Source: Paraphaeosphaeria minitans
Lineage: Eukaryota > Ascomycota > Dothideomycetes > Pleosporales > Didymosphaeriaceae
Direction: 5' to 3'
DNA: 64,000 nucleotides
NCBI GenBank assembly: GCA_015832175.1
Contig: WJXW01000003.1
Span: 2,480,001 to 2,544,000, forward strand
Below the pieces are notes generated by a model that searched no databases, was not told where the DNA came from, and saw only the letters and a list, made by a program, of their open reading frames with translations. Positions 1 to 64,000 of this stretch are shown one piece after another. Each line of letters begins with the position of its first letter. Positions within the stretch are counted from its first letter, which is position 1. The translations under genes and the position numbers were made by a program.

Positions 1-1021
1 TACGTATCTTTTTGGGGCGCTGTCTGATGCGGACGAGGAGTCTGCTTGTCATGTCATGTTTACACCTCAAAGTCGAAGGTTCTTGTGCAAATGCGAACGT
101 TGTGTTGGTTGGGAAGTCTGTCCTGTCTTTTTCGTCGAGGCGTGCTATGTATGTTGCGCTGCAGTAGGTAGGAATAGCAGGTAATTGAGCTTGGAGTGTA
201 CCTACAGGTGCTGGCTCGCTGGGCTGGTGCTCGAAGAAATTCTTGCGGGTAGAGACGGCGTTCTTCGATCGACCTTGTGTGGGAGGGTACGGTAGTACAG
301 AGGAGTAGGGATGCTTGTTATCTTGTTATACTGTATCACATTGAGCTACGTCAGAGCACTTCCTTATCAAAGTTCAGCAGAGGGCTTTGTGTTTGTCATG
401 TCTTTGTTTGGTCTGTTCAGTGATTTCCGAGGTTTAAGTCTTTCTGAGCAGCGAGGGAAGCTTGTTCTGAGCAAAGCCACGGGTGTCACTACAAGTGTGT
501 AGAGGGTCACTTGCTACGAATAGAATTGCTTTCGGTACCGTGTTTAGGACAGATTTGTTTGGATTTTATTTTGCCACTCTTGTTGGTTGTCGTAAGTACG
601 AAGATCGAACGACGCCCACATTCGCGACCATCATCTTTGCCTTTACTCCTAGTTCCGTACATACTTGTCCTGCGCTACCCTGCTCTGCTAGCCACCTGTA
701 GAAATGCGACTCCTGCGGCGGGTTACTCTTGACCGCGTCTGCCTACACCAATATCACAACAGGTAATACTGCAGTTTCTACGCTGGGCGTTCTATGCATT
801 GCTGCTGTGTAGAGTCTGACATAGACTCCGTGTCGGCAGCATTGCAGCTCTCTGTACATTTAACTCACTAGTATGACCTCTCTCGGTCTATCACTGCAGC
901 ATCTTTTATCATCTGGATCTGTGTCTTCCACAACCAGCGTCCAGCCCCACAACTCCAATTGAAACATTACAGCCCTCTACCCTGGCAGCGACGCTCGCTC
1001 TAGCCTGAACATTCCTTGCAG
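1..1021. other. Intergenic / 5' region of the GH16 gene
   Basis: I see no convincing coding sequence here. Short open frames lack codon-level or family support. The missing first exon of the downstream GH16 glucanase, which should encode a signal peptide, probably lies in this interval, because the first recognisable exon starts just after an acceptor at 1020-1021. ATGs at 705 and 874 are candidates, but neither gives a clean hydrophobic leader joined in frame. Confidence 0.4.
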
Positions 1022-2081
1022 AGTATACCTTGAGGTGGACTTACGACTACACCAACTTCTTCGACAAAGTCGACTTCCCCGCCGTCAGTTTCCCTTACAC
1101 TCTGTTCCTCCAGAGCACCTCCACCGCAGCCAAACTCAAAATCTTCAGACCTCAGACATCTACAACAACGGCTTCGCAGAGTACGTTACTAAAGACGCCG
1201 CGCTCGCCTCTGGCCTCGCCAAGGTCGCAGGCAGAAAAGTGTACCTGGGCGTTGACGCGCAGAATACGTACAGCGAGGACAGCGCCGGCCGCCACAGCGT
1301 CCGCATCCAGAGCAAGGATGTCTTCGATAACGGCCTGCTAGTCGCTGACTTTGCGCATCTGCCCGAGGCGGGGAACGGCATGTGGCCTGCGTAGTACGGT
1401 GGTCCTCCTTTCACCTCCACCGGGCAAACATGCTAAATGGTGGCCAGCTGGCTCTACAGAGGCGGAGACATCGACGACAGCGAGTACTCCGAAATTGACC
1501 TCTTCGAAGCCGTCAACAAAGCCACCGCCAGCACAACCTCCTTCTACACGGGAGCAAACTGCAGCGTCGTCGCGCTCCGCGGCCATCTTGAGGACGGCAG
1601 CAAGCTCTGGTGTCTCCATGATGATGCTGTGAACGAGGGGTGTCGTTTCAACGGGCCGGCGAACTCGTTTGCAAAAGCGGCGAATGAGGCGGGGTATAGA
1701 TACGTGGTGCTGCTCCTGGAGACGGATGCGATAAAGGTGTGGTATTTCAAGGACGAGGATACGCCGGGCGATTTCAAGAGCGGGCAGCCTGATCCTGGCG
1801 GTTGGAAGCAGGAACTCAGCGTGTGGTTGGCGCCTGGTGGGTGTGATTTTGCGCGGCAATTTGGGCGGTTCCACATCGTGAGTGTCTTGACACCCCGCTA
1901 CTTTGCTACCGCGTATGTAGGCTTGGAGGTGGCACTGACGAGACGTGTACCCAGGTCAGCAACATCACTTTCTGCGGCGCCTGGGCAAAGTTGGGTTGGC
2001 CGTCTGAGGCGGAGTGTAGACGGTGGGTCGCGGGCATCCTGGGAATTCAAAGGAGACGTACTTTGTGCTGAATTCGCTTAA
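1022..2081 (+). CDS. GH16 endo-1,3(4)-beta-glucanase (laminarinase-like), 5' end unresolved, C-terminus frameshifted
   Basis: Likely a secreted glycoside hydrolase cleaving beta-1,3(4)-glucans. Exons 1022-1083, 1149-1390, 1448-1877 and 1955-2081 join in frame once introns 1084-1148, 1391-1447 and 1878-1954 are removed. The third has a CACTGAC branch site. The joined protein shows the family order: an N-terminal YDYTNFFDKVDF strand, GRKVYLGVD, HSVRIQSKDVFDNGLLVADFAHLP, then GMWPAWLY and the catalytic E-x-D-x-x-E as EIDLFEAV. The last exon has SNITFCGAWAK. Homology to the expected final strand (ETYFVLNSLKLF) continues in another frame up to about 2099, so a one-base deletion near 2041-2045 replaces the last 15 or so residues with a short tail ending at 2081. 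The signal-peptide exon was not found. It may be a functional gene with an altered tail, an early pseudogene, or a sequencing error. Confidence 0.82.
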
Positions 2082-2099
2082 GCTGTTTCAGGAGAGGTA

Positions 2100-3289
2100 G
2101 GAGGAATGGTATAGGAGGGAGCGAAATGGAACGGGGTGGAAAGGAGAGTGGTAGACACGAAGGAGGAGCATTGAGAAGGTGTGTAGCCGTGTGCATTTGC
2201 AGTCACCTATGAGTTCATAGATCGGTGAAGTCTCGAGGCTCGACGAGCGAAGACCTGGGTATTTATCGTGCGATTCCTGAAGCCAGCTTATCAATGCGTT
2301 TGATTGGTGATCCTTAACTTACTCAAATGTTTTCTTGGACTGCAAGTCCTACGTCATAAACCTTAAACGCATGTGGCCGGTGCATCCGTATCTTCCACGA
2401 TCTTCTCCACTCTCCACACTCTCACACGCTACGCCAGGACATCCGCAGAGCCTCGGGCGTATGAATCACGGAGATAAAGTCGCTTGGAGCGAAGCGGAAG
2501 AGTCGGGAAGACAATATCGCAAAAGGTGGCAAAACATCATCCAAGAGTCATGCCAATCGAAAGTCCAGAAAATCAGCTCAGCAACAAGGCCAAGATTGGA
2601 ACAAACAATGTGAAAATGACCGTTGGCGACGATCCCGCTTCCTTCTCCAAGCTTATCAGTGGAGGCTCGCAGCTTGATAGGTAGTCGCAGAAGCCATTTC
2701 GAAGCATTAAGAGCGCCAGCCTCACGCACTGTACCTACCCGCCCTCCACTAGCCACGTCGAGATCTTCCGCCTCTGGACTCGCTTGACTCCCACTTCCTC
2801 CGAATCGTATCCTGAATTATGGAATGGGCGACGGCACGCGTTGCAGGCTCTGCCGCGCGTAACGGTGTCAGCAATTCTCCTGAACCTGCTCCACAAAGGC
2901 GAGGATGATGTATTTTGATGTGAACCTCCAAGACACTAACAACCAGAGCCTCATCTTGCCGATAAACGGCCGTATCAAGCGGATGGTTTGCATTCTCGGG
3001 ATATTCTTGGGCTACCTAAGCTTCATCCACCCTAGCATCCGAAGTAGTCACGAACCTTCCATCCCTTCACAATGATGTCGGGTGATGAAAAGCTTGGAGA
3101 TGCGGAAGGGAGGAGAAGCCGGGGCAGAAGGATTGGGTACATGGGGATGTGGATATACGTGATGGAGGAATGGCGTATGGAGGTTATAAGGGCGGACCGT
3201 CCCCGTCGGTGAGCGTGACATACACAATCTCCAACTTTTTTTGCAGCCAAAAGATACCTGTATTTTCCACAGTACGGTATATTACGAAC
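2100..3289. other. Intergenic, no gene recognised
   Basis: Several open frames of 60-96 codons occur on both strands, but none shows a family motif or a coherent exon structure. I see nothing else of note. Confidence 0.4.
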
Positions 3290-4086
3290 ATGGCGATTAT
3301 GGATCGTTTTAGGGGTTCTACTCCCACGCCAGTGTCCTCTATAACAGACCCGGAGAAGAAGCCGCAGTACCTTCAGATTAGCGCAAAAGACCGCTTTCGA
3401 CCACGGATTATCTTGATGGCAGTACTCGTGTCAATGGGTGGCTTCATCTTTGGTTATGATACGGGACAAATCAGTGGATTCTTAGAGATGTCCGACTTCC
3501 TGGATAGAGTCTCCGACACGACTGACCCCCAAACTGGATAGCCTGCCTTCACACATGGAAGAAGTGGAACGATCGTTGGTTTAGTAAGTCGGCTGCTGCG
3601 AATTCACTGTCGGCGAGCTACAACTGACAAGCATAGCTATCCATCAGAACCTTGATCGGTGCACTCATTGCCGCGCCCGTCGCAGCCAAGTTCGGCCGCA
3701 AATACTCAGTTTGCTTATGGAACATGATCTTCTGCGTTGGTGTCATTGTCCAACTGGCAACGAAGACTACATGGTACCAGATAGCGATCGGCTGATAGGT
3801 TGCCGGGCTCGGAGTGGGAGGCCTCTCAGTATTGACGCCCATGTATCAATCTGAGACTGCACCTCGCTACGTGCGCGGTGCTCTCGTCTCTTGCTACCAA
3901 CACTTCATCACGCTCGGCATGTTCACCGCCTATTGCATCAACTTCGGAACAAACCGACAGCGAAGTGCTCGTGCTTGGAGACTCCCTATGGCCATCGGAT
4001 TCATCTGGCCTGTCATCATGGGCTTTGGAATGCTCAGTCTGCGCGAGTCACCCCCTCAACATAACTTTTGTATTAGCGCATCGTAA
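3290..4086 (+). pseudogene. MFS hexose transporter pseudogene (5' half only, RIP-like stops)
   Basis: This is the first half of a fungal sugar/H+ symporter of the MFS hexose-transporter family. From the ATG at 3290 the protein reads through transmembrane segment 1 with the FGYDTGQISGF motif. A canonical intron (3584-3636, branch CAACTGAC) joins GTIVGL to LSIRTLIGALIAAPVA. GRKYS, then AGLGVGGLSVLTPMYQSETAP and RYVRGALVSCYQ follow. Three in-frame stops break it: TAG at 3539-3541, and adjacent TGA-TAG at 3793-3798, where relatives have Gly-Arg-Trp-Val. CGA to TGA and TGG to TAG are C-to-T and G-to-A changes, as repeat-induced point mutation makes. Homology stops abruptly after LRESP near 4065, so the loop and last six helices are missing (about 260 of about 540 residues remain). 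It cannot encode a working transporter. Confidence 0.9.
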
Positions 4087-4178
4087 TTGCACAGCTGTTT
4101 TGATATACCCCGGTTGTGTCTTGACATGATACCTCAATCCGTGACACTCATAACCCCACTCTTACCACCAAGTCGACT

Positions 4179-4979
4179 CTACATCCTCCGAGAACTGCCT
4201 CCTCCCTCGTGGTCATGATACGTAGACAGCCTGCCGTGAAGTGAAATACAGCCGTCGGTCTTGCTATCAAGCACATCAGCGAGGAACTCTGCCGGATACT
4301 TCTTCAGATCTTGCTCTGGAAAGGAGATGGGGTGATACCGGTTGTAGTACCCGGCCACCAACAGATTCCGTATGCCTGAGGTATCGTTGGTGTGCTCGTA
4401 GACGAGGTCTACGGACTCGGGCGTGATGCAAAATCCACCGGTATCGTGGTCGGACAGCAAAAAGTAGCCATACAGACGGTCGGTGGCATCGTTTCGGAGG
4501 CGCGGGACATTGTACACGTGAGCGAAGACGTAGAGCTTGACGGTGACGTTGGCGATCATTGAACCCAGTTCGGGGTAGTCACTCTGGCTGTATCTGATAC
4601 GTAAGAATGGCACTTAGCAGACTTTCCCTGATGGGTACGAAGCTGAATCCTCGATTGCTTACCGATGTGCATCGCTGACGCTGGGCTTCTCCCTGTCTCC
4701 GCGCTCTTCCAACCAAACGAGGAACTCTCGGAAGGTGTCGATGTCGGTGTCGCGCAGCTGGATGCATCTGTGCTTGGCTTCGCGGAAGCGCCCGTTGAAC
4801 GCGGCTGCAAAGAAAGGCGATACACTGGCGATCTTCTCCTTTGGCACTGTGAATGTCTCTTCCACAAAGAAGCGCTCGTCGTTCGCGTCGTCGTCGACAT
4901 CGTGGACCTCTTGAGCCACTTTGATCATGACTGTGTTGACTACAGCCAGTTGCTTCTCGTTGTGGTATAGCGCAGTCAT
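4179..4979 (-). CDS. BTB/POZ domain protein
   Basis: A 243-residue protein from two exons, complement(4179..4593, 4663..4979), with a 69-nt intron (donor GTAAGC at 4662; acceptor at 4594). The N-terminal half has the fungal BTB pattern: an acidic strand (FFVEETFTVPKEKI), then SPFFAAAFNGRFREA and an IQLRDTDIDTFREFLVWL helix-strand block. The second exon supplies the usual KLYVFAHVYNVPRLRNDA helix and a short C-terminal His-rich tail ending near YHDHEGG. Fungal proteins of this type are 220-280 residues, so it looks full length. BTB domains mediate dimerisation or recruit Cul3 ligases, but the role of these short fungal members is unknown. A decayed paralogue lies just upstream on the same strand (5200-5817), suggesting tandem duplication. 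Confidence 0.8.
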
Positions 4980-5199
4980 GTTGTCGGTTTTGCTGGTTCG
5001 GCTTGTCAGTACTCAACATCAAAACCGAAAGCGATCGAGAGCGTGGATGTTGACGTTTGCCACAACAAGACAGAAGTTGGCAGAGGAGATACGAAGCTGA
5101 CGCGAGGCAGCGCTATATTTGAGCTAGTGTAAAAGGAAAGAACGGTGACGCAATTGGCAAACGAAATGGTCGAGGTGAAGGGTGGACATCACCACGGCA

Positions 5200-5817
5200 A
5201 CGCATAGGAGTGCTCGTTGGCTGCTATCTTTGCGCTTGGATAGGGTATCAATCAGTGAGGGAAGGCTTTTCGCTTGGTCAAACGAAATTGGGGAGACTTT
5301 CCATGGTATACTGTCCTTGAGCCTTTCGCTAGCGTGATTCAAGACTTCCACCAGATATTTCTTCGGGTAATTTACAAGCTCAGAATTTTTTCAGCCTCCA
5401 GGTCGCCCAACAGCTCTGCGTACTTTTGAACCAGAAAAGCTCAAATATGGGAATCATTGGCCTTCTCGTAGACAAGATGAACGATGTCGCTGGGGGAGGT
5501 CAGAGGGTTGCCGAAACCTCGGCTCAATGGAGTCAATGGAGTCGGTGGCATTGGCCCGGAGATTCAAAATCAACAATTTCGGCGAGGCTGCAGAGACGGA
5601 CGGTACCCTGGAAGTACCAGATCTCGCGGTTTCTTGTGAAGCTTATGTCTACATAGAAGTCGGTCTGCTTGTCCCTATGCAACCAACTCTCGAACGCGTT
5701 TAGAGTATCAAGGGTTGTGTGTTCATGTGCAATATTGATGGATTCGGAAGCACCAGGGCTCTTGAGTTCTTTCGCAACTCGCATAGAGACCTCGGCAATA
5801 GCATCTCTATCAAGCAT
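5200..5817 (-). pseudogene. Decayed BTB-domain paralogue
   Basis: Pieces of a second BTB-family protein follow in order on the minus strand but in shifted frames. From 5817 down come DTLNAFESWLHRDK and a degenerate RLCSLAEIVDF block (matching KLYVFA in the neighbour). Then SDIVHLVYEKANDS (matching VDLVYEHTNDTS) is followed by a TGA. Finally ELVNYPKKYLVEVLNHASERL appears in another frame, matching the neighbour's LKKYPAEFLADVLDSKT. At least one frameshift lies near 5385-5400 at a run of six T (plus strand). The N-terminal BTB strand is missing or beyond recognition. Unannotated introns could rescue parts of it, but the in-frame stops make a pseudogene more likely. Confidence 0.5.
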
Positions 5818-7008
5818 AAATAGGTGTTCTTTGTTGGTCTGCCACTATAGTATGAACCTGAACCGTTTTCTCCATGTTACCCCCTCCCCTGCAATTCATA
5901 CGTTTCCTTTAGTTAATGTAGACGTCGATTGAACTTTTTCACACCGAGGATTGTGAGATTACGTGCTCTCCTCTCTGTCGGCCTTGATTAGAAGATTAAT
6001 GATGCGAAGAGAATAGCGGTCCATGGCAGGAGAGAGAAATAAGTAATAGAGCTACTTGACTAGGATCACATGTAGCCACCGTGTATTTTGATATATAGGA
6101 AGTCAATCTATAGTGTAGGTCACTCATGAACGTCACTTGGAAGCATCGACCAAACAGCCCTTGGCACATATTTGTGGAAACAGCCAACGGTAGGAAGTAT
6201 GCGTATGCGCTTCTATGCTGCCGTCGAAGCCTGGTCTGATGCTTGTGGATGAGATGGGCCGGATAGGTACTATTTGCGTCATGCTACGTGCTGAATGCGA
6301 GTATAGCATTTGCAGCCAAGTAGGGATGAAGACATTGGCCGCACTCCATATGGGTAATCTGAAACATGGTGTGGGTGATTTGAGAAGAAATTTAAGACCT
6401 TGCATGCGTGCCACGTCGTACTTGCCGAGTGCTGGAAAAGAAAGCTGCGATGCGCGGTGTAGTTCTTTCTTGATCTTAAAGGCGCTAGGTATACCATACG
6501 TTGTTCCTTTGAGCTTTTGTTCCTTCCGTCATCGACTTGTCCCTGTATAAGGTCTGGTGCCAATCCCTGAATCACATACAGACCTTCGAGCGTGCAGGAA
6601 CGCGTTCTCTGTACCTACCCAAGTGCGCGCGCGTTCCGAAGAGCAGCCTGCGCTTTGCGTACCATCTAGCTTAGGTATTGGTCGTCCCCGCTCGTGTTCC
6701 ATTGGATCCACCCACTTCTCCAAGGAATGCGAAATAACGTATATACCCTAGAGAGAGTTGTTTCTCATGCGAGGGCGTCTTCATATAATGACCGGATCCT
6801 TAACCGAGGCTAGCAGATGGCCGAAATTCGCATCGACACTAGCTCTCGACGCGATAAAGATTATTACGTTCCCCAGGTATAGTATCAGCTCTTCGTCGAT
6901 AAATACCAAATCCAGTCCCTGGCGCGCTCCTGGACGGATGGTTGTGACAAAAAGTAATCAGGGTAGCAAAAAGTTCACATAAAAAGTTCGCTACGCTCGT
7001 GGAAGTAG
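5818..7008. other. Intergenic, no gene recognised
   Basis: The sequence is moderately AT-rich with only short unsupported open frames on both strands. I found no RNA gene or repeat here. Confidence 0.35.
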
Positions 7009-7009
7009 C

Positions 7010-7013
7010 AAAA
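7010..7013 (-). terminator. RNA polymerase III terminator of tRNA-Arg
   Basis: A run of four T on the minus strand begins about five bases after the tRNA discriminator base. This is the minimal Pol III stop signal and suggests the gene is, or was, transcribed. Confidence 0.6.
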
Positions 7014-7017
7014 GAAC

Positions 7018-7159
7018 CATCGACGGTGGGGCTCGAACCCACAGCCTTTGGATGTCTCATGCGGTGCATGTAGAAGTCCAACGCGCTACTGTTAAGGAAT
7101 TAGTGTGAGTCAAATCGGCTCATATGAGATGCAAAGCTTACCCATTGCGCCACGCCGAC
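7018..7159 (-). tRNA. tRNA-Arg (UCU) with two introns, one of them in the D-loop
   Basis: On the minus strand a complete cloverleaf folds once two inserts are removed. The acceptor stem GTCGGCG pairs with CGTCGAT (two G-U pairs). The D-stem is GCGC/GCGC. The anticodon stem TTGGA/TCCAA holds loop CTTCTAA with anticodon TCT. The T-arm is GTGGG-TTCGAGC-CCCAC. A 17-nt intron (7054-7070) sits at the canonical 37/38 position. A second, 53-nt insert (7089-7141) interrupts the D-loop after AATGG. It starts GTAAGC, has CTAAT 11 nt before the end and finishes AACAG, like a fungal spliceosomal intron. Box A (TGGCGCAATGG) stays intact upstream of the insert and box B (GGTTCGAGCCC) is normal. Removing both leaves 72 nt. 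Discriminator is G at 7018. Confidence 0.85.
7089..7141 (-). other. Spliceosomal-type insert in the D-loop of tRNA-Arg
   Basis: This 53-nt insert has donor GTAAGC, branch-like CACTAAT and acceptor AACAG, the same signals and length as the mRNA introns elsewhere in this window. Nuclear tRNA introns cut by the Sen endonuclease normally sit between positions 37 and 38, so this position is unusual. Its exact ends are inferred from splice consensus and the expected D-loop. Confidence 0.7.
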
Positions 7160-7993
7160 ATACAATCTCTACGAGATGGAATTTGTCATATTTTGGCGGT
7201 ACTAACATATATCTACCAGTTTACAAATGAGAGCACATGTGACCTGCGGCGACTGCAAGCAAAACTGGTTTGGGCGCTTGCAAGCGGATCACGGTAAATA
7301 AACGGGCGCTAATAAACACGTCATCGATGCTGTGGAACTGCGAACGGCGGCTTGCACCTGTCCGAGATATGTCCGAGACGTAGAACCACCGAGACCATGC
7401 CCACAGCGTAAAAGGTATATTTCAAGAGATCGCACACTCATTATCTGTATTTCTACCTGGAAGACAACAATGTATACGACTGCAGAGACTTTGGGAAGTT
7501 GTCTTTTTTTCTGGAATACAAGTTGGACTTCATAAGCAAGCAGGATGAAGCAGAGCGAGTTGACGCTGGATAACCTAGTACGGACACACTTAATACTGGA
7601 AAGCCACACTCAATACTGAAATAAGCAATACTGGCCTCCAAGAGCTGAACCCAGTTTTCATTCCGTGTTGTGGCTTCCAGGAACCACCGTTGGCAAACCA
7701 ACGCACGGGAAGCACTAAAGGCCTACTATGCTTGGTACCTCGCAGCTCTGTGCTTACTATATCGGGTACCTGAAGGATGCCGTGGTACGACTATTAGATG
7801 CAGCTTCAACCTCTCCGCCAGGCTGCATGTGTGCCTCTTGGTGGGGTCTGTTATGTGGGGCCACGGCTTTGAGGGGCAGCACATCATATGACAATTGGGC
7901 ATGCGAAGCAGATATATGTATGTTATTTCTGATCACTCTCATGCTAGCTACACCTCCGCTCTATCCCAAATCAAACACAAACTATTATTTATC
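7160..7993. other. Intergenic, promoter region of the SDR gene
   Basis: No gene recognised. The last 100 bases before the start at 7994 are pyrimidine-rich, as is common upstream of fungal genes. Confidence 0.35.
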
Positions 7994-9159
7994 ATGTCCG
8001 CTCTCAACACACCCGCTCCCTCCCAACCCCTCAAGCTTCAAGAGCAAGATCTTGCCGGCAAAATCGCACTGGTAACGTTAGTAAAGCTTCCTCATAATAT
8101 CCGCACACCCTTCCAATCCACATCACCTTCGTGTATGACCACAGCCACAGCGGCGCAACAAAAGGCATCGGCCGCGCCATCACGATCGAGCTCGCCACCC
8201 GCGGCGCCTCCATCATAGGCACCTACTCGACGCCACCCTCCGCCACGCTCTTCTCTGACCTCGCTAAACAGCTCACTGCCCTCTACACTTCTACTTCTCC
8301 TGTGGCCACACCGCCCCAGTTTATATGTCTAAGTTGCAACATCGCGGCCCCCGACAGTACCAGCGAAGTCACCACCATTTGCGAAGCACTGGACACTCAC
8401 TTCGCCGGCAAGCTCGACATCGTCGTGTTCAATGCGGCAGTGATGACGCTCGCGAAGATGGGCGAGGGAAGCGTACGACCTGATGTTGTGGATCTGGCAT
8501 TTGCGGGGAACGTGAGGTTTCCAGTGATGTTGGTAGAGCATTTCCTGAGAGACGGGGCGTTTAGGAGAGGAGGAAGAGTGGTGGCGGTTAGTAGTGAGGG
8601 GGTGAGGGCGAGGAGGCCGGACGGCGGGTAAGTCTGCGCGTTTGGGAGGAGAGAGATCGTCGTTGCTGACGGATATAGAGCCATCTATGCGGCGTCCAAG
8701 GCGGCGCTTGAGTGCTTGATACGGTGAGTTGCGGATTCGTCATGTCTGCCCTCGTTTGGATTTTTTTTGCTCCAGAGATTGGGCGTTATGTTTCGATTTG
8801 TACATTCCCCGTCACCTTACTGACCTGCGTGCAGAAAGTGGGCGGATGAGCTAGGTACACGAACCGGGATGGAAGGCACGACCTTCAACTCGGTCAGCGT
8901 CGGCTTCACCAAAACAGAGGCTTATAATAGGATTCCTCCCGAGTTTCGGGACAAGCTCGAAGCCTCCGATGCGGCTGAAGTAACTGTTGCAAATCGCATC
9001 GGAGAAGTCGAAGATGTCGCAGGTGTGGTCGGTCTGCTTGTCAGTGAGAAGGCCGGGGTAAGTACAACGTCCGGGTGAACAAAATGCCGTGCTGATGGTC
9101 TACAGTGGATTAGTGGGAGTGTGGTCGATGCTTCCGGTGGCAAAGCAAAGATCTTGTAG
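7994..9159 (+). CDS. Short-chain dehydrogenase/reductase (classical SDR)
   Basis: An NAD(P)-dependent oxidoreductase of 295 residues; substrate unknown. Five exons (7994-8076, 8145-8627, 8679-8723, 8835-9057, 9106-9159) join in frame, and the introns have GT-AG ends, some with GCTGACG or similar branch sites. The Rossmann nucleotide loop is SGATKGIGRA (classically TGxxxGIG), followed by CNIAAPDS, the FNAAV strand (NAG variant), a VVAVSSEGV strand with the catalytic serine, and YAASK with catalytic Tyr and Lys. The C-terminal block VSVGFTKTEA is where classical SDRs have PG.V.T. Length and order fit beta-ketoacyl reductase-like fungal SDRs, but the family name alone does not give a reaction. 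The start at 7994 is the only Met before the GKIALVT strand. Confidence 0.9.
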
Positions 9160-10994
9160 TTCTGCCATGTTTCTGTTGTGCCCATGTACATCATGGCGCG
9201 ATTCTTCCATCAGGTTATGAGAATTTCAAGCAACAGCAGTAGGTAAGGCAGAAAAGGACAAGACGGCTGGATGGCTACGCAGCTTCTACTCATTTCTTGT
9301 GAAAGGTCTGGGACGTCTTCCGACATGGTGCTGCATCGGCGGCATTCCTGTCCTACCTACAGCAGTTCTCATACAAAGTGCGGATGCCAAGCGATCGCAC
9401 CGATGGTAGACGTAATGCAGATTTATTGCTCGTCTGCTAGCACCGCGTGCCGCAACGGGGAAATGCAAATTGTGGACATGACGTGATAATCGAGTCGGCT
9501 GCCGCGCGGCTGGTGTCAGACAGAGTACACGGAGAATCTCGCAAGCCACCTCATCCTCTAAGAGGGTGTGCGAGATAGAAGAAGGATAAGGACCAGGTAT
9601 CTAAGCTACTTGTGGCGCGATGGACTCGGCAACAGTCGTCTGATGCTCGCGTGCGCGGAGCGATGTTGGCGTATTCCTTGCCGCCGCAGATGAAGGCGAG
9701 AAAGCCCGAGATGAAGGCGAACGGTGAAGTGGAACTCGTCATCAAGACGTACACAGTAGTTTCCGGTTACAGGAAGCCGGTGGAGGGGCTTGAGAATTCT
9801 TCCTGGGACTGCGAATGTGCTCGACTTCATCTAACAACTCTTTCCTGGGACTGCGAATGTACTCGACTTCATCTAGGAACAGTGTCGTGGCAGTTGCTGC
9901 CGGGTAAATCGCCATTAGGCATTGCACCGGATTGCGGAGGGTGTTCGGAAACAGCGCAGCGAGGTCCACAGTAGATATTGTTTCGATGGCGCAACAAGAA
10001 GTGCAAAGAGTGGATTGAGGGAGAGCAGTCCCCGCAGCTTGGTTCGCACCTACGATTCTTTCCCGAACATGGCAGCCAAGAGAGCCGAATAGGGCTGGCC
10101 ATCCATATTGAGCGGCATGCCAGAGGCTCAGTATGCTCTTTCCAGCCGTTGGCAGACACTGAGCGCTGAGTTAAACCCGGCATCGATATTATCCCTGAGC
10201 CTATCCCCGCGACCATTGCGATCTGTTGCCATTCCTGCAGTGCGACGGCGCTCGATTCGACCAAGGCTCGGCGCGGCTCGTCGCAAACCCGAAGCAAGTG
10301 CCTCAAGACGCTTTTCTTGCTGCCTCAGCGTGTGTCTCAGGTAACAGAAACGGCAGCGCGATAGATATGTCCACCAATCCAAAGACCCTGCGCGCTCGCT
10401 GCCCGCGTCCAGAGCACGCGGTCGGCGACGGGCGTGGAGAACGGTCGATTGCGGGTGGAGGACAGCCGCGCTTGCTCGTGGGCCTATTGGTGCGAAATTG
10501 ATTGCGAGGCCCCGGATAAAATCCGCAACCCCATCTTTCTGGGGTGCCTCGGAGGAGCCGCGGGCGGCATTTTGAGAGTCCAGCCATACGACGCCTCTGG
10601 CCGCCGTAACTGCGCGGGTTCGTGCGGCACATTATCATGGCTGAACCCGGCGTGCCCTCGCTATCGCAGCCATCTTCTATACGCCGATCAGAATCGCCTT
10701 CTGTTTGATCCCTATTCTGCTCACTGTCACTGGACCACCCCGCCCCTACTACCGGCCTGACGCGCACGACTATCTACTACCCAGCTGACACTAGATACCC
10801 ACACCCTGCCCCGGCTCAGACGCAGTATTCGGCGATGATACAAGCTCTCCGCGACTGCTGCACTCTGAACACCGCCCGTCGCATCCTCGCCGAGATCCAG
10901 TTCCGCATCAACGGCTTCAACGTATACGGCTAAGACAATCCGCGCGCAAACCGCCCACCGCCACCACCACCACACCACCCAGTTACAGCTTTGG
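9160..10994. other. Intergenic, promoter region of the quinate-repressor-like gene
   Basis: No supported gene. A short tandem duplication (period about 42) covers roughly 9800-9880. The interval 10640-10935 has a coding-like look in one frame (ending FRINGFNVYG then a stop), but I cannot join it to the downstream gene. It may be 5' UTR or decayed N-terminal coding sequence of that gene. Confidence 0.35.
9800..9880. repeat. Two-copy tandem repeat, about 42 bp
   Basis: The block starting TCCTGGGACTGCGAATGT at 9801 is repeated at 9843 with a few substitutions, followed both times by a CTCGACTTCATCTA stretch. It is non-coding as far as I can see. Confidence 0.8.
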
Positions 10995-13037
10995 ATGGCG
11001 ACCATGATACAGGCAGAGAGCGTATCTACCATGCAGCTCAAAGAGTTCGGCACCATCGCGGTCCAGGAGATACCCCGTAGCGACACGCCAGCCTTGTTGC
11101 TGCTGCACGGGGAGGCCGAGGATGATATCGTCAGTATATTTGCGGACGTGCTGGGACAGCCGTGGCAGGCGACGACATCGCTTGAAGATGTGATGACAGG
11201 GCCTCGGGAAACCATATATGGCATGCGCAGCAGCCTGGCTGTGTCGCAAGCGGGCAGCTGGGACCGGTCGCGCATCCTCATAAACACACATTGCGTCGAC
11301 GGCCCGCACCCACGAGACGACAGCATCACCGAGAGCTGCGACTACGAGTATCTCTACACTGTGTCGACTTTCTTTCGAAGAGACGTGGCGCGCTTTCTGT
11401 CCCTCATTTTGGGCCAGATCAGTCCTCACAGAGACCTGACCAAAAAAGCGCGCACCACACTAATATCCACTACCTTCGCCGATGTCCACGCCGCGCTTCC
11501 AAACCTCGACATATTGTCAGTAGGTGCCGATGCGATAGAGATCAGAGTCGACCTGTTAGAGGAGCCTTTGCCGGACGGGAGCATCAGCAAAATACCCAGT
11601 CTGAAATACGTAGGGGAACAGCTCATGCTCCTGCGACAGCGAAGCGAGCTGCCAATCATCTACACCACAAGATGTACCAAGGAGAACGGCCGCTTCCCGA
11701 TGGACGACCCTGATCTCTTCTTCAAATACCTCACCCGTGCGATTCAGTGGGGCTGTGAGTACGTTGACGTTGAGCTCTGGCTTCCCGACGATATCCGAAG
11801 GAAATTGGCCGAGCGCAAAGGATGCAGCAAAATAATTTCCGCCTTCCATGACTTCTCGGGAAATTTCAAGTGGCTCGCACCGGAGACACAAACCCTGTTT
11901 GAACGGGGAGCGGTATACGGAGACATTGTCAAGATGTACGTGCTGGTAAACTCGATGCAAGAGAACATGGAGCTTGAGTACTTCAGGACGACAATCCAAA
12001 CGAAGTACCCGCACCCACCATTTTCCGGCCTAAACATGGGACCCGCCGGACAACTTACCAGGACCATGAATAAGATATTTACCCCGATAACACACCCACT
12101 TTTACCAATGATCGCGGCTCCCGGCCAATTAAGTGCTGCCCAGATTAATTCGGCTCTTCACAGCATGGGCCAGATGCCTAAGCTAGACGTATACGGCATC
12201 GGCAGCTTCAGGTCAACGTCGCAGGCCATGTTCTTCGAGAAGTGCTTCAATGAACTGAGCCTGCCGCACCAGTTCACGTTCGCGGAGCGTGCACCCAAAG
12301 CCTCGATCGAGTACATCCTGCGGCGACCGAAGTTTGGTGGAGCGTACATCAACCCGCCCCTGGTAGCAGCATCTGCACCCTATCTTCCGGCCTTGTCGAA
12401 TGCTGCGCGCGCCATTGGGCAACTGGACACTGTCTTGGTGCGGCAAGAGAACGGTCAGCAAGTGTTCATTGGCGACAATGCGACGTGGAAGGGCATTCGA
12501 GCAACACTCAGCCGCGACTTTGTGCCATCGGCGTACAGCAGACGAGCAGCGCTGCTGTTGGCGAATTCGGAGGCGGACGCGTCGGCTTCCATCTTTGCGT
12601 TGAAGAGCCTGGGCATAGGGCCCGTTTATACGATTGGATTCAAGGCGAAGGGGTCTTTGTCGACCGAGGTGGAGCCCGTCCGGTCTGTGGAGGACATGAA
12701 GCGACTGGAGCAGCCCTTTGTCATCATATCGGCGTTGCCCGCCGAGAAGTCGCTGCTGGTGGTGCCGCTGCTGAAACACTACCGGGTCAACGGTAAGAAC
12801 GGCGACGGCAACGGCGGGCACGGGATGAAGGTGTCGGGCAAGGTGTTCGTGGACCTAGCCAGCGGGCCTCGCAAGGTCGACCCACTGGCCATAGCGACGT
12901 CAGCGGGCTGGACAGCGTACGGGAGCGCGGACGTGTCTGCATGGACGACGGTGGAAATGATACGGCTGCTGGTGGGCCAGAACATTCCCTACGACTTCGT
13001 CCAGCTAGCGTCTGGCGTGGGCAGGGGCCTGTTTTAA
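10995..13037 (+). CDS. Quinate repressor-like protein (QutR/Qa-1S family)
   Basis: A 680-residue, single-exon protein related to the C-terminal domains of the AROM shikimate-pathway polypeptide, recruited in fungi as repressor of quinate catabolism. It is expected to sense pathway intermediates and inhibit the QutA/Qa-1F activator. After a diverged shikimate-kinase-like segment, a type I dehydroquinase-like domain spans about residues 155-370 (GADAIEIRVDLLEEPLP, PIIYTTRC, SAFHDFSG, DIVKMY). A shikimate-dehydrogenase-like domain follows (GAYINPPLV, DNATWKGI, then the C-terminal Rossmann part). The enzyme motifs are altered, for example GAYINPP in place of the usual T-x-P-x-K region, consistent with a non-catalytic protein. 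Family repressors are about 900 residues with a kinase P-loop; none is visible here, so the N-terminus is short or an upstream exon was missed. No qut structural genes are adjacent. Confidence 0.82.
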   Translation: MATMIQAESVSTMQLKEFGTIAVQEIPRSDTPALLLLHGEAEDDIVSIFADVLGQPWQATTSLEDVMTGPRETIYGMRSSLAVSQAGSWDRSRILINTHCVDGPHPRDDSITESCDYEYLYTVSTFFRRDVARFLSLILGQISPHRDLTKKARTTLISTTFADVHAALPNLDILSVGADAIEIRVDLLEEPLPDGSISKIPSLKYVGEQLMLLRQRSELPIIYTTRCTKENGRFPMDDPDLFFKYLTRAIQWGCEYVDVELWLPDDIRRKLAERKGCSKIISAFHDFSGNFKWLAPETQTLFERGAVYGDIVKMYVLVNSMQENMELEYFRTTIQTKYPHPPFSGLNMGPAGQLTRTMNKIFTPITHPLLPMIAAPGQLSAAQINSALHSMGQMPKLDVYGIGSFRSTSQAMFFEKCFNELSLPHQFTFAERAPKASIEYILRRPKFGGAYINPPLVAASAPYLPALSNAARAIGQLDTVLVRQENGQQVFIGDNATWKGIRATLSRDFVPSAYSRRAALLLANSEADASASIFALKSLGIGPVYTIGFKAKGSLSTEVEPVRSVEDMKRLEQPFVIISALPAEKSLLVVPLLKHYRVNGKNGDGNGGHGMKVSGKVFVDLASGPRKVDPLAIATSAGWTAYGSADVSAWTTVEMIRLLVGQNIPYDFVQLASGVGRGLF

Positions 13038-13962
13038 TATCTGCAAACTTGTTGTGCTCCGCACACCCTTCATGTTGGTGCTCAATGTCTCTTAAGGTGG
13101 AGCGGCGTGGACAGCGTCGGAAATGAACAGCAACACACCAGCGCACCCTCTCCCGTCCGTGGCGATCTGGCAGCGCACCTTCCTCCCGTCCGTAGCGATC
13201 TGGCGGCGGAACCGGGGAGAGCTCAGCGACAGGCCACAGCGCCCGCGTCAACGTACAGAGCGTAACCCGGTACAGCGCTCCGTGTGGCATGCATTACCCC
13301 GGATTCGAAAACGTCTCGAAGACAAGCCCCCAGCGCCATGGCGGTCGCACTTTTAGAGCGCAATCTAAAAGACCCCGATGCGCAATTTGTCGTCGGCCAG
13401 GCGTTGCGGCGCCAAGGCTCTAACCGAGGCCTGCCGTCATGGGCCCGCTCGGCGCTCCCCATCTCACGGCGGCGCCCATGAACAGGCGCTAGCTGGCCTC
13501 TAGCACGCACCCTTGCCCTCATGCTCGGCCCCCCCTCCACACACCGTTGAGTGGAGTGCCGCCTCTGCGCGCTCCGCACCCACCCACCCTGCGCCGCCAG
13601 CGCTGCCCGCCCAGCGCTGCTCCCCAACTGCCGCTTCAAGATGGACCGAGATCGTCATGTGGCCGTGCCAGCTTTTCCCAGCCTGCAACCGCCCACCGTC
13701 GCCTGCTCGCCTGCTCGCCTGCTCGTCGACACACTACTGATTCGTTATCGCCTCCCGCACTCCCGCAGCGAGAGAGCCCTGTCCGCTCGTGAGCAGCACC
13801 CTGGCCGTTCCCCACTGCCTGTGCGGACGCCAGAGGCCTTAATTTGGACCTCCATCTGGCGCTCTGCATTTCCCACTCTTTCCCAGACCGACTACCTCCA
13901 GGCCTGCATCACTAACCGCCAGACATGTGCCTTGACCCTCATTGCCTGCTCCCGCACACTTC
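13038..13962. other. Intergenic / promoter and 5' UTR of the Zn2Cys6 gene
   Basis: GC-rich, with pyrimidine-rich blocks near 13540-13700. Open frames here are unsupported. I see nothing else. Confidence 0.4.
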
Positions 13963-16823
13963 ATGTCCACACAGGTCCTCCAGTCTCCGGTCTCTCAAAT
14001 GTCGAGACCACAGATCGGCATCGACCGCTTACCGGCTCGCCGCGCCTCCAATGAGCCGCGCGAGGCCATGAACTGCAAGAGCTGCCGCAAACGAAAGGTA
14101 CCCCCTCCACCCGTCTCTGTAATGCTGCAGAGCTCGTCTGACTCTACCAGATCAAGTGCAACAGAACACGCCCGACCTGCGAAGCCTGTCAGGTCTTCAA
14201 CTGCCCTTGTATCTACGGTAGGCATTCGCCCATAGCCTCGCTTGAGTAATGGCCTGACCCGCCCCACCAGATGCTGTTCCCAAAAAGAGAGGACCAAAGA
14301 CGGACGTGCTCGAGGCTCTTCTCAAGCGCGTAGATGGTCTGGAGAAGCGTCTGCATTCAGAAGGCAAGAGCGAAAGCGCCATCGAAGACGAGCCCGCTGG
14401 CCAGGAAGGGGTGCTCGAGCGCAGATATTCAGCGGCTTCTTCGCAATCCCGCCCAACCCTCGAGATTCCTCCGAACAACACCAGCGCCACAAAGCAGTTG
14501 ATGTCGCCAATCGAGCCAAGGTGACTATAGCAAAGCCTGTCCTGATGGCTCAGAAAGGTAGCTAACTGCGCGCCAGCATACAACTCCCCAGTTTAGCCAC
14601 GGACGCACTCCTTGACACCTATTTTGCCAGACTCCACGGAAAGCCAAACCACATCCTGGACGAAACCACGACCAGACAGCGACTCCAAGCCAATCAACTG
14701 CCCTCCCACCTAACCTATGCCATATATGCAGTCAGTGCACGGTACGTTTGACGTCACACGATCCTCGTCAACTGCCAATTAATTCGCCTTCCGTAGGTTC
14801 ATGCCCCATTTTGGTGGGTACAACAGCGCCATTCGGGTCAGCGATGAATATGCACGCCGAGCGCGGATGGAGCTGGATATTGACGAGCCCTCTATCGAAG
14901 CCCTGCAGGCCCTAATGATCCTTGCGCAAGCCAATTTCCAGCTGGGCAAGGGCAAGAAGACCTATATGTTGTTAAGTATGTGATTTGCATCGGACGTCGG
15001 AGTATTACCCGTCGCTAATCTTGTGTCGCAGCCTCCGCTATCAGCATGGCATTTGCGCTTGACCTGCATCGCGAACTGCCGCTTGCGCTGAAAGTGTCGC
15101 AAGGCGAACGCGAAGGCCGACGACGGCTGTTCTGGTCCTGTTATCTCATGGATCGCTTCGCAGCTGCGGGTTCCAAACGGCCATCGCTAATCGCAGACGA
15201 GGCCATCGTTCTGCGCCTGCCATCGTGGCAGCTGCATCCAGGCGGCATGTTGCTCGAGGGCGACTATTTTCCTAATGGTTCAAATCTGCAATACATGGCT
15301 GGTGGTCGGGCTGGGCAGGGTAGCATGGGTATGCTGATCGGCATATCAAAGATCCTGGGTATAACAAACCGGTACCTCGCAGCCGGTGGAGTCAGAGGCG
15401 ACTCGCATTTTCCCTGGCATGCCCTTTCGAACCTCTCCAAGATCCGACAGGAACTCGACATCTGGGCCTCAGAAACACAAGACACGTTCACTTCAATCGA
15501 TGCACTCTTTGGCCAACCCGACAGCACGATCCTAGTTCTTAGCAAACTGGTCTATCACCTGATACATTGCTTGATCTATCGGCCCTTCTTACCGGTCGAC
15601 CTTGCCGAGCTGTCTGGATCCTCACAACACCAATCATGGCAGATCGAAGCGACCAACCTGTGCTTTCTTCACGCGAATGCCATAGCCGAACTGGTCGAGA
15701 TAGGCAGGGCTTCTTCTATCATCGACTGGCCCGAGTTTGTGGGCTACTGCATCTGCACTGCTGGAACGATCCACATCCATGGAGTGCACTACCGCGGGCA
15801 GGAGGGTGAAGTCTTCTCCGTCAGCCCAGAGTTTCTGTCGCGAGAGATGCACCAGTTGTCCGAGCTACGGTTTGTCTGGGCAAGCGTAACGCACCAGCGC
15901 GAGACCCTACAAAGCCTCTACGGATGTCACAACGAACTTGTCAAGTCCTTGGCGACTAACCCTATGCGCTTTTCGTCTGTCTTTCAATTGGAAGACTTCT
16001 TCGACCGGTACCCGGGACACGTATTCGATGGTTCGCACGTCATCTTCACGGAAATCCCGGTGGAGATCGTTCAGGAAAGGTATGATCTTCCCATACGTGC
16101 AAACCACTTCTGCTAAACCCGTACAGCTTGCCAGCATACAACGTCGACCAGCGAACCAACCTCTACATGAACACTGGCATGGGTAATCATAACTTATACC
16201 ACCAGTCCCCAATCGTACCGTCCAGCAACACGCATTCGAGTGGACATCCTAACAAGAAACGTCGTTCCAATACCATGAGCTCCGTTAGAGGTTCGCAAGC
16301 TGTTCCCGCACCGCTTCCCACGCCGACGTCAGCAACACATCCCGTGCACCCGGATGCACGACAGGGTGGCCATGACGCTGCTGCCATTCCAGCCCGATCG
16401 CCCGCTTCCGCACCGTCATTCTCGCCTTCTACCCGAAACAACTCCACCACTGGCATACAAAGCAGCAGCCTCCATCTCCCCTTTTCGCCCAATTTCACGT
16501 TTTCGCCCTTGCCGCCGATACCCAGTCTGGCGCCAACACCACCAAACGCCAGTCAGACGCAGGCTCACCCACCGCCTCCGCAGCCCCACGAGCAATCACA
16601 TAGTATATTCGATCCTATGCTCAGCATGCCGACACCATATGACCAGCAGGTTACATATGACCAGCAGGCTACACCAGGCGCTGCAAGCACATCGGGCGGC
16701 TCTGTGCATACGGACCCCGACAAAGACCCATTTCTATGTCTGCTTGAACAACTCGCTGAAAACGAAGTGAGCAGGGGAGGGCCGTCGGAGTTGGATTACT
16801 TCCTGAGCGGCCAAACCGGGTAA
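13963..16823 (+). CDS. Zn2Cys6 fungal-specific transcription factor
   Basis: A nuclear regulator of about 846 residues in seven exons: 13963-14097, 14151-14217, 14271-14520, 14577-14741, 14797-14975, 15032-16079, 16127-16823. The six short introns (47-56 nt) all join in frame. The binuclear zinc cluster is split by the first intron and reads CKSCRKRK + [13 protein letters not shown]...CPC, matching CX2CX6CX6CX2CX6C. A basic linker (KKRGPKTD) and a coiled coil ([16 protein letters not shown]) follow for dimerisation. The middle-homology (Fungal_trans) domain runs from FARLHGK through LDLHRELPL and [14 protein letters not shown]. The tail is rich in Ser, Pro and His, probably an activation region, and contains a [10 protein letters not shown] repeat. 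The start could also be the in-frame Met at 13999. It lies 925 bp after the quinate-repressor-like gene, but its zinc cluster does not resemble QutA, so the targets are unknown. Confidence 0.9.
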
Positions 16824-17943
16824 GCTGTCGCTCGCCAATCTCGCTTCACATCATCACCTGGTCAGAGCTTCGGGCTCGCTCTGGCCTATCTGTGTAACGT
16901 CGCTCCTACGTGACGCACCCTCACCATCGGATCCAGTCTATATCACGATCACGTATCTTCTTTTCTTCATGCATATTTAACTGCGATATATATCTTTTTA
17001 CTACAAAAGGAAAACGGCACGGACTGCAAGCGCGGCGCTGGAGGGGAGTTTGGAATTTACCATCCAGGTCAGGATGGGCCGGGTGCGGCACGGAGCCGCC
17101 CTAGGACCTTTGATTTCGATTTTTCGAAGAGGAGGTATGCTTTGGCTTGGCTTGGGGATTGCCCTGGTCTTGTTTCGTCGCACCATTGCTACGCATCCCT
17201 TACACTGACATCGGTGTATTGTACGATATTTTACGGAGCAGCAGAAGCATGGAGCTGGTCGCTCGCCCTCTCAATCGGCAGAGCAGGCAAATACCATGAC
17301 ATTTTGCATTGCGGATTTCCCAATTGGAAGCTCTAATCTGCTCATCACATCACATCACATCACGTCACACATGCTTTCTCTCAACTGCTTGTCATATCAG
17401 ACATTTCAAGTTTGCAATCTCGTCTCTGAACTGAACTGGTTGCCGTCGCTTGTAGTCCGAAGTTGCTTACCCCTCCCTCCAATCTCCGCTTATCAGCCAG
17501 CGTTAAGGTCGCCCCGTCCGTCAGGTCATTGGCACGCACATCAATTCAGGAATCGTGGAGAGCCGGCCCAGCGCCTGGCGGACAGGATAGGTTGGGGTGA
17601 TCAGACGGTCGGTAGCCGAGTCGATGGACCAGTAGGAATACGGGCCATGCTGTGGTGGGGGAGAAAAATGGCAGTCGGTGATGGGAACCGCCGACCTCTT
17701 CAGTTCGGTGCGGTCGTGCACGGCAAGCGGTGCAGCGCTCTGCACGGAGAGTCACGGAGAGTCACCATGGGGGCGTGTGCCTGGCGCCGAGCGGCGAGCT
17801 GCGCGGTGTCGTGTGGCGTGGACGTGGACGTGGCGTGCACATCAAACGGGGGACAGCGACAGCCGCTGTACGGTGCAGCCTTGCGACCTTGCAGCGACCG
17901 AGCCGTGACAAAGACCAGACTGCCTACCCTCCTACCGACCAGA

Positions 17944-17972
17944 CTACCTACCTACCTACCTACCTACCTACC
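17944..17972. repeat. (CTAC)n microsatellite
   Basis: About seven perfect CTAC units in non-coding DNA. Confidence 0.9.
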
Positions 17973-19099
17973 TTACGGCATGCAGCGCATGTCACTCCCG
18001 CGACATACCGATATACCCATACGAAAGGTGGGCGGAGCAAGGTACCTAGTCTACCTACTGCTCTCAGTGAACGAAGCGTGCGAGCTTCTCGGGCGGGGAC
18101 CGGGATCGCACGTGCGACTTTCGACGTGCATCCCAGCGCCAGCACCAGCGCCAGCACCCCAGCGCTACCTACCTACCTAGTATGTGTACCGTACGTGTCA
18201 AGGCAAGGCAAGGCAAGTCAACCAAGGTAAGTGCAGCGTCGGCTTCTTCGCGCGGACAGCCGGCACTCTTCCCTCGCTGGCGTCGGCGTTCTGGGTTTGA
18301 GCTTTTGGCTTTGGGGAAGGTGGGCTCCGTGCTTGCATCAACGTGCAGCTTGCAGCATGTACGTGCGTGCGTGCGTGCATATGCGCATGCGGGCTGGGTC
18401 CGGGGTTGAGCCCTGGAAAGGAACATGGGATGGGATGGGTTGGTTGGTTGGTTGGTAGTTGTCAGCGTGGGAAATGCGGGGAGATATTGGTATTTTAGGC
18501 GGGATCCTTGTTCGAAGTTGCGCGTGTACGAAGGTAGGTAGATGGGATAGATACATGTCCTTTTTCTTCTTCTCTAGACGTGCGACCGGCTTGTGTTTCC
18601 GAGGCGAGGGGAGGATTATGAGTTGGTGAGGCTGCTCGGTTACGTATAGCGATGCAGTGGAGTGTAGCCTCCTGAGCTTTTTTTTTTTTTCAAATTTTCA
18701 AATTTTCAATTCTTTTGTTCTTTGTTTGCTTGTGTGGATGGTAGCTAGCTGGATTTCCAAGTGACCTGTACAACACGCATGCATCCCCCAACGTCGACGC
18801 GCCGTGCCCTCGTGTGCGGTGCGACGCAAGCACTGCATCCATCGCATTGACGCTCACCTGCACCCCGCGTGCGTCTGCATTGCGTTCTACATTATTTACA
18901 TCTACCAGGTACGCCCGCATCCGATGTGACGTCGGTGCGTGGCCGTGTACCACCAGCGTTTAATCTATAGGGGTGGGTAGCGAGGCGGGTACTCTTCGTC
19001 GTTCATGTCTTTGTGCCCGAAGGCTGGAGGGAACTGGGATGCGCATGTCGAGGCTACGGTAGTGCTGCTGTGCTATTCTGACAAAGCTCCGACCAAACA

Positions 19100-19190
19100 A
19101 GATGAGATGGATGGGATGGATGGGATGGGTGAGGTGAAGTGAAGTGAGTGAGGTGAGGTGAAGTGAGTGAGGTGAGGTGAAGTGAGGCTA
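19100..19190. repeat. GGATG / GTGAGGTGAA minisatellite
   Basis: Imperfect tandem arrays of GGATG then of GTGAG and GTGAA units. Non-coding. Confidence 0.75.
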
Positions 19191-20933
19191 GAATGCCAGG
19201 GACCCTCAATAGGTATGACTTATCAATCAATTTCCCTCTCGCGCATCCGCCGTCATCCACACGCCATGAAGAAATCTCGCAGTCATTTGGCCGACCACTT
19301 TCCTCCGAAACCAACAACTACAACAGAATCTGATTAGATGTCCACCCCCCTCTAGCGCCCACCGCACTTTCGTTTAACAGCACAAGTCAGTGTCACCGCA
19401 ACAAAGGAACGACCCGTTCAGGCGTCCTAGCCCACCCAGCCCGCTCGCTCTTCGACTATCGTTTGAACAAGGGGCGGCTATCGTTTTGCTAGTCTAGCTC
19501 GCCAAGCGCGAGCTGCTGGCAGAGCTCGGACACGGGAGGTATGGTAGGTAGATACCATTCTGGTCCCACTTGAGTCTTCGACTGGAGTTGCACTCGAGCG
19601 TCGGTCGGGATCCACCGATCGCAAGCGCTTGGAAGGAGGTACTTGATCTTCTGGCGCCTGGCCTGCTGGTGTGCGTAGAAGGTACGTACTCTAGCGTGAC
19701 CGGCGAGTCATGATGTTTGTCATCAATGTCATGTACATTTTGCAACCTGTGGGGTACGAGTCAAGCGGGAAGGAGGGGGGAAAGCACTGCCAGACTGCGT
19801 GTTCGTACCGCCCGAGCTGTCCAGCCGTCGAGGTACATGGATAGCGCCGACAGAGAAAAGCTTCCGATCTTGCTTCGACCGTGATTACGGCCATGCGATG
19901 CCATGTCAGGGGTGGAGGGGGTGGTCGTCGCGTCACGTCCGGGCTTGCCATGCCCATGCCTCGTGTTCGCTGCACCCCATCCGAGCCCGAATGCGAAAGT
20001 CGCTCCCGCAAACCAGGCCCATGCAGAGTACACAGTAGTCTGCGTATGTGTGTGTAAATCCTCCACGCAATGCTATCAGTCTCCAACACGATATGCACGC
20101 TTCTGCCGTACCGCGGCAGTCCGTCATGTCTCCGAGTCTCAGGCTTCCTGCGACGGGATGTTGCACCCGCCTTTACCTTCACTTTTGATGCTACGTGATA
20201 CCGCGTTCTACTTCTACGCACGTCTCATTCCCAACAACCTGCTCCGCGCGCTGCGTTCACATACCTTCAGGGTTGCATGGGCGATTGTGACTGAAGCGCT
20301 GGGGCCCCGGATGGGTGGAGTGGGTATCTTGGGTTGGAACCGGGTTTGCACCATGCGAGGCCGATGGCGCTGTGGTGTGAATGGACGACGCAAGAACCCT
20401 GATTTGCAGCCCCAGGGGATGAAAACTGCGAAGCGCCTTGCTGCGAGTGTGAACGTGATCCTACTGTTGCTGTCAAGCTGCGGCATGGATGACAGGCGAG
20501 GGTATCAGCTTCGTGCTCGCATCCAGTCGGTCCCATCACAATCACAACAACATGCTCTCTTATCGCAAACAAGTCTGTGCAACAAGTGTCAAGACGCCCG
20601 TCCGGCAAGGCCAACCATCCGCTGCCCGTTCCCAGCCTACTGTGCGCTACGCAGCCAGGGTCAGGATGCGCAGGAATATCTCCTACCGCGGCTTAAGTCC
20701 GCGGCCCGACCTTGCTCTACAGCCACTCCATTCCTAAACCCTAGACTCACCGCAAAGAGCCGGCTAGTTTGCAATCAGGCGGCCATGGCTCCACGGAGCG
20801 TGCGGTCCGTGTGGCCGCAAGAGGAAGCGCACGATGCACTGAACATGTGTCTGATTCTTCGAAAATAATATAATCTACGTTGCGAGTGTGGTATCTACGG
20901 TGCCTCATTCGCAGACCCGGGTGAGGGGAGATT

Positions 20934-22710
20934 CTAAGTCATGGTAACCTGGAAATGGTATTAGCACGGGACCAAACGAAGATGCGCGGAACCTGACTTA
21001 CCAATTCCTCTGCTGAGACGGGGTGGATAGCCTGGGACGGCACGTTAGCAAAGGTTCACTTGAGACTCCGAATCTGCTTCCCCGCATAGCACAGGGCCGC
21101 AGCCACCTGATGCACAGATGCATCCAGGCCCGAAGCAGCCACAGGACCGGTGATGTACTTACCACGCAGTTGTCAAAATCCTTCTTGGTGGCGCCCATCT
21201 TGATCGCCACGCCGAAGCCCTGCAGAATCTCTGAAGAGCCCTGGCCCAGGATGTGCAGGCCTACCACCTTCTCCTCCTCGCCGACGCAGATGATCTTGTA
21301 AGCCGTTGGGCCCTTCTCCCCCTGCTCCATCATCGCGTAGTACATTCCCGTGAATTCCGTCTTATATATCTTCACCTTATCCCCGTATTTTTCGCGGGCC
21401 TCAGGCTCGGTGAGACCGATGGACCCGATTTCCGGGTGAGCGAACACCACAGAGGGTATGTTGTCATAAGATAGATGAGCGTCGGGCATGCCTCCAAAGA
21501 GACGGTCTGACAGCCGGCGTCCTGCGGCAATGGCGACAGGGGTCAGCTCGAAGCCACTATCGGATGCATCGCCAATTGCGTAGATGCTGGAGATGTTGGT
21601 GTTTTGGTATTCGTCGACCATGATGTGGTTCTTGTCGTTCAATTTGAGACCCAGGTCCTTGATGCGCAGATCCTCCACTTCCGGGGAGCGGCCCGTGGCG
21701 AACAAGACGCATTCGACTTCGAGAGTGCTCTCCTTCTTGCTTTCGGTCTCCTGGTAGGTAACTCGCTTCATCCCATTACCAATGTCTTCCACCTTTGTAA
21801 TTTGCGAACCCTTGTACAAGTGGACGCCCTGACGCTCGTACTCCTTGGTTACCGTATCCTGGATCATGGGGTCAAACGAACGGAGGAGCTTCTGGCCTCG
21901 GATGAAGAAATGTGTCTCCGTCCCTAGAGCGTGCATCATGCCCGACATCTCTACACCAATGTACCCTGCACCGCTGGTAGCGATGCTCTTGGGCTGGGTT
22001 TCGAGATCGAAGAAACCATCACTGTCGATGCAGAGCTCAGCTCCGGGAATGTCGGGTATGTTAGGACGTCCGCCTGTTGCGATGAGGATGTGCTTTCCCT
22101 TTATCCTCTGGGTACCTCCCTCGTTCAACGCAACCTCGACCTCGTCCGTCGCAACAAACTTGGCCCGGCCTTTGTAGTGCTTGATCTCGTCCTTGTTCAG
22201 GTTGTTCTCGTAGATACCGTTCAACCTCTTGACGTAAGCATCACGCTTCTTCTTGAAGAAAGGCCAGTCGAAGGTTGGAGTGTCGTATCCTCCGAATCCA
22301 TAGGCCCTCGCATCTTTGAAAGTCTCAGAGATGGCAGCCGCATTCCAGGTGATCTTCTTGGGCACGCAACCCACGTTCACGCAAGTACCGCCGTAACGCT
22401 TCGACTCGATGGAAATAACTTTGGCGCCATGCTTTGCAGCTCTGCGAGCTGAAGCGATACCTCCACTGCCGATACCAATGACAAGGTAGTCACACTCTTC
22501 TGTCTGCGTGATGGGAGCCATGGTGGGGGCGGATGAGGAAAAGTGAGAAGAAAGAGCTGACAAACGCGAGGCAGCCACTATTGCTCGAGGGGCAGTTGCG
22601 AGAGTGGGGCGTCTTGAAGCAAGCAGGCGCGGGGCAGCAGCAGAAGGAGCAGTGAAAGGGGGTCTCGGAGTGAGCCTTTGCAACTGTCTCAAAGCAAGTG
22701 TTCTACGCAT
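20934..22710 (-). CDS. GLR1: Glutathione reductase
   Basis: Reduces glutathione disulfide with NADPH and FAD, in cytosol and mitochondria. Three exons: complement(20934..20948, 21002..21031, 21163..22710), 530 residues. FAD binding is IGIGSGGIASARRA; the redox motif is GGTCVNVGC with cysteines 110 and 115. The NADPH site is SGAGYIGVEMSG, followed by IYAIGDASD and the dimerisation domain. The two tiny 3' exons supply the essential AIHPVSAEE loop with the active-site His-Glu pair, then end VTMT. The 63-residue N-terminal extension is rich in Arg, Ser and Ala with no acids, a typical mitochondrial presequence. Met64 (codon 22521-22519) starts the core and would give a cytosolic form, as known for yeast Glr1. 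It diverges from a small membrane-protein gene at 23381. Confidence 0.96.
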
Positions 22711-23380
22711 TAAGGCAGCCGTGGTACTTATACGATGACGGCACTGCAGGGAGAGCCCAGAAGATAAGTGGAAGCTACGGGTTAGTAATCCTGTGGAGCC
22801 CGAGCAAACGAGCGACGGATGAAGCTACTGACGCTGATGAAGCTGCTGGGATTTGTCAAAAGAGTGAATGCTAGGTGTATGGCAGCTGTACAAACTCTCT
22901 AGGAAGCAGTGCGCGGTCTCGCAGCGTAAATATGCTTAATGAATGCTGTTCGAGAGGATCGAGAATCGAGAATCGACGTCTTTCAGGGTTGGTGATGACG
23001 AAACGTGAAATTCGTGCAGCGGATAGCCGCATGGCGCTAGGCGTTTCCGGGCAGCTACGCTTGATTACCTCATCAATCGCGGTCCCAACACCGTGCTCTG
23101 TCAGACAGTGCATGACTGATTCCACATGTCGCAGATATCCTCGCATTTCACGACAGTCGACAAGTAGGACGGCGTGCTGAAGCATGTCCGCCAGAGCACA
23201 CTTCAGCAGCCACACATCGTAGCTCGGCTCCGGCATCGTACGACAACCGTAGACCGTGCACGCGCTCGTCTTGTTCGCTAGGCCTGCCAGGCATCGACCG
23301 TACTGCAACAATTCGAGACCTTGCAGGGTATAAGAATCGCAATGGGTGGTAGACTGTCCATGCCCCGCGGGGCAGATGGC
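22711..23380. other. Shared intergenic region, likely bidirectional promoter
   Basis: This lies between the divergent glutathione reductase and small membrane-protein genes. Open frames here lack support. In-frame Mets at 23342 and 23360 could extend the rightward gene. Confidence 0.4.
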
Positions 23381-23834
23381 ATGAGCGAGACTTCGAAGCC
23401 CACCTCCAGCCCTACCCCCCCGCGGTTGACCCGGAGCAAGGGTATCATCAATGGGCGGGTATGGAAGAATCTTCTACTTACTGAGGCGTGCATGCTGATA
23501 TAGTGCACAGACGGTGATGGCTCCCCTTGCGGCCCTGACGATGGCCGGCCTCCTGTTCGTCTACGCAAGGACGTCAATTCGAGCAGCGAAATTGAACGCG
23601 CAGAAACATCGAGAGGCCGACGGTGGCCAGATCAGCTGGCACAAGGAGAGCATGCGGAGACACGGACAGTTGGAGAGAGTGGATAATGACAGGAGTACGC
23701 TGAAGGAAGTTCTTCAGGCCGACTTCACGCGATCGAAGAAAGAGAAGTCGACCGCAAGTGAAGAGACGAAGGTCAGGGCAGAGCGATCGCCTGAAGAGGA
23801 GCGCTTGCGGAAGATGATGGGCAAGGACGATTGA
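23381..23834 (+). CDS. Small single-span membrane protein, conserved-looking, function unknown
   Basis: Exons 23381-23458 and 23511-23834 (intron 52 nt, donor GTATGG, branch-like TTACTGA) give 133 residues. The N-terminal part is Ser/Pro/Thr-rich with a basic LTRSKG segment. One hydrophobic helix (MAPLAALTMAGLLFVYARTS, partly in exon 2) is followed by a long, highly charged helical tail (HREADGG, HKESMRRHGQLERVDNDRS, then Lys/Glu-rich to MMGKDD). This layout resembles small fungal mitochondrial or ER membrane proteins, but I do not recognise the family. Starts at 23342 or 23360 are also in frame. The clean exon junction at the helix start is the main support that it is real. Confidence 0.6.
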
Positions 23835-24812
23835 TGGTCAGTTTCGAAGAACAAGATTGTGTCATGCCACCGTACAGCGGAGGCCTGGTCCGCGATTGGC
23901 AATTGGAGGCGTTCTGGAATCGCAACCCAGTTAGGGTATACAAAAGAAGAGGACAAGACATTGACGATTTTGGCAAGTCACGTCAGGATGCAATATGTAC
24001 CTGCGTAAACTGTAGATACTGCAAGGCGATGCGCTTCAGCAGTGTAGCGCGGGTGATGAGTAATTCGCGTGCTCTATAGCTTTACACCTGATCTGGCGCA
24101 CCCGCGTGTCGAGTGCCAGAGTTTCGTCGTGCACACGGTTAGCAATACAAGCTACGCAGTCAACAGCCCAAGCAAACCAAGGTGCAGTTAAGATGTGTCG
24201 AGCTATTGGCTTGTCGAGATGCAATTCGGCACACCTTCCTGATGGTGGTTACCAAGCTTTCACATGGTATTGCTGACCCCGCATTTGCGACACAGCCCAT
24301 TGCGGTAGATGGTATCTTACTCTTCGGTGTATACACGACTGGTAGATGGAGCTTTGTGACAGCATGGCGGCTTGACTGCAGGTAGCATCGGTAACCTGTC
24401 TCTGCTGCAGAGGCGCATGGCTGCGGGCATTTGATGGCTGAATGAGTGAATATCAGGCACGCAGGCAGCTACAAAAGTGCACTTTGGACGCGTCGATCGC
24501 CGCGACGGCCCAATTGCAGCCCCTCCAAGATAGCTTTAGGCCGTTTCGGGGCTGCACGTTGCACAAAGCCGCAAGCTTAACCCCACCATTTCATCACCAC
24601 CAGCTCAACCTCCCGTGTTGCTACTTGCGTTGCCATTGCCGCCCGGCCACGCGTTCATCCTCTTGACTTTCTCTGCACAGGACCCCCGGGCCATCCATCA
24701 CCCCCCCAGCTTGATCGTTTGGGCGACGCCTTGATGGAGCTTGCCCGGCGACTGGCCTCATCGCGATTGCCGTAGGAAGACGTCACGTCTTCCACAGCTA
24801 GCGATAGCCAGT
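23835..24812. other. Intergenic / promoter of the carrier gene
   Basis: No gene recognised. Pyrimidine-rich before 24720. The reading frame of the carrier stays open upstream to about 24741 without another ATG. Confidence 0.4.
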
Positions 24813-26239
24813 ATGCCCGAGCGCGGCCCCGATAGGACAGATACTTCGATTGCGAATGCCCGCCCGCGCGATGTCCAGGACGTTTCGAGAGCCGTGTTGC
24901 GCAGCGAGCAGGCGAAACGATGGACCAAGCGGTACCGCACAGAGGTTGCTGCGAGCTCCAGCAGTCTGCTCTCGACCTTCGTCGCGGTGCGTGGACTCAT
25001 TATACGCCATGGGACGTCGGCTAACAGCTTCAGTACCCTCTCGACTCGGTGAAGACGCGCCTGCAAGCGTATGTTTCCTTCGCCCCGTCCGCCCCTGTCC
25101 GAGACCTGACGATCGCAGCTACCAGTTCAAGTCCTTTACCGACTGCGTACTCCACACCTATAAAACGGAGGGACTCCACGGCTTCTATCGGGGTACGCTC
25201 GCATCTTGCGATTCGACGAAGAGTATCAGCTGATATTACATCACAGGCGTCTGGTCACCGCTCGCAAGCATTACACTCGTACGAACGGTCTCATTCTCAA
25301 TATACCAGAGATCAAAATATGCCATCGATGACTGGATTTTCCGAACCACTGGAAGCTCTCCCCTCGTTATCGCGAACACGAAGGGCGCCCTACCTACCTT
25401 ATCAACGGTCGCATGCTTTGGACTCTCGGGTGCGACAGCAGGTGCTGCTATTACGGCCATCGCTTGTGAGAAACACGTTCAAATTCGAGAAAATTCGTGA
25501 CACTCATGACGCTACAGGTCCCTTCGAGCTGACCAAGTTGAGCGCGCAAATCTCGGTTCTGATGGCGGATCGGAAAGACGGCGGTGGCACGAATGACGCG
25601 GTCCGGAAGAGCTACCAGAATCTCGGAACATTCAGAACTGCGCAGAATCTCATCAAGCATAGGGGCTGGATGGGTCTGTATTCTGGCTTCCATTTGCACC
25701 TGCGTATGTCACGCAAAGAGACCTGATTTTAGTCGTACTAATAGTTACTAGTTCGTGATACCATTGGCACTGGGATTTACTTTGTTACGTACGAGAGCGT
25801 CAAGCAGATATTGGCAAACGCCCGCGGGAGCTCCCCTACAAGCCCTTTTGCTGTCGTTGTGGCTGGCGGCATGTGTGGGCTTGTGAGCTGGGCTTGTGTA
25901 AGCTGCCAGTGGCCATGGTGAAGCCACCCTTGCTGACGCGCATCGCAGATCTTCCCGATCGATACCGCCAAGAGCATCTACCAGCGGAATTGCCTCGTCG
26001 GCGGAAGAGAGAAAGCAGAGAGGCCCAGGATACACTTCTTCAATGCGCGGATGTATCGGGGTATGATTATATTGCCCTCCACGGCTCGACGCGTCACTAA
26101 TATACGTTCAGGTCTCGGCGTGTCTATGAGCCGATCATGTGTCGTTAATGCCATTTTCTTCACAGCGTTTGAATTTACCAAGAAGCGCATCAACGGGATG
26201 ACGTATGACAAAGAGCTTCTGCGCGAACAAGGAGCATAA
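24813..26239 (+). CDS. Mitochondrial carrier family (SLC25) transporter
   Basis: A 357-residue inner-membrane solute carrier in eight exons (24813-24986, 25034-25068, 25119-25192, 25247-25465, 25518-25703, 25752-25897, 25949-26060, 26112-26239), all joined in frame by 47-54-nt introns. The three tandem repeats each carry a P-x-[DE]-x-x-[KR] signature: YPLDSVKTRLQ, CPFELTKLSAQ and FPIDTAKSIYQ. Each is followed by a Gly-rich second helix with EGLHGFYRG, RGWMGLYSG and NARMYRG respectively. Family members are usually about 300 residues; the excess is an N-terminal charged stretch and a loop with LMADRKDGGGTND. The substrate cannot be deduced from what I see. The second signature lacks the usual Asp and Arg spacing of nucleotide carriers. 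Confidence 0.92.
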
Positions 26240-29200
26240 GAGTACATCTGACGACTCTTCATACCGACATTATTTTTCTTTCCGATCATAATTCTGGCGG
26301 GCTGCATAAGGCATGGAGTTGGATGGAACCGGTATGTAACCTAGGACTTCTGCGGCTCGTACCAGGTATAGCATTGAATAAGCAAGCACGCGCGTCGCGC
26401 TTTGATGAATCATTTTCCATGAAAAGAAATTCTCCCAGTGCATCCGCTGCCATTCTACAGTCAGATCGCGATCGAGCGGATATCGCCTGACCCCTCCCAC
26501 ATACATTCCCACCTCGCGATAGGTCTCCTTTCTCAGGCCCTCAACCGCACCGTCTCGAAAATGATTCTGATGTGTACATGCTGCTCAGCCTAAAATACGT
26601 GATTGCTTAGCTATTCTGTTCATATCAGAGCGGCGCGGCGTGAAAATATGGTATCATCCTGTCACCACGTTGCTCTATTGATCGAGAAGCCGAGGACTTG
26701 GCCACGAGGTGCCGTATAGACGATCAAATCAGAAATGGAAGAATCCAGTAGAATGGAGGGGTGACACCTCGCTTCTTGAGCGGCTGAATAGGAGTTGTCG
26801 TTTACCTGAGATGTTTAGAACTCAGAAGTTGTGACGGTAGGGCGATACTACAAGTCCTAGGGCCGTGGTCATGATTAGAGGAATTTACAAAGGACCAGGA
26901 TGGCTGCCAGTTGCGATGTAGTGCGGAAGGTCTATTAAGCTGGTTCAAATCGCTTGGTGAGGTATACACAACGCGGGCTGAATGCGATTTGAAGGTCTGT
27001 TATTAAATGCCGAGAACCGAACTCCCTTGCTGGTCCCTTTCGAAGTTCTATCGCGCTCGTGGTGGTGCTCTGGGATCGCTATAAATAACGGCACTAGGTC
27101 GGGGGTCTGTCGCCACTTAGAGCTCTTGAGGCCAAGTCAAACATACAAAAATACGAAATAGGTTTATCGCAGAGGCTTGCTAAACAGACCTCAAGTGGGA
27201 TGTATGGTTTGAGCCTTCTGGGTTGATATTTAACGTTGGAGATGACAGAGTGAAATCTGCCAGTGGAATTTTGTGACCAGGGCTTAAAGCGTTGAGTGCT
27301 TTGGGTTGAATCAGGGCCAGCTAGTGACGTCCTGTGGAGTACCAATGTGAGACCCTTACTCTGTGGGACGATCGAATATTCCATGACACAGAGAGCCTGC
27401 CACAGCTCGGTGACTCTTCGAGCATGTAGCTGGTTTTGAGATGCTAAGCTAACTTGTCTGGTCATGGGTGCACAATTCTGGTATGTCGGGCGCCAGTCTC
27501 CCGAGATATAAAAGAGCCGGGTTCGTTAGATCGACAGCTGGACGCTGTGATGTGTTGCTTCAGCGCGTGCAACAGTCCGTACTACCAACTGTAAGTACAG
27601 TATTGCTAAGACCCGTTTTTTAGTACTCTACACTCTACTAGGTCTAGTTCTGTACTGTAATTTTTCCATACTGTATAATATGATAGTGTGGCGTATGAGA
27701 TACACATTTAGGGCCTGTAGGCCCTACAGGACGAGCTCCCGAGAAGAGCTCACATGACCTAGAACACCTAGACGAGCCTCCCACTCAGCCTACTACTTTC
27801 TTATGTAACCTAAGGCTATATAGACGCACTTCTGAGCAGGCTTCTCCAGTTCAGTGACAATACACTGGATCACCCTAAGCAGTATCTTCTAGCTCACCTC
27901 CATAGTTTATCCAAGTAATGCAGCCTATACCCGCAGTCTTTCTAGCTATACTATAATTTATGCGGTATATAATGTATAAAAGCTAAACGGTAACGGTGCT
28001 GGCCTGATTAAGCCGTACTAGAGACTATTGCACGAGCTGAATTGCTTCCAAAATTCTGGAAACGATCTAAAAGACCTGAACTAATGCCGGGAGTGGTGGA
28101 ATATCTTATCCTAGACCACAACAAATGCTTTTACAGGATTCCATTTCGTGGATAGTTAGTGTCAACAATCAAAGAAAACTCATAAAAAAGAGGACAACAA
28201 TATGGATGATGTGGCCTTTGGAAGGCAGACATCATTCCCTACCGTAGTATATTATTGCCATGTTCCCCAGTTGACCTGTACCTATTCCCAACATACCAGC
28301 CATTGGGTATGGGAGACTCAATGCGATGTTCTATACATGTATTGCAGGAAGAGAGGTCGACACAAGTACGAAGCAGATTCCTTCGAGAGGTCATTGGTCG
28401 GATTTCAAGGCAACGCTGTAGGTATCCCTCGCGAAGAAAGGAATGTGAGTCAAGCCCTGAGTCAGAAGCTCAGGTGCGTCCAATGAGCAAGGCACTTGAA
28501 CTTGGTTATTGACAGCGATTTCATTTGGTAGGTACGTGTTCGTATCCTTGTGCCAGCCTGCGACGGCGTGATGGACCATCAAATTTTGCCGAGGCCACCA
28601 ACCAAAGCTCCTGGAATCTCGGACCTAAGCTCCCCGTACGCTAAAGTCAAAGCTCGTTGCGTAGGATTTGCTCATATGTCGACTTGTGTTGCCATGCTTC
28701 CTTGATGCAACCCCATCGCCTCGTGATGCCGTGTTCAGTTGCTGCAAAAAGACGACAGCTCGCGTCCTCGCCGACCACGCCACGTATGTCTCCCCTCCCC
28801 TCCCCTCCCCTCCCCTCCCCAAATCACCATTGCGCCCCCTGGCCAAGCGGCATATGCGTGACCTCTGGTATTATCCTGGAAGAGCGCTTTTATACATATA
28901 ACGCCGCTCACTTATACAGCCAGATTTGTTGTCACGGTTTGTCCTCCAGTCCATCACTACAGACTACCTAGCGCATGTCGCTTGCGATTGTAACTGCGAA
29001 TCTACCACATCACAACCTGGAGTATTCGGCTTATTGATATGACGATATCGTTTTGTCCGTTTTACGGCATGCGAACGATGGATGGCCCCTGAAGCGTTGC
29101 CCTTCAGAGATCCCACATTGGCGTGCTTATGTAGACGCGTATTGTTTCGATAGCATGCTCGTGCAACGATCGGTTTGGATGACCTACGAATGCGACGCTT

Positions 29201-30921
29201 CGATGAGCATGTAGGATAGTCGCCGAATGGATAAATGCCGTAGGACGCGACGACAAGTGTTGGCTCTCGTACAATTCAGGGTGCGTTATTAGACCGAGGA
29301 CAGGCATCACTATATCTCATCAGCAAAACGACCGCGCTTTCGTTCTCTAAATCGATTCGCAAGTCTCCACGAAGGGAGAAGAAAAGGGCCTGTGTACCCG
29401 CCATACCTGGACATGCAAGGGGCGCGCGGTTTGTTGCATATTCAGCGCGCTTGATCCTCGGCAGGGTCCAACCTAAATCCAATTCCAACGTCAAGTGGGA
29501 AGCTCAGTAACGCGGAGAAGCATTTCAGAGAAGGAGCAAGACTTCGTGAGTGAAGAAGAAGGCTAAGGTTAACATGTTCGAACACGACGCTGCGCACGTG
29601 TGCTTGGGTGCATCTCGCTTCGGGTGGGCTTGCCTGCATGAACTGAGAAGGCTAACGACCTACACAGTTAATCTTTCGGTCATCGGGCCACAGAGCTATG
29701 GGACGACATGCAGCAATCATACAGTCTCGACATGAAGTGAAGCACCCGTGGGCGGCGTATCGATCGGAGCTTTTCGTTAGCCGCTCTACATTTCCTTGCC
29801 CGGGACGAATTACGGTAGATGTGTCATGCCCGTCTGCAACGCCACGCTGCTGCCCAACTATGCCGGTGCGAGCTGATGCACACTGTTCGGCGGCAGTTCG
29901 ATATACGAGCAGGCACTGGCGCATATCACGCTGAATTTCAGTTCTCGCTACAACAGTGCGATTTCACCTGCAGTCACGATTTCAGCATCGTTCCCTCGTA
30001 TCTCGAGCGCAAACTCCAAGCGATTGGAGGTAAGGCGTCTTGATGCCACGTCAATCTTCTAGGAAGAATGTGAAATGGATTCGAAGTCAGCCCTTTCGCC
30101 AAACACTGAGGACTCATTGGTTGGTGAGCTGTAGCCACAGCCACAACTTCCGTGCATTGCCCAGTGGCCTTGGCCTGCTGCAACGACGACTCTTGCACCT
30201 GTCACTGGTGCATAGCGCCGTTGTAAGTGGTCAAAGGTGGGATGGCGACAATGGAGTGAGCAGGCAACACAACGACGGACCATGATCCACCTCGTGGTAA
30301 TATCAATTGCTTCGTCATATAACAATCCAGCCGAGTGCTAAGTTTGGCTTTTCTGCGCCACGAAGATTGGAAACGATCATGACAAAAAGAGTACTTGCAG
30401 CACTACGCTACCTGCTGTGGATGGCTCACGGAGTCTTGCAGCACCACGGCCGTGCAATTCATGAGAGCTTACAATGCACAATTCAGGCCACCACGGTCAT
30501 TGATGAGACTACGATAATGCGAGTTCTCGAAGCTGTCGACAACGCTTGCAGACCACACGCTCCACCGAGGCGGAGCTCAACGCGTTATGTCAATGGCCAG
30601 CTCCGTCCACCTCATGCGTACACCGGAGCCTCACAGGAACGCTGACTTAGCCACAACAGACAGCGAGGTCATAAATTCCACTCCACGGTGATTTGCAAAA
30701 TATCAGTACGACTAAGCCCGAACGCGCCACTTAAAGGTGATTGCATTCGAGGCTGGTAAGAGGCTCCGATCTTCCATTCGTTGTCGCCTGTGAACTGCTC
30801 CCGACCGCATTACACCGCTTCCTTGACTGGCTGTGCGTGCACTGACGCCCGTCCGGCCAGAGGCAAACTCTCGCCCGTTTGATCCAACACTCCTCCCCCC
30901 TCCTCCTCCCATCCCCGCTGC
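26240..30921. other. Gene-poor, partly AT-rich region
   Basis: About 4.7 kb with no supported protein gene. The part from about 26.5 to 28.2 kb is AT-rich with many stops in all frames, as in decayed repeat DNA, but I cannot identify a transposon in it. A (CCCCT)n microsatellite lies near 28790-28820. From 29 to 30.8 kb there are only short open frames. A diverged copy of the sequence at 31450-31590 lies at 30785-30920. Confidence 0.4.
28790..28820. repeat. (CCCCT)n microsatellite
   Basis: About five perfect units in non-coding DNA. Confidence 0.85.
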
Positions 30922-30929
30922 GGCACACA

Positions 30930-31436
30930 CAGCGCGGCCAACGTAGCGTACTCCGTAACGTACTAGGTCATGTACGTACGTACGGGTCCCATAGGAAAGT
31001 ACGTACGTACGCAACGACAAGAAATGCCCAAAGTACGCCCCGTACTCCGTAGTACGCCCCGTAGCGTATACAAACTGCCTAATTAGGAAGGTAGTAGTAG
31101 AAAAGCTACTAGTATTAATAGTATATCTAATAGTTTATACTATAGATAATAAAACCCTACTAATCTGATGCCTAAAGTAGTCCAGACTATAAAGTAGTCT
31201 AGATTACTTATCTATAGCCTAAAGTAGTCTAGATTACTAATGTTCTATACCTAAAGTAGTCTAGATCCTACTTCCTAAAAGGTAGCTAACGTACTATCGT
31301 ACCTCCGTACGTACTCCAGAATAAATAAGTACGTACGGAGGCTAGTACGGGTCGCTATATTAGTACGTACGTACGCGTCAATTCACACCTACGGAGCGTA
31401 CTGTACGCCGTACCGTACGCTACGTTGGCCGCGCTG
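30930..31436. mobile_element. hAT-type MITE, 507 bp, with 8-bp target duplication
   Basis: A non-autonomous DNA transposon. It has perfect 21-bp terminal inverted repeats beginning CAGCGCGGCC (30930-30950 and 31416-31436) and a perfect 8-bp target-site duplication GGCACACA on both sides (30922-30929 and 31437-31444). CAG-type ends and 8-bp duplications are hallmarks of the hAT superfamily. Inside the ends lie ACGTACGTACG-rich arms that form further imperfect inverted repeats. An AT-rich core (about 31080-31300) carries four or so copies of TAAAGTAGTCTAGA. There is no transposase reading frame, so movement would need an enzyme from elsewhere in the genome. The intact duplication and ends suggest a fairly recent insertion. 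Confidence 0.88.
31140..31275. repeat. TAAAGTAGTCTAGA subrepeats inside the MITE
   Basis: Four imperfect copies of a 14-bp motif spaced roughly 25-45 bp apart in the AT-rich core. Confidence 0.75.
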
Positions 31437-31444
31437 GGCACACA

Positions 31445-32264
31445 ACACCAATCTGCAGAACGGACTGCTCCCATCCGCCTTATACCGCTCTCTTTGCTCG
31501 CTGTACAGCGCACTGACGCCGTCTTGGCAGAATCAAGTTCCTATCTTGGTGTTCACCCTCTTCCTCCTGTCCCAATCCACTGGTGCTCCAGCGCCTCGAC
31601 CCAGCACACTTCGGGCTTCTACGGACCTCAGTGCTGCATTCTTCGCCGCGCAGATCTGCAGTGATTCCGGTCACAACTCACCAGCACTACAGCGACTTCT
31701 ACCTTTGCACTGGATCCGAACCCTACGGGTGCGCTCTTCATTTTCTTTGATTACGAAGCTATACCGCGGCTTTGCAGACCGGCGTCCGCCCCTCCCTCCC
31801 CCAGTCGTTGTCGATCTTCTCAACCTTGCGCAGCTCAAGCAGTTCAGCCACTAGAAACCTTTCGAGCTTTGCTGGCGCGCGGAAAATCGAGCCAGCATAC
31901 AGCATTACGACAATTTTCGTCCAACAACCTCTTTTCGCGCCATTCCAGCAAGCTCACCTTGGAAGTCAAAGTCCACTGCTAAGGCACCTAAGTCTCAGTC
32001 GCCTATGCATAGCGTTGCTTGTATCGACACCCAGGTCTTTCTCCCTTCCGGCGCGAAAAGCCCACGCTTGCCATCTTTGGTAGTATCGCACTTCATACGG
32101 CTGCACATTCGTTGCCGCACTACTAGCTGCCATGCTCATCACCATCAACCGCGGCACCGCCCTCTACTTAGCTACACACCTGCTGCCACACCGCGAGCTG
32201 CCAAACCACCTCCACAGCAGTTCACGACGAGCAAGCCTCCCGTGCAAAGTACCTGCAGCACTAC
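31445..32264. other. Intergenic / 5' region of the retropepsin-like gene
   Basis: No supported gene. An ATG-started frame from 32132 could form an alternative N-terminus, but joining it needs an implausibly short (29-nt) intron. Confidence 0.35.
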
Positions 32265-33701
32265 ATGACATCTCAAACGGTAACTCACTGATAAAATCTA
32301 CCTTGCAGGCTATAAACTATCAATCGCGCGGCACTGTTGCTCGCAGGTCTTGAGAAGTCACAGAAAAGCTCGCATCCGGCGTACAAGGAAGGCTCCTCCG
32401 AAGCTTGCCCAATCAACTTTGACAGCTGATCCACTGTCATTCGGCGGACACGACCCTAACGTGGACGAGACGTCTACGCAAGCAGCAGAGATGCCATTCA
32501 GGTCAAGGGAGACCATGGCGCAAGTGTCCTCCGTAGGATTTCAGGATCACGGTAGGCGGCCAATCGCTTTTTCTGAGATCTTTATATGAGAGGCCTAACT
32601 ATACCGCAGGCAAGGAAACCTCGCTTGTTCAGGGCAACACTCGATCACATACCTTTCTGGAGGGGGCTTCCCAAATGCGTCTCCAATCCACGCAAAACCT
32701 GCCACACGATGCTGCTGAACCAGTCGAGCCCGCCGACGAAGCCTTCCCAACTACGGGCCACACCGTCGTATATCTTCCGACCACAGAATCCCCGCTCTCA
32801 AACACATTGTTTGTGCCTTCTATATATGCCTCTCCAGCGGTGAGCACGCTGGTCTCACCAGGACAAGAGGGTTGGTTTCGCACGACGTGGCAACGCATAG
32901 TCGGCAGACTGTCTCAATCGTCGAATCGGCACCTGTCGCGGGTCACACAGACGCCAGCTGACTATTATCCACCGCAGCGTTTTGAGCGCACCATTGACCT
33001 CAATCTGACGCAATTAAAGGGCGAAATCTATAAGTGCTCCGCAAGGGCATTGATCGACATACATAGTCCCTGTAATCTTATCAGCGCTTCCATGATCGAA
33101 AGTCTTCCTCCTATTGTCCATGAATCGACCGAACGAGAGTGTTACGCTCGAAATCCAGCTGGATTAGCTTATTCGAATGGACACGTTAAGGCCAGATGGC
33201 GCTGTGAAGATCGGGCGAACTTCGATCCTACTTTTGAGGAGGCAGAATTCTGGATCATGGAGCAAGACATCGGCTGTGACATCGTACTGGGCGAACCAAC
33301 AATTCGAGACCATCGTCTTCTCCAGCCTGAGTCGTGGATACCTCTGGCAGTTCCCATGGGTCGTAATACAGCGCACATTCAAGTTGACCGTATGCATTAT
33401 CCTTTCGTAGCTTAGACATGTGACTAACGTAGTGACAGGTAGCAGCATCTCTTCTAGAGATGTTTCAGCTGAACAGGCACGTCAGCTTGAGTATCGTCTG
33501 ATGGAGCAGTCTAATTCCTACGAGGTTCGTTGCCAATAGCTAGCGAGGTGCCTGGCTGACACCCAACCACAGCAACGACGCCACGCTTATGCGCACGGTC
33601 AAGCGCATAACTATGTTAAGCCGGCATACGCCAACATGTATTCTGCCAGGTATGAAGAAGCGAAGCTGGAGTTCGACAATTTGTCATACCGAGGGCGATG
33701 A
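32265..33701 (+). CDS. Hypothetical protein with retropepsin-like domain
   Basis: Five exons (32265-32279, 32347-32551, 32610-33389, 33439-33524, 33573-33701) give 404 residues in one frame. The introns are 67, 58, 49 and 48 nt, and the third has a GACTAAC branch. The central region (about residues 195-330) resembles the retropepsin-like domain of many fungal proteins: an FERTIDLNL strand, then ALIDIHSPCNLIS where retropepsins have ALxD[ST]GAxxNxIS, later KARWRCEDRANFDPTF and CDIVLGEPTI. The aspartate is kept (about residue 223) but the following T/S-G is I-H, so peptidase activity is doubtful. The C-terminus is a helical, charged tail (QARQLEYRLMEQ). Such proteins may descend from domesticated retroelement proteases (inference). 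The first tiny exon is the least certain part. Confidence 0.65.
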
Positions 33702-34757
33702 GATCGAGCCTCCAGCACAGCAACAATCCGCGATCAGACGCGATCATGCAATTTCCGCGCAGTCCAGAGTCTTCGGAACGCAGTTATAGCATCGTGATGC
33801 TTCCACGCGCTCGGGTCTATTGGCTGAGTGTATCGCCACATTAGTGTGGCCTCCATCATTCGCCTTCACACGAAGTCGAAGAGTATTTCGCACGCGGGAA
33901 TGGATACATCACTGCCATGACCACGGGCTGTTAGCCTTTCCTGTACATACATCTGAATACTGGGGTCACTCACCAACGGAACGCCGTTTGTTGTCTGTTG
34001 TCAGTGAGAGGATGAAGGTGCATCTGACCCCAACAACATGGCAATACCCTTTTCTCGCTCTCTCGACGTTTTTTCTTTCTTTTTAGTTTCCGCAATCATA
34101 TTTGTGAGCTATCAATCTTCAATAAGCTTCGATGATGTTTTTCAAGAGCTTGGGTCGGAGTTGAGGTACAGGAAAAAGCATCGATGTAACGTTGGTGGTT
34201 TCAGCGCCTTATCATGCCCGGTTCGATAGAAGCAATGGACAAGCCTGCGCTCCGTTCCAACAACGGGGTTCCTTCATGCACATACAAGGATAATGATATT
34301 GCGGCGCGTGAGCGGCAAGCCACTGGGCGCACCAACAGCAGCCATGTATCAAGAGGCGTTAGATTTTAATACGTAAATAAAGCATATTCTCGCCTCTCCG
34401 GTTAATGACCCTCGTTAAATCGCGTGGCTCACCCAAACTTCGTATACATGGAAGTATGCAAGCATTGGCTATGAAACTCGTTCAATCGACTGCGAATGAC
34501 TTTTCGTAATAAATGATTGTTCCTTCAAGATTTATCTGCGCTCACGAAGACGACCTGAACGGCAGCAAATCTATCCCAGCGTCAGCTTCGAGCGTACGAA
34601 GAAGTGTATATTACGCTCCAGACTGCAAGCGCAGAATGCTCTCATGTTTCCCAGTAAAGTCGAGGACTAAGTCAAAGGTTTGTCTCCCGTCGGCAGCGCT
34701 CATTAGGGTGGGGTGAACGATCCCTCGCTAACATGACACCATATATAACATCAGAGA
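33702..34757. other. Intergenic, no gene recognised
   Basis: Moderately AT-rich, with only short frames. Nothing else seen. Confidence 0.35.
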
Positions 34758-35124
34758 GCATCAACACAAAGAACCCACACTATAGAAATCAACGCAAACT
34801 CCGATAACGGAATACATATCTGGAAATCAGCAGCCGTATCGTACGATGGCTCAACAGACGAGAATGTCGTCTCACGGTATTTGGTCACCGAGGTACTCAA
34901 AAAGCCAATCCATCCGGTTAACGAGGAAAAGAGAATATTATACCGGACAACAAAGGATATCAATGGATACACGGAGCTGGTATGGTGTGTGTCCAATAGT
35001 AGACACGTACAGTCAACTGAGTTCTTCGTGTCCTCGGAATAGACCCAGATACGATGTGGTGTTTGGCAGGATCAGCACCAACTCATCACAAATAGCTTCA
35101 AAGAAGGTCCAATAATATCGATCG
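34758..35124 (+). pseudogene. Fragment of a second retropepsin-like family member
   Basis: One frame reads SAAVSYDGSTDENVVSRYLV then PVNEEKRILYRTTKDINGY and VWCVSNSRHVQSTEFFVSSE. It meets a TAG near 35040 and continues TQIRCGVWQDQH. The order matches the neighbouring gene at 32.3-33.7 kb (strand with the Asp loop, then the W-x-C and F-W/F-V strands). The stop sits where a CAG codon would fit, a C-to-T change as RIP makes. No start codon lies upstream in frame (a TAA occurs near 34750). It could be an exon of a spliced gene, but I could not extend it in either direction. Confidence 0.42.
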
Positions 35125-37369
35125 ATTGATGCCAACGTTCTTTGCGCAAATAGCGTCGTACCGTACTGCTACTTTAGGAGTTTCCAGTGTACTTTACAAG
35201 GGATCACTTCGACGACCTAGATTCCTCTTCCAAAACATTTGGGTGTCCGATTATAGCTTTCATGATAATCCGAGCAATCGAAGACGATTTTTATGGATCG
35301 ATGGAACGCTGCAATGCGCCAAATCGAGAGTGAGGTCGCGGGGTCTCTCCTACCGTGCCACGGCTGGGTATTTACAGGTACAGTTAACATAAAATTGGGG
35401 CCGTGAATGGCGTAGTTCGGTTTGAATAGTATTTGAGATATCGCCTGCTGTAGGAAAAAGGAGCGTGACAAGCACGATTCTGGGCGGCAACTCCTGCGCC
35501 GAGGATTACGCCTGTCGCCACTCCTGGTCTGGGGTAACGCAGCGGTTTCACTCATGGTAGTGATGGGTGCGGTCAGGCTTCCAGTTATAGAGACGATCAC
35601 ACAATCTGGATTTCCATCACCTTTGAGGAACACATGCATCGCACCTTTCGATTCCTTTGCGACTGCATCTAGATCAATATTACGTACGTCGTACGAGCTC
35701 CGATAAACTCCTGGCCTGCAAAGGAGGCAGACAGATTACTTCATGCAGTGAGCTACCTCACAGCTAAAAAGCTGATGGCGATAAATCATGCAAAAGTTAT
35801 CTGCTAGAACGATTGCCTCCATCTCGATGAAAGCGTTGGGAACTTCACCGAAAAAATGTTCTGTCTATAATATATTCAACTCTGGCCACTCCCCTCACAT
35901 ACGACCACAGGACCTTGAAAACAGAGCTTCCCGTTCGCTCAGCTGTACTTAAGCAGGGTACCGGCGGATTAGTACGGAAATCGGTGACGGTTCCGGAATC
36001 CCCGCTGTCGTATGTTTTTTTTGGCAACGTTTGCTCAGGTGGGGTCGATGGACCTAGTCAGCGGTGTGGGTCGTGCGCAGTTTGGTGAGTGACCACCACC
36101 ACATGATATGTCTACATTATGAAGCCTCGCTTGGTAGTCCTAGCTGCATCTTGAAAACTTGGCTTCGCAAGACTGGAAAAGATCTCAAAGTTTTATTTTG
36201 CGGCTTAGGGTAGAGGGTCTCCGTAGACTGGTACGGTAAAACTTTCGTTGTTCGTATGAGTTTTGTGCGGTTAGTAATCGAATCCAGACTTCGAAGTAGT
36301 GACACCTAGATTTCAGCCCATTTATCATACCCAATGGCACCAAAATATATTTGACATAAAATTGGAAAATATCAGATACAAAAATAGGACATGATATAAA
36401 AGTAGCGATCAACTCTCTTACCTACTTAATCCGGCTTTCTCAAAACGAAGGACAAAACGACACGGAACTCTAAACAAGGATACTAAAGAAAAATTTCCTT
36501 CCTTGCCATTTAATCGCACGCCTCCTTTATACCCTTCCACATCTTGTATTCCTTTGCTGTAATTCCAATATTTTCGCTCGTTTCCGTAGGCAAGGGTTGT
36601 AAAAAAGCTCAAAAATAGCTCACTTGTGGTCGCACTTGCCGTCGTTGTCGCCATTATAATATTGTACTCTAGATACCAACAGCTGTGATTTCCGCACAGC
36701 GCGACCCCAGATCTCGTTAGGCGTGGCATGGCCGTGGTACTCACACGCCTTTAGCTGATCCTGACGAAATCCGCCACCTTGATTCGATTCACATTCGCGA
36801 ATGATAAGACTCCGGAAGAACTCCTTCAGCAGGTTCTCGAATATCTCCATCATTACTCAAGCATCCACCTCATCTATCAGAAATATTAATCGCTAGTTAA
36901 CCCACACAATTATAACCACCACCCCATAATTTAGTACACAACTCTATCTCCGTACGCGTACGAAAGTTTTGAATGTAAGGTTGTAGCCTAAGGTAGTTAT
37001 TATTGGTTATGGCTAACTACAACACACGTGTCCAAAGTCTCGCCGTCTTGATAGCTAGTCTAATTTCCGTGGAAGATCAAGGTCCGGGCTGGCGCAATCC
37101 CATCTTAGAATAGCGCTACTTATATCCAGCTTCGAGCTATCAGGCCTACCAAACATTCGTGAGAATCAGCAAGCTATTGAAGAGCGTTCAGCGCAGATAG
37201 GATTTTGTACCATTCGCCCCTAGAGAATCACGAGCGCGCGTGTCGCCATCAGAAAACCGAGAAAAAACATTATTACCACACCCTAATCTGCTCTTCGAGA
37301 ATGCTCAGCTACAATTATCTCTACGAACCTCCCTTCCACTTTTCCTTTCACACCGCACGCAACCCTTCC
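35125..37369. other. AT-rich gene-poor region
   Basis: No supported gene apart from a possible BTB remnant at 36620-36853. The strand composition resembles decayed sequence. Confidence 0.35.
36620..36853 (-). pseudogene. Possible C-terminal remnant of a BTB-family protein
   Basis: A 77-codon frame starts MMEIFENLLKEFFRSLI and contains RECESNQGG and ACEYHGHATPN. Short fungal BTB proteins often end with a hydrophobic helix, then Cys-x-Tyr-His and a His-rich tail, as in the gene at 4179-4979. There is no BTB domain upstream, so this is at best a remnant; it may be a chance frame. Confidence 0.28.
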
Positions 37370-38539
37370 CTAAACTGGCCACACCACACTCCCCCATTCC
37401 CTCCCCACTTCCCTCAACCTCGAATCCTCCGTAACCTTGCCCAGTCCAACATACAGCACCTTCAAGAAAGCCGCCTTCCCCCATAAACTCCACGTCGTGT
37501 TCCCCGGCACAAACACCACATCACCCACGCTCAAACTCAATTCTTCTACATACCCCTCCACCATTACACCAACCAGCCCTTCCACCACCTCTAGCGCTGT
37601 GTGCCACGGCAGCTCCCACGTCTGGGGCTGGGATGAGGACGGGAGCCGGGATAAGGTGATGGTGCCCTCGGTGAAAATGCCGTCGGATTGGGTGGCGGTG
37701 ATGAAGGGCTCTACGATGGCATACGAGGCTTTTTCCGCGGAGGCAGGGGCCAGCGTCTTGCGACCGTATCCGTTAGCCACGAAGAACGGGGTTGTGCTGT
37801 CGGATGCGAGTTCGTTGATGCCGTTGTGCCACACTGCGCCTCCATCCCCACTAGTGCCGTTGGCATCGAAGCCCATAGGCGGACTGAACTGCAGCTGCGC
37901 CCAGACGTCGAATTCCTGGAGCTTTCCAATCGTCTCCGCGTCGCCGCCAGGACTCGTGAAGCTACCCTGGGGGAACGGCGCGTAGGTTTCAGAGCTATAG
38001 TTCGCGCTGGCGAGGAAGTAGAACAGGGCTTCGAAGCCGCCGGGCTGGATGACGCCGACCATTTCGGTGAACGGGTCGAGGATCTGGAAGCTGTGCGTGG
38101 TGTTTTGGGGCACGGCGCCGTAGTCGCCGGGCATGAAGATGTGACTGGCAGTGGTGTTGTCCTTGGATGCCCAGAGGGCGAAGCGGCCGCGGAGGGCGTA
38201 GAAGTTTTCGTAGTGGGCTTGGTGGATCTATAGCGTTCGTCAGCATGTGTGTATGGGTTGGGAGGACAAGAAAAATACACGAGGAAGGACGCCCAGCTCG
38301 CTACTCGCTGGCGCGGCGGTGCTGATTAGGGTGAAGGCATTGTCTGGAGAAGGTCCTGTGACGGGGAACCGGTAGACTTGGGAGTCGATACGAACGCCGT
38401 CAAGGGTGTACGCATGGATGGCATAGGGACGAACGTAGTCTGGGACTTTTGTGACTATAAGGCTGCTGTTGTCGCGTTTGGCAGTGCCTCTGGCAGCAGC
38501 GACGGCTCCAAGCAAGGTAGCGAGCGGAAGGAACAGCAT
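37370..38539 (-). CDS. Secreted quercetin 2,3-dioxygenase-like bicupin
   Basis: Predicted extracellular dioxygenase opening the flavonol ring and releasing CO. Two exons, complement(37370..38227, 38279..38539), give 372 residues. A signal peptide (MLFLPLATLLGAVAAARG) is followed by YVRPYAIHAYTLDG and the first cupin: IHQAHYENFYALRGRFALW, GDYGAVPQNTTHSFQILDP and VGVIQPGGFEALFYFLA. A second cupin follows (LEVVEGLVGV, SVGDVVFVPGNTTWSLWG). In Aspergillus quercetinase copper is bound by His66, His68, Glu73 and His112. The equivalents here are Arg87, His89, Glu94 and His132, so the first ligand is replaced. The substituted codon (CGT) is the last of exon 1, next to the 51-nt intron; no alternative in-frame donor restores histidine. 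Activity is therefore uncertain. Confidence 0.85.
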
Positions 38540-39185
38540 CTCTGTAGTCTACCTACTCGAGCAGCGAAGCTGGTGATCGATACTATGGGTCGGTCGGTCC
38601 ATTATACGTATCTTGAGATCATCGCCCTCCTCGATCCGGCTCGCAGCTACATTGGCCGAAACGTCCCGAATACAGGTACCAACGACGTACGCAACGCGTC
38701 GAACAGATTGTATGGGGGAGCGGAGTGGGTCGAATGCCCAAATGGTCTGCATTACCGGCGCGAACCCTGTCGTCGACCAGGGTCGGCCCGCTTGACAGTT
38801 CGGTGCGTGTTTGGATGCTCGGGGATTCCGAAATCCAGCGGAATTTCCGGGTCGTGCATAGCAGTATGTGGCATTGGATATCATGGGCGATTTGGGGAAG
38901 GTAACTCTGCGCGAAAGAGATTATAGAAAATTCTTGGGACTTTCTCAGCTGCACGCTTGACTTGCTTCTTACGTCAAACTAAAGGCTACTGTAACCATCC
39001 TCAAATTCTGCGCTGTACAGATTGTTTCAATATTTTTTGTGCCATCCGATACACCGTGGCAGTTTCTACAATAACAGTCACGGTGTTCCCCAATGTCGCC
39101 GAGTTGATTGGAGATGTAATACCCACTGCGCCGATACTATGCTGCGAATACTCAACCCTACACGTATTATTTTTACACGGGCATC
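38540..39185. other. Intergenic
   Basis: No gene recognised. It separates the 5' end of the quercetinase-like gene from the 3' end of the folate gene; both are on the minus strand. Confidence 0.4.
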
Positions 39186-41290
39186 TCAAAACGAGTCTGC
39201 GCCCCTTCGTCCGCGTCTAGACTTGCCGCTGGCCCCATCTGCCTGCAACTCAGCCTCTCTTACTATCTGATCCCAGGCTAATATGGGTTCAGTAGAATCC
39301 TTCACCGAATTGGGTCGCTCCTCTGCATCTTTTACTATCCGACCTAGAGACCTAGAAGGATCCTTGTTATCTGCATGGATGAATTTTCGAACTTTGAGTG
39401 GTGTTGCTTCTCTGATTGGCGCATCGCCAACGGGTCTGAACCGGCGTTCCTTTGGCTTCGCTGTGATTTCGGCGAAGTCGAATTTTTTCTGCCAAGGGAG
39501 ATGTTCCACCTGAGGCTCTTTCCGTGGCCCAAAGTCCTCCTCTACTCGTGCGCGGAAGTCCTCAAAGCCTTGGAAGAACTTCTCCTTCTCTGGAGGGATG
39601 CTGGGGGTACTGTTGGAATTGACACCCTGAAAAGACTGCATCTCCCTTTCTAGCTGTGCAATTTCACTCCGCAGTTTTCTTAGGTTTTCGGATTCGCCCT
39701 GCATGGGTGAGGATGAGATTGACGTGGCTGGCGAGCTGTGTATCTCGTTCACTTGAAGGTTCCCTTTATCGGCATCATCCTCTTGAAGACTCGTTCCAAA
39801 TGCAGTCCTTCTATCGCCGCTAAGTTCATTCAAACGGGCGTTCCCAGCTCCAGGTGCGCCCCGTGCAATGTCGTCGAGGAATTCATTCACACGGGCCTTC
39901 TCATCCAGATCAATTTCCCGTATGACTGGAAAATCCTTCTCGTACTTGAATGATTGCCGTCCAACTTCGTGATCGCGGAAAAAATCGCCAACAAGGTACA
40001 AACTGCCCGTTAAGACGATTTGTTCGTGTTTAGTTACTCTCGCCAGGTATTTTGCGGTACACAATGCCCGATATGCGCCGCGCTTCGGTACGGCTAAACC
40101 TGTGATGCGAGGACATACCTCCCGTGCGATGCTCAGCAATTCGTTCGGGTCCATGGATCTTACCCAGGGCATGCCGTCAACGGGGTCAAACGCAGTGGTG
40201 ACGACGTAGTCTCCGGGCTTAAGGAGGATTTGAAGAACTTGACGAGGATCCTTTCCCTCTGTCATGGCCAAGACCCACGTTATTGGGGTAGACCGACTGT
40301 CATGTTTGTGTCTCATCTTCCGATTCACATATTCTTTTAGGCTCTGGGCAGCATCTGGATTATGAGCACCATCGACCAAGACCCCTTGCCTTTTCGCAAA
40401 AACGACGGGGATGTACACCATTTGCATGCGTCCCGGAAGAGTCACTTTGTTCCGCATCTTATCAAGCATCTTTAGGGTGTTGATCGTTTTGACGTTCAGT
40501 CCAAGACTTTTGAGTACTTCGAAATATGCAAGCAAACCCAGGATGGCATTGTCGCGTTGAAAGGGAAGTAGGCTTTCGGAGAATTGTTTCCAATATTTGG
40601 TTTTGTAAATTTCGGTCCTGAGTTCCTCGGTATCTACCAGAATTCGTGGCCCGGCTCCTATCTCTTTCGCATAATTTTCGATGACTTCGTGCACACGAAA
40701 CTCGTTCATAGGATTCACAATGAATGGAACATTGGGTCGCAGGATGCCAGCCTTGTGCGACGCAATTTCCTCGAGTGTGTTGCCTAAAAAGCCCTGGTGA
40801 TCTTGAGCAATTTTGGAAACGACGGAGACAACTTGGTTGTTTAGGATGTTGGTAGCATCGAGCTTGCCGCCCATGCCCACCTCTATGATGCCGACCTCGA
40901 CCTGTTTCTCGTTGAAAAGGGTGAATGCTGTTGCGGTAAGGAGCTCGAACTCGGAGGCTTCGATGTTCTCCCGCTCGCTCAGCTGCTTATAATGATTCTC
41001 GATTTTGAGGAACTCCTGCTCTTCAACCGGTTCATTGTTAATGTTGATGCAGTCCCATCTGGCGATGGTCAGAAAATGGTCGACGATGAGCGAGACACGT
41101 GACGAACATACCTGTTGACCAGGTGAGGCGATGTGAAGCGGCCGTTTGGGAGTTGTCTGCGCGTCAACAGATTGCTCGTGTAGGCACATATTGAGCCCTT
41201 GCCGTTGGTCCCCGCGACGTGCACCGCTTTCCAGGGAAACTGGACGTTCTGGAGCAGACGGCCAATCCGTTCGAGCCCCGGCTGGATCAT
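39186..41290 (-). CDS. Dihydrofolate synthase / folylpolyglutamate synthase (FolC family) with long C-terminal extension
   Basis: ATP-dependent ligase adding glutamate to dihydropteroate or folates. Two exons, complement(39186..41058, 41112..41290), give 683 residues; the 53-nt intron joins SPHLVNR to WDCININNEP. The P-loop GTNGKGS is at residues 27-33, followed by GRFTSPHLV, VEVGIIEVGMGGKLDATN, KAGILRPNVPF, VLVDGAHNPDAA and VLTGSLYLVGDFFR, covering the whole fold. Length and start (no mitochondrial presequence) are closest to yeast Fol3 (dihydrofolate synthase). Beyond about residue 430 the frame stays open for some 250 more residues, low in complexity, with a coiled-coil (ENLRKLRSEIAQLEREMQSF) and a basic end (GKSRRGRRG). 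This extension is absent from the canonical enzymes I know. The gene diverges from the one at 41862. Confidence 0.92.
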
Positions 41291-41861
41291 CGCACGGGTC
41301 TGGAAAACGGGAGGAGCATAGATGCTCGCAGGCAGTTGTTAATTTGAAACGAAGAGTCACAGTGTTCCGCAGATGGCGATGAGTCGAGGATTTCGGTGGA
41401 CGAGAAGAGAGCTTGGCATATTCGGGGATTAAGGTGCAGGCGGTGCACGGCCTCCGAAGGTTTCGGCACGTGATTGGCCGCAGTCAGCGAGCATCAAACA
41501 AGAGGATAGACTAGACACAGCACAGCACAGCACAGCACAGCACAGCACAGCACAGCGCTGGCCTGCGACGCGCATATCCCTCTTGCCGACCTTCTGCACT
41601 GCCGTGTTCACTCATCGCCCACTGCCGCAAAACACACAGGCGACATTGCATTCTCCGCAGCCAGGCCAGCGCCCTTCTCCTTCAGCCTCACTGTTTAGGC
41701 CGGGCCCGCTTGCTCGCTTCGCGCCCGCTTCGCCTCCCCCGACTTCCTCGTCAGGCACCTCGCCGGGTCTCCACATCAACAGCAGCATCTCTCCTCATCG
41801 CCCGCCATCTGCCTCTGCGCTATACCTGCGCTGCCTCTGCGCTGTCGCTGCCCCGCACACG
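41291..41861. other. Shared promoter region
   Basis: A divergent intergenic region between the folate gene and the rightward gene. It contains a (CACAG)n microsatellite at about 41514-41556. The rightward frame is open back to 41583, so a longer N-terminus is possible. Confidence 0.4.
41514..41556. repeat. (CACAG)n microsatellite
   Basis: About eight units in the shared promoter. Confidence 0.9.
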
Positions 41862-43139
41862 ATGGGCCTTCCAGTGTGGCGCGCGCCGTCCCCCGAGGCT
41901 CCCTCGCAGGCGCTCAAGGACCCCACCAGCCTGTCGCGCTCGCCCATCAGAAGACGCCGACCCACGCGTTCTCCACGGGCGCGCGACGTCGACGTGCAGA
42001 CGGCTCTGCGTTCTTGGGAACGCCCCGCAAGGCCCTATCCGCCTGCCCCCAACGTCCCCGCGCGCAATGCCCAGCGACGCGACGAGCACGCGCCCGAGGA
42101 CGACGGCCCATCTTCGCGCTCTTACTTCAGTCTCGTCATCGACGCCCCCGAGCGTCGCACAGGACGTCGCACGCTGCCCGCACTCACCCCCAACTTTGCA
42201 CCTGCCATACACGTCGAGCACCGGCGGAGCGGTCCCATTCTGCGGCGAACTGGCCTGAACCGGTCTCACACGCTTAGATACGCCGGCGACCGCTCGCCTG
42301 TGGCCCACGAAGAGGTCCCAGCAGAGGCAGACGAGGACAGCAGCGACAATGCAGTGGGCTTCCCGCCGCTGCGTCGGATGGGTCGCCGTACCATAGCAGA
42401 CGGCCCTCTACCCTCCAGCTCTCTACGCGAGTCATGGAGCCCCGCGACGACGCTCGACGGGCTGGGTGATCGCGAGCGCAGCCTGAGTCCGGTAGTCGAC
42501 GACCACTGGGAGACGATGCTCACCAGCGTCGCACCCGATCCCCTGGCTCCCACGGCAGAGTCCTCTTTTGCCTCGGCCGCTGCATCGGCATCCTTCTCCA
42601 CCTCACATCCCAGCTCGCGCGCCGGAAGCTCCAACTCCAACCTCAGTTCGGCCACTTCTTCGCGCACTCACCTGACAATTCCGTCACGGCGCCAGTCTTC
42701 GTCGGCTGACTTTTTGCGCGCATGCGACACGTCCGAAGACGACAGTGCCTCGGACACGGAAGCAGACGAGATTCTCGATTCCAATTCCATGTACCGAAGA
42801 CACACAGCGGGGACCGCGTCAAATGGACCACCTGCCACGCGGCGCCTCTACTCACGCGCTATCCGTGAGCAGTCCCGGGAGTCGACGGGTTACATACGGA
42901 GCTTCTACGGCGAAATGTCCCTCGAGCACGCCCGCCGCATGCAGGAGCAGCTCGCCGCCGAAGAACGTGCTGCCACCGATGAAGAGATACCACTGGACCA
43001 GGAGCTCCGCGATGCGCGGGCCCTGCTGGACAGACTGGCGCGGAGAGAAGACGTCTCCGACGATTTCTGGGCCTCGGTAGGCCTACGCCGCCCCGTTGCT
43101 GACCGCGTGGAACGGATCCAGCAACGCGAGCGCTTGTAA
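41862..43139 (+). CDS. Low-complexity hypothetical protein
   Basis: A single-exon protein of 425 residues from the Met at 41862 (MGLPVWRAPSPEAP); the frame is open from 41583 but that part is extremely Pro/Ser-rich, so I prefer the later start. It is rich in Arg, Ser, Pro and acidic residues and probably largely disordered, with SRSPIRRRRPTRSPRARD near the start, a Ser-rich centre (SSSFASAAASASFS-like) and acidic patches (SEDDSASDTEADE). The last 80 residues look folded: RSFYGEMSLEHARRMQEQLA, DQELRDARALLDRLARRED, and DDFWASVGLRRP. I do not recognise the family. Codon bias over the frame and the ordered C-terminus support a real gene. Confidence 0.72.
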   Translation: MGLPVWRAPSPEAPSQALKDPTSLSRSPIRRRRPTRSPRARDVDVQTALRSWERPARPYPPAPNVPARNAQRRDEHAPEDDGPSSRSYFSLVIDAPERRTGRRTLPALTPNFAPAIHVEHRRSGPILRRTGLNRSHTLRYAGDRSPVAHEEVPAEADEDSSDNAVGFPPLRRMGRRTIADGPLPSSSLRESWSPATTLDGLGDRERSLSPVVDDHWETMLTSVAPDPLAPTAESSFASAAASASFSTSHPSSRAGSSNSNLSSATSSRTHLTIPSRRQSSSADFLRACDTSEDDSASDTEADEILDSNSMYRRHTAGTASNGPPATRRLYSRAIREQSRESTGYIRSFYGEMSLEHARRMQEQLAAEERAATDEEIPLDQELRDARALLDRLARREDVSDDFWASVGLRRPVADRVERIQQRERL

Positions 43140-44179
43140 TGACATCCCATTATGACCACGATCTCAGACCCGCTGGTCGGTCTGACACGCGATTTCTTCT
43201 TGGGGCGAGACGCACCAGCTCTCTCTCTCTCTCTCTGTACTGTACAGACACAGTGTTGGTGTCCCGTCGACTTTTCGGTACCGTCTTTTGTTCATTCTAT
43301 ATCTGGGTTCTGCCGGGTGACCACGACGCCCCACCCCTAATGTGTGCATTTACAACAGCTATGGCGATGTGGCGTTTACCTATCATGCGTGTATGCGGGG
43401 AATTCCTATATCTTGGGTTTGGATTGGCTGTCCGCGTGAGTGCGAGGTCGAGGTGGATGGATGTGAAGGGGCGTGTCCGATGCGACATCATACTGCTTCT
43501 TGCAAGCATCTTTACGTGATTATGTGTATTTCTATCCATCAGGCCCACACGAGCTACCTATGGTGGATGGCGTGGGGAGAGCCAAAAACGAATCAAGTGA
43601 ATGAATAAATAACATAAATTGAATCGTTGGCAGTGTGTGACGCTTGTTTTCTTCGATCCTACGTTTTTATCCTCATATTCAAGTGAAGTAGTCATCGAAG
43701 ACTGCGGTCCCTGCGGTTGCAGTCAACGAAGGGGCATTGTGCGACTCGGTGACGTGGAGACTGAACACGGTGAATATCTACTTCCAGCTGGACCACTGTA
43801 CAGGTAGCACCTGCAGAGTCTCAACCTGACTGATATCGAGCTCGATGAAGCCATCGCGACTGCCAAAGGGGTTTATGTTGGGATTTGGCCACTTCGCACG
43901 TACTCGATGTAACCACTTCGAACACCATGTGACTTGGATAAGATAATTTCATTTCTCATGAGCTTGAGCACTTCAAGCAAGCAGCACACATCCGCGTTCC
44001 CACGGACCCGCTAGATAACATCGTAGGAAAAAGAAAGAGAGAAAAAAAAATTCCAAGAGTATACACATGCATACGCTCGGCGTCGACACATCCCAGACAT
44101 CCCCGATACGCTTTATCGCCGTCAAGGGTGCAGTGGAGAATGATGCGGCACAGACCCACAAAGAAAAGCTACGCGACGC
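43140..44179. other. Intergenic, convergent 3' regions
   Basis: No gene recognised. There is a short (CT)n run at about 43219-43236. Both flanking genes end here. Confidence 0.4.
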
Positions 44180-45050
44180 TTAGGCGGGCTTGCCCTTGGG
44201 GCCAAGCACATCATCGACAAGCCCACCCCAGATCTGTTTCGCCATCGACGCACCCTCTTCGACGGGTCGCTTGAGCTTGTTCACGGCCTCGAAGGCCATG
44301 CCCTGGAAGTCGATGGTGTTGTTGTCGTGGACCTCGGACATGGCGGCCGGAGCGTGGACGTGGTGACTTGACACGGTGTGGATCCTGGGCAGGCGGGCAG
44401 AGTACTGGCGTTCGTTAGCATTTCCAGTGCCACGGTATGGGGGGTGGTGCAGGGTGTGCTTACCTCTTCCTCCGTCTCGGCGGCCTCGATGGCGGACGCA
44501 AACGTGTAGCTTGGGTTCGGGGTGACGGTGGTGGGGAGGATGGGGACCCGGATGTTGACGGGGGCGGTGCCGAGGTCGGGGTCGAAGTCGGGGATGAAAG
44601 CGAAGTCGATGGTGGAGCTGTCGTTGGGCGACTTGAGCTCGCGGCTGGTGTTGAAATGGCGGAAGGAGTGGCCGGTGACGGACGCGCCGACGAGCGGGCG
44701 CTTGGAGTTGTCGACGGCGGTGCTGAAGGTGCGGGTGCCGTTTGTGAGCTCGTGGGCGGAGAGACGGGATTGCAGCTGAGGGAATGTGTTAGGAGGGGTG
44801 CACACCTTGGGTTGGGTTGGGTTGGGTTGGGTGCTGAGCGTACCTGTTCCTTTGAGCCGGTGGTGGGGATCTTGAGCACCTGGCACTCGTAGCGTAAACC
44901 AGCGAGGCTCTGAGGATGGTTCATGGCGGGACGCTCGGAGGTAAGCAGATTTGAGTATGTTGCAGGACCAGTCATGTGGAGGCTGCGGCTCTGCTTGCTG
45001 GCAGTAGCAACGGCCTTGAAGGCGCGAGATGAGAGGCGTGCGGCCTGCAT
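44180..45050 (-). CDS. Mitochondrial SAP-domain protein, AIM34-like
   Basis: Three exons, complement(44180..44404, 44464..44775, 44844..45050), give 247 residues. The N-terminus (MQAARLSSRAFKAVATASK, no acids) is a strong mitochondrial presequence. A SAP-like helix-turn-helix follows: LAGLRYECQVLKIPTTGSKEQ joined across the first intron to LQSRLSAHE. SAP domains bind nucleic acids, and yeast Aim34 is a small mitochondrial SAP protein, so this is the closest match I can suggest. A conserved-looking middle (DFAFIPDFDPD) and a C-terminal block (HVHAPAAMSEVHDNNTIDF, then IWGGLVDDVLGPKGKPA) complete it. The 68-nt first intron contains a (CCCAA)n run. The upstream in-frame sequence to 45209 has no targeting features, so Met at 45050 is the likely start. 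Confidence 0.68.
44804..44831. repeat. (GGGTT)n microsatellite inside an intron
   Basis: Four to five GGGTT units (plus strand) within the first intron of the AIM34-like gene. It resembles a telomere-type repeat but has a five-base unit. Confidence 0.8.
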
Positions 45051-46189
45051 GTTGAAGCTGTCGAATGGGTGGATCGGCGTGAGGGCAAGCTGGGTGGAAT
45101 AAGAGAAGACAAGCTCAGCGATTACTACGAGATTGGATATATAGATAGCGAGGAATGGGTAGATGTGATGTTCTGGATGGTTGCTTTCTTCCAGGAGTCG
45201 GCTGGTCACTGGTTGATTGAGAGGAATGCGTATGGTGTGGAGGGAGGATGCAGGCCAGCTAGAGCTCCCGGATATATGAGTGACTCCGGAAGGCGGTCAA
45301 GCGATCGAACGCTGCAGAGAATCCGTGCTGGGGCGCGGCATGCACAATTCGAAGCCGCCTGGGCTTTCACTCGGACGATTGGAGCCGCAAGGGGTCTGGC
45401 TGAGTGTCGCGCAGTTCAACCATCGCACGGCGGTCAGATTGGGACCCTCCCGCGGGAAAGATACACAGCAATCGCCCTGCCGCGGGAGCAAAACGCTCTG
45501 ACAGTCCCACGGGTCTCATTCGTCTAGGCTAGATTGGGCTTATGGCGTCCCTGATACTCCCCCGCACTGGAAACGATCGTCGCATGACAATGTGTAGAGT
45601 GCAGATTGCTGTTCACTATTTGCTCCCGACCCGTCTTCGACGTCTGCATGAGCCAACACACTGCGTTGCGGAGGAGCTCTTGCGGACTCCGGTGGAGTGA
45701 CCAACACCTTATTACCTCCTCGCATCGCTCCAAATGGTCCCAGAGTCGGTGTGTCGCACACACACGGTCGCAGTCATGCACTCGCGCATTGGCTCCCGCT
45801 GTTCCTCATGAAACTTAGTCGCGCAACGGCGACATCGGGACGGACGCGCAGGCCGTGCGTTGCGTGGTGCCTGATCGGCTCTCCGCATGTGTGAATATCT
45901 GCATGTGCATGCACAGATCAGAGTCGGAAAAACATGGCACGGAGACTTTCTGACTGCGATAAGCATGCGGCCCTGGACGTCATGCAGTATTGATGGAACA
46001 GACTTGGTGAGTACCAGAGACGCCGTTGCGGTTCTTGTGTAAGCTAGCTGGGGTGCTCGCAAGACCCTCTTGATTCGGCAAGGTCCACGCGAACCGTCAC
46101 CCAGCATGTTCGTCGGTTGATACTATTTCAGCTATACATATTTTGTACTTCAACAAAAGTAGCATCTTATCATCTAAGATGGTACGACT
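45051..46189. other. Intergenic
   Basis: Promoter side of the AIM34-like gene and 5' flank of tRNA-Pro. I see no further gene. Confidence 0.4.
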
Positions 46190-46291
46190 GGCTCAATGGT
46201 CTAGTGGTATGATTGTCGCTTCGGGATTTTACGCCTGGATTCAGTGAATCTGTTCTGTGACAGGCCCCGGGTTCGAATCCCGGTTGAGCCC
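46190..46291 (+). tRNA. tRNA-Pro (CGG) with canonical intron
   Basis: The acceptor stem GGCTCAA pairs perfectly with TTGAGCC (discriminator C at 46291). The anticodon stem is GTCGC/GTGAC with loop TTCGGG plus T38, giving anticodon CGG. The T-arm is CCGGG-TTCGAAT-CCCGG. A 30-nt intron (46226-46255) sits between positions 37 and 38. The spliced length is 72 nt. Box A and box B are intact. Confidence 0.93.
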
Positions 46292-46295
46292 ATTC

Positions 46296-46304
46296 TTTTT
46301 TTTT
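46296..46304 (+). terminator. RNA polymerase III terminator of tRNA-Pro
   Basis: A run of nine T starts five bases after the tRNA 3' end. Confidence 0.85.
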
Positions 46305-48980
46305 CCCAAGCATGCATGGCTTGGTGAGATCGATTCACTATGCACGTCGTCTTATTGGCTCGTTCCAGGTTGCTTCTTTTATGCAAACTTATTGCTCTTG
46401 ATTATCAGGTTTGGATGGCCGTAAGACCTCCTGTTCTATATCTAGCTCTAGCTATGACATTATGCCAAAAATTACACCTGTCTCAGGGTATAATTTAACT
46501 CGGGATGTATCATCACAAGAGGCTGGTTGGCTTGTCGGCTTCGATGACATCCATCCACTTCATGTCGAAAGATGTTTTTAAGTGCCATGAGTCCTTTGTG
46601 CAGGCCCACTTCGACTTCCACGTCCCAAGTGTTCTTCTATTTTTAATTGGTCGATGCGCGCTTTGCCGTCCTGCGGAAACTAAAATGCTTATCATGGCCG
46701 GATATGCCAATACAGGTGCACAATTCTTCCAGCTTGTCCTTGCGACTGGATAACGTCATGAGTTGTGATAGCTTGCTTGATGCCACCAGCATAGTCCCCT
46801 TGTCCCAAGATTGCCTACTCGTTCGCAACCCAGGTCTCGTGCTTCAGTCAGCAATTCATTGACATACCACTTCAGAGTTATTAATCCATTGAATCCACGG
46901 CCAGATGATGTTCATCTCTATTCACAACGTCCTGCAGTGTAGATTATGCACCAAAAAGGCTCTGGTCCCAAGCTAGGCTAAGGAAAGTGAGATATTAAGA
47001 TTATACCTGGCATTTTTTGCGGGTAAGAATGTAAATTTTGAAAAAGAGTTGAGGCCTGCATTAGCTGCGTAGGTATTGCGGTGACTTGCACAATACAGAG
47101 GCGCAGATTACGTTAAGATTGATGTTTATCATTGTTAACACTGGATATCTGTATTAATTTCATAGGATTAAGGCTATGAGGAGGATTTGAACTTTATTAA
47201 GGCCTCATGTCTAATGTCTAACTAGAAGACTGTATTACGAGAGTGAATTTTTATGATACATAAATATACCCTAGGCACAAGACCATGTCTTTCCCACCCT
47301 TAGATAAGCAATTGAGCGGTAATCATGCAGCCTGAGTGTACTTGCAAGTTGATGAGACCCCAAGAACGGAATGTGACAAATGAGCCTGGGACGACTTGAA
47401 GGGGCCCACCACCTCGATCCTAAAACATACAGCTCCACCCTTACGCTCGACGACACCCCTTCCTGCACCCTCTCTACCCCCAAACGCCCGCCCAGCGTTT
47501 ACACGGCGCAGTCTCCTGGGGAGATCCAGACCGACAGCGTTTTCGACTTCTCCCGCGTGTCTCGCAGCACTCTCCAACGTTGCAGCCATAAGGATCGTAG
47601 TAGAAAGGGCTCGCTGCGGGTGGTATTTCCGGACGTGTGGCAGTAGGGATCGCTACTGAAGTGATGATTGTAGACTCTGTTGGAGGAGGTACAGAGAGGA
47701 AGGACAGGAGTGGGCCGTTGGTGCAAAGAACGATGGTTTTGCCTTCAGAGGGCATGGTCGGTGCGTGTGACCTGGGAAGAGTGATGGCTGGTTGAGGGGA
47801 GCCTCGATTTTTGGGCTTGGGATATTCTTGAGTCAGGAGAAAGAAGACTCGAGTGAAAGTGGAGGAGTATGTCAGCTTGAAGTCGTACTTGTGTGACATC
47901 TTCGAAGCCGTCTATCACGTCCTCTTAAGTATCCTTCGGTCATTCATTTTACTTTCCTGATGTGACGCGAAGATGTTGCATAGCATGCTCTGCATGGTCA
48001 CATAGTCTACAGCTGCCGATGATGTTAGACTAATTTGAACGGATCGCGTAAATCATCCTATCAAGGTTTGGCAACGAGTTCGCAGCGCAACCATGCGCCC
48101 AAAGTGGCTGGGTGCCGACCGGTTCCACGCTGACTACAGGAAACTCTACAGAGTTCAGTAACAAAAACCTAGAGAAGCGACTAACCAAGGTACTCGAAGT
48201 AACGTGAAGCTGGCCAGAAGCAGCCACAGTTCGAAAGCCACACTGTGGCTTGGTGCGACGGTGCAAGTGTATCTTGGCAAAACCAGCGGCTGGTTACTGG
48301 TAGACTACATTGCGATCATTTCAAGGAAGTGCTCGCTTGGCAGGGAAGAGTTTCCCGGATGCGGCGCGCTAATGCAATGTGAATGAGAGCAGTCGAAATA
48401 TCGACAAAGAAACAGTTACAGACTGACTCATCAGAGTAGTTGCAACAACTTAGTGGGTAATAACCGCTGCGGTATTTGGTCGGCTAAGCACTGCTGGAGA
48501 CTGAAGGCTGTTGCATCCGTGACTAGCGATAGTCCAGCTGCATCGAGTAGTTCGAAGCTGAGTGCTGACAAGCTCGATATGCAATGCTGTATAATCTCGT
48601 TTCATGGTACAATGTGTACTGGATTCTCTGTGTCACATCAATTCAACGGGCTTCTCGTCCAGTGGCAGAGCTTCCGAATGCTGAGATGAAACTTTATCTG
48701 TACTGTACGTGAAGATCGCTCTTAATGACTTCGACGCTCCCAAACCTGCTTCATCACATTCGGTCAAAGTCAGCCAATTCAAACAGGCATGAACCATGTC
48801 TCACATAAGATGTGATGATCAAAATTCGAGGCACGCGACACTTACCAACAGCCACCCATTCACCCCGAAAGGGCTAGCCCCAAGCAAAAAAGTACAATGC
48901 CCTAACCGCATGAGGAAAGCCCTCACGCACCCCTTCCGCGACCTCTGCCGCCCTATACATCGAGACCCACAAACGCGCGA
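46305..48980. other. Intergenic, AT-rich in its first half
   Basis: From 46400 to 47280 it is AT-rich without frames. A 141-codon minus-strand frame (47474-47899) contains some plausible sequence (CNVGECCETRGRSRKRCR), but I recognise no family and could not find exons that extend it. Nothing else seen. Confidence 0.35.
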
Positions 48981-50276
48981 ATGCTGTACGAGGTCCGGCT
49001 CACTGCCAATAAAGGCCTTGGACTCTTTGCTAAACACGCTATCCCGCGGGGGACGCGCATTCTTGCTGAGAAACCGCTTATCGCGCTGCGGCTAGGACAG
49101 CGCCCAGCTGATGTTCTGAGCTATGCTAAGGAATTGGATGTGAATGACAGGGAGAAGCTGTTGGGACTGAGCTGGCATCCTGGAAATGGGATTAAGAGAT
49201 TGGGAAGGTGGGGTGAGGCCTTGGGTTGGGCAGTGAGAAATCGAGCCACGGATGCGAAGACTGCGAAAGCACAAGGGAACGATGCCGGAAATATATCAGC
49301 AACTGTCACTGAGCGCTTCAGTGAGGCAGTGAAGAGTCTCGGAGAGGCTGTCCAGATCCTGAGCATTTTCCGGAGCAATTCGTTTAACCTGGCTTCGTCA
49401 GCAATGTTGCCTTCGGACTTGCAGCCATCAAGCTCATCACCATCAACAGCCTCAGATCCGACCGCCTTGAAGTATGTAGTCAGCGAGAAGAATCTGGAAC
49501 TCGAAGAAATCGCGCCACTATCCAGTCCAGCAATCGAGCTTGCTCTCTTCCCATCCATCGCTCGAATCAACCACTCGTGCAAACCCAACGCACAGGCAAA
49601 CTACCACTCCCTGCATCAAACCTTCAACGTCCATGCCACTAGAGACATACCAGCGGGCGAGGAAGTCAGCATCAACTACCTCCCCGAGCACGGCCAGTTG
49701 CGGGACCAACGCGTTGCCAAGCTAGAAGACGGCTACGGCTTTACCTGCAACTGTCCTGCATGCGACCTCGATACTAAAGCAGGCCAGCAGGGAGAGCAGA
49801 GCAGGAGAGATATGCAGGACACTATGAAGAAGACCAGAGCGCTATTCGCAGACAGCGCGGGCGTGGCGGAAACAGGCGACGCGGGATACGGTGCGGACGG
49901 CATGCCAGAGTCTCTCCCCAGCACCGTGTCCGACAAGGAGCAACAGCAGATAGATGCGTTGAGAGCGATGGCCGAGGAGGACCGCCAGATCTGGCTCCGA
50001 GACCGCGAACTTGATGTGCTCAAAACGATGCTCGCCATGTACCAGGCCGAAGGCATCGTCGGACGCGAAGTCTCCAGTATGCACTATGCAATCGCACGGC
50101 TGCAGCGGAGTACGCGGTCGGATGAGGAAGCGATGGCCAGCGCGGAAGCTGGGTTGGAGCTTGAAAAGGCGTGTCTTGGAGTGGATCATCCGGCGTATCT
50201 TGAAGCGCTGACTATGGTTGAGGTCATGAGAAATGATGCCGTTGGTGCACAGGTGGTGCCGCGGAAGAGTGATTGA
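48981..50276 (+). CDS. SET-domain protein, SMYD-like
   Basis: A single-exon, 431-residue putative protein lysine methyltransferase. The SET fold begins at once (LYEVRLTANKGLGLFAKHAI, then RGTRILAEKPLI), is interrupted by a variable helical insert with a Ser-rich loop (about residues 60-170), and resumes with LFPSIARINHSCKPNA at about 190-204 (the NHSC S-adenosylmethionine/pseudoknot motif). HATRDIPAGEEVSINYL follows, then a post-SET-like cysteine cluster (FTCNCPAC). The C-terminus is helical, tetratricopeptide-like (RSDEEAMASAEAGLELEKACLG), as in SMYD-type proteins. There is no MYND zinc finger, which many fungal relatives also lack. The substrate is unknown. The rhodanese gene follows on the same strand. 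Confidence 0.86.
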   Translation: MLYEVRLTANKGLGLFAKHAIPRGTRILAEKPLIALRLGQRPADVLSYAKELDVNDREKLLGLSWHPGNGIKRLGRWGEALGWAVRNRATDAKTAKAQGNDAGNISATVTERFSEAVKSLGEAVQILSIFRSNSFNLASSAMLPSDLQPSSSSPSTASDPTALKYVVSEKNLELEEIAPLSSPAIELALFPSIARINHSCKPNAQANYHSLHQTFNVHATRDIPAGEEVSINYLPEHGQLRDQRVAKLEDGYGFTCNCPACDLDTKAGQQGEQSRRDMQDTMKKTRALFADSAGVAETGDAGYGADGMPESLPSTVSDKEQQQIDALRAMAEEDRQIWLRDRELDVLKTMLAMYQAEGIVGREVSSMHYAIARLQRSTRSDEEAMASAEAGLELEKACLGVDHPAYLEALTMVEVMRNDAVGAQVVPRKSD

Positions 50277-50641
50277 AGCAGTTGGAGGCTTTACCTTCCG
50301 TTAGCGACATTGAACCTGAAGCAGCATGTAGGACTATATTGTCTAGAACTTGTAGACGCGATAGAGCTGGCTAATGGACAGTCAAGAGAATCCGTGTGCG
50401 ATAGAGACAGACCCAAAAATAGGAAATCCAGAGTGATGAGGCGGACACAAGCGAGTAGTTCTAGGGCAGTGAATACGATACGCCATCTGGAGCCTTGTGG
50501 TTGATGAGGTGCGCAGGTTACGAGGAGGAAAGTGGTCCCCTACACACTAACTTCGAGCCTCGGACGCTAGATGAACCCCACGCGCCCCTCCGACCCACCC
50601 TCAACCTTCTCTACCAACCTCACTACCGCAACCGCAATGCG
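50277..50641. other. Intergenic / promoter of the rhodanese gene
   Basis: No features beyond a pyrimidine-rich stretch before the start. Confidence 0.4.
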
Positions 50642-51073
50642 ATGACCACCTCTACAATGACCCCTTCAAACAACCTCCTCATCGACGTCCGCTCGCCCCT
50701 CGAATTCTCCACCGGCGCCCTTGCCAACGACCTGTACGCCGCCACAAACATTGAATACACCTCCATCGCGAGCCTCCCCGCCGTCTACGCCGCGCTCGGT
50801 ACGCAAGTCGCCAAGACAGATAAAATTACGCTGTACTGTCGGTCAGGGAGAAGGTCGGATATTGCACTGCAGGAGCTGAGGGCGCTGGGGTATGTGAATG
50901 TAAGGGATATTGGGGGGTTTGAAGAGGCGAGGGCCGTGCTGACGAGGGAGGAGATGGAGAGAAGGAGTGCAAGGGAGATGGAGGGTATGAAGAGGGGGAG
51001 TGGGGAAGACAGGGTCGAAGAGAGGAAGAAGGCGTTTGGGGCGCTTTTAGAGGGGCTGAAGGAGTGTGAGTAA
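50642..51073 (+). CDS. Single-domain rhodanese-like protein
   Basis: A 143-residue protein with one rhodanese domain: NLLIDVRSPLEFSTGAL (the CH2A-type start), IEYTSIASLPAVYAAL, then the active-site loop LYCRSGRRSDIALQEL with catalytic cysteine, followed by LGYVNVRDIGGFEEA. Such proteins transfer sulfane sulfur or act as thiosulfate sulfurtransferases. The CRSGRR loop fits the six-residue catalytic loop of sulfurtransferases rather than the seven-residue loop of Cdc25. The C-terminus is a charged helix (REMEGMKRGSGEDR). I chose the Met at 50642 (MTTSTMTPSNN), since the open frame upstream has no conserved features. It ends 204 bp from the convergent dioxygenase gene. Confidence 0.85.
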   Translation: MTTSTMTPSNNLLIDVRSPLEFSTGALANDLYAATNIEYTSIASLPAVYAALGTQVAKTDKITLYCRSGRRSDIALQELRALGYVNVRDIGGFEEARAVLTREEMERRSAREMEGMKRGSGEDRVEERKKAFGALLEGLKECE

Positions 51074-51277
51074 GAATGATCGAGAAGGTCTTAGGATATG
51101 GAAAAGATCACCCTGTTTCAGTCAAGGTTGGGACGATGCAGGTAATGTCAGGCTGTTTCATTCGGAACGAGTGGATAAAGTCGGCTAGATTCGCAGGCGC
51201 CACGCTCCATACTCGTGCTCGTCACGTTTCTTTTCTATCTCACCGCCGCCCACGCCTACCATACAACCTTCAGCTAT

Positions 51278-52517
51278 TTACGCAGCGGATGCCGACGCAG
51301 TAGCAGTGGGGAAATTAGTCGGGCGGGGACCGGTAGGAGGAGGTCTACCCCCAGGGGGTCCGCCAGCACCGGCGTTGGGGTTCTCCACGCCACCGTTTTC
51401 GGTCAGGTACACGGCAGGGGTGACGTTGTGGGCAGCCGCGGTGTCGATACCGAAGGCAATCCAGCCGAACAGCCCTTCGGAGACCGTGTCACCGAGGTAG
51501 ATGTACTCGACTACAGGATCGACGTTGGCAGCCTCCTCTGCGAAGATGAAATCACGCACGTTGGTTGTGAGCGGCTGCGTGTTGGTGTTGTAGGGCGCCT
51601 CCTTCTCGGCCTCGGTAATGAGGGCTTGGTCAAAGAAGAATTGGCCAACGTGCGTGATGTTTCCACCGGTGACGGTGTTGTTGTCGTTGCGGGTGGCTCC
51701 GATGTGGGTCAGGACGTGGATGTGCGTGGCGCGGCCGGTATCTGTACAATTTTAGGAATCCATCGCCCACCATACTTTGGAGAAACTCACAGTGGCCGGG
51801 GAACAAAGTTTCAAATGCAACCACGCCGTCATCATCCGTCAACTGGATACCACGAAGCGCTGTGTTGTTGATGTTGGATAGGTCCGCCTCGTTGCCGTTT
51901 CCGCCAGAGATAACACCACCGTAAACACCCGTGGAGTTGCAGTGCCAGATCTCGGTGTAGGCCTGGGGAACCACCTCGCAGGTGCTCACGTCGACGACCT
52001 GGATGTCGAGCGTTAGTGGGATACCGGCCTCGTCCTCGACGATGTTCTCTCGGACGAGCTCGCCAGCCACCCAGTACGGGCCCTCGGTCGTCTCGGGAGT
52101 AAGGGTGCAGCTAGCATTGCCCGTGAAGAGAATGTCCGGGGTGGCAGTCTCGGGAGTGACGGTCAAGTTAGAGTGGTGGTCGGTGTTCAGGACATCCTCG
52201 AAAGTGCGAGCCTTGAGCAGCGGCTTGTCTGGAACTTGTGAGCCATGAACCTGCCATGCAGTAGTCCTCCGCGTACCTGTACTGATTGAACGCTTCTTGC
52301 GCATAGTGTCAAGCTTAGCAGAACGGCGAGCCTGTAGGAGGGCATCGTTGCCACGAGCCTTGAGCTGTTCTGCACAGTCGGCCAGAGTCCTCTTATGGGT
52401 ACTCAAGTACTCTCGACGCTCTTGGAATTCCTTCTGCATCTCAGCATGGCTTTGACCCGGGTGAGAGAGACCCTGCTGGGCGAGCAACGCGGCATTGATG
52501 ACCGCAGAGAACTTCAT
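51278..52517 (-). CDS. Secreted intradiol ring-cleavage dioxygenase
   Basis: Extracellular Fe(III) enzyme of the catechol 1,2-dioxygenase fold, likely acting on lignin- or plant-derived catechols. Exons complement(51278..51741, 51791..52517) give 396 residues. A short signal peptide (MKFSAVINAALLAQQG) precedes a basic pro-like region. The catalytic domain shows CTLTPETTEGPYWV (Tyr ligand), PLTLDIQVVDV, TEIWHCNSTGVYGG (second Tyr), FETLFPGHYTGRATHIHV (His-x-His ligands, split by the 49-nt intron), and HVGQFFFDQAL. The C-terminus is a Gly/Pro-rich tail (GAGGPPGGRPPPTGPRP). This matches the fungal extracellular intradiol dioxygenases. A further 42-nt GT-AG segment near 52220-52262 is a multiple of three and may be an optional intron; removing it would turn SISTG...SQVPDK into SISTVPDK. 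Confidence 0.92.
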
Positions 52518-54803
52518 CTTGATGCGTAACGATTGGAAGACGAGGGTGAGTGAACGGCAGAGACCGAGTGGTGGTGCTCCAACATAGAGCCTCCAAGCAC
52601 GCTTTATACATAACGCTGCAGGACATCTATCAGGGAGTCCGGCGCCTGGCCTGCTCCACGGCCACCGTCGCCATCACTCCAAGCACCTCGTCACCCAGGA
52701 CGCGCAACAGAATCTCCTCAACCGTTCATTCCCCCGACTTGGCAGGACCCATTTCATTTACAAACAACATGCCCTCACTCAAGAACAGCATTCTTTCCAC
52801 CATGATTTCGTTTCGCGCCCACCTAGTCGGGAGTAATAGCTAGGATCCACGTCCGTCGTCCCATGTCCCTCGAATATTTCCAAACCACGTCAACGTTGCT
52901 GTGGTCCAATCAGCAGCACCAATTACTACGACACTTCCTCCCCGTTGTGCGCCCCAGGCCAGCGTGCCTTAGCTGCCTCATCCGACGCTGGCGGCATCCA
53001 CCGCAACCGCAGCTCGGCGAATAGAAGCGTTCGCTCCACAACGCAGATCGACCGCCAAGATCTGCGAAGTGAAGCCTGCGGGCCGTACCCTGGGCGTAGT
53101 CGCAGTGCTGTGCTTGGAGCGATTGCGCGTCCTTTCGTGGCGCTATGCTTGTTTCGTGGGTGCAGGGGACAAGAATTGCGGCTCTGGGGTTGGCCCCCGG
53201 CAGGGCCACGACGCCTCTGTTTGTATCTCGCATGCTGCGATCGCACGGGCTGCTGGACCTCTTACGCTTGCTTGTTTGGAGAAGAGACGATTGGAAAGCC
53301 AAGGACGAGGACCGTTTCGACAGTGTGTTTATTCCACCCTCTACGAACAGGAGCAGCTTGCATGCCGTTTCATGGCAGTTCAGTTCTAGATATCAATTCC
53401 GCATCACTAGCGAGTCGGGGGCTGCACAACAGTATGTAGGCATGATTCGTGGATTCTAGAAAGGCAAGGCATGATGCGAGATAGCATACTGCATGGCGAC
53501 TTCATCATTGGGAAGGTGCGAGTGTGGTATCAGGCCTGTTAAGCTCAAGGCCGTCGTGTTGCCGGAGTTGCAGGCGACTCAAAGTTTGTGTCAGTGACGA
53601 CGAAGGAATTCGAAGACTGTTTATCCAACGCGAACCGTCCCTATATCAGCAATACATCTTACCATTGGTAACTGGTAATAAAAGAGCGGAACTGAGCTGT
53701 TGCGTGCGGTAGTTTCTTGACGCACTTGTCACGCAATGTAGGCTTCGATGAGACGAGCGAAGTAGTTCGGAGGCGAGTAGATACAGGGGACACTCTCGCG
53801 ACGAGGTCCCCAGTACATGCATTTGTTATCATGCAGTGCACGCTCCTTGGCCATCCACAAGAGTCTCACACATAAGATATGACACGATGGCAATATCCTT
53901 TGCGCGGCAAGGGCGCAAAAGCATGCAAGCCTGCCATTGTCCGTAGACTGCTAATGAAACCATGCAGTCGATGCCATCGCCCCCACGTCTCCCTAGGTAA
54001 TTACCTAGTACCTACTCGAGATTCGTTTCATCTCCAAGGCGGCCTTGAGCAACAGCAACACCCCATCCCAACGCACCCCACCTCTGGACCGCGCACTCAT
54101 AGTCGCAGCTTTCTCGCAGCCGTTCATCGTGAATAAACGTCTTTCTCTCGCCGGCCAACAACGAGCAGATTACCTCCATGTGCATGTAATGTCTGTCATT
54201 GAGGGACCTTTTCCCAGTAAACTCTCGTCAAGGCACACAGTGGGAGAAAGACGAAACTTGATAAAATGCAAAACAACACCCGCTCTCATCTCAGCAACAT
54301 CCCACGTCGATGACAGGAAACACTTGATCTAGGATGTTTGTCCGCGGAGCAGAGTGTATGAGTCACACATGTCATTTTTCAAAGTTTCACGTCACTTAGA
54401 AGCTTTCAGGAAAGAAGTGGTGATGGCGAAGCAGTGCACGTCAGGCGTGCGCGCCAGTATATTCCAGAATGCAGTAGCAGTACAAATACAATACTTTGAA
54501 GAAGCACGAACGCACAACACATGCCAAGCCATATTGAAAGACTTCGTCGCCACTGATGGGGGCTGACCATACAAAAGAAAAGAACGCCAGAAGAGGGCGC
54601 AGAGCCCGATCGAAGAACCCGTTAGATGGGTGGACAGACACCTCTGTGGAAACGCCAGACCCAGTTCTTTTGGACTTGGTAGTAGTCTCTTAACCCGTCC
54701 GACCCGACGCCGCCGCCGATGCAATATGATATTTCCACCTTTCGCCAGTGCGAATAAAGAAAAATAACAACATAGGAAATTACCCGTCTGGGGTTGGTGG
54801 CTG
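52518..54803. other. Intergenic
   Basis: About 2.3 kb. It holds the promoter of the dioxygenase gene and the 3' flank of the phosphatase gene. Open frames at 52910-53460 overlap on both strands and lack support. Confidence 0.4.
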
Positions 54804-55592
54804 CTAAGCCAGCGCCTTGGCGACCGCCAGCGACAGGACTGGCGATGGCGGAGGCGAGATGGGCGCCCCGTCGACCTCGGCCGACACCCAGTTCTCCTTG
54901 CGCGCGAGCCACATCACCGTGTTAACGTCAAAATGCTCGAAGAAGACTTCGTCCCAGAAGCGAGCCTTCGGGTCCGCGTACGTGTGGTACTCGTGGCGGA
55001 TGGCGTCAATGTCGAGACCCTGGATGCGCCGCACGGTGGCAACGAGACAACCAGTCCGGTGCTTGCCCTTGTTGCAGTGGACGAGGATGGGGTGGTTTGT
55101 GCGATCCAGCACAAGATTCAGAGCGCGGTTGATGTCACAACTCTGGACTCGAACGGCGCCCTTGTTGGCGTTGATGTGCACCTGGAAGTGCTGGATACCG
55201 GCCGACTTCATGAAATCGCGGTATTCCTCTGAGATTTCCTCGGGAACCAGGGTGATGATGGTCTTGAGCTTCAGGCTTTGCAGGAAATCGAAGTTCTTCG
55301 CCTGAGGATAACTGCTTCGGTACACGCTACCGGGGACAACAGCGCCATAGTTGCTAGGCGGGAACAGGGAGCGCAATCGCCCGGGGGCGATGGTCTCTGT
55401 GATGGGAGATGGCGTGCGTGTCTTGGCGACGTCTGCGTTCTCATCACCATCGACCAGGTCCTCGTGGTGTGTGCATTCGGCGTGCTCGGTCAAGAGGGTG
55501 TTGGTAGAAAGGCCCAAGCTAGCAAAGTAGCTCTTGACGCTCGTGAACAGGCTGCTCCTGGCAGTAGGCTGCTCGACTGTGCTGGTGGACAT
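54804..55592 (-). CDS. Siw14-like atypical dual-specificity phosphatase
   Basis: A single-exon, 262-residue member of the plant-and-fungi atypical DSP family; yeast Siw14 hydrolyses the 5-beta phosphate of inositol pyrophosphates. The domain runs from FPPSNYGAVVPGSVYRSSYPQAKNF through LQSLKLKTIITLVPEE and FQVHINANKG to the P-loop HCNKGKHRTGC. Cys173 and Arg179 fit C-X5-R, and the Lys-rich loop is typical of the inositol pyrophosphatases. A downstream WDEVFFEHF helix completes the fold. About 75 N-terminal residues are Ser/Thr-rich and disordered. The closest yeast paralogues (Oca family) lack some of these residues, so Siw14 is the better match. It diverges from the DUF3984-like gene at 57086. 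Confidence 0.87.
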   Translation of the reverse strand: MSTSTVEQPTARSSLFTSVKSYFASLGLSTNTLLTEHAECTHHEDLVDGDENADVAKTRTPSPITETIAPGRLRSLFPPSNYGAVVPGSVYRSSYPQAKNFDFLQSLKLKTIITLVPEEISEEYRDFMKSAGIQHFQVHINANKGAVRVQSCDINRALNLVLDRTNHPILVHCNKGKHRTGCLVATVRRIQGLDIDAIRHEYHTYADPKARFWDEVFFEHFDVNTVMWLARKENWVSAEVDGAPISPPPSPVLSLAVAKALA

Positions 55593-57085
55593 GATGGCGG
55601 TGCGTGACGTTGAGATTGGAGAGGATTGCTGTCAATGGAGCCGTTGGGCTAACGAAGGTTGGGGCTGCTGTAGGCCTGCACTCGTCGCTGGGACAGACGT
55701 CACAAGAGGCAAGTCCGCTTGTGCCGGTGCCCGGAGCTTCGCGTTTCGCGTCGGTGTTAAGGCTCGGGTGGTGGAAAGTCTCCAAGGCGCGAGAGAGTTT
55801 GCGGGAAGTTGGGAGTTGGAGAATCCTGTGGAGGTGTTCTTCTTTTCAAGAAGAATGCAGCCACCTGCGGAGCGAGGCCTAGGAAGTTGTGAGCGTTGAA
55901 CGTAAAATTGCATTGTGCAGCCATGGTTGCCAACGTGTCGCGGGTCCACAGGCGAGCTGTTGAGGCGGCGCGGACCCGTTGTTGTGCGAAAGTCGAGGGT
56001 GGATTGCGGTTGACTTACTTCGCGGTTACCGGTGGTTTAAAGGACGCATGGTGTATTAGGAGTGCAGACCGTGGGGTTGGCGATGTGCATGGTCGTCGAA
56101 GGGCGGAGGGGGACGGAGAGTTTGTTGTGGGAGAGCAGCGCAGACGTGTGGGTAGCGGGTGTGTGTGAATGTGTGGTGGAGACGAGAATGACGGAGGCCA
56201 GGCTAGAGTAGGCGAGGTGTAAATTGGTAATAGTGGTAGTGTTGAAGAGGAGCAAAACGGTAGTTGAAGACTTATTAGTCAGGGGACAGCTAACGGTGCC
56301 GGCCGAACTTCCCCCGCAGCAGGTCACGACGTCACCGGGGGGTGGGCATAGGCTGCTTGGCGGTCGCAGAGCCGCATCATCAGCTCCCCTGCGAGGCGTG
56401 TGGTACCTACATGCAGTCTGATACATGGACCAGATACAGTCCTGTACATACAGTCCGATACATACAGTCCGATACATACAGTCCGATACATACAGTCCGG
56501 TACATGCAGTCTCTGCTCGCCCTCAAGAATCCGCCGTCCGCCGTCCGCCGCCCCCCACCGCCCCACGCGTCCGCTGCGTCCTCAACGCCCCTCCGACAAC
56601 GACACTGTTTGATTTTTATCCGAGCCGTCCCCGCCGTGTTTCGCTGGTATGGCCGAACAAAAACCAGCCGTTGCCTTCCACCTGGGCGCCGGGCACCAAG
56701 TCTCGCCAGTCTCGCCCGCTCGAATGCTCCTGGGCGCCGTCGTTGAGCCCCGTCTCTGTCTCCGCCGACGCCCGCTGCGAGGACCCGAGACCTGCTTTGC
56801 TGATGCTAAAATAACTAGGTGATTTGCCATGGCGATGACTAGCCGCTGCCATTTTCCAGTCGAATGACGCAGACTCGTCCAGTCAGGGTGGGGGAGGACA
56901 TGTGAAGGGGATCGCCTGTACCCGCTCCAGCCTGGCGCTCCCGCCTTCGACGGCCGTGCGCAGTGCCGAGCTTCAGGATCACGCTGGCTTGACCTTTGAA
57001 TCACCCCATCACACATCATCCCATAGACATTTCAACGTCTTAGTCCCAGTAGCCCCGTCCTATTGCCATCCTCCTGCGAAGCGCC
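55593..57085. other. Divergent intergenic region
   Basis: About 1.5 kb between the phosphatase and DUF3984-like genes, probably holding both promoters and 5' UTRs. It includes a 14-bp tandem repeat at about 56440-56510. No gene seen. Confidence 0.4.
56440..56510. repeat. 14-bp tandem repeat (CAGTCCGATACATA)n
   Basis: About five copies, the outer ones with substitutions, in non-coding DNA. CAGTC also recurs just upstream. Confidence 0.85.
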
Positions 57086-58351
57086 ATGGACCCTCCCCGC
57101 TCGCGCTCCACGCGCCGCTCCTACCCAAACCTCAATCTGAACAAACTCTCGCTGGCCCCGCTAAGCAAGCAGTATCCACTCGATGCCTCCGCTCCGCCAT
57201 CCCCAGACGAGGACCGCATCTACACCCCGCGCACCTCGTACATTGCGCAAAAGAGCGCCCCCACCACCCCCGGCATCCTGAGTTTGAGCCAGAGCCGCAG
57301 CAGCTCCCGCAATGGCCGGCGCAAGACGAAACCCTATGCCTATGATGGCTACTTCCCGAACCCGGATGTCCCTTTGCGGGACGCCGGTGACGTACCCAAG
57401 GCGAAGAGCACAACCGCACTCCTTCCAGGCGTGAGCTTCGTCGACCAGCCCAAAGGCCGCCATGATGCACGCGAGGGCACCGCACCCTTGCCTCTGCGTC
57501 CTTTCCACGTTCGCCATCATACCAGTGAGTCGGCCAACGAATGGTTGCACCGCGCCGGCATCGTGATAGCCGGGGAGATGAGAGACTCCAAGGGCCAGGG
57601 GTGGCTGGTGCGGAGGGAGAGCTCGACGAGCCTCGTCCACCAAAGCGACGACTATGAGGAGCACCCCTCGCACGACGGCCGGCACATGGCGTTGCTGTCC
57701 GGCCAGCACCTGGCCGACGTCGAGTACAGCACCTTCACGCCGCGCCTTTCGCGGGCCGGCAGTCGCGCTCAGAGCCGCGTCGTCAGTCGCCTTCCCAGCG
57801 CGCGCACAAGCCGACGAGGATCACGAGTTGGGAGTCGCGCCGACCTCGTCATGACTGCTGGACTGAGGACTCCGGGGCGCCGTCGCAGCCTTGACCTTGA
57901 CGATAGCATGTTTGAACAAAGTCCCATAGAGGCGGACTTTGTGGAGGCAGACGAGGAGAATGAAGGCGATGAGGAAGAAATCGCGAGGCTGGCGCGCGAG
58001 CGCGGGTTCGGCCTGGGCACCTGGGTCGACCGGCTTATGGGGTGGACGCTGTTCAGCGTCGACGAAGACGGCGAGGAGTCGTCCTCGGACGATGAAGACG
58101 AGGACGAGACGCCCAGGCCGGAGAACATAACCAAGGAGGAGCTCAAGCTGCGGCGCGAAGTCGAGGCGAAGCGACGGAAGCTCGAGCGCGAGACCATCAT
58201 TGCTGCGGCCGCGGTCCAGGCACCAGATAGTAAGAAGAATGCCGCTATGGAGAACGATGCTGCGGGCGATAAGCCACCTCCGGGTGAAGAAGGTGGGGGC
58301 TGGGCGGACGCAGCCTGGCTCGTCAGTGTTGCCGCGAAGGTCTTGTTGTAG
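57086..58351 (+). CDS. DUF3984-like fungal protein
   Basis: A single-exon, 421-residue protein. The N-terminus (RSTRRSYPNLNLNKLSLAPL, then YPLDASAPPSPDEDRIYTPRTSYI and STPGILSLS-like text) matches the ascomycete family DUF3984 as I remember it. A conserved-looking middle (FHVRHHTSESANEWLHRAGI, then EMRDSKGQGWLVRRESSTSLV) is followed by Ser/Arg repeats (SRAGSRAQSRVVSRLPSARTSRRGSRVGSR), probably phosphorylated. An acidic-flanked helix (RGFGLGTWVDRLMGWTLFSVDED) and a basic coiled coil (KEELKLRREVEAKRRKLERE) come next, and a short hydrophobic end (WADAAWLVSVAAKVLL). The function is unknown. The hydrophobic helix could be membrane-associated. Confidence 0.68.
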   Translation: MDPPRSRSTRRSYPNLNLNKLSLAPLSKQYPLDASAPPSPDEDRIYTPRTSYIAQKSAPTTPGILSLSQSRSSSRNGRRKTKPYAYDGYFPNPDVPLRDAGDVPKAKSTTALLPGVSFVDQPKGRHDAREGTAPLPLRPFHVRHHTSESANEWLHRAGIVIAGEMRDSKGQGWLVRRESSTSLVHQSDDYEEHPSHDGRHMALLSGQHLADVEYSTFTPRLSRAGSRAQSRVVSRLPSARTSRRGSRVGSRADLVMTAGLRTPGRRRSLDLDDSMFEQSPIEADFVEADEENEGDEEEIARLARERGFGLGTWVDRLMGWTLFSVDEDGEESSSDDEDEDETPRPENITKEELKLRREVEAKRRKLERETIIAAAAVQAPDSKKNAAMENDAAGDKPPPGEEGGGWADAAWLVSVAAKVLL

Positions 58352-58818
58352 CGTTCTGCGCACTTGTTTGCGTCGTGTCCCATGTGCGTCGTTGATGAGC
58401 ATGTGCGTCCCAGCTTGGAGGATAGATGGGTTGCAGTCCAACCCCCTCTCTCGTTCCCATCACAGTGCTGCAAGCGATATCGACCCATAGAAGAAGACGT
58501 ATCCATTCCACCTGCCGAGTTCTCCTTCTTCGTTCCCTGCTCTTCCCCTGCCCCGGCGACGTTTTTATCCGTCCATCCCATCGGTCGATGCACGACTTTC
58601 AAAAAAAAAAAAGTATAAAAACAAAAAGAAAATTAAAGAGTATACAAATCATTCCTACTTGTGCAAACGACAAGACTTCAAAGCCTCTGCATGTGCTACG
58701 TCTTCTGGCGGCGCGGGCGCAGTGGAGAGAGCTACACGTACAGACTGTGTGTACACCTTGGACGTAATCTGCGCAGCGATGCGGCGGTGCTGTGTTTGGG
58801 CTAAGGGAGCTTCGTTGG

Positions 58819-58967
58819 TGTATGTATGTATGTATGTATGTATGTATGTATGTATGTATGTATGTATGTATGTATGTATGTATGTATGTATGTATGTATG
58901 TATGTATGTATGTATGTATGTATGTATGTATGTATGTATGTATGTATGTATGTATGTATGTATGTAT
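58819..58967. repeat. (GTAT)n microsatellite, about 37 units
   Basis: A nearly perfect tetranucleotide array of about 150 bp, the longest simple repeat in the window, ending in GGATCCATCC. The length and purity suggest high mutability. Confidence 0.95.
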
Positions 58968-59192
58968 GGATCCATCCATCTATCCATTTGCATGTGTACG
59001 CCATGGCGATGGACTAGCTACACGCAGTTGCGTCCGGAGATCTGCCTTGGATCCACCACCACCGAGGGGAGGAAGCAAGCCGCTCAACAGAAGAGCGCAT
59101 AGGAGACTGTAATCTTACTGCTCCAACAATCCGCGGCAGCCATCAAGAGCTCCAGCCTCCGGTGCCTATAAACACGCGGCCCTGTTGCGACC

Positions 59193-59233
59193 CGTCCGTC
59201 CGTCCGTCCGTCCGTCCGTCCGTCCGTCCGTCC
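59193..59233. repeat. (GTCC)n microsatellite
   Basis: About ten units, perfect or nearly so, in non-coding DNA. Confidence 0.9.
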
Positions 59234-59631
59234 CAGGAAGCCTGCATTACGGCGCTCACCAGACGGCTGGGTCCGGCCCGGTTCCAGAGTGCAGCTGCAG
59301 GTACAAGGATGGGGTGAGAAAGAAAAAAAAATTGTTTTCTTTGCTTGTGTTTACTTGGTCGCGGGATCGACGCACGCGGTGAGCTTGTTGGGTGTTGGCA
59401 GATGTGCCGATCCGAGCTCGATCCTTCAAAGGACCGGCCCGCTCGGAATCGGGACGGCGTCCGATCCTGGTATTGGGATGATTGCCAATCCACGACACAC
59501 GATGCTTGCGGTACATACCTATATACATCCGACGCACCACGTACCACGCACCACGCACCAGCGGCGGCGGCTCCGCCTCCGGCTCCGCGTCATGCAAGGG
59601 ACAGACCTCTCCGCCACCCCGCCCGCATCCC

Positions 59632-61772
59632 TCAGTCCAAGCACCACACCAACACATCCCCCGACCTGCGCCAATCGTCGTGCCAGTGGGAGTTGAACCC
59701 CCGCCAGCATTCCCTGTACCTGCTTCCCTTTAGGACCTCCTTCAGCGTGGGCTCCAGCTGCGCGAAGAAAACCAGGTGCTGCGGCCAGCTCCGCCGGCTG
59801 GCGCGCTGCACGTTGGGATCGACGCGGGCCCAGTGGCGGCTCGACCGGCTGCCACTCGCCCTCACCGTGTCGACGTTCTCCATGTGCTCCGCCAGCCAAA
59901 CAGCGGGCCCGGGGGAGACGAAGAACCGGTCCGCCTCGTCGAGGTACGCGGCTCGGTCCGACGGCGGGATTGAAAGTGGGGGCTCGCAGGTCAGGGCCCA
60001 GGCCGAGAGGGAGGCGTGGACGAGGTGGCTGCGCCATGGTGTCGAGTGGCAGGGCATGAGGAAGGCGGTGGTGGAATTGGTCGGGCGCGTTACGGCGCCG
60101 GTACCGGCTGCAGGGTAATTGCGTGCTTCATGTTCATGGCGGAGGTGGGCGAGCACGTCGATGACGCCGCGCTGGTGGACCTGGCTGGTGTACCCGGCGA
60201 TGAGGAGATTGGTGGTGAGGAGGAAGACCAGAAGGGCTTTGCGGGAGATGGACGTGTGGGGAGGGAAGAAGGTGGCAAGGGGCTTGGCGGCGAGGACATG
60301 TAGGAAGGGCAGGATGGGGTATAGAAAGCGCACTTCTTTGTGGGCGATCAGACTCAGGAAGGCGGTAACGAGCAACGATGTCCACGCCAGCCGGGAAAGC
60401 AGCGTTTGGGCTTCAGCGTCCCGGGAATGTCCGGACTGAGGCGACGGCTTCCCAGATAGGCCGTGCCAGAGCCCGACGAGGGCAAAGGGCAAGGCAGTCG
60501 TGAGCAGAAGGGGTAGGCCTTCGGTCAGGTAGTAGTCTGGGCGATTTGTACCATAAAAGACGGCCAATGACTGGACAATGTTGAAGTAGAGGAACCGTAG
60601 GGGCGGGAAGGTCCATGTCTGGTAGTAGAACCTGTCGGAAAGGACAGAAGATGCAATGCCGACAAGACTGATGGTGTCAGTCGATGGCCGATTGTGGTTG
60701 ACGAAATGGAATGGGGACCAGGGCAAGCGGATGTATGGAAAACTTACCCGCAGAGGGAAATTTCACGGATCAAAAGATATCGCTGCCGGGTTGAGGCGTG
60801 CCACCATGTTGGGAGCAATAGAGTGACCCATACGAGGGCATTGGTCGGGCGTAGAATGCAGGCGAAGGCTGCTAGTAGCAGTGACAGGCGCAGCCTGCAG
60901 CAAGTGTATCAGTGTTGGCGTTAGAGAGGAATGCGCGGAGGACCGCTCGATGTTCCACATCACACTTACTGAGAGCTGGAGTGTAGGGGCGAGTCTTGGC
61001 CGGCAATCTGGGGTTGCTTCTCATCATGCACTGCTGGGCCCGACGCGTGCCAAGGCCAGTAATGAACTGCAACGGTTGTGATGGACGTCTCAAGACAGTT
61101 GGACAAGGTCCTGGTCGAGCAAAACCACTGCCAGGGACTGCATACGGACAACGCAAGCTACGGGCGCGGAGCATCAGAATCTACGAGGACATGGGTGACA
61201 GGACGGGCGGGCTACGCACAGTAGTATATGCAGTGCGACTGGCACGACCGTAGGCTTTCTCAGCAAGCTTCCAGGTGTAGCAATCTAGCAGTGCTGCAAA
61301 TAGCGCCTGGGTGAGTTTCGGTGCAGCCAGGAGCAGCTCGGCTTTTGCACGAGGACTCAAGCCACACGTTTCCGCCAGCGCTGCCGCCAGTTGGTAGACG
61401 ACGGCGAACAGCTCGGGATGCAACGACGACCGCAGCTGGGCGGTCCACTCCTGAACAAAGGGGTGAGATAGGATGGGACAGTGTGCGAGACGAGCGAGGG
61501 CAGGTGGTGGGCACGGCACAAGGAGGCCTTACCCATGTGATCCAGGCGCGGGCGGGCTGGCCAAAGGCAAGCTGCCATGCTGGCTCGAGGGATTGGAAGA
61601 ACTCGTCGGGCTGGAAGAAGGTGCGCAGCGTCAAAGCGTTGACGATGCGGAAGGCAAGCAGCAGGGCGAATGGGCCTAGGGTGGAGTCACGATAGCTGGT
61701 GGAGGATGGGGTTGGAGGTGCATGGCCAGCCTTGGCCTCTTGGGCGGGCGTGCGGGTGTGGCTGGCGGGCAT
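59632..61772 (-). CDS. GPI10: GPI mannosyltransferase 3 (Gpi10/PIG-B family)
   Basis: An ER multi-span GT22 enzyme adding the third mannose to the GPI anchor precursor. Five exons, complement(59632..60667, 60748..60894, 60970..61157, 61220..61450, 61533..61772), join in frame to 613 residues. Exon 1 has [34 protein letters not shown]; the Pro-Asp-Glu in the first luminal loop matches the GT22 acidic motif. Exon 2 has [21 protein letters not shown], exon 3 [18 protein letters not shown], exon 4 [19 protein letters not shown], and exon 5 [39 protein letters not shown] and the ending [20 protein letters not shown]. At least eight hydrophobic helices are visible. The Met at 61772 is preferred; the frame is open further upstream but low in complexity. 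Confidence 0.95.
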
Positions 61773-62593
61773 TGAGCAATCGAGCACGACGACGAGGATT
61801 GGGAATGGCGAGGATGGACGATGGACAATGGACTGGACATGGGAGAGCACTGAGCAGAGCGTGCAGGTCGGCCTGGAACGTCGATGGGCGCGGACCGTGA
61901 GCTGGGGCGGCGCAGGGTGCAGGTGCAAGCGAGGCAGGGTGGGCGCCTTGACCAGACACGGTGACGGAAAATGAGGTCGCAGTCTAACGCAGAAGGGTAT
62001 TTCACGATAGCTCATGCGTGCTGCAGTTGCAGTCGGCTCGCACTCGCCCGGCACAAGGCCAGCTTGGGCATCGTGAGGGGACGGGCGCCGAGTCGTGGCG
62101 GCAGCAGCAGCAGCAGCGCAGCGCTTGGGTAAAAAAACACGGCTGGCAGCAGACACGTCAGCGTTTTCGCGCGGGCTACTGTGGGCTACTGTGGGCAGTT
62201 GGCAGTGGGCAGTGGGCAGTGGACGACAGTAGACAGTGGGCAGTGGACGACAGTGGAGAGTGGTGTGGGCTGTGGGCGTGTGGGCTGTGGGCTGAGGACT
62301 AGGGAGCTTATTAGGTACTAGGCAGGAGTGGAATTGCGATGGGCGGCCAGAGGGTGGTCCACTCGGGTCTCTCGGGCTCGGCGACGAGAGTGTTCTGGGA
62401 TGCATCTGTCGCCGCTCCTGGTAGTCCATCCATGTAGTCTAGGCTATAAACTCTGTCGTCGCTCCTGGGATGGGTGGAATCATGCATGTGTCAGACGAGG
62501 GCAAAGGGCGGAAATCTGGGGTTGGGGTTGGGGTTGCGGCTGCGGCTGCGGCTGCGGGTGCTGCAACATTACCTACTGCGTACACGTACATTG

Positions 62594-62626
<33 letters not shown>
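62594..62626. repeat. (CCAG)n microsatellite
   Basis: About eight units in non-coding DNA. Confidence 0.9.
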
Positions 62627-63052
62627 TGCTTATCGCGGCTAGGGAAAAGGCCATAAGGAACGTCGACCTGCGTTGGCAGTTGCGGGTGCGGTGCCAGGGT
62701 GAGTGAGTGGGGCGTGAAACGCTGCGGCGCGCATTGGCACTGCTCGAGCCATCCGCTCGCTCGCTCGCCCGCCCGCCCGCTCCCTTGCCCGCCCGTCGGC
62801 TCTTCGCTTTTTGCCAGCGAGCACTGAGCACTGAGCACGGAGCACTGACCTCTCTGCCCACCTCAGCGTCATATACCGCCGTCCCTCCACTTGCGCCAAA
62901 TTCATCTGCCCTGCGTTCATCATTGCCTCTAACGGCTACTTCGTGCTGTCTGCCCGCTCGGTTGAGCTGCTAGTCCATCGCGACGTCGGGCCACTCGAAA
63001 GTGCCTGTCAGTGCCTGTCAGTGCCTTGTCTCAAACACCGCGGCCCGTCCAA

Positions 63053-63104
63053 GACACCCAGCACACCCAGCACGCCCAGCACGCCCAGCACACCCAGCAC
63101 ACCC
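63053..63104. repeat. CACCCAGCAC/CGCCCAGCAC minisatellite
   Basis: About five copies of a 9-10 bp unit. Confidence 0.85.
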
Positions 63105-63385
63105 CTCCCCATCGCACTGCCAGACACGCCGCCTGCACAGCACGTCGCCTGCACCGAACAGCGCCTGCGCAAAACAGCGCACTGCCAGAACAGCGCCCAC
63201 CCGCTGAGCGAGCGAGCGAGCGAGCGAGCGTCGCTGCACCCCCGATCCCCAACCCCGCACCAGAATGCCACGGCCATCGCCCTCGCGCCCCTCCGACAAC
63301 CCATAAACGACGGCTGCAAGACATGGTCGTGCCATCTGCCTAACGGTGCGAGCCGACGTCGGCGCCATCTGGCGCCCGAGTCCGT

Positions 63386-64000
63386 ATGAATCCAAACCTG
63401 CACGACGCCCACCTTGCGGCCGCCATGGCCGACGACCCGGCTACGAGCTTGACAGCGGAAGACGTGGAACCGAGCTCAGCCGTTTCGCTGTCCCATTCGC
63501 CCTCGCCCGCCCTGTGCTACAGGCACGCAAACGAGGCGTCCGCGCCTGCCGTCCACGACTTTGCGCCCTTCCACACCAGCACTCAACAAACCACCACGGT
63601 AGAACATGAGGACAAGCCGGCAGAGCGAGGCGAGGCCGACAGCACCCCGCGCTCAGAGGTGCCCTCGGTCTCCAGCGCCGTCCACGAGACGCTGCTGCAA
63701 CACACCGCTTCGCTCAGCGCAGAGCCCAGCTACTTCTCGCCCCAGCCGCTGCGCGTCCTTCACTCCAAGATTCCCCACCCGAATTCCTCCACCGAGCCAT
63801 CTCCCACAGGCGACGATGCTTCCCTAGACCCGCCGCGCTCGAGCAGCTTCGCGTCCTCGTGGCGGGCAACCAGGCCGTCACCTGCACCTCCCTCGGAAAC
63901 GGATCGTCCACCCTATCAACGCGACCTCTCGAGCGCATCGACAGCCAGCGCTGCCACGGTGCGTGCGAACTCGGTAGACGCAGCCCATCCCCATCTCCCT
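63386..64000 (+). CDS. Partial gene, N-terminus of an unidentified Ser/Pro-rich protein
   Basis: From the ATG at 63386 (MNPNLHDAHLAAAMADDP) the frame is open for 205 codons to the window edge without a stop. The sequence is Ser, Pro, Ala and Thr-rich and probably disordered (SSAVSLSHSPSPALCYRH, STPRSEVPSVSSAVHETLL, SFASSWRATRPSPAPPSE). Disordered starts like this are common in large fungal signalling and cytoskeletal proteins, but nothing here names a family. An alternative start is the Met 13 codons later. Whether an intron lies within the segment cannot be judged. The unbroken frame through GC-rich DNA is the main support. Confidence 0.6.
   Translation, partial: MNPNLHDAHLAAAMADDPATSLTAEDVEPSSAVSLSHSPSPALCYRHANEASAPAVHDFAPFHTSTQQTTTVEHEDKPAERGEADSTPRSEVPSVSSAVHETLLQHTASLSAEPSYFSPQPLRVLHSKIPHPNSSTEPSPTGDDASLDPPRSSSFASSWRATRPSPAPPSETDRPPYQRDLSSASTASAATVRANSVDAAHPHLP

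Follow-up and report, generated by a model that had tools for sequence, protein, structure and literature searches.

Candidate spliceosomal introns in nuclear tRNA genes of the fungus Paraphaeosphaeria minitans

The only tRNA-Arg(UCU) gene found in Paraphaeosphaeria minitans carries a 53-nt insert in its D loop. Judged from sequence, this insert is, with a probability of about 0.88, a U2-type GT-AG spliceosomal intron in a working Pol III tRNA gene and one of at least ten in the genome. The gene lies on contig 3 (WJXW01000003.1) within a stretch of 64,000 nucleotides that was analyzed as a whole, here called the window, and the searches were extended to the 47.45-Mb assembly of 30 contigs. Textbook nuclear tRNA introns are located at position 37/38, and a protein enzyme specialized for them does the cutting. 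To our knowledge spliceosomes are confined to Pol II transcripts, with the exception of U6 and some rRNAs.

The interrupted tRNA-Arg(UCU) gene

Structure and boundaries of the gene are summarized in Table 1. A full cloverleaf on the minus strand after removal of two inserts had been proposed in a first-pass annotation of the window and was confirmed base for base by string matching and by ARAGORN. The coordinates of exons and inserts are exact string matches on the minus strand, and the acceptor, D, anticodon and T stems all close once both inserts are out. The same annotation had taken the 17-nt insert for an ordinary 37/38 intron, in agreement with its position and its A-I type pair, and had read GTAAGC, a CTAAT branch and CAG in the D-loop insert at 7089-7141, which holds letter for letter. 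Boxes A and B, identified by their consensus, the stems and the probable terminator (TTTT at 7013-7010) are intact, as had been claimed. Without the D-loop insert ARAGORN returns tRNA-Arg(tct), with the insert the gene is misread as Met, and no tRNA was reported by this program when the whole window was scanned. The Rfam model RF00005 gives a partial, sub-threshold match at 7089-7025 with 22.9 bits against a cut-off of 29 bits.

Table 1. Coordinates of the window tRNA-Arg(UCU) gene and location of the tRNA genes with GT..AG inserts outside 37/38
Feature	Location	Strand	Basis or description
tRNA-Arg(UCU) gene, both inserts included	7018..7159	-	sequence; cloverleaf once inserts removed
Exon 1, tRNA positions 1-19	7142..7159	-	acceptor 5' strand and D-arm 5' part
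53-nt GT-AG insert, D loop 19/20, read as spliceosomal intron	7089..7141	-	GTAAGC 5' site, CACTAAT branch, AACAG 3' end
Predicted branch-point adenosine	7100..7100	-	ACTAAT fits fungal RCTRAY (consensus from accessible part of PMC5832005)
Exon 2, positions 20-37, last base A37	7071..7088	-	sequence; anticodon TCT 7074-7072
Canonical 37/38 intron, 17 nt	7054..7070	-	position; A-I type pair present, 3/4 central pairs
Exon 3, positions 38-73	7018..7053	-	sequence
Box A TGGCGCAATGG, intact, upstream of D-loop insert	7142..7152	-	sequence; consensus
Box B GGTTCGAGCCC, intact	7029..7039	-	sequence; consensus
TTTT, probable Pol III terminator	7010..7013	-	sequence
Ser-CGA	C4		insert 3/4 (acceptor stem)
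Thr-CGU	C10		insert 5/6 (acceptor stem); split after GCCCG
Leu-CAG (L111)	C10		insert 10/11, inside box A
Arg-UCU	window		insert 19/20
iMet	C1		insert 38/39
iMet, two genes	C9 and C17 (L090)		insert 46/47
His, three genes	C2, C1, C6		insert 53/54

Removal of the 53-nt insert restores the D arm TGGCGCAATGGTAGCGCG, and the arm TGGCGCAATGG followed by TAGCGCG stands uninterrupted in the Arg-CCU (L011) and Arg-UCG (L076) genes of the same genome. Two placements of the insert lead to this D arm, GT..AG or, one base earlier, GG..CA. In composition-preserving shuffles of this insert alone, GT..AG ends arose with a probability of approximately 0.004 and the set GTRNGY, CTRAY and YAG with approximately 1e-5. 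The distance from the branch A to the last G amounts to 11 nt. The absence of a TATAWA motif in the 140 nt upstream and a downstream T run of just TTTT are counted against a working gene.

The anticodon loop-to-box B pattern with UCU occurs at 52 places genome-wide, all of which were read with their flanks, and the window gene is the only one among them whose anticodon stem and T stem each form five of five pairs. Three further places (two of them identical in sequence) reach four pairs in each stem; they show no visible D arm and were rejected by ARAGORN. With the spliced tRNA-Arg(UCU) as DNA query the assembly returned the window gene as its single match, and a 156-nt query for copies of the intron elsewhere matched itself alone. 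Neither the pattern nor the DNA query revealed another intact Arg-UCU gene in the whole assembly, which the first-pass annotation had named as one of the signs of a pseudogene. AGA is an ordinary codon, with 31 of 4002 codons in nine open reading frames of the window. Because no second Arg-UCU gene was found genome-wide and AGA is in ordinary use, the window gene is very likely needed by the cell.

Other small features of the window include an uninterrupted 5S rRNA gene at 35897-36016 on the plus strand (71.5 bits) and a tRNA-Pro(CGG) gene at 46190-46291, also on the plus strand, with a long canonical 37/38 intron and a second copy at C16:457889-457988. A mir-297 match at 58870-58942 is an ATGT microsatellite and as such a simple repeat. 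Among named proteins, the glutathione reductase encoded in the window is closest to that of Didymosphaeria variabile, with 93% identity over 79% of the query, in accord with a Pleosporales fungus.

Ten tRNA genes with mRNA-type inserts

A GT..AG insert outside 37/38 was observed in 10 of about 67 nuclear tRNA genes, a total that includes a few weak or degenerate copies. The inserts are distributed over seven positions (3/4, 5/6, 10/11, 19/20, 38/39, 46/47 and 53/54), none of which equals the canonical site, and each of the ten was verified base by base in the genomic DNA. The gene count is composed of an Rfam tRNA search with at least 58 matches (62 of 1307 candidates scored; 54 nuclear-type and 4 mitochondrial-looking) and of 13 added nuclear genes, namely the window Arg-UCU, iMet on C17, four Phe, Thr-CGU on C11, three Gln, two Pro and one Glu-CUC. 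The box-B pattern alone occurs at 340 places in the genome and was left out of the count. From nine guessed tRNA sequences Phe alone matched the genome and from five more none did; tRNA genes for Trp, Tyr, Val, Asp and Met-e were not found with guessed query sequences.

Some loci met during these searches are unusual in other respects. L113 (C10:840122-840236, minus strand) resembles a tRNA gene but is odd, as its anticodon arm holds a long G+C-rich insert that lacks GT-AG ends and U33 is missing from the expected place. L084 (C12:1506744-1506816, plus strand) is a diverged, intronless tRNA-Glu(CUC)-like copy with 31.1 bits and possibly a pseudogene. Four mitochondrial-looking tRNA genes at C3:2840217-2853194 are situated on a contig of nuclear size, pointing to a possible nuclear copy of mitochondrial DNA or to joined mitochondrial DNA.

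Every copy found is interrupted for Arg-UCU (1/1), iMet (3/3), His (3/3) and Leu-CAG (1/1), and an uninterrupted iMet junction of 22 bases was not present in the whole assembly with up to two mismatches. For His and Leu-CAG the status as only copies rests on DNA queries of limited reach and a partial Rfam list, the Leu-CAG query having failed to list three Leu-AAG genes that share its 25-nt 3' end. No intact synonymous copy was found for these four families; for Thr-CGU and Ser-CGA such copies are present, with one uninterrupted Thr-CGU gene on C11 and one Ser-CGA copy (L077) without the 3/4 insert.

The complete set of GTRNGY, RCTRAY and YAG occurs in all ten inserts, which are 49-66 nt long, and the branch A precedes the last G by 10-12 nt, within the 6-36 nt before the 3' end expected of such a branch. 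The length lies inside the range of 49-131 nt spanned by six mRNA introns of the same genome. These were read in the window (two in glutathione reductase, two in a gene near 44.8 kb, one each in a dioxygenase and folylpolyglutamate synthase), their boundaries being set by reading frame and homology. GTRNGY and YAG are found in 6/6, CTRAY in 5/6 and the stricter RCTRAY in 3/6, with an A-to-G distance of 10-13 nt in the introns with a recognizable branch. The D-loop insert follows the style of the mRNA introns around it, as the first-pass annotation had stated. In comparison, 32 canonical 37/38 introns of 6-34 nt include one with GT at the start, one with AG at the end and none with the full set. 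This control comprises the parsed ARAGORN genes and two window introns; wrong or intronless parses (e.g. L026, L030, L065, L067, L068, L079), L080 as one of the ten genes, the Phe, Thr-CGU and His introns, and those of Gln on other contigs were omitted. The joint probability of GT..AG in shuffles has a log10 of -9.4 for the first four sites and of -17.3 for all seven. Since the last three sites were spotted via their splice signals, -9.4 is the fairer figure, and both values assume independent sites.

The boundaries are supported by comparison among gene copies. The iMet exons agree across C1, C9 and C17 despite introns at 38/39 or 46/47 (BLAST identity of 97-100% over the exon pieces), and the junctions are fixed because each gene shows the other's junction uninterrupted. 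Similarly, the acceptor sequence GCCCGCATGGCTTAG is uninterrupted in Thr-CGU on C11 and split at 5/6 in the C10 copy, which fixes this boundary. One alternative placement exists in nine of the ten inserts and none in iMet on C1, and GT..AG is always among the options. After splicing, the acceptor stems of Ser, Leu and Thr form 7/7 pairs with G-U counted. ARAGORN recognized a tRNA in 6/6 representatives after removal of the inserts, four of them with the right identity (Arg, Met, His and Leu). For spliced Ser-CGA no full anticodon was given and for spliced Thr-CGU the 37/38 intron was misplaced, so that both anticodons are our own reading. With the inserts kept, nothing was reported for five of the six, and Arg was read as Met.

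The intron bodies have diverged to different degrees. Both 46/47 introns of iMet are 64% alike and keep GTAMGT, ACTAAC and CACAG. Among the His introns two pairs were compared, with a similarity of 89% and 76%, and GTAGGT, TACTGAC and the final ACAG are kept in all three. Canonical 37/38 introns also occur in Arg-UCU and, by our own reading, in His and Thr-CGU. In the His genes box B is kept, as the final G of the intron substitutes for G53, and long T runs follow downstream of all three. In Ser-CGA, Leu-CAG and Thr-CGU a TATAWA motif precedes the very short 5' exon by 38-47 nt and the tRNA body by 94-100 nt; with TATAWA at 35-60 nt in just 9 of 32 uninterrupted genes, this promoter test gives weak support.

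Candidate routes of removal

The first-pass annotation had left the choice between the spliceosome and a second cut by the Sen endonuclease. Its suggestion of a real mRNA-type intron is supported by splice and branch signals in ten of ten inserts, and its Sen option is disfavored, as a bulge-helix-bulge (BHB) core with four of four pairs is not complete in any of them. At seven inserts, with two placements each, at most two of the four core pairs are formed. Over three placements Ser reaches at most 2/4, Leu at most 3/4 (in one placement) and Thr 0/4. The four-pair test is weak alone: of 12 canonical introns picked by hand from the same genome, 11 have the A-I type pair but only 1 shows all four pairs. 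Taken together, the signals, the absent full core and the acceptor-stem sites favor the spliceosome as the likely agent over a second Sen cut.

Sen-cleaved non-canonical tRNA introns, as in Cyanidioschyzon or nucleomorphs, with mRNA-like ends that are coincidental or secondary, would nevertheless have some precedent. Ectopic tRNA introns of some eukaryotes are ascribed to Sen-type enzymes in the accessible part of PMC4090602, many Guillardia introns are without a defined BHB according to the excerpted text of PMC3978253, ordinary 37/38 introns also occur in some of the ten genes, and one Leu-CAG placement has three core pairs. In iMet on C1 the anticodon loop would likewise have seven bases after Sen cleavage at 37/38, with G38 for A38, a point that we count against the spliceosome. 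We regard this origin as improbable all the same, given full mRNA-intron signals in 10/10 inserts versus 0/32 introns at 37/38, the lack of four core pairs in any insert and a length of just 3-24 nt for the Guillardia inserts (PMC4090602, accessible part). In addition, the inserts at 3/4 and 5/6 split the acceptor stem, so that an enzyme of the ruler type would meet no cloverleaf before their removal.

Even less probable is a window gene that is a pseudogene with an insertion, or an insert that is an artefact of assembly or population. Eukaryotic D- and T-arm insertions are usually read as pseudogenes because synonymous genes exist (PMC4090602, accessible part), but the genome-wide searches revealed no further Arg-UCU gene here. 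Moreover, every iMet and His copy found is interrupted, with no intact iMet junction within two mismatches, and they cannot all be dead; the exon stems are intact, and the signals are kept though the intron bodies diverged. The mature tRNA might also keep the insert, its D loop being enlarged accordingly, which would agree with removal being itself a prediction from sequence. However, like inserts split the acceptor stem and, at 53/54, the T arm, where keeping them would destroy the tRNA, and the spliced Arg-UCU D arm equals the uninterrupted one of Arg-CCU, so that retention is the most remote of these explanations.

For the spliceosomal intron we infer the following course, including the order of its steps. 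Directed by boxes A and B, which are both intact, Pol III would transcribe the whole gene. Recognition of GTRNGY, the branch RCTRAY and YAG by the nuclear spliceosome would lead to removal of the insert as a lariat, and the RNA freed from the insert would then fold into the cloverleaf. After folding the ends would be trimmed by RNase P and tRNase Z, and any 37/38 intron would be removed by the Sen endonuclease and ligase.

Related systems and meaning for tRNA maturation

Several known systems share single aspects with these genes. According to the accessible text of PMC10484740, the U6 RNA of S. pombe carries an mRNA-type intron and is similar in being a small structured Pol III RNA. It differs as a component of the spliceosome itself with the intron near catalytic bases, whereas several unrelated tRNAs are interrupted here at seven positions. 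The U6 gene of P. minitans, the single match among 47 of 2663 candidates scored (L098, C1:3840467-3840568, 102 nt), is intronless, which is counted against a spliceosomal origin of the tRNA inserts. In lichens, ectopic spliceosomal introns reside in fungal non-mRNA genes as well and can be removed by yeast (PMC8527467, accessible part); they belong to Pol I rRNA instead of Pol III tRNA. The U3 snoRNA of fungi is interrupted in 138 of 310 genes; the introns show YAG ends and, in 129 of the 138, an RCTRAC branch. The 2017 paper on these genes, as far as its accessible part extends, cites U3 and U6 as the sole known examples of small structured RNAs in which introns are frequent (PMC5832005). The resemblance lies in a structured RNA gene with an RCTRAC-type branch and YAG ends; unlike the tRNA genes, U3 is a snoRNA with nearly all introns in one 5' stem-loop.

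A 2014 review, in its accessible part, treats eukaryotic D- and T-arm insertions as pseudogenes with the exception of nucleomorphs (Guillardia, 3-24 nt) and Cyanidioschyzon (PMC4090602). Similar to our genes, Cyanidioschyzon merolae, nucleomorphs and some archaea possess introns off 37/38, including D and T arms and sometimes a second intron. In contrast, those introns are linked to Sen-type endonucleases and BHB-like motifs or are very short, and GT-AG or branch signals are unmentioned in that part of the review. The canonical nuclear 37/38 introns occur in some of the same genes (Arg-UCU) and differ by their length of 6-34 nt (n = 32), an A-I type pair in 11/12 and the spliceosomal set in 0/32. 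The accessible parts of PMC3978253, PMC8450103, PMC4033280 and PMC11782384 do not mention such tRNA introns. Among the literature matches listed, from a library with few subscription journals and no preprints, none described spliceosomal introns in tRNA genes of the nucleus.

The introns of iMet on C17 (L090) and Leu-CAG (L111, C10) have their first 14 nt, GTAAGTTCAATCAA, in common. This identity is a hint that introns may have spread between tRNA genes, perhaps via reverse splicing.

If the spliceosomal origin holds true, two splicing systems would meet in one transcript of essential tRNA genes, and the spliceosome would act on Pol III-made tRNA precursors. This would also explain why such genes are missed by tRNA finders, with ARAGORN blank on 5/6 unspliced representatives and several of the genes appearing in Rfam as partial or sub-threshold matches only. 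Protein synthesis in the fungus probably depends on the spliceosome for its tRNAs. On the present gene structures it appears likely that in this lineage the spliceosome has become obligatory for tRNA maturation, affecting initiation (iMet), the decoding of His, AGA and one Leu codon, and that short introns spread among the tRNA genes. The supply of initiator tRNA would then be tied to splicing, and the translation capacity would be coupled to the activity of the spliceosome.
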